Shown here: piece after piece, positions 1 to 64,000 of the stretch
Numbering within the stretch: the first letter of the stretch is position 1
Layout of the letters: each line of letters opens with the position of its first letter
Origin: Arcuatula senhousia
Taxonomy: Eukaryota; Mollusca; Bivalvia; Mytilida; Mytilidae
Direction of reading: 5' to 3'
Assembly: GCA_963971305.1 (NCBI GenBank)
Contig: OZ020317.1
Location: 10,062,001 to 10,126,000, forward strand
DNA length: 64,000 nucleotides
Program-made: the position numbers and the translations under genes
Notes under the pieces: generated by a model
The model's database searches: none
What the model was told of the DNA's origin: nothing
The model's input: the letters and a program-made list of their open reading frames with translations, nothing else

Positions 1-244
1 TTCTGCATGTCTCGATAGGATTAGGACCCAAAAGACCCTTATGCAGGCGGCTAAATTGTCCGATCCTTCGTACCCTTCATTTTTTCAGTGATATTTCAAC
101 TCTCAAGACCGATTGGCATAGCGTTTCAGCACTTCCTATTCATTATAATTTCATATTTATTTTATAATCTCGTTCATGTTCATCTACATATACCATGACA
201 TAGCGGAGTTCGCCATGCTTGGTAGTAAAGCAATAACTAATCTC
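1..244 (+). mobile_element. Diverged 3' part of a SINE-like element
   Basis: This stretch resembles, in the opposite orientation, the better preserved element at 39028-39543. Shared landmarks in the same order are a GTCTCG..AGGA block, a 'atgcaggcggctaaatt' block, a 'gttcatgttcatct' block, and the end 'gtagtaaagcaataacta'. The window edge cuts off the 5' part. No target-site duplication can be checked. It is an old, non-coding copy. Confidence 0.6.
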
Positions 245-954
245 TCAAAAATGACCACTGTCTAAATATTAAAATATTTGCTAGATTTAAAACTGTGACA
301 ATTTGAATAATTTTATTCAATCCATGCAAATTGATATGGAAAACAAAATGACCTAAAACTTTCTTAGTGGGACGAACTATCCGTAATAACAGTGTATCAG
401 GGATGGAAAATAAGGACGATGGACGAGCAAAACAATGGGCGCCTCAATTCGGTGCAAAGCAATATGTAAATAATCAAGCTCACTACAATTTAGCGATTAT
501 ATCAAAACCGTTGCATTTTGATCAAGTTAAAGTCTAGTATCTCGAATCTAATGTTGGTTTACAACCTTTTGAGCACCCGAATTCATGTATTATGTATTAT
601 ACTCCTGCTTCAAAAGTTAAGGCATATAGTAATAGTGGTGACATCATTCTGTAATACTTCAGGGAATACGTACCCATCTCCTATCAGCTACTCATCCTAG
701 TCCCGCAATTATTTTCACATGAAATGTTGCACAATCTTTCCAACGACAACACACGAACTTAGCCATAAGTTGAAAAGTTCGCTGTCGTCTATCATCCACA
801 ACTCCTGCTTAACCCTCACCAACTTATCATGAAACGTTTGCAAAACAATAAACAAACATATTCTGGTGTATGGTGCAAGCGACCATAAACATAAGATCTA
901 CCTACCCTGAAATTTTAAAGAAGATCAAACAACCCATGTTAAAGGTATTGCTTT
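245..954. other. No gene recognised
   Basis: AT-rich sequence with only short open frames that show no domain, splice or codon signal. Nothing can be supported here. Confidence 0.5.
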
Positions 955-1065
955 TTTCTTGAGTTTTGTCTCGTCTGCGGCGAAAAGTCGCAAAGGGTGA
1001 GACATAGGTAATACTTTCCGGCGGCGGGGTGGTCGTGGCGTAAACTTTTTTTGTAAGTTTTTTAT
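955..1065 (-). mobile_element. 3' end of a 'gtctcgcc' hairpin repeat (family A)
   Basis: Reverse copy of the terminal segment that ends the large element at 47030-47122. It carries the same hairpin (gtctcg..., cgcaaagg, gtgagac), then 'ataggtaatactttccgg' and a GC-rich GGC run leading to 'gcgtaaac'. Only this end is recognisable; the tandem core is missing. The overlapping minus-strand open frames at 902-1191 are by-products of this repeat. Confidence 0.65.
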
Positions 1066-1281
1066 AGAAAAGAATTTCTTTCGTAAATGACACTTTTCAG
1101 TATGAGATGACCAGGTTAAGATGCGAGCACGTGCAGCGATCTCACATTGGTCAATTAACCAATAATAACCACAGGAACTGATATCGACCAATGAAATGCA
1201 ATGTTATTTTTAACTTTAGGTTTTTAGAATGGAGTCACCTAAGGTTTCTGAATATAAAATTTAATTTCTAACGGAAGAAAT

Positions 1282-1446
1282 AGGTACTTACACGCGTTCT
1301 TGGAAAACCGACAAGGATCTTTCACTCGTGATAGAATTTTTGGGGTCTTTTGACTCGTTCCGCTGCGCTCCACTCGCAAAAAGACTGAAAAATTCTATCA
1401 ATCGTGAAAGATCAGCCGATCTTTTCCAAGAACTAAGTAAGAACCT
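1282..1446. repeat. Imperfect inverted repeat (foldback / MITE-like)
   Basis: The left arm (ggtactta..gttcttgg..ggatctttcac..gatagaattttt) matches the reverse complement of the right arm (aaaattctatc..gtgaaagatc..ccaagaac..taagaacc), with a loop near 1340-1380. It folds into a hairpin of about 60 bp per arm with some mismatches. No coding potential is seen, and a non-autonomous DNA transposon is likely. Confidence 0.65.
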
Positions 1447-2698
1447 ACAATACTTTAAAGCCTAGGCATCTGTTATTTGGTATATAAACACTCAGGTTTA
1501 TGGTCTATTCAATGCACCATAGCGTATGATGATCCTAGTTGAATCAATTTTTACGGGTAAAAAAATCTGTGAACTTTAAAACGTAAACTTTCTCGGAAGA
1601 CTTTTGTCGAAAATGAAATACTAGTACTTTAAAAGTATAATACTAAGGCATCTCATACAGACACTGAGGGTTGTAGTCCATGCACAAAAAATCATAGGTT
1701 GATAAACAAAAGGATGCAGAGGCATCACAATACAGTCTTTGCATTTTTACCTTGACCTTGACGTTGGATTCCAATTGGGAAACTTTGATGGATTTATACA
1801 TGCAGGAATTTAAGAATACAATTGTATCTTTTTAAAAATACACCAAATCATATGAGGATACTAGTACCTTAACGCAATTCATAGAACTCCATGATACATA
1901 TCATCGAGACAAGTGGATTATATCGTTCGTTGTCTACTGTTGGTGAAAGTGTGGACCTGAATCATTGTCAATGTTGTGCATGTCTACAGCAACATATTAT
2001 ATAATATCCTTATATGGCATATCTAAATCTAAATCAAAATAGGGTCCCAAACACAGATATTTCAGATCTGTCGTTCATCTATTTTTTGTTAACCGACTTT
2101 TGACATTAATAGTCAAACATAATATCGATTTGACATAAAATGGACAAAAGTTTTCCATCCACAATTTAAGAAGGCTTGTTATCCCCGAGTATTACAAGTA
2201 ACTTGATAAAATGGAATGTTTTTGAGAAAAAAAAATTCCTGTTGCATACATGTGATTCTCCCGTCGGGAGACAGAGTCTGTCGACTTTTTGATCGATCTC
2301 CCGTTCTCCCGTTTTTTTTTGGTGGCATCTCCCGCTATTTTAAGATTTGACAAAATTCATATATTATAGACATTTTAATAGTTCAGTCATAAAACGTTTC
2401 CGATGATTTAGGGGTTTGTCAATTACACCAATTAGTCAGACGTTACTTTTACAGGTAAAGGTGTTAATTGAAGGTTTATTGTCATAATTGTATAAACAGT
2501 AAGAGATTAATCAGTGAAGCCAGGTGTATTTGGCACACGCTAGTGTCCCAATTAACATTGAATTGCAATTTTAAAGAGCCTTGAAAATCTCCTGCTTTTT
2601 CGTCCAATCTCCAGCAAAAAAAAATCCAAATCTCTAGCTTTGTCGTGACTGATCTGTCACATGTATGCTGTTGTTTATGACAGTTTTATTTATCTTGC
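1447..2698. other. Non-coding upstream region, with 'ctcccg' repeat at 2255-2650
   Basis: No gene is seen. Between about 2255 and 2650 the motif tctcccg recurs (gattctcccgtcgggag, gatctcccgttctcccg, catctcccgc), followed by diverged forms (aatctcctgc, caatctccagc). This looks like a degenerate dispersed repeat. Confidence 0.45.
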
Positions 2699-2700
2699 AG

Positions 2701-3853
2701 GAAAGCTTTCACCGCCGGAAGGAACACCGTCATTGACGAATATTACCCACAATTCCCTAAGCGTTGTCTGGTCGCCACCCCAAGGACAAAGAGTTGACGA
2801 AATTTTAGCTTACCGTGTATAACTTTATAATGAATCATTGAAACGATGGAAAGTTATAAGAAACTGTTGCCAAGGAACGTCGTATGACGTTAAAAACCTT
2901 AAACCGGATTCTGAATATTGTCTCTGAATTTCTGCCGAAAATGTGTTCGGTAGGAGTAAACCTAGTCAAAGTAGAGATGTCATTCGTACAAGACCAACAC
3001 CAAATAGCCATTCAATGTTTGAAATGGTAGAGGCAAAACAATCTAAACTGATCAGGAGACACAGCTATCACATCAAGATCAAACATCAAAGGTTGCCACA
3101 ATGTTACTCAATAAAACAGAGGAAACCGGCAAATATAACTAAATAGGGAATTTCCCCATGCGGCGTAACTCCAGCATACGTCTCTCGTTACCAATCCAAA
3201 GAAGAACTGTAACAAATCTATTTTCTTATTCTAGACGCGAAAGTGTTTCAAGCAAACGTGATACTCGAAGACGTTCAGTTGAAGAATCATCCGTGTGTAC
3301 CGACGAAACCGACGAGTCTATGAAGTCGGTGAAATTACACCAGGTCTCCATATCTACCGAAGACGAATCGTGTGTTAGATCTACATCATCCACATCAATG
3401 TCATCTATACCGGAAATGAACGAAGACGACACAGAAACATACGAACATACTCATCACGATTTCAAGAAAAACAATTACTGAAAAGATACATGGACGTCTC
3501 CTACACCAGAAGTCAGTCATAATGATATTTTGATGTCGCCTTACTCTGATGACACAAAACTCTCAATGTTTTCTCGATCTCCGATGCAAAATCATTCCAA
3601 TAATCTCTACGGTCTCAAAACCACTAATGAAAGCAACCCTCGAAACCATGAACAAGACTTGTCGACTTGGAAGGGTACAGAAGATTTTAAACTAGACAAT
3701 TTGTCAGACCTTAGCTCTTTAACGGACATGTTATACTCTAGTGATTTTATGGGTAAAAGCTTCATTTCGGATAACAATGGAAATTATTCCTATGGAAAAT
3801 TATATGACAGTGTTATTCAAGAAGTGGACGAAGACCGGATAACGACGCTCTGA
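2701..3853 (+). pseudogene. Fibronectin type III domain plus Ser-rich tail, last-exon pseudogene
   Basis: A pyrimidine-rich tract ending in cag at 2698-2700 looks like a splice acceptor. From 2701 the frame reads as an FN3 domain of about 95 residues: a SPPEGTP start, the core LSVVWSPP, then WKVI, a LKPDSEYC strand and SAENVFGRSKPSQ, the usual end of this fold. FN3 modules like this occur in giant muscle-type kinases, MLCK-like proteins and cell-adhesion receptors; the parent gene is not identified. A Ser/Thr/Arg-rich and acidic tail follows (3158-3853). The frame is broken by TAA after RV (about 2820), TGA after YCL (about 2925), a frameshift near 3140 and TGA at 3479. Beyond that TGA the frame stays open to 3853. 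The retained acceptor suggests a duplicated, unprocessed gene fragment rather than a retrocopy. Confidence 0.65.
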
Positions 3854-5169
3854 AGAAAACACACAAGATCTCCTCGCAAACTACACGAACTATGCCCTTC
3901 ACTTTTCGTTTTTCGGACTAATCGAAGGGATTGGCTTACAATGATATAGTATCTGTATCGAAGGATTTTTTATATCTGTATTTTATTAACCAAAAAGTGG
4001 TGCATGACAATGGTGCAAGATTAATCGAATACCAAACGATTGTGCAATGTTTTAGTCCCATACATAACGAGCATTGACATACTTTGCATACTCATAAACG
4101 AGCATTTTAAATGTTTTACCAATGCACTTTTGTTATACTGTTTTGATGCTATTTTATTTATTATTTTGAATATAAAATGCTTAGCAATTTAGACCTCTTT
4201 TCATTGATGTTGACAAGCTGTTAAAATTCCATGATACTATATTTTGGAATGCAGAAATGCGTAAGAATAACACACAAAAAAATATATACTTCTTTGAAGC
4301 GTTAATATATTAAGGGGATTAGATGTGAAACAATGAAGGACAGTAACTTTTGAAAAAAAAAGGGAAAAGGGAAAATTGAGAGATAGTTAGGGTTGGAAAT
4401 CCATTTGTGGTGCTGCCATCGGGGTTCACATACATGACATATAGAGGCCTTTACTTGTATGAAGCTTGGCACTCGTATTATGCCCGGACAACTCCAGCGG
4501 ACACAGTCCACTCTATACAGACTTCACAGACACTTAGGGGTACACACCTTATTTGCTCTGTGGGCAGAATTTAAAGAACTTATTCACGGGGTATTACAGG
4601 CTATGGTTACCGCATGGAAATCTTAAGGCGGTCTAATTAGTTTATTTTTTGTACGATTTTAACAAAACATAAAATGGAAGACAACAGTCTAATTATACAC
4701 TTTCGACTACCATTAATTCCCATATTTCTAGTGTATTTGTATCATAACATTATTAACCGCTCCTATCTTGGATTGCCAGTGTACTTGTTAAAATTCAAAC
4801 TTTATAAATTTTAGATTACAAAATACGACCATTTATAGGTGCAATGTTGAATCACACCAATTAGTTTTATGATAAACCCACAACAACCAATTTAATCATC
4901 TGTATTGTTAACCTTAACAAGAGTTGAATGATATGTAAGAATTAAGGGATCCCTTTAAAGTGAAATCAAAGTATAAATACTCAATAAAACACTTCAAAAG
5001 AATTGTAGAAGATTAGTTACAATTAAGTTATTTAATCCCAGGTATTAAATTATGACATGTTTTGTTGACTTTTAGCTTTAATTGTTTACTTTTCTCGTGA
5101 AAACATGATATTTTACACCTTCCTAATTCTAAAAAGTCGAAGTGACCGATTTAATTTTGAACAATATAT
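3854..5169. other. AT-rich non-coding region
   Basis: No domain, RNA gene or clear repeat is recognised. A minus-strand open frame at 4302-4511 shows no family features. Confidence 0.45.
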
Positions 5170-5330
5170 GACATTATTTGCTCAAAATGACAAAATGTTT
5201 AGAACTCAAATTAGTTATAAGTTGTTAAAATGCTTAATTTCCTAAGATTTCTTATATGACAACTGTCTCTAGAACAATACATCGCAATAAGAAAAGAAGC
5301 TTAATAATTCAAATGATTTTAAACAAGCAC
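5170..5330 (+). repeat. Flank of the minisatellite, duplicated at 5612-5764
   Basis: The block from 'ctcaaaatgacaaaatg' through 'cttatatgacaactgtctc' to 'tcaaatgatttta' is repeated about 430 bp downstream with small changes. The flank of the array was therefore duplicated together with its first units. Confidence 0.75.
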
Positions 5331-8160
5331 CAAACCAGTTCAACCTACAACAAAGAACCAAAAGCAAGCAAGCAACGCCGCACTCAACCAGTTGACTCAA
5401 CACCACAGAACCAAAAATAAACAAGCAACGACACACCCAACCAGTTAACTTAACAACACAGAACCAAAAACAAAAACAAACAAGCAGCGACGCACTTAAC
5501 CAGTTCACTCAACAACACAGTACCAACAATAAACAACGACACACCCAACCAGTTCACTCAACAACACAGAACTAAAAACAAACAAGCAGCAAAGAAGACA
5601 ACTAGTTCACTGCTCAAAATGACAAAATGTTTAGAATTCAGATTTTCAAATAAGATATTAGGTGTGAAATAGTTTAATTTCCTAAGATTTCTTATATGAC
5701 AACTGTCTCTAGAACAATACATCGCAAATAAGAAAAGAAGCTTTCTGATTCAAATGATTTTAAATCATTCAATCAATCAAATCAAATCAATCAAATTTTT
5801 ATTGTAGACAAAATCCCTATGGGACATTACAAAACATGACAAAACATTACAGAGAGTACATACATGGCATAAGAATATGAACAATGTACATGTAACGAGT
5901 TATAAAATCAATTTATTTTTCTCCCTTCCTCAGTTCTAATGACTGCTTTATGAAAGAAATTAAGGATTTCATATCTTCAGGTGTTGATGGGTTAAGAATA
6001 TAAGACAGGTTTTCAAGTTGATTTAAATTGTCAAACAAGCACCAAACCAGTTCAACCAACACCACAGAACCAAAAATAAACAAGCAACGACACACCCAAC
6101 CAGTTAACTTAACAACACAGAACCAAAAACAAACAAGTAGCGACTCACTTAACCAGTTCACTCAACAACATAGAACCAACAATAAACAAACAACGACACA
6201 CCCAACCAGTTCACCAAACAACACAAAACTAACAATAAACAAACAAAGACACACCCAACCAGTTGACTCAACAATACAGATTCAAAAACAAACAAGCAAT
6301 GACGAACCAAACCAGTTCACCCAACAACACAGAACTAAAAACAAACAAGCAATGACACAACCAACCAGTTCACTCAACAACACAGAACCAAACACAAACA
6401 AGCAACGACACACCCAACCAGTTCACTCAACAATACAGATTCAAAAACAAACAAACAGTGACGAACCCAACCAGTTCACCCAACAACACAGAACTAAAAT
6501 CAAATAAGCAGCAACGAACACAACCAGTTCACTTAGCAACACAGATCAAAAACAAGCAAGCAACGACGCACCCAAGCAATTCACTTAACAACACAGAACC
6601 AAAAAAAAACAAGCAACGACGAAACCAACCAGTTCATTCAACAAAACGGAATCAAAACCAAATTAACGACGAAGCTAGTTCACTCAAACACACCTCCCCC
6701 CCAAAAAAAAAAAGAAGCAAAAAAAAAAAACAAGCAACGACCCACCCAACCATTTAACTCAACAATACAGATCCAAAAACAAACAAGCAGCGACGCACCC
6801 AACCAGCACAATCAACATCACAGAACCAAAACCAAACAAGCGACAACCCAACTAACCAGTTAACTCAACATCACAGAACCAAAAACAAACAAGCGGCGAC
6901 GCACCGAACCCATTCAACCATCAACACAGAACAAAAAAACAAACAAGCGACATTGCACTCAATCAGCTCACTCAACAACACAGAACCAAAAACAAACAAG
7001 CAACGACGCAACCAACCAGCTCATTCAACAAAACAGAATCAAAACCAAATTTGCGACGAAGCTAGTTCACTCAAACACAAAATCAAAATACAAACAAGCA
7101 GCGACCCACCCAACCAGTTAACTCAACTCCACAGAACCATAAACAAACAAGCAACGACACACCGAACCAGTTCACTCAACATCACAGAACCAAAAATAAA
7201 CAAGCAATGACACACCCAACCACTTCAATTTACAACACAGAACCAAAAAAAAAAACAAGCAGCGACGCACTTAACCAGATCACTCAACAACACAGAACCA
7301 AAAACAAACAAGCAACGACGCAACCAACCAGCTCATTCAACAAAACAGAATCAAAACCAAATTTGCGACGAAGCTAGTTCACTCAAACACAAAATCAAAA
7401 TACAAACAAGCAGCGACCCACCCAACCAGTTAACTCAGCTCCACAGAACCATAAACAAACAAGCAACGACACACCGAACCAGTTCACTCAACATCACAGA
7501 ACCAAAAATAAACAAGCAACGAAACACCCAACCAGTTAACTTAATAACACAGACTGAAAACAAACAAGCAGCGACACACCAAGCAAGTTCACTTAACAAC
7601 ACAGAACAAAAGCAAAACAGCGACACACCCAACCAGTTCACTCTGGCAACAATGCAGAACCAAAAACAAACAAGCAACGACATATCCAACTATTTCACTC
7701 AACAGCACAGGACCAAAAACAAACAAGCAGCGACACACCCAACCAGTTCATTTAACAACACAGAACAAACAACAAGCAAGCAGCAATGAACACAACCACT
7801 TAACACAAACACAGACCTAAATACAAACAAGCAGCAACACACCTAACCAGTTTACTTTACAACGAAGAACCAAAATCAAACAAGCAGCGACGCACCCAAC
7901 CAGTTCATTAAACAACACAGAACCAAAAACAAACAAGCAGCTGCGCACTTAACCAGTTCACTGAACAACACAGGACCAAAAAACAAGCAAGCAGCTTCAC
8001 TTAATAACACAGAACCAAACAACAAACAAGCGATGACACACCCAACCAGTTTACTTAACAACACAGAACATCCCCCCAAAAAAATCAGGGACTCACCCAA
8101 CCAGTTGACTCAACAACGCAGGGCTAAAACTAACAAGCAGCGACGCACTGAACAAACAAG
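5330..8160 (+). repeat. Degenerate 52-bp minisatellite array
   Basis: Tandem units of about 52 bp with consensus blocks ccaaccagttcactcaac, aacacagaaccaaaaac and aaacaagcagcgacgcac. There are roughly 45-50 units, interrupted at 5612-6032 by a duplicated flank and a LINE tail. A higher-order period is visible: the variant with ttgcgacgaagctag recurs at 7051 and 7363, exactly 312 bp (6 x 52) apart, with near-identical neighbours. Gln/Thr/Asn-rich frames on the plus strand and hydrophobic Cys/Leu/Val frames on the minus strand follow from low stop density in the unit and are not evidence of genes. Confidence 0.9.
5765..6032 (-). mobile_element. LINE 3' end inserted in the minisatellite
   Basis: Read on the minus strand, 5923-6035 encodes a tail with NQLE, LNPSTPEDM and SFIKQSLELR. 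This parallels the C-terminus of the LINE at 37860-37970 (NQLE, LNPNMD, FIKQSFELR). A 3' UTR and a TTGA-rich tail follow (plus strand: attcaatcaatcaaatc at about 5766). It is a 5'-truncated copy of a related LINE that landed in the array. Confidence 0.7.
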
Positions 8161-10555
8161 GTAAAGCAGTTCAGCAGGAACATGTAAAGACACAAACAAC
8201 ATAAAAAAAACACAACCAAACAACAACGAGCAAAAGCAAACAACACAACAACACCAAACAAGAAAATGTGTCTTACTGTTTTCTTTGATATGTAAAAAGC
8301 TATTTCGAAAAAAAAAAAGAGTTTATAAATTGGCATCGGTGGTCAGACGGTTTGTCGAAAAAACTTACTGGGCATGTTGAAAGACTTAAGATAGGGATAC
8401 ATGAAGATAAATAGGAAAAGGTCACAACCAGCATCTGAAGCATACATTATGCTTAACACCACTAAGTGCCCCTACCATACCAATATAATTGATGTTGCAC
8501 TTGTCAGTTAGTGGGAATTGGTAATATGTGGATTTGGGACGGACGGACGGACCCGAATACTATATGCCCCTCTACTTTCGTAGGCGGTGCATAGAAACAG
8601 CAAACGGGGACTGCTTTATTAAGAAAACAACAAAACAGTACAATATACAAAATAAAGAAATGTTTTACATGATAGCTATTATTGTTAATATGAAGGTTAA
8701 AAAAGGTGACATAATCCGGCACTGGTATACATTACACAGTCTTTCTTGTCTGCAAAATTTCTTGTAACGCCCGGGCCGGTTTCGATTAATTTTATGAATT
8801 TGTTTCTCTCAAAAGGCAAAGTATACTCGCGACGACAGGATATTCGACATATAATTCTGGAACATTTCTGAGATTTCCCCATATAGGAAGACCAAGGTTC
8901 ACTTAAATGAGTTTAACACGTTCAATACCATTAAGGGAAAGGAATTGGGTAAATTGAACAACTGTCCAAATTGTAGGAACTGGGCATCGTTTCACCTTAA
9001 AAATTTTTTACCTTTACTAAATGGACTTGAAACATGCAACCATCCAGTTGTTTTTAAGTTCATGACAAATTTTTACAACGTAGCTATTCCTTGCTATATA
9101 TCACGAGCTGAGCTTCGTTATTCTTTAAATAGAATAGTTTTACGTCTTTACTCAGTCAACGTCTTGAAACATGCAACCGATTATAAATCATGTAGTGCAG
9201 GAAAAACTCAGAAAGCACATCGTTAAACAAATTTATTAATCTCTATTAACATGTAACTTGAGGTCATGTTGATATAATTGTTACTAAACAGCTGCATACA
9301 ATTAAAAACTACGATAAGTTTAACAAAGGTTAACACATTAGTGACCTCTAGTGTGAGTTACTAAAAATACGACCTACTTTGATTCGGTCTATCCCGGGTA
9401 GATGACATATTTCCTGTCAAATTTTAACAATGCATTACTGATAAAGATGTTAAATTGGTTAAATAGATCAGCTGTCATTAACCTTTGAGGCTCCAATAAC
9501 AAGAAAATGTCCAAATAACATAATGCCCCATCTCGCAACATTTGGGACGGACGGACGGACGAACGGAACCTAACACTAATTTCCCCCTGCTTTCAATTCG
9601 TAGATGGGGCATAAAAATGACAACACGAGGAAAGAAAAGTAACTCTATTTCGATTTAAATAAAATCGCTTTAGTAAATACAGGCCGTTGAAACAGACATG
9701 TGCATGTTCTTGACCAATCTAGGGATTTCATGTAATTGTTTTGTGTTGTATTAATGACAAAATTTGATTGTATTGTTTTCAGCCAGTCAGAATCCTTGTA
9801 ATTCAAAATTAAGATTATTTTACTTAATAACTCTGTGAAACGAACCAGTGGTAGAGAAATGATGTTGGGTCAGTGTGTACATCTTTGATATTAACAAACA
9901 TCCATACCAAAATAAGGTCACATTTACCTACATTTTCTGCATGAATTGCTCAGATTAAAGTTTTGGTTAAGGTGCATATCCCAGCGATTCCAATTGGTAA
10001 AGGAATGATTATTGGAAAGTGGGTATATCTTGGATAGTAATTGACAATTGTTCCAGATTTTGGTCACCTTTGCGTACATTTTATGTAACGGGCGTGTGCG
10101 ACTACTCCATTTCTTTATTCTTTTAATAACTTAAGTCAGGGAATATATGTATTTCAGCGATTACATGAATTTCCTATATGTAATTTCAGGGAATCTCTGT
10201 TATTGCATGTACTTAGCCCGTCAGGGATTACATTAATTCCCTAAATTTTAGGAATTACACGTAATCCCTGATTACGCTAATTTACTGTAACATATACTCA
10301 CTCCAAGGAACACGCGTATCGAGCCAGGTAATTTTTGCTTACACTTTATATAGGCGAATAGAGTCTAAAGATTTTTACTAACATGTTAGGAATTTTTCAT
10401 AACCCTAATTTTATGTCGTATGGAAAGTCGTAGTGGATCTCCGCATCAATTGGTGTCAATGGGGAAATGTTTTAAAGCAATGAGAGTTCGACAATTCAAT
10501 AATTTGAAGATGAATATGAAGAAAAGTTATTTCATTCGATTGGCTTTGAAAAGTA
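8161..10555. other. Non-coding, with two short 'ggacggacggac' repeat ends
   Basis: 8528-8610 and 9535-9615 are two copies of one short repeat end: tttgggacggacggacggac, then a variable part, then a pyrimidine-rich 'cccc..ctttc' block and 'cgtagatggggcata'. Around 10085-10315 alternating 'agggattacat' / 'aattccct' blocks form an imperfect palindrome. The small frames at 8528-8767 and 8945-9226 have no recognisable domain. Confidence 0.5.
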
Positions 10556-11828
10556 CAAGAGGCTCCCAGGAGCCTAAATCGCTCACCTGGTCTTGATGTC
10601 AACCCTATGAAGAACTTTGTAAAGCTAAATAAACTGAACATTTAAGCAAGCAACAGCTTTTTCTCTTTCAGCAAAAGTTTTCATTCTGTCGGCCAAAAAT
10701 GTGAAACATGTTATTTTAAGGGCCGTCTGCCAACTCTGACTCTATAGAGACCTTTGTTGAGAGCTTAATGAACTGAACATTAAAGCAAGCACCAATTTTC
10801 TTTTTCTGCTATAGTTATCATTATATAAGCCAAAAACGTGAAAACATGTTAATTTAGGGCTGCAATCCCTATAAGGGGTCATCTGAAAACTTTAATCCTA
10901 TAAATGCTTTTGTTGAGCTAAATGAGCTGAACATTGAAGCAAGCAACAGCTTTTCTCTATCCGCAATAGTTATCATTCTATAGGCCAAAAACACTATTTT
11001 TCGCCTTTATAGGGCTGTAACCCCTATAAGGGGTCACCTGACAACTTTGACACAATGAAGACTTTTGTAGAGCTAAATGAGTTGAACATTTAAGCAAGCA
11101 ACAGTTTTTCTCTGTCTGCAATAGCTTTCATTCTACACACCAAAAACACTAAATTTCACCTTTAAGGGTCTGTAACCCCTATAAGGGGTCATCTGATAAC
11201 TTCAACTCTTAGGACACATTTGTAGAGCTAAATGAGCTGAACATTAAAGCAAGCAACAGTTTTTCTTTATCTGCAATAGTTTACTTATTTCTACAGGCCA
11301 AAAAAACTATTTTTGGCCTTTAAGGGGCTGTAACCCGTATAAGGGGTCATCTTACAACTTCCACTCTATAGACACTTTTGAAGAGCTAATTGAGTTGAAC
11401 ATTTAAGCAAGCAACAGCTTTTCTCTATCTGCAATAATTTTCATTCTACAGGCCAAAAACACTATTTTTGGCCTTTAAGGGGCTGTAACCCCTATAAGGG
11501 ATCATCTGACAACTTCCACTAATTGAGCTGAAGCAGTAGCGTGGCATCAGATTTCATCTATCTCTTATACTTTATGATTTACAAGCCAAAAACAGTAGTC
11601 TGACCCCCTGGTCTATTTTTAGCAACTGTGGCCATGTTTTTTGACGGATCAAAAATCGAAACACAAGTTTGGTGCAGGACACCCTAAGGATCAAGCATAC
11701 CAAGTTTTATTGAATTCTGTTCAGTAGTTAGAGAGGAGAAGATTTTTGAAAAATTAAGTTAACGGACGACGACGGACGCCAAGTGATGGCAATAGCTCAC
11801 CTGGACCTTCGGTCCAGGTGAGCTAATA
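10556..11828 (+). mobile_element. Tandem-core dispersed element with 3' hairpin (family B)
   Basis: Starts 'caagaggctcccaggagc' and holds about six diverged units of about 150 bp (gagctgaacattaaagc, agcaacagcttttctc, tgcaatagttttcattc, aaggggctgtaacccc). A single-copy tail follows (aaaatcgaaacac, ttctgttcagtagtt, gaggagaagatttttga, acggacgacgacggacgc). It ends in a nearly perfect hairpin, agctcacctggacc / ggtccaggtgagct, followed by aa. The layout resembles the bivalve 'pearl'-type and Helitron-like non-autonomous elements. No protein is encoded. Confidence 0.75.
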
Positions 11829-13157
11829 AAGTTAATACATTTGATTATGAGAAAGGAGTTAGTAAAATTGTCTGGATCGATTCGCATTTTCCTATTAAAG
11901 ATACTGAATTAAAACAAAGCAAATAAGGAACAGCGTGTTATTGTTGTTCTTCATCATAAAGTTTTATGCTCAAATTTTCGTTTTTTCTATGTTTTTATTG
12001 TAGGTACGATTTTAAACGTTTTAAATGCTAGTTTTGTTTTTTTGGTATCATGTGCATTTTACCATTTTCAAGTGCTACATTAGATTATTTTAATGTTTAA
12101 TATATATATTTCAACCACTATCTAGTACTCGATTATTGTCGCTCTTTCATATACGTAAAAAAAATAAAATAAACACTCACGTGCTGGTTTTTTTTTCGGG
12201 ATCGGCACAGTTAAGTTTTTAGTTTGATTTTAATGTACATTTTTACAACAGTTATTTGCTTGTTTTGTTCCATTACAAGATATTGTATTTCGTTGTTTAT
12301 GTACATTTATAAATCAATCAGATAAAATTTCAAAATAGGAGGTGCACATCAATATTTGTTACAAAGACTGTGTGAAAGTTTCATGAAATCCATTGAGCGT
12401 TTAGCAGGAATTGCAGATAAGAGATTGGTAATCCCTTCTATGTAGTTTTGATATAGGAAACCCCCAAAATACATCAAATTAAAATTTGAAATAAAAAATG
12501 CACATCTACATTATATGGAGTCATATCCAATGAGGAATTGCAGATAAGAAATGGGTACCCTAACGTGTAACAAGGACGAACTGACATTCCTATCACTATA
12601 TTCCCCTGACTTTTAAAAGCGGGGTATAATAATATGAAAAAATTCTACATGATTTTTAAATGTAAATTTTTAAGATGTATATTTCGATGATAATCACACT
12701 AAGGGACGGACCATTTAACTTTAAAGGTTGGGGCTTGTTTTTTTTTTTTTTGCTTTTGCCTAGAAAATGTGTTTCCGCGCAGGAACTCAGATTTTTTTTA
12801 AATGCGTCATTTTCAGAATATTTTGTTCATTATTAACATTATTTTATATAGCAGATTACCTTTTACAGATGTTTTTCTTAACCTCTGCTGCCAGCACATT
12901 TTTTTTCATCAAATGCCAAATTTAAAATATTTTAACGAAAATCACCATGGCCTCCTTTCAATCAAAAAGCCCGTCCCTAAATTTCACCGTTTTTTAACTC
13001 AGATATTTACTTTGAAAAAAATCTCAAGACATTTAACTCTGTTTTAATCCAATAAATAACATTTTTAATTCAATAAATTCTAAAAGTGTACATAGTTTCC
13101 CTTTCCATCAGAATATGATAATATTTTATACATTGTAAATTTTATTTAAAAAATAAA
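11829..13157. other. Non-coding, with a two-unit repeat at about 12340-12640
   Basis: Around 12340-12640 two units share 'gcacatcaatat'/'gcacatctacat' and 'ggaattgcagataaga', ending 'tcccctgacttttaaaagc' and 'ggggtataat'. This is a member of the same broad class as 19675-21165. At 12700-12980 short inverted blocks (agggacgg / ccgtccct) are seen. No gene is recognised. Confidence 0.45.
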
Positions 13158-13757
13158 ACAAGAGGTTCTCATGAGCCAAAATCGCTCACTTGGTCCATAG
13201 GGCCATAGGAGTCTCTTCTATATGGGGTCATCTGACAATTTTAATCTGATAGAGACTTAGGTAGAGCTTAAAATAAACTGATGGTTTTAGCAGGTAACGG
13301 CTTTTCTTTAGCTACAACTGTTTTCATTCTATCGAACTTAGACAGAAAAAAAAACGCTATTTTTCACCTTTAGGTCATAACCCCTATATTCTATAGGACA
13401 AAACAGGAAAAAAGCTATTTTGGTCTTTCTGACGACTTCGACCAGTAAGAGACTTTTATAGAGCTTTTGATTCTTAAGACCCTGAGATCCTTCAGAATTT
13501 TTCTATCTGTCATAGTTGCTGAGTTATTAGCCATTTTTTGTGATTTTACCCTATTTCCTATTTTAGTAACAGCGGTCATGTTTTTATCAAATCATTTCAA
13601 AATGAGGATCGTTTGTTGCCGACATGTCATATATCAATCATGCAAAGTTTCAATTAATTGGTTCAGTGGTTTCAGAGGAGAAGAATTTTGAATAGTTAAC
13701 AGACGACACACGCATAATGATGGCATTTATAAGCTGGCCTTTGACAAGGTGAGCTAA
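13158..13757 (+). mobile_element. Family B element, degenerate short copy
   Basis: Starts 'caagaggttctcatgagcc' and has one to two core units (tagagcttaaaataaactga, agctacaactgttttcattc). The usual tail follows (cagtggtttcagaggagaag, cagacgacacacg, gatggcat), with a decayed terminal hairpin ending 'aaggtgagct'. Non-coding. Confidence 0.65.
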
Positions 13758-13828
13758 AATATCACATATTACATTTTGTATCAATAAGTACATTTCAGGT
13801 TTATTAACAAGGAATTACATGTAATAAA

Positions 13829-15336
13829 ACAAGAGGCTCCCAGGAGCCTGAATCGCTGACCTGGTCTTGATGTCAACCCTATGAAGAACTTTTGTAGAGC
13901 TCTACTGTTTTTCGCCTTTAAGAGGCTGTATAGCTCTACAAAAGTCTTCAGGGGTTGAAGTTGTCAGATATACGGGTTATGAGCTGAACATTTAAGCAAG
14001 CAACTGCTTTCCTCATCTGCAATAGTTTTCATTCTACAGGCCAAAAAACACTTTTTCGCCTTTAAGGGGCTGTAACCCTTAAAAGGTGTCATCTGACAAC
14101 TTCGACCCTATGAAGACTTTTGTAGAGCAAAATGAGCTGAACATTTAAGAAGCAACAGCTTCTCTATCTGCAATAGTTTTCATTCTATAGGCCAAAAACA
14201 CTTTTTTTCGCCTTTAAGGGGTCATCTGACAACTTCGACCCTTAAGAGACTTTTGTAGAGCTAAATTAGCTGAACATTTTAGCAAGCAACAGATTTTCTC
14301 TATCTGCAAAAGTTTTCATTCTAAAAGCCAAAAAATATGAAAAAAAACCTTAATTTATCACCTTTAAGGGGCTGTAACCCCTATTATAACGGCTCATCTG
14401 ACAACTTCGACCGAAAGGAGACTTTTGTAGAACTTTTGAGACTGAAGCAGTTAGGTGCATCAGATTTTATCCATCTCTTATACTTTTTGATTTTCAAGCT
14501 AAAAACAGTAGTTTGACACCCTGGTCTATTTTTAGTAACGGGGGCCATGTTTTTTACGGATCAAAAATCTTTTCTCTATCTGCAATAGTTTTCATTCTGT
14601 AGGCCAAAAACATTATTTTTCGCCTTTAAGGGACTATAACCCCTATATGGAGCCACCTGACAACTTCCACCCTATGAAGACTTTTATAGAGCTAAATGAG
14701 CTGAACATTTAAGCAAGCAAGAACTTTTCTCTATCTGCAATAGTTTTCATTCTATAGGCCAAACACACTATTTTTCACCTTTAAAGGGCTGTAAATCCTA
14801 TAAGGGGTCATCTGACAACTTCGACCCCTTAAGACTTTTGTAGAGCTTAATAAGCTGATCATTTTAGCAAGCAACAGCTTTTGTCTATCTGCAAAAGTTT
14901 TCATTCTAAAAGCCAAAAACATGAAAAAAACTTAATTTATCACCTTTAAGGGGCTGTAACCCCTATAATAACGGCTCATCTGACAACTTCGACCGAAAGG
15001 AGACTTTTGTAGAACTTTTGAGGCTGAAGCAGTTGGGTGCATCAGATTTTATCCATCTCTTATACTTTTTGATTTACAAGCTAAAAACAGTAGTCAACCC
15101 CCCCTGGTCTATTTTTAGTAACGGGGGACATGTTTTTTACGGATCAAAAATCGAAACACCAGTTTGGTTCAGGACTTCCTAAAGATCATTAGTACCAAGT
15201 TTAATTAAATTCTGTTCAATAGTTTCAGAGGAGAAGATTTTTGAAAATTGTTAACAGACGACGACAGACGACAGACGACGACGGACGCCAATTGATGGCA
15301 ATAGCTCACATGGACCTTTGGTCCTGGTGAGCTAAA
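13829..15336 (+). mobile_element. Family B element, long copy
   Basis: Opens 'caagaggctcccaggagcc' and holds eight or more units of about 140-150 bp, then the tail (aaaatcgaaacacc, gttcaatagtttcagagg, acgacgacggacgcc) and the end hairpin agctcacatggacc / ggtcctggtgagct. The core is itself rearranged. An inverted unit lies near 13905-13975, and the end tail (aacagtagtttgac..ggatcaaaaatc) appears internally at 14500-14570 before the units resume, which suggests two elements fused or unequal exchange. Confidence 0.75.
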
Positions 15337-15886
15337 AAAGTAAGCTATATTTCAATCAGTTGCAAAACTTAAAATTATTTGGTGCATAAGAGATTTGGCT
15401 CATTTTACAAAATATCTGTAAAAAAAAGTAACAAATAATTACATTTCAAACTTATATGGATGCACAATTTGCACTCAATAACAGAGTAAAGGTGACAAAT
15501 AAGTTACACAAAAGATAATATTATATTAGCATACAAATATGTCTACTGTCATCGATTACACTTTATATAGTTTTAACGATGGAGAATGGACAACAAGCAA
15601 CGGATGCATAGTGAAGGCATAAGCTCTCAATAAATTTAGACAGGTGAGCTTAAATGAAACTTGACTTAAATCTAAGACTTGCAAAGATGATCCTCATTTT
15701 TGTTCTAATATTCTTATTAAACTTTGAATTTGTATTTTGCACATTGCATAGCTAAAATTTGCCGAAATGGGTACCTAGTTTTTTCATCCATAGGTATACC
15801 GTATCATTATGGCCGTTTTCATATTATTGACTTACTCTAACACCGAGCGAGTTAGTGTGGAATTCATATTGGAGATTCCAAAAAAA
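15337..15886 (-). other. 3' flank of the HEPN-STAND-ankyrin gene
   Basis: No open frame or repeat stands out. This should hold the 3' UTR of the minus-strand gene, but no convincing AATAAA signal was seen on that strand just after the stop. Confidence 0.4.
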
Positions 15887-18800
15887 TCATAGAGATTTCA
15901 CACCAAAATACTTTTTAAATAACTCAATAATTTCCTTATTACCTTGATCTTTTACTATTGACAGCGGAGACCGTCCATATTTATTACAGAGATTTACATC
16001 TGCTTTTTTTTCTAATAACATCGAGACTATTTCTACATTACCCTTTTTACATGCTATACACAGTGGAGACTGTCCATACTTATCACAGAGATTAACATCT
16101 GGGTCTTTTTCTAATAACTTTGAAACTGTTTCTACATTACCCTTTTTACATGCTATACACAGTGGCGATCGCCCATACTTATCACAGATATTAACATCTG
16201 GGTCTTTTTCTAATAACTTTGAAACTATTTCTACATTTCCATTTTTACATGCTATCCACAGTGGAAACCGTCCATACTTATCACAAAAATTTACATCTTG
16301 ATCTTTTTCTAATAACTTTGAGACTATTTCTACATTACCATTTTCACATGCTAAACACAGTGGCGACCGTCCATACTTATCACAGAGATTCACATCTGGG
16401 TCTTTTTCTAATAACTTTGAGACTATTTCTGCAAAACCTCTTGCACATGCTATCCACAGCGGAGACTCTCCATCTTTATTACAGTGATTCACATCTGGAT
16501 CTTTTTCTAATAACTTTGAAACTATTTCTACATTACCTTTATAACATGCTATCCACAGTGGAGACCCCTCATTTTTGTCACAGAGATTTACATCTATATC
16601 TTTTTTTCTAATAACTTTGAAACTATTTCTACATTACCTTTATTACATGCTATCCACAGTGGAGACTTTCCATTTTCATCACAGAGATTCACATCTGGAT
16701 TTTTCTCTAATAACTTTGAGACTATTTCTACATTACCTACAAGACATGCTATCCACAGTGGAGACTGTCCATTTTCATCACAGAGATTCACATCTGGATT
16801 TTTTTCTAATAACTTTGAGACTATTTCTACATTACCTACAAGACATGCTATCCACAGCGGAGACTCTCCATCTTTATTACAGTGATTCACATCTGGATCT
16901 TTTTCTAATAACTTTGAAACTATTTCTACATTACCTTTATAACATGCTATCCACAGTGGAGACCCCTCATTTTTGTCACAGAGATTTACATCTATATCTT
17001 TTTTTTCTAATAACTTTGAAACTATTTCTACATTACCTTTATTACACGCTATCCACAGTGGAGACTTTCCATTTTCATCACAGAGATTCACATCTGGATT
17101 TTTCTCTAATAACTTTGAGACTATTTCTACATTACCTACAAGACATGCTATCCACAGTGGAGACTGTCCATTTTCATCACAGAGATTCACATCTGGATTT
17201 TTCTCTAATAATTTAGAGACTATTTCTACATTATCTGTTTTATCTAAATCCCAGCAATAGAACTGATCTTCATAGAAGTTTAAATTTTCATCTCTACTAC
17301 ATGCTATCCACAGTGGAGAATATCCACTTTTATCACAGAGGTTTACATCTGGATCCTTTTCTAATAACTTTGAGACTATTTCTATATTTCCATTTTTACA
17401 TGCTATCCACAGTGGAGACTGTCCATATTCATCACAGAGATTCACATCTGGATTCTTCTCTAATAACTTTGAGACTATTTCTACATTACCTTTATTACAT
17501 GCTATCCACAGTGGAGACCGTCGATCATCATCACAGAGATTCACATCTGGGTCTTTTTCTAATAACTTTGACACTATTTCTAAATTACCTTTTTTACAGG
17601 CCACCCACAGTGTAGACTGTCCATTTTTATCACAGATTTTAACATCTGGGTCTTTTTCTAATAACTTTGAGACTATTTCTACATTTCCCTTTTTACATGC
17701 TATCCACAGTGGAGACTGTCCATCATCATCACAGAGGTTTATATCTGGATTTTTTTCTAATAACTTTGAGACTATTTCTACATTTCCATTTTTACATGCT
17801 ATCCACAGTGGAGACCGTCGATCATCATCACAGAGATTCACATCTGCATTTTTTTCCAATAAAGTACATAGAAAATCTAGGTTTTCATTAATAGACGCAA
17901 AATGAAGTAATGAATGTTTAAAAGAATCAGTCTGGTTAACATTTGACTCATTGTGACTTAGAAGCCATTCAAACATATCTAAAAAATTATTTAGTATAGA
18001 TTGGATTAATGCTGTTGAGCCATGCGTTCCATGTATATACATATTGTATTGCATATTATAAGAGGTATCTTTCGTTTCAATAAGATGATTGATATTGTAT
18101 TGGGTTTGTGATGTCAAATAACGTAGAAAGTGTCGTCTAAAGACCTGTTGTCTCATATTAATGTTATTGAAAACTTGGATGACTTTACCATTTGACCAGT
18201 CAGTCACCATTCTTTCAATGTATAAGTCTAAACATTTATCTGGTATATCAACAAGATATTCCATGTCACCAGACTTGTCAATTTCCTCTAAATTCCATCG
18301 GAATCTTTCGTGCAGAAGATCAATGTCTCCATGATCAATTATAAGACTGGTTTTCTCCTTACCAAAGTACCAAGCAAAGAAGTCAAACAGCTTATCATTA
18401 ATAGCTTTGTATTTTGTTTTTGACGATCTACCAACTTCTATCGCATCTGATAAAGCATTCCACATGTTTTTCTCTTGATCTGTCACTTTAATCACAAATG
18501 TGCCAACCAAAGTATTCAGTTCATCTTCGAGAGATTGCTTTGACAATCTTCTATTGAGTTTGAATGAGTCTGATATGTCATCTAGCAGTGCCCTCTGTTC
18601 TTTTGTGACCTTACCTTTGAACCAATCGGAATCTAAGTTGTTATTAAAGAGGACACAAAGCACTAAACTGCAAATCTTATACTTACTTGAATCTTCTTTC
18701 CTATTGGACAAGGTTTCTAATTCTTTAGATATCTTACCAAAGGGATTTCGAAGGAAATCTAATGCACTGGTTCCACTTTCGTTTGGATACAATGAACACA

Positions 18801-19406
18801 AAAGTGGTAAAAATGCACCAGCCGTACCTATTTCCTCTCTGATTACAATTGTGTCTATTTCCTCGCCAGTGTATTGCTTTATCATTGCAGCTTTTTCTGC
18901 TAATGATAGGCAGAAATTGTCTGAAACCAAATTACATTCACAAGACAAGAAATGGGATAAACATTTGAAATTGTCATCTCTATATACCTGAAGCCTACAT
19001 GACACAATAATTTTACAATTTTGATCTTTAACAATCTTATCAACTGTATCTTGAAAATGTAACCAGTTGTCAATTTTTTCTTGACTAGCTGTAAAATTTC
19101 CACAAATATCATCTACTATGAAAACGGCCTTTCTCCCAGTCTTATAGAAATCTCTAATGTCTTTTGGGGTGTTGATTATGATAATATCATACCCATCCTC
19201 TTTTAATACTAATGCTGTGTGCCGTGCTAAAAATGTCTTTCCACATCCAGCAGATCCTGTTATAGTAACACACGCATTACTGGCTACACGTTCAGATAAA
19301 TGTTTACTGGCTCGGGTTGGAACAAAGTCTTTGTCTTTCTTCTTCCATTTCTTCAGCTCATTAGTGTTTTGTTCTGCAAAAAAACTTATTAACTTTATTT
19401 CTTTCA
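15887..19406 (-). CDS. Exon 4: STAND P-loop NTPase with ankyrin repeats (frameshifted)
   Basis: The exon opens after a TTCTTTTAG acceptor. An apparent GTG start at 19407 is really the split Val codon shared with exon 3. Early residues include a KDKDFVPTRAS block typical of nSTAND3 proteins. Walker A is GSAGCGKT at exon residues 51-58 and Walker B is AVFIVDDICG at about 94-103. The winged/helical part runs to about residue 490, followed by about 20 ankyrin repeats of 33 residues (SPLWIACKNGNVEIVSKLLE type). Repeat 7 carries an 18-20 residue insertion. The frame breaks at about 16600-16611, where a T-run has 7 bases against 8 in the near-identical copy at about 17000, giving an early stop. The frame resumes to 15887. 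The cause could be a real pseudogenising slip or a consensus error. If the first frame were used alone, a shortened protein with about 12-13 repeats would result. Confidence 0.85.
16449..17245 (-). repeat. Tandem duplication of a four-ankyrin-repeat block (398/399 bp)
   Basis: The block starting 'gctatccacagcggagac' at 16449 recurs from 16847, a 398-bp offset, and is nearly identical over its length. It encodes four consecutive repeats (variants LVGN, LVGN, NKGN, YKGN). The only notable difference is 7 against 8 T in one run. This is a recent intragenic duplication, as expected from unequal exchange. Confidence 0.8.
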
Positions 19407-19674
19407 CTAAAAGAACGTTATGGTTGATCTTTACACTTCGGAAAAAATGACTGATATTTTACGCCTTCTTTCAGTCTATGTGGAGCCAAAACTACACCTT
19501 CAATTGCTTAAAAAGGCGTGACAGCGCCTAGATAAATTATTTTTGCATAAACTTTTATTTTTTTGTACGTGTACACTTAATCCGTTTTGCCGGGGCATTT
19601 TCTTTGCGTTTTTCAGTTCACCAAAATATAGCCCAATATCAACAATGCCCTGTCATTTAGCCTCCACGTGCTAT
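19407..19674. other. Start of intron 3 side next to exon 4
   Basis: Acceptor AG lies at 19408-19407 (minus strand), preceded by a T-rich tract. Nothing else is recognised. Confidence 0.5.
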
Positions 19675-21165
19675 GCAATTATACCCCACGCAACGAAGTT
19701 GCGAAGGGTATAATGTTTTTGACTGGTCCGTCCGTCCGTCCGTCTGTGATCAAAGTTTGTAATCGAAACTCCTCTTAAACTACTGAACAGAATTTAACGA
19801 AACTTGGTATGCAAGAAGGCCACCATATGTAGTTGTGCATATTACCAGGAATTTTTTGATCCGCAAATTATTGTGGGAGTTATGGCCCTTTTGGACTTAG
19901 AAATTTGCATTCAATCATGATAACAGTTTGTAATCGCAGCTCCTCTTAAACTACTGAACAAAATTTAACGAAACTTGGTATGCAAGAAGGACACCATATG
20001 TAGTTGTGCATATTACCAGGGATTTTTTATCCGCAAATGTTTGTGGGAGTTATGGCCCTTTTGGACTTAGAAATTTGCATAAAATCATGATTACAGTTTT
20101 TGATCGCAACTCCTCTTAAACTACTAGACAGAATTTAATGACACTTGGTTATGCAAGAAGGACACCATATGTAGTTGTGCATATTACCAGGAATTTTTTA
20201 TCCGCAAATTTTTGTGGGAGTTATGGCCCTTTTGGACTTAGAAATTTGCATTAAATCATGATAACAGTTTGTAATCGCAGCTCCTCTTAAACTACTGGAC
20301 AGAATTTAATGAAACTTGGTTATGCAAGAAGGACACCATATGTAGTTGTGCATATTACCAGGAATTTTTTATCCGCAAATTTTTGTGGGGGTTATGGCCC
20401 TTTGGACTTAAAAATTTGCAGAAAATCCTGATTTTAGTTTGTGAAGGCAACTCCTCTTAAACTACTGAACAGAATTTAATGAAACTTTGTATGTAAGAAG
20501 TACACCATATGAAGTTGTGCATATTACCAGGAATTTTTTGTCCACAAATTTTTGTGGGAGTTATTACCCTTGGGACTTAGAAATTGGCTGAAATTAGTTT
20601 GAGAGCCGGTGGTGTAGTGGTTAACGCGTCGGGCTACTAACACCGTGGTTCGTGGTTCGATCCTCGTTAGGGGTGAAAATTTCATGAACCAATTTTCCGA
20701 CTCTCTCTTGACACCATTTGCGAGGATGGTCTCAAGAACCGATGCTAGTCCTTCGGAAGGGACGAAAAAAGGTTGTCCCGTGTATGGGAGAGCAATACCC
20801 CATGCACGTTAAAAACCCCTTTGTAGAGTTCGATAAGAGTAGGCTCAATGGAGCCGCTACAAAGGCCACACTCGCAATCTGCTAGCTGGAGAAGGATTAA
20901 TATAAGCATTAAGCTTGTTTCCCAATCCAGGGTAAATAAATATGTTTAAACTAAATTGGCTGAAAATCTATATTACCGTTTTTGATTGCAACTCTTATGA
21001 AACTACTGAAAAGAATTTAACAAAACATGGTTTGCATAAAACATAACATATGTTACTACTGTGTATGTTATAACATATTTTTAATTTGCAAAAAGTTTAC
21101 GAGCTCCAGGTTAATTTATATAGTAAAATAGCAGACACGTGGGGTATGTGAGCGTGCTCACTAAG
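19675..21165 (+). mobile_element. Tandem-core element with ~174-bp units (family C)
   Basis: Opens 'ataccccacgcaacgaagtt' and 'gcgaagggtataatg', then (gtcc)n. Five to six units of about 172-175 bp follow (gtttgtaatcgcagctcctc, aaactactgaacagaattta, aacttggtatgcaagaagg, accatatgtagttgtgcata, gtgggagttatggccctt). It ends 'acacgtggggtatgtgagcg' and 'tgctcactaagg'. A SINE at 20594-20952 interrupts the last units. No protein is encoded. Confidence 0.8.
20594..20952 (+). mobile_element. tRNA-derived SINE with 13-bp target-site duplication
   Basis: The 5' head resembles a tRNA promoter: A-box like tggtgtagtggttaacg and B-box ggttcgatcc, about 35 bases apart. A body of about 280 bp follows, with a 3' end 'ccagggtaaataaatatg'. 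The 13-mer aaattggctgaaa flanks it at 20581-20593 and 20953-20965, so the ends are well defined. The head does not fold into a complete tRNA, so it is not scored as a tRNA gene. Confidence 0.85.
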
Positions 21166-21190
21166 GTTTTTTTTCATTTCATTATTAAAG

Positions 21191-21346
21191 TATTCTCAAT
21201 ATTTGAGAGTCTGGAGTTGAGACTTGTTAATACTTTTGTGTATTCTGTTGTACTAGAAACTTTCTAAAAAAGACAAATATAGTACAACAGAATACACAAA
21301 AGTATTAAAACAAGTCTCAACTCCAGACTCTCAAATATTGAGAATA
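21191..21346. repeat. 63-65 bp near-perfect inverted repeat
   Basis: The left arm 21191-21253 and right arm 21282-21346 are reverse complements except for a 2-base indel, separated by a 28-base spacer. The right arm runs into the first codons of the LINE ORF1 remnant (residues STPDSQILRI). The left arm is therefore an inverted copy of the ORF1 start, perhaps made by template switching at insertion. Confidence 0.9.
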
Positions 21347-22070
21347 TTTTGCATAATTATGGAGCAGAACTTGAATCAATTAATAGACATGTTTCAAACA
21401 AAGACAAAGACGACTCGGATGTAACAAAAGCATTGACACAAAGACTAAACAAGGTTGAACAAATATGTGTAAATGTCCGGGACAATTTTGTCACCCCTGA
21501 ATCTACACAAAGAAACAGAAATAGAGACAATCAAAATGAGATGCGAATTCCTACCACCAAACTGAAAATCCAATACAAAATGATGGGGAAGTACAAAACA
21601 AAAGGGACCAAAATTCTAATAATCAACAAAACCAACTCCATATCATAGGATCCTCCCTAGTTAAGGACCTGCAGAAAAGAAGGTTATATAAATTTAGAAA
21701 AGTGAACATAACAGTCCTAAGAGATAAAACTTTAGATGGTGCTTGGAATTGAGTGAACCAGGCTTCGTTGCCAAAAATATGGAAAATCTTGTTATTAAAA
21801 CTCAGAGGCAAAACCCAGAGAGTAACATTATTATAAGTGAAATTCTGTCCCGCTACTACAGAAATAATTGTCAAAGTCGTGAATATGAAAACAAACGCAT
21901 TGAATGCAACAGAATCATCCGAGAGATGTGTAACGAACTAGTAAGATATATTGAGCACACAAATCTACGTCAAATTCATTTCAGTGATTGAATTCATCTG
22001 AGCAAAGATGGTGGCATTGGATTGTATGTTTTAAATCTTAAAAGAATTCTTATCCAATTATGGGAGTGAA
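21285..22070 (+). pseudogene. LINE ORF1 remnant with SGNH-hydrolase-like motifs
   Basis: The first part (to about 21600) is a charged, probably helical region (LNKVEQICVNVRDNF). After a frame change, IIGSSLVKDL (21639-21668) matches the block I GxSxxxD pattern of SGNH/GDSL esterases. The middle (IIISEILSRYYRN) and the end, HFSD-stop-IHLS with GIGLYVLNLKRIL (21981-22050), match the D..H block V region. This esterase-like ORF1 type is known in some CR1/Jockey-group LINEs. Several stops and at least two frame changes make it non-functional. The link to ORF1 function is inference. Confidence 0.6.
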
Positions 22071-23105
22071 AAGTCAGCACATTGAAAATTACAATTCTTC
22101 ATTTTATTCTTCTGTCAAAAACTATGAAATGCCAAAGAGACAGATGTTTTTAATAGAAATCACCAGCATGGTTATAATGCGCCTGTACATAGGAACGAAT
22201 TCGGTAGTAACTATAGAAACAACCGCAACCAAGATGCCAATCCTGATATAAATATCAGACTTCTAAGAATGGCTTTAGGTTAATATTAGTAACTTGTAAA
22301 ACATGTAAAAATTAATACTAAATATACTGTCTGAATCAATGTATATGCACATGTAACTGGGATTTTTTTATCTACTTTTTGTTTAACACTGATATGCTGT
22401 TCAAGAAACTTTTTTTTCTCATCAAAAATAGTCTTATTAATTCCTTGTTTTTGTCTTCAAAACATTTTTCGTGATTCAATTTTGATAGCTTAGTCCACAT
22501 TTTCTAAGTAACGATAACTAGATTTTAACAATAAATATATGGACTGATTACTAAGTACAAATGTACATGCTTAATAGACTGTTTGATAAATATTTTCTTC
22601 TATATTATATGACATGTAATTGTAACTTAACATGTACAATCATGGCAATAATGCAATGCATGAAGATATTATGTATGGTATTTCTATATTGTTTTTAGAA
22701 ACATGTGTACACCTACTCATTAGTACAATAATTGATGTATTATACTGAAAAAGATGTTCTTTACAATTTTTATTTGTTAAATGTATATATATTTTCTTTG
22801 TTTTTAAATGATACCTATTGCAGAACATAGGGATTGTTGTTACTTTGTTGTTTTATAGAAGAATTGAATTATCTTTCTTTGTGCATAACGGATTAAGAAG
22901 ACAAACATTGAAGTTCAAAACAATACTTTTTTTATTATTATAATAAATCTACAAAAATATTTAGATAACAAAGTTTCATTAATATGTTTAATAGATAAAT
23001 GGAAAATACACAAACTAATGATTTAAAGTTCACTATTAAATCTGACTAAATCCTTAATTTGACCTGTGTAATTTCATATTTTTTCTGTATTATGATTAAC
23101 ACTTT
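22071..23105. other. LINE inter-ORF region, AT-rich
   Basis: No motif or open frame of note. It lies between the ORF1 and endonuclease remnants and is probably decayed LINE sequence. Confidence 0.4.
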
Positions 23106-23330
23106 ATGAATATGTTGTATTCATTGACAATAAGTTCTTGGAATATAAATGGTTTGGGAGGCAAATGCAAAGATGATTTCTTCTTAACTAATATCAAAGA
23201 TGATATCAATATTCTATTAGAAACTTGGAAAGGCACTACTTCAGATGTTAATATTCTTAATTTCAAAATGATTCAAAAATGCCGAAACAAGACCCGTAGA
23301 TCAAAACGGTATAGTGGAGGCATAGTCATA
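23106..23330 (+). pseudogene. LINE endonuclease, N-terminal piece
   Basis: Begins LTISSWNINGLGGK, the first APE-type endonuclease strand (catalytic Asn in WNINGL), and continues to INILLETWK, where the conserved Glu of the LxETW/H motif is visible, then YSGGIVI. The frame is then cut by the hammerhead-bearing repeat. The middle of the domain, including the expected GDFN-type block, is missing here and was not found elsewhere in the window. Confidence 0.75.
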
Positions 23331-23357
23331 ACGCGGGTATAAACTGTTAATTTGGAT

Positions 23358-23403
23358 ATGCTATATAACAATATTTCAAGGAGTAACCTCTCATCAGTAG
23401 CAT
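23358..23403 (-). ncRNA. Type I hammerhead ribozyme
   Basis: Minus-strand RNA order: stem I strand AUGCUA, core CUGAUGA, stem II GAGG/CCUU with a UUACU loop, core GAAA, stem III of three pairs (the first A shared with GAAA; AUA/UAU with loop UUGU), cleavage triplet AUA, then UAGCAU closing stem I (6/6 pairs). A second helix beyond an internal loop (UUGAUUU with AAAUUAA) extends stem I, as expected for the tertiary contact of natural hammerheads. All core bases are present. Confidence 0.85.
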
Positions 23404-23729
23404 TTAAATCAAAACATTGGAAGGTCAAATTCCAAAACTGTTGAAAACGAAAAGTACTCACAACCAAAATGTTCGAACAAGGAAGCCAAACCAGCACCGA
23501 GGATATCGACCATGTACATTACAAGGAAAGAAACCTTGTGTTTTAAACAATTTTGAATTTAACAATCGGAAATTTTAGCGACAAAAAATATTAGAAATTT
23601 TATGGTAAATCGTGTCAGACAAGTCTGACGACTAGGCTTGTGATTACCCTCGGGGACCTTTGGTCCACCAGCAGCGGTTATCGCCCAGTGGTTTCAAAAT
23701 TACAAATACCAAAAACTGTTAATTTGGAT

Positions 23730-23750
23730 ATGCTATATATCGATATTTCA
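23730..23750 (-). ncRNA. Half hammerhead (3' part only)
   Basis: Holds the CUUGAAA..UAUA cleavage region and the UAGCAU strand of stem I, but the CUGAUGA half is replaced by LINE sequence. It cannot fold as a ribozyme alone. The same half recurs at 34417-34439 and 34607-34629. Confidence 0.75.
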
Positions 23751-23786
23751 AGAATTGGTAATCATTTAGATTTTATTGATAATGAG

Positions 23787-24634
23787 TGTTATGTCTGGAT
23801 AAAGAATCAGTTGCTTTGGATAACTTTATTTCAACATCTTCCTCAAAGAGGGTAAAAAACTGAAAATACAAAAATGAGTATTCTTACTGACTAGAAAAGT
23901 TACAATACTGATCGAACTTGAATACTGATGAGTAAAAACATATTTAAACAACAATATACAAAATATCAATGAACAAGTTTTATGACAAAAAAGACCTCCA
24001 TAGAACTTAGATAAAAATAACTTTAACTAACTATTAACAGAAATCAACTTTAAGACAAATTATAAGAAACATTTTTTTACTAATTATTGACTTTAATATT
24101 TAAATTACTAAACTAAAAATAGCAAAATAAAAAGAAAAACTATGACCACTATGGCTTTCCATACTTTTGAAAATAAATCGGCGTGACCCCTCTTAGTAAA
24201 TTCATTTATAGCATTACCATACACAATATAGTCAAGGAGCCCTTTTATAATTAATTATTGAAAAGGTTTACATACATCCTTAATGTTTTATAGTGTGTTA
24301 TTGCTGTATAATTGCACATAGTTTCATGTTTACAATGGGTTAAAAATAGAACAATGCATAACATCAGTTACATTGGTAATTCTACATTAAATCAAGAATA
24401 TTAAGATCTTGCTTTGTTGCAAAAATATACAATAATAATATATAATACTGAGAAACAAAAACTTACTCTTCGGGGAATCAAAGGGGCTTTCTATTGATTA
24501 AAAGTTGATTGTTGTAAACACAGCCTTATGGTTTCGTTTTCTTTGTTTGACTTTTTCTGCTTTTCAAAAAGAAGAGTTCTACTTTCACTTTATATAAAAA
24601 GATAAAAGTACTTTAAATACTGTGTTCCAACACA
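23787..24634 (-). repeat. BEL/Pao 3' LTR (848 bp)
   Basis: On the minus strand it starts TGTGTTGGAACACAG and ends GACATAACA, so it has TG..CA ends. Its first 84 bases match the stub at 34197-34280 with one mismatch. Just internal to it, the minus-strand purine run gacggggaa is a likely polypurine tract. Confidence 0.85.
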
Positions 24635-24893
24635 TTCCCCGTCTGATTTTGCAAAAAATCACCAAAAAAAAAATTAAGTTCTTATAGCTAAAAACTTCTA
24701 ACCATTAGACCTAAAGAAAGGTTTCAAAAACAAAACAAACAAAAAAATTGTTCAAAAATGTATCATTTAGAAAAAAAAAAGGAGAAAAAAATAACGTTTA
24801 CTAAAACTACAAACAAATCTAAATCTACTACATGTATAATTAACAAAACAGTCTTAAACTACTTCAGTCTTTTTTACACATCCATGGAAATGT
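24635..24893 (-). other. BEL/Pao 3' untranslated region and polypurine tract
   Basis: An A-rich plus strand with no open frame, between the integrase stop and the 3' LTR. The polypurine tract candidate is at 24635-24645. Confidence 0.55.
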
Positions 24894-25451
24894 CTATGAT
24901 GATAACAGGTAGACCAACTCAGTGATAGGACGGGTGTAAGTACGGGATTGGATACGGACGGATACTTTTCTGATATGATTGTCCTCACTTGGGAAAACGT
25001 CCTCAACTTTAGCGGTTGCCCATTGATGTCGTGGCAAGTCCTTGTCCTTCATTAACACTATATCTCCAACCTTCAAGTTGTTTCTCTCATTGGTCCACTT
25101 AGATCTAGTTTGTAATGTTTGAAGATATTGTTTTTTCCATTGATTCCAAAAACGGTCTGCTAGGATTTGAACATATTTCCATTGGGATTTATACATATTA
25201 CGTATGTCAACATTTTCCAAATAATCCACGCTATCGATGCTCGATTTCTGAATTATCAAAGTTGACGGTGACAAAATAGATGGGGCTTCAGGATCGGTTG
25301 ATACTGCCACAATTGGTCTTCCATTGACAATGGCGCAAACTTCTGCCATTAGAGTACTTAAAATCTCATGAGTCAGTCTATTTTCATTCATTAACATTGC
25401 GTTTAGAATTCTGCGTGCAATTCCTATCATTCGTTCCCAACTACCTGCCAT
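24894..25451 (-). pseudogene. BEL/Pao integrase C-terminal part
   Basis: Continues the integrase in a new frame. GSWERMIGIARR holds the Glu of the catalytic D,D,E triad. A helical region with NGRPI follows, then a beta-rich C-terminal domain (VGDIVLMKD, HQWATAKVEDVFP, RIQSRTYTRPI) as in the DUF5641-type tail of BEL/Pao integrases. It ends at a natural stop. A frameshift at about 25440-25500 separates it from the rest of the integrase. Confidence 0.85.
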
Positions 25452-26610
25452 ATGTGACGAATGTGGTGAATTGAATTTCCAAGTAGTGCCATTTTTTTTA
25501 GTAAAAACTGGTTTATGGGATTGTCTTCTACATTGACAACGTTGAATTTCATTTCGTCTGCCGCACCAACAAAGTTAGTTCCTCTATCTGACCGAAATTC
25601 GGTCACTGGACCTCTTAATGCCACAAATCTCCTCAAAGCGTTGATAAACGACGAGGCAGACATTTCCTCTACTAGCTCGATATGAATTCCTCTAGAAGTG
25701 AGACAAGAAAACATAATTGCCCAACGCTTGGAGTTAGCAACCCCTCCTCTAGTGCGTTCTGTACTTATAGTCCAAGGACCAAAGGTATCAACACCTACGA
25801 AACTAAACGGTGGCGACGGTGTTACACGGTCAATTGGCAGATCTGACATCTGTTGGTATTCGGTTTTGCCTCTCAATCTTTTACATGTGATACAGTGATG
25901 TAACATTGATCCAATTAGCCTCTTTCCTCCAGTGATCCAGTATCCTGCGGATCGTATACCTCCCTCAGTAAAATGCCTTCCTCGGTGTTTTACATTCTCA
26001 TGAATGTGGCGTACGAGAAGTTTTGCAATGTGGTGAGTTCCCGGAATTGATATAGGGTGTTTCTCATTCATTGTTAAATCTGACCTTCTAATCCTTCCTC
26101 CAACTCTAAGTAATCCTTGATTGTCAATAAATGGATTCAATGATGCTATTTTGCTAGCTTTTTGGACTTGTTTACGAGTCTCCAAGCTTTCTATCTCAGA
26201 TGAAAATACTTCTTTTTGTACGTTCTGAATAATTACGATTTCAGATTCCTGGTATTCTTTCGCTGTTATTTTCGTGTATTCCTGTTTGATTTTCGATTCA
26301 CGCTTTGCTATCCAGCACTTTACGAAACGTTTCAATGTTGTTACTGCTCTTACGAGAGATTTCCATTCAGAAATGTTCTCAAATCGTGTACTAAAACTGG
26401 GTATTTCGATGTTTGTTTTTGCCACAACAACTTCAGGTCTCAATTCTTTATCTTTTTCCTGGTTTACTAATGGAAATGTATTAGTCGTTTCTGGTGCATG
26501 TAGCTGAGATGGTCCTTTGATCCAAATGCTGTTCATGATAGCTTCAGCTGTAACTCCTCTTGTTGCCACGTCTGCCGGATTCTTATCTGTTGACACAAAT
26601 CCCATTGTTT
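25427..26610 (-). pseudogene. BEL/Pao integrase, main part
   Basis: From VSTDKNPADVATRG, which marks the RNase H/IN linker of this group, to the zinc-binding region (HIHENVKHRG..HHCITCK, an H-H-C-C pattern) and the catalytic core with the first Asp in FVGVDTFGP and the second in FRSDRGTNFVGA. Codons upstream of about 26610 are out of frame with the RNase H domain, so a frameshift lies near 26590-26610. The third catalytic residue is in the next frame. Confidence 0.85.
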
Positions 26611-29600
26611 CGGTGTACTTAACTTTCTTATTCTTTGAACTCTGTTGGTAACATAGACATAGAAACGCCTGGTGGTATTGTGAATGTACCCAAGTACTAC
26701 TTTGCGATCTGTATAGCAATGGACATTTCTTATCTCCATGCCTAATTCATCGCAGATCGTTTCTGCCATCTCAGTTGCCATCACGGCCGCACATAGCTCC
26801 AATCTAGGGATGGTTGTACCATGTGTAGGTGCTACTTTGGCTTTACCCATAACAAATCCTATTTCTTGTGTATTATCTGTCGACGAAGTTAAGTATGCAA
26901 CGGCACCTATTGCTTTTTCAGACGCGTTAGAAAATACGTGGAGTTGCCGATTAGGTGCATGCGAAAATGATGTTGGTAGGTATGTCCTCGGAATTTGTAT
27001 GTTTTCCAATTTTTCCAATGAACGCCTCCACTGTTGCCATGTTTCTTGATGTTTGTCCGGGAGGGGCTCGTCCCAATCTTTCGTACATTTAATAATGTCT
27101 CTAAGAAACAGTTTCCCTTCTATCGTGACGGGTGCAACAAACCCTATCGGATCAAATAAGCTGTTTATTGTTGACAAAACACCTCTTCTCGTAAACGGCT
27201 TCATGTCTGTGTCAACTTGAAAAGTAAAGGTGTCATTTTGGAGGTTCCAAGCCATTCCTAGACTCCTTTGAAGCGGTATGTTGTCTTTAGATTCTGAAGA
27301 ATCAAGTTCTTTGAGATCCCTAGCAAGATCCTCGACGTCAAATGCATTTCGCACATCCTCTCTGTTTGACGCAATTTTGTGTAAACGCAGATTGCCTTCT
27401 GCCTTCAGTGCTTTCTGTGTGCGTTGCATCAAACTTATTGCCTGTTCACTTGTCGGAAGTGACGTGAGTCCATCGTCTACATAGAAATCTGTCCTAATGA
27501 ATTCTAGGACGTCTAACCCATAAGTTGGTGCACTATTCTCGGCGGCTTTCCTTAAACCATATGTTGCAACGGCAGGAGAAGGGCTGTTGCCAAAAACATG
27601 GACACACATTCTATATTCAATTAAATCCTGATTAAAGTCATTGTCTTTGTACCATAAAAAGCGCAAGAAATTGCGGTGATCCGGTCTTACTTTGAAACAG
27701 TAGAACATCTGTTGTATGTCGGCAGTGATTGCAACTGACTCCTTCCGGAATCGCAAAAGAACACCGACCAGGCTGTTAACCAAATCAGGTCCAGATAGTA
27801 GAACGCTGTTTAAAGATACATCATTGTGTTTTGCAGACGAATCAAACACAAACCTGATTTGATCTTTCTTTTTAGGATGGTACACTCCAAAGATTGGCAG
27901 ATACCAGCATTCATCCTCTGTGTTAAGTTGAGGTGCAATTTCGGCATGACCATTAGTGATGAGTTTTTCCATAAATTCAAAGAAGTGTTGTTTCTTCTGT
28001 GGGTCTTTTCTCAAACCAATTTCGAACGACTTCGCTCTTTTCAAGGCTTGGTGTCTATTGTTCGGCATCTTGTTTCTTGGTGTTTTGAATGGCAGTGGGG
28101 CTCCAAACCTTCCATCCGAATCTTTGTAGAATTCGGCATCCATGATTTCAAGAAATTCTCTGTCTTCTATTGAAAGGCCTATCTTGTTGTCATCTGATGT
28201 TATTTCAAACACTTTATCAGGTCTAAAAATGTCGTTTTCGACTACCTTATCCTTGATGGTCATGTTGTTTGTACGCGGCTTAAATATAGAGCTTCTTTTG
28301 TCCCACTGAAGGTATGTCTTGAAACAATTAACTTCATCTGGTTTGTGGACTTTTCCTAGGCAAGTCTCTCCAATCACCACCCAGCCCAGTGCTAATTTTT
28401 GTGCAAATGGTGTACTTCTTGGTCCGACGACCTGATCAAATATTTGGTGCGCCTCTCCCAAATCTCTGCCTATAAGCATAAGAATTTCTGCCCTATCATC
28501 GAGTGGAGGAATCAAATGTTGCAATTTACTTAGGTGCTCGTAACGCTGAGCTACCAATGGTGTGGGTATTTCCTCTCTTATGTTCGGAATTTGGTTGCAT
28601 TCTATCATCGTTGGCAGTTGAAATTTTGAACTCTCATCTAAAGACTGTATAGTGAAGCCATTCGCCTTTCTTCCTGTTACTACTTGATTGCCAGCGCATG
28701 AAGATAGTGAGTACTCTACTTCTTGACCTTTGATATTGAAAATTTCAAAGAACTTCGACTTAACTAGTGTTCTATTGCTTTGGTCATCAACCATTGCATA
28801 TATTCTGATGCTTTCTTCGGGGTGGTTGTTTGGGAAGACATTAACCAATATTGTCTTTGCACAGGATTTTCCACTAAAACCTTCGCCGCAAATTTGTGTA
28901 CATGATGTTGTTACCTGAGTTTTGTTTGGAGTTCCAGATTTTGGTGTTCCTGGATTTCGTTCCCCGCCATGAGATGGTAAGCTCTGTGGTTTTGTCTCAT
29001 GATTTGGCCGCTGATATGGGTTTACATTTCTTTCTATGTGAAGAGCCTTCGGATGTTGCTTCTTACATAACTCACACTTTATGTCTGCCTTACAGTCTCT
29101 TGCTAAATGTTGCCCACCGCAACATTTGAAACATATACCGTTCTGGCTTATGATGGATTTTCTTTCATCTATTGATAGCTTTCGAAATGTTCTGCATTCG
29201 TTAAGGGAATGAGCTGGCTGAACATGTACATGTAATGGACAAATCATACTAGGTGGTCCTACTTCCGTTTTACGAGCAGTGACAAAATTTGGGACTCTTG
29301 GTCTCATGAATGACTGGTTTCTTTGAGTGTTGCCATTATAGTCATAACTAAAACTCGGATCGTTCATCCGACTACTCATCTCATTGATAAATTTTGCGAA
29401 TTCTTTCATAGGTGGGTAGATACATCTATGGTCAAGTTTGTACTTTGACGCTCTTTCTGTCCATTTTCCCTGAATATGAGTCGGTAATTTACTAACTATT
29501 GGGTTTATGCCGGTTGATGAGTCGTAGTAGGAAAATATTATGCTGTACTTTGGATTCTCTTTTATTGCCAATATATCTGACAGTTCGTATAGTTTCTTGT

Positions 29601-29862
29601 AGTCTCCATTTGTAATTCTCGGGAATTTCATAATTTTCTCCTTGATAGTAGCTTCAAGAAGTTCTGGTGAACCATACCGTTCGTCCAGCCGTGACCATAC
29701 TCTTTCTAATCCGATTACAGGATTGTACACTGTTGCTGCTTGGATGTTAAGGGCATGCTTGCTTGATTCTGGTCCTAACCATCTCACCAATAGATCCAGT
29801 TCCTCTTGGGGAGTCACTTCTAGGTCTTTCATAATGTTTTCAAACTTTGTTTTCCAAATCAT
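26590..29862 (-). pseudogene. BEL/Pao gag-protease-RT-RNase H polyprotein
   Basis: The open frame of about 1109 codons holds, in order, the rest of gag (WKTKFENIMKDL, DUF1759-like), a zinc knuckle CFKCCGGQHLARDC at about 244 followed by CELC, a retropepsin-like domain with MVDDQSN at about 357, RT with VFDSSAK, HVFGNSPSPA and the FYVDDG catalytic box at about 794, and RNase H. In RNase H the first catalytic position reads FSNAS instead of the usual F-D-AS, while the later CYTDRK Asp is kept. The domain order and the YVDD box are typical of BEL/Pao. The frame is lost at the RNase H/integrase border. Confidence 0.9.
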
Positions 29863-29869
29863 GTAATGT

Positions 29870-30112
29870 TCAACTCTCTGAGAATGGTGTTAATCTCGAC
29901 ATCAAAATGTCCTTCTTTAGAAAGAGCTTGGCCATTTCATTTGCAACAGACGTAGACTCAGGGTTAGATGTGACATGATTACTATAAGGAGGTTCCCTTT
30001 CAACCTGATTAACTTCGTAAGTATTTTGTTGGTTATGTTCATTCTCTATTGTAGTTTTCCGAATTACATTACGTTGTTCCCGTTGCTCAGGCTTTTGGTA
30101 AACGGGTATCAC
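29870..30112 (-). pseudogene. BEL/Pao gag N-terminal piece
   Basis: An open frame with a Gln/Asn/Glu-rich region ending SVANEMAKLFLKKDIL and SRLTPF. The next gag motif (VEHYMIWKTKF) is continuous in sequence but one frame off, so a single-base shift lies at 29870-29880. The start codon at 30112 is plausible but unproven; upstream sequence is the short remaining leader. Confidence 0.7.
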
Positions 30113-30183
30113 AGGAAGAAATCATGGGGTTTTATTGCCTTTTTGCAAATATACATTTACAGGAACAATAAACAATTATTTTA

Positions 30184-30727
30184 TAGATTCAAGATTCAAG
30201 ATTCAAGATTCAATAGTTTATTAGAGTCTCACCACATACATTCATATAAAATATGATAACAATAAAAAGTTAAAACATACAAGTTAAAATGCATGAGCCA
30301 TTCTTAAAAGAATTACGGGAGACTATTTATCTATACATCATATACATATCAAATACAGATAAAAGGTACAATTTATCAAAAGTGTCACAGAATTAATGAT
30401 ATAAAAAGCTATTTCTTCTCAGTAACATAATATGACAGGTTTTGGCAACTATACTGCATACATTTTCATTATTGAATAAAAATATAAATTTATCATCATC
30501 AGACAATGACATAAAATTTTCATTATAACTAGTAATATCTAAAAATAGTGACTGTCTTAGATCATCATACAAAGGACATGTTAATAAAACATGTTTTTCA
30601 TCCTCTACAATATCATTACAACTGATACATGTTCTTTCATTTAAAGCTAACCTTTCATAACGACCAGTTTCAATCTTTAAAGGTGCTACACCACATCTAA
30701 ATTTAAAAATATTAACGTTAAAAATTG
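30184..30727 (-). mobile_element. 5'-truncated LINE 3' end with heptamer tail
   Basis: The minus-strand frame gives KIETGRYERLALNERTC, CISCNDIVEDEKHVLLTC and PLYDDLR, the Cys/His zinc-like region found after RT in these LINEs (compare 37700-37800). A short 3' UTR and a tail of four ATTCAAG-type units at about 30184-30212 (plus-strand view) follow. It inserted in the leader of the BEL/Pao element. The tail differs from the TTGA type at 5765. Confidence 0.75.
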
Positions 30728-31758
30728 GAGTCTTACATCATATGTATCTTGGAGACCAGAGAAACTAGAAAATTGTCGGGCTAAAACTGAGTGTCTGGGC
30801 ATAATTAATAATGTCTGAAGTTAAACATTTTCCATCTGTTACTATTTGCTTGTCTGACATTTTGAAAGGACCAACCCATGGTACATTTTGCTGAAGGATT
30901 TCTTCTTTCAGATCTTCAATGTTTAAGTTCAGCTTTCTTTTTTTCATTGACAATAGCAATTCTTGTTCGTTAGGGAAATTGTCTTCAAAAACTAGGGGAA
31001 GGTCAGGACTTGATCGGATTTCGTCTATCAATTCACGCTACTCTATGTTAGGGAGGTCAAACTTCAGATTCTTTTTTTGAAGAGGGGATAGGCTGACAGT
31101 TTTGATTTTTTGATGACAGAATTAAGACAGGGGTATTTAATATAAACTGAGAGTCAAGAGCTGGTTCAATAAATGTTTTTTTTTTAGTCATTAGACCTTG
31201 GCTGTGTTCGTCCTAATTTTTTGTCAACTCTGCTCTGCATTTTTGAAAAGAATACACAAATTTACAACTGTTCTTTTTTTAATTGGTTCTTGACCAACGC
31301 TTATTTTTGCTGCAGAATGTTGGCATGTTTCACGTGGAAAAAGGGTAGCATAGTATTTTTTCTGATCTACCTTGAACAATGAAAGCACCTTGAGAAGGGA
31401 CAAGTGTAATCAAGTTATTATCAATTACGAATTTGGCTAATGCATGTTGACTGTTCACAGATGGTGGATATTAAGGAAATACTGGAATGATCTCAGGCTC
31501 TGGAATAGTTTTAACATGATTTTCACAATTTTGTTCGGGGACAGGAGATTCTTGCATAGAATTAGTGTTCTCAGTGACTTGGGGGGTAACTTGTTTAAGT
31601 TTCGTGTTAATGTAAAATATAATTTCAGCTGGAGCTACTAACTCTTTGGGTACAACAAGCTCATCAGTAGAAATTGCTGCTCGAGAAAACTCATTCTTTA
31701 GATTCAGGTCACTAGCACCAGACAACCACCTCATGATTTCAAAATATAAGTTTTGCAA
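30728..31758 (-). pseudogene. SWIM-zinc-finger / ULP-like transposon-associated pseudogene
   Basis: Minus-strand pieces in order: 31758-31471 (GASDLNLKNEFSRAAIST), about 31430-31250 (LAKFVIDNNLITLVPSQGAF, VQGRSEKYYATLF, ETCQ then HSAAKISVGQ) and 31031-30765 (ILQQNVPWVGPFKMSDKQIV, CLTSDIINYAQTL, then GLQDT). The middle piece looks like a SWIM zinc finger with the inner Cys pair deleted. The last piece resembles the start of a C48/ULP-like region fused to such proteins in mollusc genomes. Frameshifts and stops separate the parts. The family call is from memory of similar proteins and is tentative. Confidence 0.45.
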
Positions 31759-31899
31759 AATTTTAAGAAATGGAAACCAAGAACAAGCATGTCAACAGGG
31801 AATTATTTCCAGTCACGGCGTTTTCCTGCTTAATGACAGTGCTGCGGTTAATCTCTGATGCAACATAGATTTAATGGTATTGTAAACTCTTGAACTCTG

Positions 31900-32230
31900 T
31901 CTCAATGAATAATTTAGGCAAAAATTGCCTACGATGAAAGTAAGAAGAGGCAAGTTCACTCGACGTAGAGGTTTAAGATGAAGAAAGGTCATTAAACACC
32001 TCGACAGTATCACATGTTAGCATTCTTTTCAAGTGGTCAAGACGCGTTTTCGTATAAGTTCTCATAAATTAGAAATTGAGAAAGGAAGGTACACTATTCT
32101 TAAAACATTACTCAAGGAAAGATTGTGCAAGCAATGTAGTTAATCTGCTATTGAAGACGAGCTCCACTCTTTAAATGCTTGTCCTAGATATAACACCATT
32201 AGAAATTAGTACCTTAGTTTTAAATTGTTT
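31900..32230 (+). mobile_element. LINE C-terminal Cys/His region, plus-strand fragment
   Basis: After one frame change the plus strand reads RISSHKLEIEKGRYTILKTL, ERLCKQC, EDELHSLNACPRYN. This is the same C-C-H-C region as in 37690-37800 and 30400-30710. It is 5'-truncated and followed by AT-rich sequence. Confidence 0.65.
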
Positions 32231-33238
32231 GTTCTTATAAACTATGATTTTATATTTTTTATTTATAGGTTGTAATTTATCAAATTTTAATTATTATTTT
32301 ACATTTTTTATATACTTAATATTTGTTAACTATAAACATAAATAATTTTCCAACTACAGGCATTTACAATGAGGAGGAAGTTGTAAAAAGATTATTGTCT
32401 CCTAGTTGTTTATTCAACGGTGTATGTGGTAGAGGTGTCAAGCTGTTCTCAGAGCTGTTCGAAATAACGATCGTGTCAGCTTGCTTATTTAAAATTTCAA
32501 CCATGCCGTCATATATATCTTTTAAATTTTATTTTATAATGTTTTGTTTTTGACGAGTTTAAAAAAAACCATGCATATACAAACGAAAATAAAATTAAAA
32601 AAAGCATATATAGATAAATAGAAAAAAAATAGAAATTTAAAGAGGAATATTACAAAACAAGTTGATTTAATAATAGTAGAAAATGATGCAAATGTAATAT
32701 TTAATTTAATTCCAGACCAGGACGTATAGTTAAGATTGATATTTTAAGTGATTTTTAACATGTATGAGTGTACAAGAAAAAAGTTTGCTAAAAAATAATA
32801 TTTTATGCAAATATCGCACAGGAAAATCTTTGACCAAATGTTTGACACTGACTTATAAAATACAGAAGTACGATTGAACGAATACATGTAGTACATTTGT
32901 TTTCTTATCCCGATCTAACGGGATGATTGTAACACAAATGCATGGAGTTTCAAATGCAGGATTTGAGAAAAAAATGAAAACCAATTAAAACAGATATGCG
33001 AGCACAATCATTATTATATTGCTGTTTGAATATTGCAACCCAACATAACGAATGGAAATATTGATACAGTGAAAATTAATAACCGGTCAAGATACCCTCA
33101 AAACAGAAATTTATCAAAATTGTTCACACTTTGATTTACAAATGACTTTATTTGCAACATTTGTACATATATAGAAGATACTATATTGTAAGGTCAAAAA
33201 ATTACAGACACATGTACAAGCGGATACTGACACATTTA
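32231..33238. other. AT-rich non-coding inside the BEL/Pao span
   Basis: No domain or clear repeat, except that 'ccggtcaagat' appears at about 33085 as an outlying copy of the motif in the next feature. Confidence 0.4.
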
Positions 33239-34020
33239 GTCCGTCCGGTCAAGATTTACAGAAAACTATTAAACCAATCTTGAAAAGCTGCATATCAAAA
33301 TGTAGCCCTAAACTTATGCTTTTAGAATATATAAACACATTTTGCCAGACTATTTTACGAAAAAGAATATTGCTCTTTAAAAAGGCTACTGTCGTTTAAA
33401 TTTGGATGATTTGCGAGTGGTTGAAGGTCCGTCCGGTCAAGTTATTCTTAAAACTATGAAAAAAAAACTTTGTACAATTTTGTATAGAAATATAGAAAAA
33501 TAAATATTCTTTAAGAAAATATAAAGTTGAACTTGCTTGAAATCTGTTTTATGCGAACATTTTACGTTTTTATTGTATACGCTAGAATTTTTTCTAGCCA
33601 ATTTCGCCATTTCTTACTAGGCAAATTGTCCGTCCGGTCAAGATTTACAGAAAACTACAGAACCAAACTTTGAAAGCTGCATATCAAAATGTAGCCCTTA
33701 ACATATACTTTAAGAATATATAAGCATATTTTGCCCGACTATTTCACAAAAAAGAATATTGTTCTTTGAAAGGTCCAATGTCGTTTAAATTTGGACGATC
33801 TTCATTTGATTAAAGGTCCGTCCGGTCAAGATATTTTTAAAACTATGAATACAATTTTGTAAAATTTGTAATAGAAATATAGAAAAATATATATTCTTTA
33901 AGAATATATAAAGTTTAACTTTGTTAAAATCTGTTTTATGCGAACATTTTACGTTTTTATTGTATAGGCTAGAATTTTTCTCCAGTCAATCAGGCCTTTT
34001 CTAGACCGTCCGGTCAAGAT
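33239..34020 (+). repeat. Tandem repeat, two units of 389 and 376 bp
   Basis: Units start at 33239 and 33628 with gtccgtccggtcaagatttacag, and a third start lies at 34004. Each unit has a second copy of the gtccgtccggtcaag motif in its middle (33427, 33816). Blocks between them (aagctgcatatcaaaatgta, tttatgcgaacattttacg) are conserved. It is followed by 'ggccggtttttcccggccgg'. Non-coding. Confidence 0.85.
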
Positions 34021-34196
34021 TCTGCTTTTATTTTTCCACAAAAATTCAAAAACTATACATCATTTGATAGATATTTATTTCTTCTTTTAAAATCATTTTA
34101 ATTTTTTAAAATCGATGCTCGAAAACGAAAATTACAACACAAAACGTACTACAAAATACCTGGCCGGTTTTTCCCGGCCGGTTTTTAGACCACCCC

Positions 34197-34280
34197 CTTT
34201 TTCTGCTTTTCAAAAAGAAGAGTTCTACTTTCACTTTATATAAAAAGATAAAAGTACTTTAAATACTGTGTTCCAGCACA
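34197..34280 (-). repeat. BEL/Pao 5' LTR stub (84 bp)
   Basis: Matches 24551-24634 at 83 of 84 bases; only the LTR start (TGTGYTGG side) is left. The rest of this LTR is absent next to gag, so it was deleted or replaced by the inserted repeats. Confidence 0.85.
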
Positions 34281-34764
34281 ATGAGGGCCAGATACATCCA
34301 TCCATGCAGGAAATTTTACCTGAGGATTATTGTAATGATTTATACTTAAACAGAAACTCATTAGATAATGTTTTCAACACACAAGGTACAAATACCAAAA
34401 AACTGTTAATTTGGATATGCTATATATCGATATTTCAAGAATTGGTAATCATTTAGATTTTATTGATAATGAGGGCCAGATACATCCATCCATGCAGGAA
34501 ATTTTACTTCAGGATTATTGTAATGATTTATACCTAAACAGAAACCCATTAGATAATGTTTTCAACACACAAGGTACAAATACCAAAAAAAACTGTTAAT
34601 TTGGATATGCTATATATCGATATTTCAAGAATTGGTAATCATTTAGATTTTATTGATAATGAGGGCCAGATACATCCATCCATGCAGGAAATTTTACCTG
34701 AGGATTATTGTAATGATTGATACCTAAACAGAAACTCATTAGATAATGTTTTCAACACACAAGG
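34281..34764 (+). repeat. ~190-bp tandem units made of LINE endonuclease plus half hammerhead
   Basis: The block aatgagggccagatacatcc recurs at 34280, 34469 and 34659. Each full unit carries endonuclease codons (IHPSMQEIL, YCNDLYLNRN, DNVFNTQG), then acaaataccaaaa..ttggatatgc and the half hammerhead, then aattggtaatcatttag. The sequence at 23694-23786 is the first half of the first unit, so the BEL/Pao insertion split unit 1. The real array had about three units. Confidence 0.85.
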
Positions 34765-35240
34765 GCAGCAATTAATAGATCTTTGTATTGCCTCCCAACT
34801 AAGAATTCTAAATGGCCGCTTTATTGGTGATAGTTTTGGTAATATGACTTGTTATAAATCTAATGGATGTAGTGTTGTTGATTATGCTTTGACCAGTGTG
34901 GATCTCTGGTACCTTTAGGTAGGACTTGGGCAGTATTCCAGACTGTTCTAAAATGCTGAAATTTGTTATTTTTAAGGGTGCTTATTGTCCAAGGTAACGC
35001 TTTTTATCCCTTTCTTTTAGAAATTCAAAAACAATAACATATCAGGACAAACATTTCAAAAAGCCGAGCTGGGATTTTAAATTTTGACTTAGCCACAGTT
35101 CCAGGAAACAATGACATGTTTTAGTAATTTTACATAAAATCCAATTTTTTGGGAATTGGTTTAAAAATATGAATCTTTTTTCAAACATCAAACCCAAATT
35201 ATTTGTCTGACCATTATCAAATAGTAGTGCATTTAAATTG
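34659..35240 (+). pseudogene. LINE endonuclease, C-terminal piece with 270-bp insertion
   Basis: LIDLCIASQLRILNGR, FIGDSFGNMTCYKSN and CSVVDYALTS are the late endonuclease blocks (GD..G..TCY and S-x-x-DY). The frame stops at 34918. About 270 bases of unrelated sequence follow, and the last block NPNYLSDHYQIVV (catalytic SDH) resumes at about 35193. The insertion has no recognised identity. Confidence 0.75.
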
Positions 35241-35913
35241 TCACATAAACAAACACTTTTTAAAAAAGAGTGGCAATTCACACAAAATAGACTTTTTGAA
35301 AAAGAGTGGCAATTCACACAAAATAGACTTTTTATATAAGTGGGAAAATGTCTCTAAAGAAAAGTTATATACTGCTTTAGAAGATAAAGCCGTCATAGAT
35401 AATATCATTAATTATGAAAATTCTGTATTTGATCATGATAGTTTAGGTATAGATAAGACAGAATCTGATTTAAATTGTATTTTCAAAGATTTGTCCACAA
35501 GATCTTGTAAAATGATATCAATAAAGAAGAAGAAGAAGATAAAGAAAAAGCCGTGGAATGATAAAGAGTTGTCAGACACTAGAAAGACATTATTTTATTT
35601 AGGCAACCTCTTGAGTAGAGATCCATATAATCAAGATTTAAAGACAAGGTTCCTTAAATGTTCAAAAGAATGTAAAACAAAAATGATTAAAAGAAAAACA
35701 CAGAAATATAGAAAAGAAATATTTAATAAACTTATTACATTAAGAGACACTGATCCTAAGCAATACTGGAAACTTTTAAAGTCTCTTAAATATGAAGATT
35801 CTAATAAAACAATAGAACTTCAAGCTGATTGTGATGATTTAATAAACCATTTTAAAACACAAGGAGACACCCTTGAGTTTGATAAGAACTTTAAAGAAAA
35901 AGTTGAATCTTAG
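35203..35913 (+). pseudogene. LINE linker between endonuclease and RT
   Basis: A Lys-rich frame (KKKKKIKKKPWNDKELSDTR, DPKQYWKLLKSL) typical of the region between the SDH block and RT. It holds a 33-bp tandem duplication at 35268-35335 (agtggcaattcacacaaaat twice). A stop at 35911 ends it before RT begins. Confidence 0.7.
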
Positions 35914-35999
35914 TCAAACAGATATCCTTCATTTAATGAAGTTACAGATAGTTCATTTAACTTAAATGAATTAATTAGATGTATCAAAAAGTTAAACAC

Positions 36000-37019
36000 A
36001 GGAAAAGTGCTGGTCCTGATAAAACTTCCAATGAAATTATTAAATAAAGTAGTATTGTTACTAGCAAATCTATTATTAAACTTTTTGATTTAATTTTGGA
36101 CTCGGGCAAATATCCATCTAGTTGGAGAAAGTCTTTTATAATATTTATACATAAATCAGGGGATAAAAATAATATTAATAATTACAGGGGTATTTCCCTA
36201 CAAAACTGCTTGGCAAAACTGTTTAGTGCGGTAATTAATGCTAGACAAGTTGATTTTTATGAAGAAAAATTTGAAAACCAACAATTTGGTTACAGAGTCA
36301 ATCACAGGAACACTGTTAGTATATTTATATTAAAATCTTTAATAACCAAGTATTTAACAAAAAAGAAGACTAAAAAATTTTCTTGTTTTGTTGATTTAAG
36401 ACGTGCCTTTGATACAGTGTGGCACGATGGACTCCTGTATAAATTGAGGGAAAACAATGTTGGCATTAAACTTTTTAGCATTATTAAAGATATGTATAAA
36501 TCATGTGAGTCTTCAATTAAATTTGAAAACGCCTTTTCAGACTATTTTCAAATCAAAAGAGGTGTTAAGCAAGGTAATAGCTTGAGTCCCACATTGTTTA
36601 ATTGTTTCATTAATGACTAGCATTCAGAATTTGATAACCATTGTGATCCTGTATGTTTAGATAGTACATATCATAGTACATTAAGCTTTACAGATGATCT
36701 TGTGATTTTATCAGAAACAGCCTCAGGATTACAGCAAGCACTTAATAAGTTGGAACTGCATTGTCATAAATGGCAATTAACAGTCAATACAAATAAAACT
36801 AAAATTATTGTTTTCCAAAAGAACTCAAAGGCAAATTTGGTCTCTAATAATTTTTGTTATAAAAATAATATATTAAATGAAGTGAAGGAATTTAACTTCT
36901 TGGGCATTATTATTTGTCATACAGGAAAATTAAGTCATCTCAGGAACTTTCTAAAAAAGGGATTAAAAGGCTATTCTCTATTAAAAAGTATATGTCAAAC
37001 TTCAAACATACACCAGTAG
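36000..37019 (+). pseudogene. LINE reverse transcriptase
   Basis: RT blocks in order: LDSGKYPSSW, FIHKSGDKNNINNYRGISL, QQFGYRVNH, FVDLRRAFDTVWHDGL, IKRGVKQGNSLSPTLFN, a TAG stop in FIND-stop-HSEF at 36618, then LSFTDDLVIL and WQLTVNTNKTKIIVF. The catalytic box usually reads F/Y-A-D-D; here Ala is Thr. The frame continues past the stop to 37019. Catalytic Asp residues are otherwise kept. The stop and nearby frame breaks show it is dead. Confidence 0.85.
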
Positions 37020-37039
37020 AACTGTCATGTAAATTATTT

Positions 37040-37980
37040 GACAATTAAATCAGACCTATAACTTTATATAACAGTGAGATCTGGTATATGGATGATTATT
37101 TCTCAATGTATAAAGCACTTCAAAGATCTAGTGTAAGTGGAAAAAATGCTGATATACTATCATTTTCTGATAAGCCTGCTTTTGAAAAAGTACACAATAA
37201 ATTTTGTAAAAGTGTTTTAGGTGTAAGAAAAACAGCATGTAATATTGCTGCAAAATCTAAACTTGGTAGATTACCACTAGATTCTTTTATTAAAACACAA
37301 GTTATTTGCTACTTTTCTAGAGTCCGTATAGATATAAACCCTCTGGTTAAAGAAGCACTCTATTTAAATAAAAATATTCACATAGATGATGTATATACTT
37401 GGTATAGCATTGCTAGATCTGTGTATGAAGGAATTTGAAATAGATGATTAAAATTTTGAGAATGACAATAAAAATTTTAAGGAAATTAATAAGTTACACA
37501 TAAAAAGAGAAAACCAAAAAAAAACTATTAAAGAGAAATATGATGAACTTATAATAAACAAAATATCTAGCTTTGATGCTTCCTCGAAATTATACCTTTA
37601 CAGCAAGTTAAAGTCTGATGTTAATGTTTCAGATTACTTAAACCTTCCAAACTTAAATAGTAGAAAATACTTACCAAACTACGTATTAGTGACCATAATC
37701 TAGAGATCGAACTTGGTAGATACAAGAATATACCAAGAGAATAAAGATTTTGTAAATCATGCAAAATAATTGATGATGAAGCTCATTTATTCTTTCATTG
37801 TCAAATTAATAATTATATAAGAAAAACATTTATTGACTCAATACAAAAAACAATATGCAAATTTTAACCAGCTTGAAACCATTGATAAATTATTTTTTGT
37901 ACTTAACCCAAATATGGATGTTTTGCCCACGGTTGTTGATTTTATAAAGCAATCATTTGAGTTGCGACAATGAGATCAAC
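37040..37980 (+). pseudogene. LINE C-terminal region with Cys/His motif
   Basis: ITLYNSEIWY, VHNKFCKSVLGVRKTACNIA and LDSFIKTQVICYF lead into about 37680-37800 (ISDHNLEIELGRYKNIPRE, FCKSCKIIDDEAHLFFHC), a C-C-H-C zinc-like motif, and the tail FIKQSFELRQ before the stop at about 37970. At least three frame changes break it. It matches the LINE tails at 5765, 30184 and 31900. Confidence 0.8.
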
Positions 37981-38130
37981 AGGTCATACATATTTGTAAA
38001 TACTATATAATGTCTTTGTATGTAGAGTTACATGTTCATTGTTTTTTGTATGTTTTTACATGTTTATTTGTTTTTGCTTAACCTCTTTGATGTTTTATTA
38101 TGCAATAAAGTATTATATTATTGGTGTTAT

Positions 38131-39013
38131 TAAATCTACTCACAATTGGTTTATGGAAGGTTATTTAGGGGTAATTCATGCCTTTTTAAGTACAATTTGA
38201 ATGGAAAGAAGATGAATAGAGAAAACAACAAAGCTTTACATCTAGACGCTGCTTCACTTTATATTGTGTTTCTATGTGTAGTTGTGGTCGTACATAGACT
38301 AGAAAAATAGGTCAACTATCTACCATTTTATTCTAAGTTTAACCATGAACCTTAAAGTCCTAGTAAATCGCAAATTTGGTTATAAGTCAAAAAAAGGTTT
38401 TAATTTGAAAGTTTTCAGTTGAATTATTTAAACATGTTCCAACTACTTCAAACATCCAATATATATAGTGTCTTTTGTACGTATTATTTATTTGACAGTA
38501 ATTAAAAATAAAGAAATAGAGCACTCACACACGAAGCTACATGTAGTCTCTATCCGTGAACTTAAAATGAAGTTTAAAGTGACTTATTTAATTACATATG
38601 TTGGTTACTATCCAATATTTGTTCACTGAACAAATTTCATCACTCTACCACTTGCAGTCGCTAAGTTATGGACCTTTCCAACTTTCATGCCCCAGTCACA
38701 CATTCACGGACCAACGTACACCACAGTTCCGCTACAGAAAATCTGTCAAAGTCACTATTGGCCTGATTTCGTTAAACAGGAAGTAGGTGAGCGACAGACC
38801 TGAAATCGAATCCCACCCTATGGAGCCCATGCTGGCGCTGCAAACCAAATATCAAGAAGTTGTGATTAGTAGTTGCTGAGAAAACTGTTACGAAAGTTTT
38901 TTCCCCGCCCGCCGTCCGCCCGACATTCACCATTTTATAACCCGAATTTTCACTAGTGAAATCCGGCCAAAAATCAAATATTTGTAGCCTAAATAAAGGT
39001 TACAACAAAATTA
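38131..39013. other. Intron sequence, with a dispersed repeat at 38787-38990
   Basis: 38787-38990 (gcgacagacctgaaatcgaa, tgattagtagttgctgagaa, aactgttacgaaa) is a copy of the repeat at about 58770-58870. The rest shows nothing. Confidence 0.5.
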
Positions 39014-39027
39014 CCGAACTGGGATGA

Positions 39028-39543
39028 TTAGTTAGTTAGTTAGTTGTTGCTTTACTCCCAAGCAGCACGATTTCGGCTATATCCGGGAGATGAACATGAA
39101 AGTGGTGATGCAATGAACATGAAATGATGATGAAGTGGAGGAAATGGGGACACAAGGCCAATCGGGTAGGAGAGTTTTGACTGCCAATAGAAAAAGGAGT
39201 GATGGGTAGGACGGGAAATTTAGCCTCCTGCATGGGGATCCTACGGGTCCTATTCTTACCGAGACCTGCAGCAGGGTTCTTTGAAGTGCGAGGAACGTGA
39301 CATTTTTCACAACACGGTGCACCACTATGGTTTGCGGTAAGGTTTTCCGCATTATCGCCTGGCGACCCCGCATCTCTCGATGTCAGGGCTGCCCCATTCA
39401 ACCACCTGGGGCACACATTCCAGTCGCTTTGTGGGCAAAGCGGCCTGACCCAATGTCAGGTTTCTGAGCGCTCTTTAGTGGACTTTTACCGACAAGCTTA
39501 GCGCTGCTGTGGGCATATTCGCCACCCGGAACCCGCACGGGTT
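39028..39543 (-). mobile_element. SINE-like element with (CTAA)n tail and 14-bp target duplication
   Basis: The 14-mer ccgaactgggatga lies at 39014-39027 and 39544-39557. Between them is an element of about 516 bp that reads on the minus strand from a GC-rich head (gtgcgggttccgggtggcg) to a tail of CTAA repeats after 'gggagtaaagcaacaa'. This structure is typical of target-primed reverse transcription. The minus-strand frames at 39036-39416 are accidental. A diverged relative is at 1-244. The head does not match a clear tRNA promoter, so the RNA origin is open. Confidence 0.8.
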
Positions 39544-39557
39544 CCGAACTGGGATGA

Positions 39558-40177
39558 ACAATCTCATATATCCAAGAAGAAAAGACAAAACAATGCAAAG
39601 ACATACCAGAGAAAGTGAAGATCGCAATGAGTGTACAGGAATACGAGTCAGTATGGATGCACAACGGAACTAAGAAGAACACCAGCGTCAAATTCGAGAG
39701 GCCAATGAAGAATGAGAAGAAAGGAAGACGAATTACTGGTTTTTATCAATTTGAAGGATAAATAAAAGCAAATGAAGCATCATTAACAAAAATGGAATCA
39801 ATGCATCTAAAAGTGACAGTAAAGACCTTAATTTTTTCATCTTCTTGTTCTTATCAATTTCCTGCAGTTTAAGTTCAATCATAAAACCAATTTGTTTAAT
39901 AGGTCTATTGGGTTACAGTTTTTTCTTTGGAACGACGATTTGTTGTTGAAAATATGACAATTATGTTGTCAACACTGAAATCGAGTATACTGCAAATTCG
40001 GTCCATACTGTAACAGATATTAATTTCATGCGATGTTTTAATAATCATATTTTCAGAAAATGACTCAGAAAAAAACGATTATAACCTACAGAAATAAGCT
40101 TCCTAAAGTTTGGAAATGTCTTTTGAATAAGAATAAAAATTAATTATCTTTAATCTCAAACCCAGTATCAATATTAC
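39558..40177. other. Intron 3, no feature recognised
   Basis: AT-rich sequence next to exon 3. The donor GTAATA is at 40177-40172 on the minus strand. Nothing else is supported. Confidence 0.45.
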
Positions 40178-40225
40178 CTCTTATATTGGGTGGAACAGGA
40201 TCATCCACTTGCTTGCTGACTATTC
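40178..40225 (-). CDS. Exon 3: 48-bp linker exon
   Basis: A strong acceptor (GGTTTGTTTCAG) stands before it and a GTAATA donor after it. In the phase set by exon 2 it reads IVSKQVDDPVPPNIR, a linker that lies just before the STAND domain in this protein family. It starts in phase 1 and ends with one spare G, which pairs with TG of exon 4. It is too short to see as an open frame; splice signals, phase and family context support it. Confidence 0.75.
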
Positions 40226-40654
40226 CTGAAACAAACCAAACAAGAGTTAGTACTTAAGTACCAGTCTTTGGAAAAATCATACAGGCTCTATAATAATGGT
40301 GATTTATGGTAGAAAAACACCCACAGGTCTGAATACATTTTCAGAACTCTGACATGATGCTATTGTTGAAAATCAAAAAAAAAAATTCCTTATTGTCTTG
40401 TACTTTTGTAAAAACAATAATTCAATATACATTGAAATGCACTGCATTTTTATTGTTTCACAAGAGTTATCTCCCTTTTTAGCAAAAAATTAATGCATTC
40501 TAAGTAAATTTTATCTCTTAAGTACGGCATCATCCAGACAAATGTCTTTTGTTTTTGAAAAGAGGTAACCACTCTATATTAAAAACAATGTTCAAACACT
40601 TGGGTTATTTTTTACCATGAATCACCCTCTGTATGATTCTTATAAAGACTGCTA

Positions 40655-41165
40655 CTTAAGTATGTCTCGTCTGCCAGGATCATCAGAAACAAAAAGGATT
40701 TTCAGTTTCTGAGATCAAAAGATGTTTATAGAACTTAATTTTTAATCAACATATTGCTAATATATGCAATAAAAATCATCAAAGCCACTCAATCAGAAAA
40801 TCAAGGTCAAGTTCAAAAGATGGGGATGCAAATGTGCTAGGCTATTACTAGGGCATATGCATACCAAGTTTCATGAACCTAGGACCAATAATACTTGAGA
40901 TATGGAGGCACTTGCAAAACCTTAACATTGCTATTTCATGTACATGTATTGAAAATTTTCAGTCACTCAACCGAAAAATCAAGGTCAAAGTCAAAAGATT
41001 TGGATGCAACTGTTCTAAGCTTCTACTGGGGCATATGCATACCAAGTTTCATTAACCTAGGACCTATAGTCCTTGAGATATGGAGGTGCTTATAAAACTT
41101 TTCCAAAAAGTTTACGCCGCCGGTAAAGTAGCACTATGTCCCGCTCTGCTTCGCAGGCGAGAAAA
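40655..41165 (+). mobile_element. Family A element, two-unit copy
   Basis: Begins 'aagtatgtctcgtctgcc' and has two units of about 178 bp (aatcaaggtcaa at 40802 and 40980; ccaagtttcatgaacctagg). It ends 'gtttacgccgccgg' and a decayed hairpin 'gcttcgcaggcgaga'. Same family as 45780-47122. It lies in intron 2. Confidence 0.7.
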
Positions 41166-42313
41166 AATCCAAAATTTATGTTAGCCTGGTTAATAAAGGA
41201 CGCAGTCCAACATATGTAGAAACATCCATTGTTGATGGTTATTTTTTTTCCAAATCGGATGTGCTGAGTGCGCACAAGCGCGCTCTTCTAAACGGCTGTG
41301 TCGAGTGCGCACAATCGTGCTCGGCAAACATTTCTACGAAGTCAGAAATTCGATGCTTTTCTTGGAAAAAAATTGTTAAATTGACAGATTTAATACCTAT
41401 AGTTAAATTTCTTTTTGAAATAAATAGGAGAATACAGATGGAAAGTCAAAACTAAATTATCTTAAGGAAACTCTCGCTGTAAAGGAGATGAAATGATATC
41501 GCCAAGTTCTCACGAGAATAGTTTACACCAACAGGTTCACATGGATGTCAATCATCGTGATTAGTGATTGTTTACAAGTATTTCAACCAATTTATGACGA
41601 CACGGATTATGCAAAGCCCAAAGAGGTAATTTCGTATTCCGTCAAAAGTTGTCACAACATATTTTGTCCCTAACTAATACTTGCATAAATAATTTGATCT
41701 ATGATAATTACATGAATTATATATTGATCCATGGTATTTTTGACAATTATTTTCGAAGGCTGCGTCTCATTTTATGTTGCACCTATTATCATATTACATT
41801 TATTGTAAGATGATTCTTTTCTTAATTTTTATTTTCATTTGTATTTAAAACAAGAAAGAGCAAATACATATAAACCTGATTTGACAAACCAATCTGTTAA
41901 TCTCAAAACATAGCCACATTAAGGTAAGTTATTATGTGATACCATCTATCCGTGTCGACTGTCTGTTTATTGCTTGTTTCCAGATAATAACATGACAATG
42001 CTTAAACTTATTTGATTTTAAATCTACAAAGCTGTTTTAACACAACCAAATAAGGGTAAGGTTCGTTTTGCAGCAAAATCAGTTTTTCAGTAGAGCTACG
42101 TAAAAATTTCAGATAACTCAATAACATTTTCTTCTAATGCTATTAAGGAATGATATCGCAATGACGTTTTACGACACTGGTCTATGATGAAGATATCAAC
42201 GGAGACATCTATCAAGTAAAGTTGTGCTGTGGTAGACATGGCATGACAGACATGACAGATAGTAATAGAAGTTATTGAATTTTACATTAAATACAAATTT
42301 GAATAATAATTAC
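41166..42313. other. Intron 2, no feature recognised
   Basis: Small frames at 41261-41455 have no domain. The donor GTAATT for exon 2 is at 42313-42308 on the minus strand. Confidence 0.45.
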
Positions 42314-42572
42314 CTAAACGTTGGTCTGTGTCGTACATTTTAGTTTGCAATGTCTCTAATTCTGCTTTTGTATTGTCAACTCTGTTAGAAACGATGCCGA
42401 TTCTTGTGTTTGTACGGCCAAGTTCTGTATTTGTGTCATCAACTCTTGTGTTTGTACGGCCAAGTTCTGTATTTGTGTCATCAACTTTCTTGTTGGTTAT
42501 ATCAAAACTACTGTTTAATCCCTCAATGTTAACCTTTAATTCTTGCAGCTTTTCATTTTGTCGTTGCAAATT
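42314..42572 (-). CDS. Exon 2: coiled-coil segment
   Basis: Acceptor TGTTTTAG precedes it and a GTAATT donor follows. In phase with exon 1 it reads NLQRQNEKLQELKVNIEG and then seven-residue repeats such as VDDTNTELGRTNTR (twice), ending ETLQTKMYDTDQRL. The spacing of Leu/Val/Ile fits a coiled coil, perhaps for oligomerisation. A 42-base internal duplication encodes the two DDTNTELGRTNTR copies. This exon leaves one spare base for exon 3. Confidence 0.8.
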
Positions 42573-43345
42573 CTAAAACATCATGGTATATAAAACATAT
42601 TATGGTTTACAAATAAATATTTCAAGAGACTAGTGTAACTGTTACAACTGTTTTTATTCATTGAAAATCAACCGTTTTATACCCGTCTTTGGTAAATATA
42701 TAATTATATTTCAAACTTCTTGTAACAAGAATCTGGGAACTAAGCAGTTAACTTTCAGTATTTTTACCATTCAAATTAAAATGTTATCAGAAGCCACTTT
42801 ACATGTTTAGCTTTTTATTTAACACCAAATTTGAAATTCCCCTGGTTTTAAGGATTTTTTTTTCAGTTATTGTCAGAATTTAAGTTCAACATGTTATGTG
42901 CTCTGAAAAGCACAAAGTGAAGTGGTTGCTTTAGTTTTAGCAGCTTGTCAGAGTTTATGAAAGAGGGCGTGTGATTTCCAAAATGTCAATATTGTGACTA
43001 TAATATGAATTAACTAGGTAATTATATACAAAAAATAATATACAAATTCTCATTTTGAAGAGAGCGCCCCGTCTGAATCCGCCACTGTTTAATGAAAATG
43101 GATTGAATATTACACATTAAAATTTTAAATAGCATCAATGACTCGCTGATCCAACCGGCCATGTGTAAATTGTAATTTACATTTCCAAACATCGACAGTT
43201 TCGTTTTTGTGTGCAGTCGATGTACACAATAAATCAAAGATATGACATCTCACATGTATCAACAGTTTATTTTTATTCAATCGTTTTTTATGAATGAATC
43301 ATTTTATGGTACCCTTTGGACTTTTTTTGCGTGATTTTAAGTTAC
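42573..43345. other. Intron 1, no feature recognised
   Basis: Donor GTAACT at 43345-43340 and acceptor at 42574-42573 on the minus strand. The rest is AT-rich and non-coding. Confidence 0.5.
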
Positions 43346-44266
43346 CTGATACAATTCACTCAATAACTCCTTGTATTTCTCCACAAGTTTGTGATCTAAA
43401 CTTTCTATCAGTGTGACGTTGACAGCTGCCCTTACTTCTTGTCCTTTTCCACACAGCTTGCCAATATGATAGATAATTCCAGTTATCTCATTTTTCTTTG
43501 TTTCAAAGTCAGAATCTGTCATTCTTGCATTTTCTGAATGAGCATATTTAAAGTTACGGATGTTAATGAGTTTTTCAATTAATTTTATTAAAGTACAACA
43601 GTTATCTAGTATTGTTTTTTGTAGTCTAGGGCTTAGACTTGATACTGTCACGGTTTGCTGGGCTTCATAATCACATAGACTGTTACACGGAAAAGCATTT
43701 GCTTGGGTCTTCATACAACATGGTGGTTGTGGTAATGGCATATGGAACATAGATTGCCATTCATTTTGGTCGACCATTGAAAATTTCAGAGTCGAATTAA
43801 ACACCATTGGACAATGGCAGCATCTATTGTTGTACTTCCAAAGGTGATAAATCGTATGCTTCTCTGAATGCAAAAAATCGTCTAAGGCTTTTCTATGGTA
43901 TTGTAAATTATAATCCCAAAACACATCAAAACAGAAATTAACCAGCAAGCATCTAGCAAGAGTAATGTCTAAAACTTCTAATGCAATGCCAGATTTGGCA
44001 GTCCTTCGTGTAATGTCAAACAGTAATTCAATTTGGGATTTAAAACAAACTTGAGAAAATCTTTGTCGTGTTCCACATTGACATATCTTTTCTTTACACA
44101 TGTGAAATAAATCGTGCTGGTTGTTATTGAGGAACTGCTCAAACGTAACTCTTTTAAGTTGCAGATCACGTTCAATCAATGATGTTAAGGCTTCTTTACC
44201 ATGATCCACCACAAGAATAGCATGTCTAAGAAAGTTCTCCTTTTGTTTAGTTTGAAGGTCAGACAT
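43346..44266 (-). CDS. Exon 1: DZIP3-like HEPN domain
   Basis: Starts at ATG 44266 (MSDLQTKQKENFLRHAI) and has 307 codons to a CAG|GTAACT donor at 43346. A Cys-rich middle (CCHCP, PPCC) leads to INIRNFKYAHSENARM, the R-x5-H type motif of HEPN domains, often linked to RNA binding or cleavage, then DSDFETKKNEI. This is the N-terminal domain of DZIP3-like STAND proteins that are abundant in bivalves. It is the plausible translation start; a 5' UTR acceptor (ATATTGCAG) lies at 44326. The run-on stop codon beyond the donor is intronic. Confidence 0.85.
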
Positions 44267-44325
44267 ATTGATTTAGCTACATGTAGTTACATGCAGTTAT
44301 CTTATTTTTTGGCTTTGACGTGAAC
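44267..44325 (-). other. Probable 5' UTR end of the HEPN-STAND gene
   Basis: About 59 bases lie between the ATG and a splice acceptor ATATTGCAG (44334-44326), so an upstream non-coding exon is likely. That exon was not located. Confidence 0.5.
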
Positions 44326-44334
44326 CTGCAATAT

Positions 44335-45779
44335 TAAAAATGATTGTTTTAGAACTTTGAACAGTATTCTTGGTTTTTTTTTCAAATCATATGCACCAAG
44401 CGCAGCATATGACAGCAACATGTTGAATCTTGTACATTGGAAAACCATTTGCTTTGCAGTCCACTGCGGACTCAAAAGCATTTTCAACACAATAAATAGT
44501 AAAAGCAGAAATGATTCTGTGGTATGATATAGTCCTTATATATTTTGAAACTGAACAAATCGTTACTCATCAAGCGATTAGGCTGATTTTCTTGAGTTTT
44601 AATTACATCGATGTCCTTGAATATAATACCAGCATTTTTAGCTAATCTCAGGAATACTAGGGGGTTAAATATGTCATGTATGTGATACCCCATGCGTTGG
44701 CGTCCGCATCCTCTTACATAAGAATGGTTTTGGTCCATATTCAATTACTGGCATGTGCCAAATTAACTATTAATAACGGGTAGGTGCATCTAGTGATGCT
44801 ATGCGCAATGCATGCTTCTGATGCTGGCTGTAACCTACATGTTCCACAAAAAATGGCAACTTTCGAAAGAATAGTTTAAGTCTATTCCCACTTATGACAA
44901 GTGCAACATAAATAATTTCGGTATGGGAGCTGACCTCGTGGTGCTTATTAACAACTTATTAAGGTTAATTAAAGGTAGTGCATACAATTCAAGCCCGAAA
45001 GGGGTTTTGAACCTAATATACAAATTTCTTTTAGAGAGGCATAAACAACAGGTTTTGCGTTGAAATAACTGCCTCAACTCCACAATTAAAAATATAATGT
45101 TGTCGCTTGCTAGTAGTTCAAACTGTAAAAAATGAATGGAAAAACCAATCAGCCCCCTGGATAGGTAATACTAAAAACATACAATTATAAATATAAATTA
45201 TATCTTCAAAATGGTATTCACTTAAAATAAACGAATAATTCATCACACTAGGTAAACGCTGTCTGCGAGAGAAAAGATATTTCAAGTTTTCACTGTACGT
45301 ACATGTATATTTCGGGTTCTTGTTGACATTGGACACCAGGACTAGATTCGGTGTTAATGTTAACTATATGAAGCATGGAATTATATACACTGACCATTTG
45401 TCTTTGTTAAAGATTTATTTCCGTCTCCTTTCAGTTTCAATGATCGTTTTTTGTATTTTACCAGCAATATTTTTAAATTTTTAGCAGATGTATGCATTTT
45501 GAATAATTTACGATAATATATCCTTTTCCAAATATTTTTTAATGAACGGAGGAGATTCAAAACACTTCAAGATAGGATTACTATTTACAAAAAAATGCAA
45601 TTACACTCCTTCTTCCTTAGTATAAGTCGTAGAAAATGCTCGTAACAGAGAACCTACTGTACTGATATTTCCTGTTCCGATTTGCCTGTCAAAATCTTAT
45701 TGTACTGTTATATCTGTTAACCTGTACTGATATTCTGTGTTCGTGAAAATTTGAATCGTATATAAAACAAGTGTGGCCA
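44335..45779. other. Upstream region of the HEPN-STAND gene
   Basis: The minus-strand frame at 44484-44744 has no recognised domain. 44985-45085 (ggggttttgaacct, ttagagaggcata) is a copy of a short dispersed repeat that is also at 50798-50920. A promoter was not identified. Confidence 0.4.
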
Positions 45780-47122
45780 CTAAAAGTATGTCTCGCCTGC
45801 CGGCACCATCGCTAAAATCAACTACCTAAGCTTTCATTTCTTGATATAAACACAAAAAGTGTCAGTATACCTAATAACAGATGCCTAGTTATTATACTAT
45901 TCAAGCAATCCATTGTCCACACAAGTATTACAAAAAGTTTTCTGTCTGAAAAAAAGACCTAAGTTCACAGAGTCACTGGAGTGTAAAAATGGGGTCATGG
46001 TCACATGGCATGGTGACAGTTGCGTTGTCCATAACTGCAACTGTCTGTTTACCCAATATCAGATGCCTAGCTATTATAACTTTCCAGCAATTCATCGTCC
46101 ATAAAAGTCTTACAAAAAAGTTTTTCGGCCTGAAAAAGACCTAAGTTCACAGATTCACGGGAGCGTGAAAATGAGGTCAGGGTCACACGACATGGTGACA
46201 GTTGCATAGACCATAACCTGAACTGTCCGTATACTTAATATCAGATGCCTAGCTATTAGACTTTTCAAGCAATTCATCGTCCACAAAAGTCTTACAAAAA
46301 AGTTTACAGCCTGAAAAAAGACCTAAGTTCACAGAGTCACTGGAGCGTGAAAATGAGGTCAGGGTCACACGGCATGGTGACAGTTGCGTAGACCATAACC
46401 TGAACTGTCTGTATACCAAATATCAGATGCCTAGCTATTAGACTTTTCAAGCAATTCATCGTCCACAAAAGTCTTACAAAAAAGTTTACAGCCTGAAAAA
46501 AGACCTAAGTTCACAGAGTCACTGGAGCGTGAAAATGAGGTCAGGGTCACACGGCATGGTGACAGTTGCGTAGACCATAACCTGAACTGTCTGTATACCA
46601 AATATCAGATGCCTAGCTATTAGACTTTTCAAGCAATTCATCGTCCACAAAAGTCTTACAAAAAAGTTTACGGCCTGAAAAAAGACCTAAGTTCACAGAG
46701 TCACTGGAGCATGAAAATGGGGTCAGGGTCACACGGCATGGTGACAGTTGCGTAGACCATAACCTGAACTGTCTGTATACCAAATATCAGATGCCTAGCT
46801 ATTATACTTTTCAAGCAATTCATCGTCCACAAAAGTCTTACAAAAAAGTTTACGGCCTGAAAAAAGACCTAAGTTCACAGAGTCACTGGAGCGTAAAAAT
46901 GGGGTCAGGGTCAAACGGCATGGTGACAGTTGCATAGACCATAACCTGAACTATCTATATACCAAATATCAGATGCCTAGCTATTATACTTTTCAAGCAA
47001 TTCATTGTCCACAAAAGTCTTACAAAAAAGTTTACGCCGCCGCCGTCGCCGCCGCCGCCGCCGTCGCCGGAAAGTAATACCTATGTCTCGCCTTCCGCGA
47101 CTATTCGTCGCAGGCGAGACAA
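45780..47122 (+). mobile_element. Family A element with six 182-bp units and a GCC run
   Basis: Begins 'aagtatgtctcgcctgccg'. Units of exactly 182 bp start with caattcatcgtccac-type sequence at 45906, 46088, 46270, 46452, 46634, 46816 and 46998; blocks include aagacctaagttcacagagt and gcatggtgacagttgcg. It ends with a GCC/GTC trinucleotide run (47035-47070), 'ggaaagtaatacctatg' and a compound hairpin gtctcgcc..gcgac..gtcgc..ggcgagac. Non-coding. The inner units (46270-46998) are near-identical, the outer ones more diverged. Confidence 0.85.
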
Positions 47123-49206
47123 AAACAGACTTCAATTGGCAAGATTGACTCACTGTCATATAAACAGGCAAGGCAATGTAACTTGTAATATATTCGGCTT
47201 CATGGTTTTCGAATGGTCGAGTTGGAGGATCCATAGCACAACTTGGTGCAACCCCTTGTTACACAATACAATCATGTCAAAGCCAGATAGCTATATAGGC
47301 AAGACAAATAGCAACAATTCTAACAGTATGTTTTGTCCTCTGCCGCAACACGGAGCGGGCACATAAAAATGCTGGGCGTCCGTCCGTCCGTGCATGCGTG
47401 CGTCCGTCCGTCAAACTTTTTTCGTAACATTTTTCTTAGCAACTATTAATCATAGGCTTTTGATACTTTGATTCATTAACACAGAATAACGGTACAGTCA
47501 ATATTTTTAAGATTGCTGAATTTTATAAGGTAATAATCTATTAAATTACTATTTTTAAAATGATACTGGCTTAAGGTTTTCTTAAAAAAAATTATACTAG
47601 CCTTTTTTTCTAACCCGTATAATTTTTTTTTATGTAATATGTGTACTGTGGTTCCACTGTTTTTCAAGTAATTATGTTTTATTTGTAATTTTTCTTTATG
47701 CTGATTTTCTTTTAAATATTAACTAAATATGTAAAAGACAAATATTCAATGATTCAAATTTTTACAACAAGCAGTATTAAAAGGGTAAAATTCACAAAAA
47801 TAAAATGTTCAAAGAGCCCTTATTCAAGTAGCCCAGACAACATGAAATATCAGTACAGAAAAAACGCGAAATATCATTGAAATTATTTCATAGTGCTTTA
47901 TTAAATTTCATTTATGACATAAAAAAAGCTTTAATTCAACTTTTTCTTAATCGTCTATTGATATCTTCGAAATTGTTTTATCATTGTTCTCATTACTGTC
48001 GTTTTCTAAAGATTGTAAGATAATACGTTATTTATTGTTTTACGTCATTACACAAACAATTAATTGAAATAAAGTCGGTCACACGCTAAAGAAGTTTAAA
48101 CAAAAATCCTAAAATAACCTTTTCTGTGTCAATTAACATTCAACTTGAATAAGTCTGTCAAGTGAAAATCTTCTTTTTAAAACAAAGCAAAAGAAAAATA
48201 AATTCGCACGATACAAATAAAGTTACATATGCACACAGGACAGTATTGTCGCAAACAAATGAAATAACTATGAAGAAAACAACAGACATTAGACATAACC
48301 TGTATTCTAAGTTAGCTCGCAAAATATACATTTGAATGCCTTAGACACTAAATTATGAACTTGAAGATTGCTTTACACAGACCGATGACCGGTTTCAAGC
48401 TTAAAGCCAAGAGCGACCTTAAGTTATACAGCTATCTTAAGTTAACAACATAAAATTATATGATCAGACATAACCCATGAACTCGCACAGAATACATTTG
48501 AATGCCTTGGTCACTTCAATATGAATTTGAAAGAAGCAAAGATGCACCACTGGGGCATTCAAGTGTCAAAAGTCTGAAAGGGCTACGACAAATCATTGAA
48601 GAATGCTTTATGCTGACCGAGGACTGGTTTCAAGTTCAGTATGTCTGAAAACAAAAATGGTACACGGTTTTATCTTTTTGACTATTTTACCTAAGTGCAA
48701 CCTAAAGTAAACATTAGCCTAAGAGCTACTTCTAATGAACTTCAGTCTACAGCGACATCCAGTTAACTTAAGTCTTTAGCAACCTAAAGTTAACTTATGT
48801 CTACAACGACCTCTTAATAAGTTAAGTCTAGGTCGACTTCCAGTTTACTTAAGTCTATAACGACCTATAGTTAACCTTTTCTTGATCGACTCATAGTTTG
48901 ACTTAATGGCTATGTTTTGCTTTGTTGAACTCTTGAATATTTTTTGGTGAAATAATATATCTACGCTATCAATTCCTTTTTTATTTCGTAAATTTAATCA
49001 AACATGTAAAAACTTACCTATGATAGGAAACACTAGTACAAAACATAAACAAACACTTATACCGTTGAACTGAACGGCAATAACATTGATACAGAAACAA
49101 TTTTCTTATATCATTTTTTCCTACATGATGAATCCATAACAAACAAAAAAACAATTTACTTTTCCTCTATGTTGTTTGGATCTATTTCACTTAATACATA
49201 CAATTA
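47123..49206. other. Non-coding with small repeats
   Basis: 47330-47450 (gggcgtccgtccgtccg, cgtccgtccgtcaaac) is the start of another tandem-core repeat. 48690-48900 holds four or five degenerate copies of a segment of about 36 bp (agttaacttaagtc, cgacct). No gene is seen. Confidence 0.45.
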
Positions 49207-49250
49207 AAATTACAAATACCAAAACGCGGGTATAAACGTTTAATTTGGAT

Positions 49251-49296
49251 ATGCTATATATCGATATTTCAAGGAGTAACCTCTCATCAGTAGCAT
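49251..49296 (-). ncRNA. Type I hammerhead ribozyme
   Basis: Stem I AUGCUA/UAGCAU (6/6), core CUGAUGA, stem II GAGG/CCUU with UUACU loop, core GAAA, stem III AUA/UAU with UCGA loop, cleavage triplet AUA. The outer helix UUGAUUU/AAAUUAA (one G-U) extends stem I past an internal loop. All catalytic core bases are intact. Confidence 0.88.
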
Positions 49297-49611
49297 TTAA
49301 ATCAAAACATTTGAAGGTGAAACTCCAAAACTGTTGAAAACGAAAAGTACTCAAAACCAAAACGTTGGAACAAGGAAGCCAAATCCAGCATCGAGGATAT
49401 CGATCATTTGCATTACAATGAAAGAAACCTGGAAAAATCGGAAATTTTAGCGACAAAAGTATTAGAAATTTTATGGTTAATCGTGTCAGACTAGTCTGAC
49501 GACTAGGCTTGTGATTACCCTCGGGGACCTTTGGTCCACCAGCAGCGGTTATCGCCCAGTGGTTTCAAAATTACACATACCAAAACGCGGATATAAACGG
49601 CTAATTTCGCT

Positions 49612-49657
49612 ATGCTAAATATCGATATTTCAAGGAGTTACCTCTCATCAGTAGCAT
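49612..49657 (-). ncRNA. Type I hammerhead ribozyme
   Basis: Same fold as the copy 361 bp upstream with compatible changes: stem II loop UAACU, cleavage triplet AUU (still NUH), and changes outside the core. Stem I AUGCUA/UAGCAU, CUGAUGA and GAAA are intact. Variation in the loops while the paired and core positions stay fixed fits selection on the fold. Confidence 0.87.
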
Positions 49658-49932
49658 TCAAATCAAAACATTGGAAGGTCAAATTCCAAAACAGTTGAAA
49701 ACGAAAAATTGAAGTAAAATAGTAAAATGACAGTTCTTTAAAACAAAAGAAAATGGTATGACCAATCTGTTGCAACAGTTGAAAGTCAAAATATCAATTT
49801 CTGCTATAAATGATCATTTGATTAAGAAAAAAGCATTCAAAAATTGGGGCAATTTTTATTTTATTGAAGCTCTATTAAATGTTTGGAATTTTTCAATTTT
49901 AAGACGCTATTGTGTTTATTATTTTATACTTT

Positions 49933-50250
49933 ATAGCTCACCTGGGCCACAGGTCCATGTGCGTTATTGCGATCACTTGGCGTCCGTCGTCGTCTGTCGT
50001 CTGTCGTCGTCTGTTAACAATTTACAAAAATCTTTTCCTCTGAAACAACGAAACGGAATTTAATGAAATTGGGTATGAATGATTATTAGGGTGTCCTGCA
50101 CCAAACTCTTGTTTCGATTTTTGATCCGTCAAAAACATGGCCACCGTTACTAAAAATAGACCATGCGGGTCAGACTACTGTTTTTTTTGGCTTGAAAATC
50201 AAAAAGTATAAGAGATAGATACCAAGAGATAGATACCAATTGATTGTTTT
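49933..50250 (-). mobile_element. Family B element tail, reversed
   Basis: Reverse copy of the 3' tail: hairpin tagctcacctgggcc / ggtccatg, then ggcgtccgtcgtcg, ttacaaaaatcttttcctct, gtgtcctgcaccaa and gatccgtcaaaaacatgg. No core units remain. Confidence 0.75.
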
Positions 50251-52230
50251 AATAACAAAAGGAGGGTAAACTAAACCCAAATTTGTCAAGATGAGGAAAG
50301 ACCAATTGTAAAAGCTTAAAATTACAAATATGTTGTAATGTGCAATGTTGTAATAATTGCAATTATGTGTTACACTTTCTATTGATGCTTTGATTTTGAC
50401 AACCCGACTGTCCTACTTATCTTTTGATTTGGGCTTCACTATTTCTACAATTAGAGAACGTGATCATTCAAAACACTTTATAACATTTAAGGTAGCTGTC
50501 AACTTCATCAGCTGAGAAAAACGTAAAATAAAACATTCTTTTGTCAAATTAAACTAATTATAAAAAAAAACGATAAAACTTAAAATTTCCAGATAAAATT
50601 ATAAATCACATGTAAGTTCAAGATATATGACAAATGTCAGATTCGTTCAAACAATAATAAAGTGAATCCCTTTTTTTCAAGTTAAACGATCACATCCTTC
50701 ATAGTTCAACAATACATACATGCCGTAAGGACCTAAATGACTGAAATAGTCTTTCCTGTGTCAGGCATATCTTATATAGATAACTTGTAACGGCCAATGA
50801 AGGGTCTGGAAAGGGTTTTGAACCTTCAATATAAATTACTTTTATAGAGGCATGAGTTATATGTTAGGTGTTGATAAAGTGTTGATAAATCTACTTCAAC
50901 CCGACAACTAACAAATAAACTGTTAGCTTGTTATCAGCTGTAACTTTCAAAAAAATAATCATACCATCAAAGTGAAGTGAAACAAAAGAATACTTCATGG
51001 CCCATTGCAACTATTTAGAAGTAGGTTACAATATTTAATTCAATTGTTTGCTTGATGTGATTTAAACAACTTTTCTTTCAATATTTGCTCTATAGTCTAT
51101 TAAAGCCTTCTAAGTGTAAAAATAATTTTGAAGACTATATGAAATAATGAAATTATGAAATTATGGACGTTGCACAGCAATTACTAAATTGAAACCTACT
51201 CTATTTTGTCCCATGGAAGCATGTACTTTGAAATAAAAAAAGTATATTAAAACCAGCATGCCTGCTGACAACTTTACTACTTTGGTCAAATTTTGTTATC
51301 CTATTGCTGTTACAATTGAAATAGAGATATTTTTGCCTGGTTGCCCTCTATTTTATTTCATACATGTACATGTTAAAGTTTAACGAGGCTGGTAAGAATT
51401 GTTTTACAAATAAAAAAAAATGTTACATCTTCATAGACTTTTAAACAAGATTATTTCTAATGAAAGTACTATACTAATGTTTAAGTTAGTGAAAAGTTTA
51501 TTCCGCCAAATTGCAATCTCTTATTCAAAAAATTAATAATGGTGTCGTGTTTTTAAGGTTCTTAGTACTGAAACAAGACCCATGTATAAGCCACCAAAAC
51601 CACATCTTTTTCAAAACGCCCTGGTCAGTTTAATCAATCTCTAAAATGGTTTATATTTTCAAACCCTTTATTTATTTCAATATTGCTCACACTTTTTATG
51701 TTAATGCAATATAGAAAACAAACTACAACTTTTTCAAGAGTTGTATGAAAACAATAAGAGATGAGATTTTCAAAAGGTTATAGTCGTAGGATACTCACAT
51801 TTAAACACACTAAGAACTTTTTTAAAGCTTACAAATAAGAATTGAATATGTAACAGATATCTTATATTTCATGAGATTTTACAATTATTACAAAAAGACA
51901 TTATTTTAAATCTAAAAGCTAAAATCGCGATTGGCAACTGATTAAACGCATCTTTTTCAAAAAGAAAGGTAAATGCAGATACAAATATCCGGTATTCGAT
52001 TATACCAAGACTTACTTTGTCATCAATGAGTGTAAGAAAAAGAATCAATTTACAAATGACCAAATAATCGACTTGCTCAACTTTCACATATTTGTTTATT
52101 TTGGTGGACGTGTTTTTAGCAAACAGTAAGCATTCCAATTGGCACGAATTGTGCACCTTTCCTTGCTGACTTGTTTCTTCATTAATAAGAAGCAGACTTC
52201 TTACAATCACTTCTATAAAAAAAAACAATC
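50251..52230. other. AT-rich non-coding
   Basis: Only the short dispersed repeat at 50798-50920 (see 44985) is recognised. The minus-strand frame at 51869-52228 has no known domain. Confidence 0.4.
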
Positions 52231-52534
52231 GTAGACTATCTCTCTCTCTTTTAACCTTACTTCCCGTTATATAGATGATGTCCTTTCACTGAACCATTCT
52301 CGATTTGGTGATTTTTTCTATCCTATCCCCAGGAACTTGAGATTAAGGACACTACTGGATTCTAGGAAGTCTGCTTCATATCAAGATCTATATCTTGAAA
52401 TTGACTCTTAAGGAAAACTTTCAACAAAGCTTTATGACAAACATGATGACTTCAACTTTCCAATTGTCAACTTACCCTTCTTGTGTAGCAACGAATTCGT
52501 CCACTCCACCTTATGGAGCTTATAAACAAGTCAT
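52231..52534 (+). pseudogene. Penelope-like RT fragment
   Basis: In broken frames: RYIDDVLSLNHSRFGDFF (the YIDD catalytic box), IYPQELEIKDTT, SASYQDLYLEI, KLYDKHDDFNFPIVNLPF and LCSNEFVHSTLWSL. This matches the C-terminal RT of the element at 55540. The sequence after about 52534 (open to 52817) is not recognised. Confidence 0.7.
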
Positions 52535-53499
52535 AAATGGAAATGCATTTAGACAATTGAAAAGCAACACAATAATGATCATTATAGATGCTGACAAAAC
52601 AACATCACTGTCATTTTTGACAGAACGGAATATATCAACGAAAGGAAGAGATAAAAAGTTTGAAACATTGAATTCGGAAGAAACTTACGCCACAATTAAC
52701 AAAATAACGAAAGAAATGCACCCAAAGGATTTTCTTGACAAGATTACCCATGCAATCAGACAAAGATTACATCTTTTTACCAAATCACACCATATTTCAT
52801 CAAGAGAGAAAAAATGACTGCACAATATACGTTTTAACGTATTTGAAGCTATTGATTATAAAGTACAGGATTGTTTGATGACAGATGACGATGCAAACCT
52901 ATTATTGACAGAAAACCTATGATGGCAAAGCATCGACACAAGAACCCGAAAGAGATGGTTATTGAAAATAAAGTAAATCATCCTTAAAATAAATAATAAT
53001 AATAGATCGCTAAGGTGTCGGACCCTTAATAAAATGTCAGTGCAACATAATCTGTTAAAGATGAGATAAAATTCGACATGCATGAATACTATATTAACAT
53101 GAAATCAGTATACTATGGCTTGGTCCCTGATGATGAACATGGCCAAGGTCAATTAGTATTAGCTAATTGGTCTAAATAGATTTTTGAAACACCTGGTGAT
53201 CTTATAAGTGTGGGTGCAGAGATTGGAAATAGCCCCCTTTTACTTATAAAAGTGTTAGCTTTTTGTGTCTACAAATTTTGTTCGTCATTGTCACTTCAGA
53301 TTAACGACATTACCTATTGGAACGTTTTTGCTTATTACAATACAAATGTTTATTATTTGTTATCAAAGATTCATTTTTGAAATTATCAACAAAAACTCAT
53401 AATGTAATATATATTTTAAATGTTAAAATGTCGTATTTATTACTTCAAATAACTTTAAATTTCCAATTAGAAATTAAAATTGTATTTGTAAATACAATT
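52535..53499. other. Unassigned, partly open frame to 52817
   Basis: The frame holding FLTERNISTKGRDKKFETL and FLDKITHAIRQRLHLF runs to 52817 and has no family I recognise. The part up to about 52534 is the wrong frame of the RT fragment. The rest shows nothing. Confidence 0.3.
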
Positions 53500-53830
53500 T
53501 AAGACATGCTTAATCGTTTAATCTCAAATTTCGTTATATTGATGATGTTCGTTCACCTAACACCCCTTGATTTTTTTACTAATAAGGGCAATTTAGATTT
53601 TAAGAGGTTCGCTGCACATTTGGGTTATTTTTTTTTATATCTAAAAATTGAAACACTAGGAAGGCTTCGTACAAAGCTCTATGACAAACGTGATGACTTC
53701 AGTTTTCCAATATTCAATTTCAGCTTTTTGTGTAGCAACATTCCGTCCCTCCGCTCCAGCATATGGAGTTTACGTATCAAAACTGATTTTTTTTTGCTCC
53801 AGGGCTTGAGGGGAGTATTCTAAACTCCTT
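53500..53830 (+). pseudogene. Penelope-like RT fragment, short
   Basis: FVILMMFVHLTPLDFF is a diverged form of the RYIDDVLSL..F region read out of frame. It is followed by GRLRTKLYDKRDDFSFPIFN and FSFLCSNIPSLRS, the standard downstream RT blocks. Very degenerate. Confidence 0.65.
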
Positions 53831-55539
53831 GATGATAGAACGTTGCTTCCCGGTTTTGTCATCGCTCAAGAAATTGTACGGAAGACATTATGTGCCTTTA
53901 GATCAATACGGGATTTCATTTTATATTTAATATTTAGTATTCACCCTTTCCGGATTTTACCCACACTCATTCGATTTTAAGCACTAAGATGTTTGTGCTA
54001 TAGCAACCGGGAACTGCCATCTAGCCCATGGCACTTGAGTTACTCTTGTTTAGACTTAAGTTCACGTTGATGATTGTGGTTTGGTTGTTTAATGTGTTTT
54101 TGTTGTGATGATTTTTTTGTCTACCGACTTTGTCTTTGTCTTTTGAATTTACGATATTTTGTTGCCCCTTTGGTACACCTTTGCTTCAATTAAACATATA
54201 ATAAGTATAAGAAGTAGAAGTGAAAGGAAGTACCAATAAAAATACTTCAAGGTGTTTCACAATCTTAGAACATGTAGAAATTAAACAATTCTGTTTTATT
54301 TTATTTTTTTAAGATATTTTAGATGAAAAACCAGAAAAAAGCTTTCATTTAATTTTTCATATCAAATTAAATTTGAAAGTATTACTTCATATGTAACGTT
54401 ATAACAATCGAAGTTCGATTAGTACTAATTTAACGTTAATGTTAACTATATTGTCTGTGTGTGCCTTTGCTTTAATTGATATTTCAAATGACTTATCGAG
54501 CTTCGATTGTTTATTTAATTAATGTAAATATAAAACTTTATTTTCAGATTAAAATCAACGTTTATTATAACGACAGGTGACGTTTTTTAAGCTGAAATTA
54601 AATAAAAACTGTGGATCAAGTAATCAAATCAAAAGGAATGGAATCTCGCTGAATCTCACATTTTCTTGCAAGGCGAGACTTGGTTATGCTGCCAAATCTG
54701 TAACCCATCAATAATTTCAATTTGATTGATATTTTTATAAAAAAAATATTGTGTATTAGTGAAATTAAGTGTTTAAATCATATTATTTTTATGAAATTTT
54801 GTTCTTTAATTGTTGAACAATTTTTTTATATAATTAATTATTTTTATGAAAAGTTTTTTCTAGCAGGTGCATCATGAGTAATCTCACAAAATGTCGCCTT
54901 GCAAGATATTTTTTTAAATAATATGCAAATTTGGTTAAATTTTTTTACATTCTATATAATTCCTTGGGTGGACCAAATTTGAAAAGGAATCTCTTTCCTT
55001 GGTTTCAAAATAGAATAAGATAATATAAAATAGGAGATTGTGAACATTCATCTTTTAAATTTATTATTACTAATACTGGTTAATTATACTAAGGTCAAGT
55101 TTTCACCAAGCTGTATAGCATTTGAATGAACGGGGTCTCCGTTTACCACTTAAAAACTAAAGTCCACTTATCTCCCTTGAATGCCGAGAGCAAAGACATT
55201 TCTTCATGTACATTGCCATATGATGTAACTGCTCAATTTAAGGTTTTGTCAAAACCTATTAAGCGGTTTAAGAGGAATTAATTGCGCATACGAATTAAAT
55301 GGACAGACCGACGACCGAACAGACAAACCGATACAAGGAGGGACAGACAGGATGATTCCTTTATACCTTAAGACTTTGCTTGCGGGAGGGGGGTTTAATG
55401 TTAATGTTTTGTTTTTCTGTTCTTTATAAAAATCGATATTGTTTGTTAGTGTAATGCAGACTCACTGTTAGTGTAATGCAGACTCAGTCCTCTGACATGT
55501 GATTACTATGCTTCTCCCTTTGTCTATGTGGTCCATCTG
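53831..55539. other. Non-coding, probable element 3' UTR then family C tail
   Basis: 53870-54180 (cactttagtgctatagcaacc-like, ttgttgccccttt) is likely the 3' part of the element above, by position only. 55080-55400 resembles a tandem-core repeat tail (cagaccgacgaccgaacag, cttgcgggaggggggttt). No gene. Confidence 0.4.
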
Positions 55540-57110
55540 GTCATGTCATTCCAGAAGATCTTAGGACAATTGAAAATGATTTATTACGTAATGTGGTTTC
55601 CAATGGACCTACATTCAGAGAAGCACAACGTATAAATTGGAATCACAACTTTAAGATCATCATGGACGCTGTGGAGGACTATGCTAGAGCCTGGATAAAG
55701 AGGGAAAAGGACCAAGAACCAATCACTGTCGGACTGAGTAAGGACTATCCGATCTCTTGTACGAAGCCAAATAGACAAACTTCGCAACTGTGTGAACCCC
55801 CGGCCTTCTTCTGTATTTAAAGATCGCGAAGGTCTCAATTGTCTCTCTTCCTTACATAAAAGGTATGTTGTCACGCCAGCAGACAAGGCTTCCAATAATA
55901 TAGTTTTTGTATGTAAAGCACATTATTACAATTGTCTAATAAATGAACTAGGCATTGATGGTAATACTTCTGCTAGTGCTACATACAAACGGACTACATT
56001 TAACAAAGATGAAATTATAGCCAACTATAGCTCTTTTGTGTCCTCTTTCAATATTCAAATGAAAAAAGGAACATAAAGAGTTAACATATTTGTACTGGAT
56101 AACTAAACTTCACAAAAATCCGTACAAAGAAAGGTATATAATAGCTGAATCTTCATCATGTTCAATTACAGAGCTGTCCGTTCATTTAACTAAAATCTTG
56201 TCTGATGTCAAAGAAGGTCAACAAGCATACTGCAACATAATTTATAATCGTAGTGGAATCAACCATATGTGGATTTTGAAGAACTCAAAAGATTTGTTAG
56301 ATCATCTTAAATCTAGATCATTTTCTGAAGTTCATTCTTTGAAAACGTTCATTTTTTTAACTTTATACACTACCTTGTCACACGAAAAACTAAAATGTCG
56401 CCTGAAGAAACTTCTCGAAAAAGCCTTTTCAAACTGTAGGAATTTTGTTGTTTTGGGTTATAACTCTACATTCTTTTCCTAAACATCTCTCAAAGATAAA
56501 ATTTGTTAAACACTTTTTGGAACAAGTTTGTAGTATGCTTAATTTCCTCATTGACAACATGTTTGTCACCTTCGGAGGAGAGATTTTTCAACAACAAATC
56601 GGCATTCCAATGGGCACACACCGTGCTTCTCTCCTCGCCGATTTGTTTTTATACTCTTACGAGACTGAATATCTTCAGGGACTCGTAAAGAACAAAAGGA
56701 TGAAAGAGGCAAGGTCATTTAATCTTACATTCAGATATATTGATGATGTCCTTTCTGTCAATAACACTTCATTTGGTAGATGGATTCCTTCAATATATCC
56801 TCCAGGAGGCCACAGAATCAAATAGCTTTACGTCTTTCTTGGATTTGCACCTCGAATTTGACCCAGGTGGTCATCTCAGAACACAAATTTACAATAAAAG
56901 AGACGATTTTAATTTTCAAATCATTAATTTTCCTAATCCACAGAACAATATACCTACTTCTCCTGCGTACGGTGTTTATATTTCACTACTTATTCGATAT
57001 GCAAGAGCTTGCTCACATTTCACAGATTTTTTTTTATCAGAAACCGATTTCTTCGTGACCGACTTTTGGAGCAGGGCTATAAGAAAATACGTCTCATACG
57101 ATCCCTAAAA
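55540..57110 (+). pseudogene. Penelope-like retroelement RT (degenerate)
   Basis: Frames switch several times but the order holds: 55792-56076 (VVTPADKASNNIVFVCK), 56085-56482 (YWITKLHKNPYKERYII, MWILKNSKDLLDHL, TLYTTLSHEKL), 56445-56825 (IDNMFVTFGGEIFQQQIGIP, MGTHRASLLADLFLYSYE, FRYIDDVLSVN) and 56740-57108 (SFTSFLDLHLEF, KRDDFNFQIINFP, AYGVYISLLIRYARAC). The GIPMG and YIDD boxes and the shape of the domain fit Penelope-like RT, perhaps the Naiad type common in invertebrates. The subtype is inference. The GIY-YIG endonuclease was not found. At least four frame breaks. Confidence 0.75.
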
Positions 57111-58140
57111 AAATCTTTCTTCGTTATCAGCCACTAGTAGAAAAGTTCAAAATTGAGTTTAAAGATATGGTGGTTAATGGTTTTTATTAGTGTTTGACTG
57201 GTCAGCTTTACTGAGATGATCAACTCACTATCCCTATTGTGTCTCACAACTATGTTGTGTTCTATGGTCATTACCGGTTCCTAAGATCGCAATGGAAGAG
57301 GGAGATTTTGCGCCATAAAACCTTGTTTAACCCACAATTTCGTCTAAAATGCCTGTACGAAGTCAGGACCATTGCGATCCACCAATTCTCCGGTATGACT
57401 GATTCAATTTTGTCATTTTCTCTGGACTATGAGATTGATCATTCAAGTTCGGTAGTTTTGTTATTACCTTTATTTACCTGCGCTTAATTTATGTTATCAT
57501 GTTTATGAAAGACTGAGTTCGGTGTGTTTTTTTCTTGGCCAGTGTATGAACTTATCACCAAGCTATAATTTCATATTATAAAAACAAAAATGTTCTTATA
57601 GCCTTTTATCTAAGCGATATTGTATTTCTTGATATTCCTCAATAATCATTGCTTCCATCGAATCTATTAAAAAACTTACCTCTGAAGGGAAACTGTTGCA
57701 GTAAACAAACAAAAACACAATGTAATAAAGACTTTCCTATTATGTTCTGTCCTCTATTGTATGCATAAAAAGCCCACGTAAATTGAAGCTAAACAGCAAA
57801 ATGATATGACGATAAATGTGTCAAAAAAACTTTTTATTTTTGGCATTTAGTTTAAATCAATTCCTTCAATTAATTTCTGAAGAATTTATTGAAGCATTTT
57901 AGGTCGACTTTGTTTAAGACGATATCACTACCATGTTTTGTAACTATATTTTCTCGGGGTCACAGCACAATATTGGCATTAAAATTAAATACTATTATAG
58001 CGATCCACTTAATTAAACGATTCAAATTAACAAAATTGAAATTTTGTTTAAGTAGGGAACATTTTAAATTGCCAAGTCATTACATCTTTCTTTCTAAGCT
58101 TTAAATTATCAATTTACTACTTATTCTACTATTTTAAATT
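57111..58140. other. Element 3' region and AT-rich sequence
   Basis: 57111-57480 may be the 3' tail of the element above. Small open frames have no domain. Nothing else. Confidence 0.35.
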
Positions 58141-58735
58141 AAAGCAATAGTGTCGATAACATAAGAAATTGTATGACCTAAGCACATTGGCCTAAGTCCT
58201 AAACAGGAAGTAGATGTCAGACAGGTCTCAAAATCCCTAAGAACGTATAGTTTGTCATACTGAACAATCCTACAAAGTTTTAAATCATTCTCGTGTATGG
58301 TTCCGGAGAAAAGCTTGACGGAAATTTTCAAAGTCATGTTCACATATTTTCATATCGGCCTTAGTCCAAAACAGGAAGTAGATGTCCGACAGGTCTCAAA
58401 ATCGCTTAGGACCTATAGTTTGTCATACTTTAAAAAAATCCTACCAAGTTTTAAATCATTCTCATGTATGGTTCCTGAGAAAAGCTTGATGGAAATTTTC
58501 ATAGTCATTTTCACATATTTTCACATTGGCCTAAGTCCCAAACAGGAAGAAGATGTCCGACAGGTCTCAAACTGGCTTAGGACGTATAGTTTGTCATACT
58601 GAACCATTCTACCAAGTTTCAAATCATTTTCATGTACGGTTCCTGAGAAAAGCTTAACGGAAATTCGTATAGACGGACAGACAGACAGACATGAATAAAA
58701 CTTATAGCCCCCTGACATGTGGTCGCGGGGGCATC
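58141..58735 (+). mobile_element. Tandem-core repeat, three ~170-bp units
   Basis: Units begin 'cctaagtcctaaacagg' at 58191, 58359 and 58530 (168 and 171 bp apart), with blocks acaggtctcaaaat, tatagtttgtcatac and gaaaagcttgacggaaat. It ends with agacggacagacagacagac and a 'ccccctgacatgtggtcgcg' tail. Non-coding, same general type as 19675. Confidence 0.8.
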
Positions 58736-58769
58736 AAAACAGAAATGGCCAGATTTTGTTAATAGGGAA

Positions 58770-58870
58770 GTAGACGACATACAGACCAAAAATCAAATCC
58801 CACGTTTCGGGGCCCGCCCATGTCAAGTGGCTATGATGAGTAGTTGATGAGAAAACTGTTACGAAAATTT
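58770..58870 (+). repeat. Dispersed repeat, related to 38787-38990
   Basis: Shares 'ccaaaaatcaaatccca', 'gatgagtagttgatgagaaa' and 'actgttacgaaa' with the copy in intron 3. Short and non-coding. Confidence 0.55.
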
Positions 58871-58919
58871 TCTACTTTTAACCATTAATGTAAAAAATAA
58901 CGAAGTCAGTAAACAGGAA

Positions 58920-59780
58920 CATCTTGCAGTGAGACCATAATTGATACATGTACCACCTGTATTGAGACCATAACACGTACATGTACTATCTGCATTAAGA
59001 CCATAATACGTACATGTACCACCTGCATTGAGACCATTATATGTATATGTACCATCTGCATTGAGACCGTAATATGTACATGTATTACTTATTTTCTTGA
59101 CCGCGTTGGTCAAGGGTCAATTATTTCAGACTTCTTCATTTAAATACTACCTTAAAGACCGAGAAATTTAAGCTCCGCCCAACCTTGTGAATAAAATAGA
59201 GTAATACCATCTGCATGGAGACCATAATACGTACATGTACCACCTGCATTGAGACCATAATATTTACATGTACCATCTGAATTGAGACCATAATATGTAC
59301 ATGTACATCTTGCAGTGAGACCATAATTTGTACATGTACCACCTGTATTGAGACCATAATACGTACATGTACCATCTGCATTGAGACCATATTACTTACA
59401 TCTACCATCTGAATTGAGACCATAAAATGTACATGTACCATCTGCATTGAGACCATAATATGTACATGTACCATCTGAATTGAGACCATAATACGTACAT
59501 GTACCACCTGCATTGAGGCCATAATACCTACATGTACCACCTGCATTGAGGCCATAATACCTACATGTACCACCTGCATTGAGACCATAATACCTACATG
59601 TACCACCTACATTGACCATAATACCTACATGTACCACCTGCATTGAGACCATAATACCTACATGTACCACCTACATTGACCATAATACCTACATGTACCA
59701 CCTGCATTGACCATAATACCTACATGTACCATCTGCATTGAGACCATAATACGTACATGTACCATTTGCATTGAGACACA
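58920..59780 (+). repeat. 33-bp minisatellite
   Basis: Units like gagaccataatacgtac + atgtaccacctgcatt in two blocks (58920-59095 and 59203-59780) separated by about 110 bp. There are about 5 and 17 units; some have lost about 5 bases after 'cattga' (28-base units at 59607, 59673 and 59708). A 33-base unit is a multiple of three, so long frames (minus strand 59136-59670) appear, but these are array artefacts. Confidence 0.9.
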
Positions 59781-60323
59781 GTATTTAAATGCTAAACATT
59801 TAAATAAAAAAAATTGTAAATATAAGAAAAACAATTAAACCTTTATTAGTACACTAAAGAGAATCAGTGGTGTCTATTTCATCTATATTGGTCTATCGAA
59901 TTCAAAGGATGTTCGAGAAATTGATGATGAACAACAATAGACAATTGACACATATTCATTCAATAGCTGGCTGACTTTAAGAACAGGTGAGTTGATAATA
60001 TTAAACATTTTGGTCAATGTAATTTCCCGACTTTCATCTGTGTAGTATTGCACCTATATATTGTTAAGCCTGATAAATGCTTCTAAAAGTACATCCCGAT
60101 CTTCTCTTTTCAACAGGTCTTTAGGTTCAGAATAATGGATTTTTGCCCTGAGGCTCTTGTTAATTGGATCTGTTGATTTTAACTCCACTAAATGTTGATT
60201 TTGAATCTCTAATAATGTAAAAATTACCTGAAATTATGAAAAAACACAAATAAGCAACATAAAGTACAATATAGTTGGAGACTGATCAAATATCTTTTCA
60301 GGGAAAAAAATCTAGCCTATATA
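59781..60323. other. Non-coding
   Basis: No recognisable gene or repeat. Confidence 0.4.
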
Positions 60324-60325
60324 TA

Positions 60326-61591
60326 CACCTCGCCATAAGTTAAGCAACACCTGTACTCACGTTAATACAGCGTCTATATTTTTCCAAACAATATCCCGAA
60401 ACTTGGTCTATATTTTCTTCCACACATTTCCAACATTTTCTGATTCTAATCAATCATCGTACAATTGTCGGCTTTTGTAGAATGTTCAATATTGGCAAAC
60501 AAATCAAGCAACCCAAAAAGTGTTGTTTCAGTTACAACTTTTGAGTTGCGTAAATTAAGAGTTTTGATGATTAAAACCATAATGTTGTTTGCTCTGTTGT
60601 AACAATTAGGATGTTAACATATCACCTTCAGCATTGTTTGGTGTGTTTTTTTTCGGTTTGAGACCTTAACATTGTAAAGAAATGAAAGCTTACTTTTGCA
60701 TGGTACAAAATGCTGACTTCAGGTTTTTTACATTAATTGATTTTAAAGGTGACATTTTGGTACTCATAACAAATGATACTCATAAAACAGTTCTGAAAAT
60801 CTCATAGTTGGACATTTTTAATGGATATTTTTTCAGTTTTTCGATATTTTTGTTTAAAGGCATCATTGTGACCTTTTGAAGGTTTGCTTCTATTGCGGGA
60901 AGTAGAAGTTAAGTTTGACATTTTATCAATATGGTTGTGGTAACTTACACCAATGGTAAAGCTTTGCCTTACACAAAAACTTAAGAATTGCATATTTTCA
61001 TGCCAATAACAGATTTTAAGTATCCAACCCCTTTTTTTACGGATATGTTCTGGTAGGAATTCAAACAGTTCAAATGCTTTAGTGACATCTTTTAGGTTTA
61101 AACATGTATTAGGGTTAGGACAAACAAATTTGTTTTAGACAAAAAATCGTACACGTTTGCAAAAATTGTGCCTTTTTAGTGTTTTAAACCTTTTAAGGTG
61201 AAAACTGATTAAGTCCCTTTGTTGACCACAGTGGATGCAACTTGAGCTTGAAACCAGTATTTTTGTTTGTATAGTCATGATAGTGGTAATTTGTCATGTT
61301 TTGCAAACATTATATGCATTTATAAGTTGTTATAAGTCTACAATTGATATTGAATCTTAAACTTTTTAAATACTATTTTATCTTAGTTTTTATGCCATTT
61401 TCGAAAAGTTGGATTTTCATGACTTAATTGCAAACATTTCTGATAAAACATCTTAAGTCCATTACAGTTAGAGTCAATACATTGAAGTGATTACTTTTTG
61501 ATTTTCCATCATTTTGTATTATGCGAATATTTCAAGCCATAAAATGATTATGGTTTAAAAAAGTTGGTGTTGCTTAACTTTTGGCGAGGTG
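60326..61591. mobile_element. Non-autonomous Tc1/mariner-like element, 1.27 kb
   Basis: Ends are inverted over 26 bases (25 match): left cacctcgcca..aagttaagc, right its reverse complement. TA flanks both ends (60324-60325, 61592-61593), the target of this superfamily. The interior has no transposase frame, so it is a deleted derivative or MITE. Confidence 0.8.
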
Positions 61592-61605
61592 TACATGTAT
61601 ATATA

Positions 61606-62602
61606 CGTGGGTCATCCATAAAGTTCGTGGACTGCCTTTATATCTTGAAACATTGTACATATAGAGAAACGATTTTTATGTATCAATTAAATGCATCATA
61701 TTGTCAAGTGCTATGCAAAATTTCAAGGCAATATCCTCTGAAACAACAAAAATATGAAAATATGTAATAAAATTGTTCCTAACCCAGAGCAGTCCCACAA
61801 CATAATTGACAATTTTGTAGTTCTTGATTTTCATGTACTTTATGAATGAATTCCAAATTAATTTGGTACTAGAGTTGCCATGAATGCCAATTAAGGTCGC
61901 AACATGAAACATTGAAAATATAAGTTACAATATCTTAATCTCTAAGATTATCTTTAGATGGATTTCTACATTGAACAATATTGCAGTTTCACTTTTGAAA
62001 TGATAATCAATATTTTTTGTCCCAATTATCTTCCCAGAAATGTGCTTAATCTTTAAATATTTTTACAAAACATAATCAGGGATGTTCTTTTATATATACT
62101 GAATTTGTTTGATGGGTTTTCATTTAAGCTTATGACATTGATTGCTTAATCAAACTCCGCACATCCAAATTGATCTGTTCGACTGCTCCGCCTCCTTTGA
62201 AAAATGTCACATTTTTTCTTTAACTTGCCACCATCATTTAATTTCATTTTTCTATTTCTCAAAATCTACTTAACGTACAACCTTTAAATGTTTAGAGATA
62301 TAGCCACATATTCTATAGTTTCTTTTAATGTAGTTTAGTTTTTGTGTTTCTTGAAATGTTTTATAGTACTTTTGTATATTATAATGTACAATATTTTCAT
62401 TGAAATTTTGACTGCTCCGGGTCATGGAACCTCATATGCCGAAAATTAGAATAGAAAGACTATACACACAGTATTTTTTTATGAAAGTTGCATATTTCAA
62501 GTCCCAAATGTTACAAATATTTAACACAATAACATTTTTCAGAATAATGCGCCATATATTAGAAAATTTAGACCAGCCCATGAACTTTTAGGACAACCCT
62601 CG
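61606..62602. mobile_element. Second TIR element, about 1.0 kb
   Basis: TIRs of about 28 bases match at 21 positions (cgtgggtcatccataaag / reverse cgagggttgtcctaaaag). TA-rich flanks on both sides; TA at 61604-61605 and 62603-62604. It is next to the first element, with 12 bases between. No transposase frame. Mismatched TIRs suggest it is old. Confidence 0.65.
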
Positions 62603-62604
62603 TA

Positions 62605-62828
62605 TATATATGAGGGTGTGGATGGGGTTTACAGAATAGAGAATAAAGGCTAAAAAAGTTAACAGATAAAGAATAATGACCAAAAAACTAAAGAATAGAG
62701 AATAATAATCCTTACAGAATAAAGAATAATGTGAAAAATGGCAAAAACCTTTGCAGATTAGAAAATAAAGGGCAAACAAATTTCACAATACAGAATTGAG
62801 GACACCCCCATCCACACCCTCATATATA
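62605..62828. mobile_element. 224-bp MITE with 23-bp perfect TIRs
   Basis: Left arm 62605-62627 and right arm 62806-62828 (tatatatgagggtgtgg..) are perfect reverse complements. The interior is A-rich with repeats of 'agaataaagaataat'. It directly abuts the previous element. Confidence 0.85.
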
Positions 62829-63419
62829 CAGTAGTTGTGAGATTTGCCTTCCTGTGGTTTTTCATTCCATTTAATTTTTTCAACAATTATCGAAATTTCC
62901 TATTTTCAAAATTGTAAACTGCTATACACCAGGTTTCTTTCTCTGATGTCAAATTTGTCATTGCTTTTTCGAAATACAATGTATATGTACATGTGTAATG
63001 GATCTCAGACTGCTTCTTTTACAAAACTTTTGCCACCACCATTCAACTCAGTATACCATGTTTTCTCCCTATACCAAATTACATTGAAGTCGGAAAGACT
63101 TTGAAAAAAAATGGTAAACATGGCAGCCCAGACAAAAATTTTCTCATCACCATTCAACTCGTGTGTTCATGTTTCCTTGCTATCATTGAAATCAAAAAAT
63201 GTTAAAAAAATCTGTAAAATTATAATTAAGCCATTTAGAAAATGACCATCTGCACAAAAATTTAAATATCAACTTTCCACTTGGCATATATCATGTATAT
63301 ACCAAGCCAAATTCATCAAAAATGAAAAAAAAACTGCATTTTTTACCCCTATGTTCTATTGATAGATACCATTGCCATATATTTTAGCAAAGGTCATAAA
63401 AAACACACTGTTAAATGTA
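62829..63419. other. Non-coding
   Basis: Small open frames only; no domain or repeat recognised apart from a few 'accattcaactc' copies. Confidence 0.4.
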
Positions 63420-63578
63420 GACATGCAAAGGATTGCCGCCAAGTTTCATCAAATTCCATTCAGTAATTTCAGAGGAGAAGATTTTTAAAAGGTTGACAAA
63501 TGGCGTCAGACCACAACGAAAGACAGACTCAAAGTGATGGCAATAACTCACCAAATAAAGGTCAGGTGAGCTAAAAAG
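63420..63578 (+). mobile_element. Family B element 3' tail
   Basis: Has the tail blocks (ttccattcagtaatttcaga, ggagaagatttttaaaagg, acagactcaaagtgatggca) and a decayed end hairpin with 'ggtcaggtgagct'. No core. Confidence 0.7.
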
Positions 63579-63789
63579 TGTTATATTGGGCCAAAAATAA
63601 AAAAGTAATTTGTTTGCCAACTCCCGACCAACCTAATTTTAACTCCACAACTGCAAAGTTTTTATAGCCAAAATTGTGGCAACTTTTTTCTTATTTTTAC
63701 TTTTTTCCAAATACTGGATTTTTTAAATTCTCAATCCTTATACGGATATTTTTAGTAATTAAAGCTTTGAAAAACAAGAGTTAACACTA

Positions 63790-64000
63790 AAGTATGTCTC
63801 GCCTGCCGGCACCATAAGAAACAATTATTCTTTCTTACTTCTACTATTTTTTGAATTTACATGGATTTTCAGTTTCTGAGATCAAAAGATGTTTATAGAA
63901 CTTAAATATTGCAAATATATGCAATTAAAATAATCAAAGTCACTCAATCGGAAAATCAAGGTCAAGGTCAAAAGATGGGGATGCAACTGAGCTAATCTAC
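63790..64000 (+). mobile_element. Family A element start, cut by window end
   Basis: Begins 'aagtatgtctcgcctgccgg' and runs into the same core as 40655 (ttctgagatcaaaagatg, aatcggaaaatcaagg, gatggggatgcaactg). The rest lies outside the window. Confidence 0.7.

Follow-up and report, generated by a model that had tools for sequence, protein, structure and literature searches.

The locus described here raises the question whether a short repeat with two hammerhead ribozyme motifs in the genome of Arcuatula senhousia is a retrozyme and, if so, where its copying begins and whose enzyme performs it. In Mytilus galloprovincialis, a non-LTR retrozyme with about 5000 ribozymes, repeats of 350-390 bp and circular RNAs has been described (Cervera and de la Pena 2020, PMC7229834). 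According to a 2020 review, no conserved motif of metazoan retrozymes reveals whose machinery moves them (PMC7761336). The window analysed here, i.e. the whole stretch of DNA under study, comprises 64,000 nt of contig OZ020317.1 (assembly GCA_963971305.1, positions 10,062,001 to 10,126,000), and its features are listed in Table 1.

The window copy and its hammerhead motifs

The two motifs noted by the sequence-only reading, lying 361 nt apart on the minus strand, were confirmed in coordinates and strand, and the six-by-six stem I, the CUGAUGA and GAAA cores, the four-pair stem II and the NUH triplets (AUA and AUU) are all present. Likewise, the claim of a unit repeated about 1.4 times agrees with a direct repeat of 141 nt (49206-49346 and 49567-49707, 91 % identity, 361 nt spacing). 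Read in the RNA sense, the copy starts at reference phase 293, passes through the AUU ribozyme, the 361-nt unit and the AUA ribozyme, and ends at phase 51. The RNA of the 3' motif (49296-49251) reads AUGCUA-CUGAUGA-GAGG-UUACU-CCUU-GAA-AUA-UCGA-UAU-A/UAGCAU, and that of the 5' motif (49657-49612) matches it except for UAACU and AUU; in both, the closing pair of stem II is G.U, not G-C. The AUU triplet is private to the 5' copy, H17 being A in 61 of 62 aligned copies. Since the two ribozyme regions are hardly more alike (0.898) than their mean likeness to other arrays (0.884), this partial-dimer copy is an old one.

Table 1. Features of the 64-kb window, with the retrozyme copies first
Feature	Position	Strand	Basis or remark
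Retrozyme copy, partial dimer, 1.39 units	49206..49707	-	Direct-repeat search and array mapping
RNA-sense ends of this copy	5' = 49707, 3' = 49206 (unit nt 51)	-	
Hammerhead motif, 5' copy, AUU triplet	49612..49657; predicted cut 49618/49617	-	Sequence, core-pattern match 49628-49651, H17 count
Hammerhead motif, 3' copy, AUA triplet	49251..49296; predicted cut 49257/49256	-	Sequence, core-pattern match 49267-49290
361-nt unit, predicted release by double cleavage	49257..49617	-	Internal stretch missing; many units elsewhere 382-383 nt
51-nt tail beyond last predicted cut (fixed 3' end)	49206..49256	-	36/43 array rows end at unit nt 47-57
Further copy of this retrozyme family	~23327..23752 (upper boundary by eye)	-	Starts within ribozyme; ends at unit nt 37
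53-bp tandem repeat	6040-7993		~37 copies
Long ankyrin-repeat frame with nSTAND3 NTPase domain	15887-19458	-	99-bp DNA repeat periods
Remains of BEL/Pao-type LTR retrotransposon	24894-29889	-	Peptidase_A17
Probable non-LTR retroelement fragment	36048-36620	+	RVT_1 match
311-aa frame	43337-44272	-	Weak HEPN_DZIP3 match; only five homologues, one 'hypothetical protein', others without name
182-bp tandem repeat	45860-47036		6.5 copies, 93 % matches
Broken reverse transcriptase	55584-57108	+	No Pfam GIY-YIG in four pieces; one piece with weak RVT_1 (E 0.097) and telomerase reverse transcriptase as best PDB match (E 0.017)

The same reading had named an Rfam covariance score below the family cutoff at both copies as evidence against itself, and this is literally what was obtained, i.e. 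no hammerhead was recognised at the gathering score in the 64-kb window or in 11 family loci including the window's own, nor at E<=10 within 49100-49800. We do not regard this result as decisive, because the catalytic bases are present, because published mussel hammerheads are reported to lack most loop contacts and yet to cut, with a kobs of ~0.1/min (PMC7229834), and because Rfam at E<=1 was also silent on four loci of Penelope-like elements (PLEs) with hammerhead-like motifs, picked by core match and by eye. As these PLE motifs went equally unrecognised, silence on the retrozyme says little, but the hammerheads of those four loci are just as putative.

The hammerhead claim rests on the motif, the copy numbers and the anatomy of the arrays and not on comparative structure, given the negative Rfam result and the lack of covariation and of extra conservation. 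From 135 matches to the ribozyme region, 67 were kept (whole, distinct and at most four per locus) and 62 aligned; the core is intact in 47 of them, and U16.1 together with an allowed H17 is kept in 58. Beyond an internal loop, a possible outer stem I helix (UUGAUUU/AAAUUAA) pairs in 91.4 % of cells and would leave an internal loop AA/AUCC that could face loop 2, as a possible loop 1-loop 2 tertiary contact. No covariation was found in this helix and the stems, two of 20 pairs being changed on both sides, a value reached by 224 of 500 shuffles. The earlier claim that loops vary while paired and core bases stay constant was not borne out: over 31 non-redundant units, conservation was 0.941 in the 46 ribozyme columns versus 0.912 in the remaining ones, and the ribozyme ranked 100 among 343 sliding windows, so that the idea of a ribozyme standing out from the remaining unit by its conservation was rejected. 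The minimum-energy fold of the window motif differs from a hammerhead, the hammerhead folds of the two motifs having energies of -3.0 and -2.8 kcal/mol, and an unusually stable circle was likewise rejected, as circle folding was ordinary (z -1.1). A relaxed core pattern matched the window eight times versus 4.62 expected, which is not significant (eight or more in 9 of 100 shuffles).

Family size and the ends of the arrays

Across the 1803 contigs (1.04 Gb) of the host genome, the exact ribozyme pattern of 37-39 nt gave 5956 matches (3021 + 2935) and its reversed control none (0 and 0); a chance origin of the motif is therefore excluded. By hand count, the first 100 listed matches fall into 51 arrays with one to six exact ribozymes each, 22 of them with two to six. 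The description of the locus as retrozyme-like thus stands as regards a family dispersed over many contigs (by similarity and pattern searches), a unit of ~361-383 nt, arrays of ~0.9 to ~40 units, from partial dimers to long multimers, a GC content of 39 % (two units) and a type I-shaped hammerhead; it falls short in the covariance score and in the supposed constancy of the core relative to the loops. The copy at 23.3-23.75 kb, the possible outer helix of stem I and the fixed 3' end described below go beyond what the sequence-only reading had noted.

In 22 of 25 arrays, units are more alike within than between arrays (mean 0.937 versus 0.895), the other three being less alike inside than outside, and the nearest relative of a unit is a sibling from its own array in only 15 of 50 cases. 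Target-site duplications show a small excess only, with scores of 9 or more in 6 of 38 loci versus 0.9 expected, and at least two of these six (L048 and L049) match the element's own tail. Relatives in viral contigs numbered zero in a search from which records of this genome were possibly left out, and a second mussel hammerhead family was absent from the 64-kb window.

The two ends of the arrays behave differently. Arrays were mapped against an actual unit of 382 nt taken from L004, with positions counted from the predicted cut, and rows of at least 150 nt were counted (n=43) after eleven loci overlapping longer ones or the window had been dropped. The 3' end falls at unit nt 47-57 in 36 of the 43 rows. 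The seven exceptions lie at nt 37 (the 23 kb copy of the window), at nt 43 (L050, whose flank continues with a duplicated tail), at nt 172 and 380 (L038) and 308 (L048) in arrays split by other sequence, and at nt 380 and 369 (L044 and L045) in rows cut by the stretch end. Judging by their flanks, L029, L030, L036 and L039 represent one duplicated insertion and L032 and L033 another; the independent count is therefore about 32 of 39.

The 5' starts, on the other hand, spread over unit nt 1 to 361. Eight rows were called at nt 1, of which two (L044 and L045) are cut by the stretch end and at least three (L029, L030 and the 23 kb copy) have a further ribozyme piece upstream, and hence nt 1 is no true preferred start.

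The loci counted are those most like the window copy and were found with a query that stopped at unit nt 17, so the cluster of 3' ends is not a product of the search. Arrays found by pattern instead of similarity end at nt 51 (L061/L062, one array) and nt 49 (L063), whereas the end of L064 was called at nt 23, its flank continuing with TAGTATTTGTAATG, which we read as the retrozyme tail after a deletion. The three pattern-found arrays agree with the fixed end, one of them on condition that a gap within it is accepted. No earlier description of a fixed 3' end past the cut was found in the literature searched, which covered titles and the beginnings of abstracts.

A proposed copying cycle with an internal start

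A cut RNA terminates at the last nucleotide of the unit, and an RNA circle lacks ends altogether, so the end at about nt 51 must have another origin. We consider it very likely that the copy at 49206-49707 and its relatives are a metazoan non-LTR retrozyme, with an RNA-circle cycle in which reverse transcription starts internally. In such a cycle, a multimeric copy would be transcribed from the minus strand and every hammerhead of the transcript would self-cleave, perhaps in dimeric form by way of the palindrome AUAUCGAUAU that lies in the weak stem III. The monomer of 361-383 nt would then be ligated into a circle, on which the reverse transcriptase of a retroelement would start at a set internal position, ~51 nt beyond the cut, with nicked target DNA serving as primer, and would run more than once round the circle before stopping at random. 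Arrays made by an internal start on a circle would share their 3' end, vary in their 5' end and mostly hold more than a single unit. Self-cleavage and circularisation are assumed here by analogy with published work on another genome, and target priming of the retrozyme is a further presumed step. The 3' end, fixed at an internal position of the circle, marks where reverse transcription probably begins and offers a handle on whose machinery moves retrozymes; it also leads to the prediction that synthesis would not begin from the 3' end of a linear cut monomer. This reading could be checked in any retrozyme-bearing genome and in the in vitro PLE assay.

Among the alternatives, SINE-like spread, in which transcripts made by polymerase III would terminate in the T run of unit nt 48-51, to be copied by a LINE from that 3' end, survives best, and the coincidence of the end cluster with this TTTT speaks for it. 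We nevertheless think it unlikely, as the reference unit has seven other four-T runs, one of them just upstream at nt 33-36, multi-unit arrays would need read-through of all T runs, and no tRNA gene was found in L004 with ARAGORN, the only program used.

Somewhat less probable still is ordinary satellite DNA, i.e. tandem repeats propagated by unequal exchange, with the hammerhead as a passenger. Such an origin would suit one array of ~40 units or more (L044 and L045, C15:350000-366000, on the same contig as the window), as well as the ordinary conservation of the ribozyme; it fits poorly with a family dispersed over many contigs, with the one to six exact ribozymes in each of the 51 arrays counted above, and with one sharp and one scattered boundary, because unequal exchange alone makes no shared end.

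That the unit merely represents part of the terminal repeat of a PLE, instead of being an element in its own right, would accord with the tandem PLEs of this genome and the hammerhead-like motifs near their frame starts, and is very improbable given that no likeness beyond chance to 17 PLE loci (a few families; best E 0.16) and no Pfam match in the frame across the window copy (49187-49564) were found.

Penelope-like elements as possible partners and known systems

In vitro, the reverse transcription of a PLE is reported to have an internal start, a property that the authors regard as exclusive to PLEs (PMC11167929), and by subtraction from the figures of that study, the start would lie 85-92 nt past the hammerhead cut. 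The Arcuatula genome contains 140 GIY-YIG matches. Of the PLE frames, three were examined for both domains, and each of them (L057, L059 and L071, a member of the L068 family) joins reverse transcriptase and GIY-YIG in one open frame; L065 and L069 showed GIY-YIG alone. Motifs resembling hammerheads, selected by core match and visual inspection, lie near the start of PLE frames, and the PLEs lie in tandem. Strict hammerhead scans of ten PLE loci (L051-L060) found none, and a looser scan gave candidates in L052, L055, L056 and L057, the last of which was among the four loci submitted to Rfam.

These PLEs also end at fixed sites past the motif. When the best 40 candidates were scored for each family, L068 ended at ~+61 and ~+150 (16 short, 20 long and 5 through, n=41), L069 at +95 to +100 and +189 to +205 (7 short, 25 long, 8 through and 1 other, n=41) and L065 at ~+71 and ~+165 (17 short, 22 long, 2 through and 7 other, n=48), while a fourth family is represented by two copies that diverge at ~+70. 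The 3' ends of L065, L068 and L069 share a motif near TTTAGAC..TTTATAT. For L065, ends were forecast from the TAGAC motif before the search at 613 and 703 and found at ~607 and ~701. With a matrix of six PLE end sites, the ends of families left out of it had best ranks of 1-21 of ~620 within 5 nt. In local folds, the four mapped PLE junctions lie in a hairpin loop, as do two of four sites guessed from the motif. The PLEs often stand in divergent pairs, and among 23 pairs (minus then plus, at most 12 kb apart, both ends short or long), 21 have one end of each class. It is as if each of the two PLE start sites served one DNA strand, a difference not reported in what the in vitro study describes (PMC11167929).

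The retrozyme (nt 47-57) and the PLEs (~+61 to +205) thus have in common that their copies end at fixed internal positions beyond the predicted cut, which points to PLE machinery for the retrozyme. The PLE end motif, by contrast, was not found at the retrozyme end, where the matrix from three PLE families gave a best rank of 44 of 382 at nt 46-56, with rank 15 at nt 45. The retrozyme shows one end class and the PLEs two, and none of 40 retrozyme loci has arrays on both strands, with one minus/plus neighbour pair, 2.1 kb apart, among the listed exact-pattern matches. A start-site hairpin was rejected for the retrozyme, since its junction does not form the expected UGGU/ACCA hairpin in a local fold.

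Within the best explanation, a PLE enzyme is the most likely copier, with a chance that we put at or just under one half; an internal start in general is more likely than the use of a PLE, for which the odds are about even. The retrozyme may use another PLE family than those compared here, or another enzyme. Only tentatively, and with somewhat less confidence, do we extend this to animal retrozymes at large, which would then be copied by a Penelope-type mechanism on an RNA circle with a fixed start ~50 nt past the cut and a random stop, the circle giving rise to the tandem units and the start to the 3' end.

Among known systems, the LTR retrozymes of plants, as described, share with the element a non-autonomous nature and presumably a ribozyme-bounded circular RNA, and differ in their type III hammerhead, LTRs, primer-binding site and length of 600-800 nt (PMC7229834). 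The satellite retrozymes of newt and axolotl, likened here by description, resemble it in a short stem III with a palindromic loop suited to dimeric cleavage, theirs being amphibian repeats of 330-350 bp (PMC7229834). With the Poseidon PLE of Anolis, which has minimal hammerheads, it has in common a hammerhead, tandem partial copies and probably a fixed internal start of reverse transcription a few tens of nucleotides downstream (PMC11167929); unlike that element, the retrozyme has no known open reading frame, its end sequence is a different one, its ends form one class only, and none of the 40 loci shows a divergent pair. The retrozymes of M. galloprovincialis, again compared by description, match it in the type I-shaped hammerhead, repeats of 350-390 bp, thousands of copies, low GC content and tandem copies, whereas the sections consulted here make no mention of a fixed 3' end beyond the cut (PMC7229834). 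What seems new is the anatomy, i.e. the fixed 3' end past the cut, in an element that is a new copy of the published kind and perhaps a new family.
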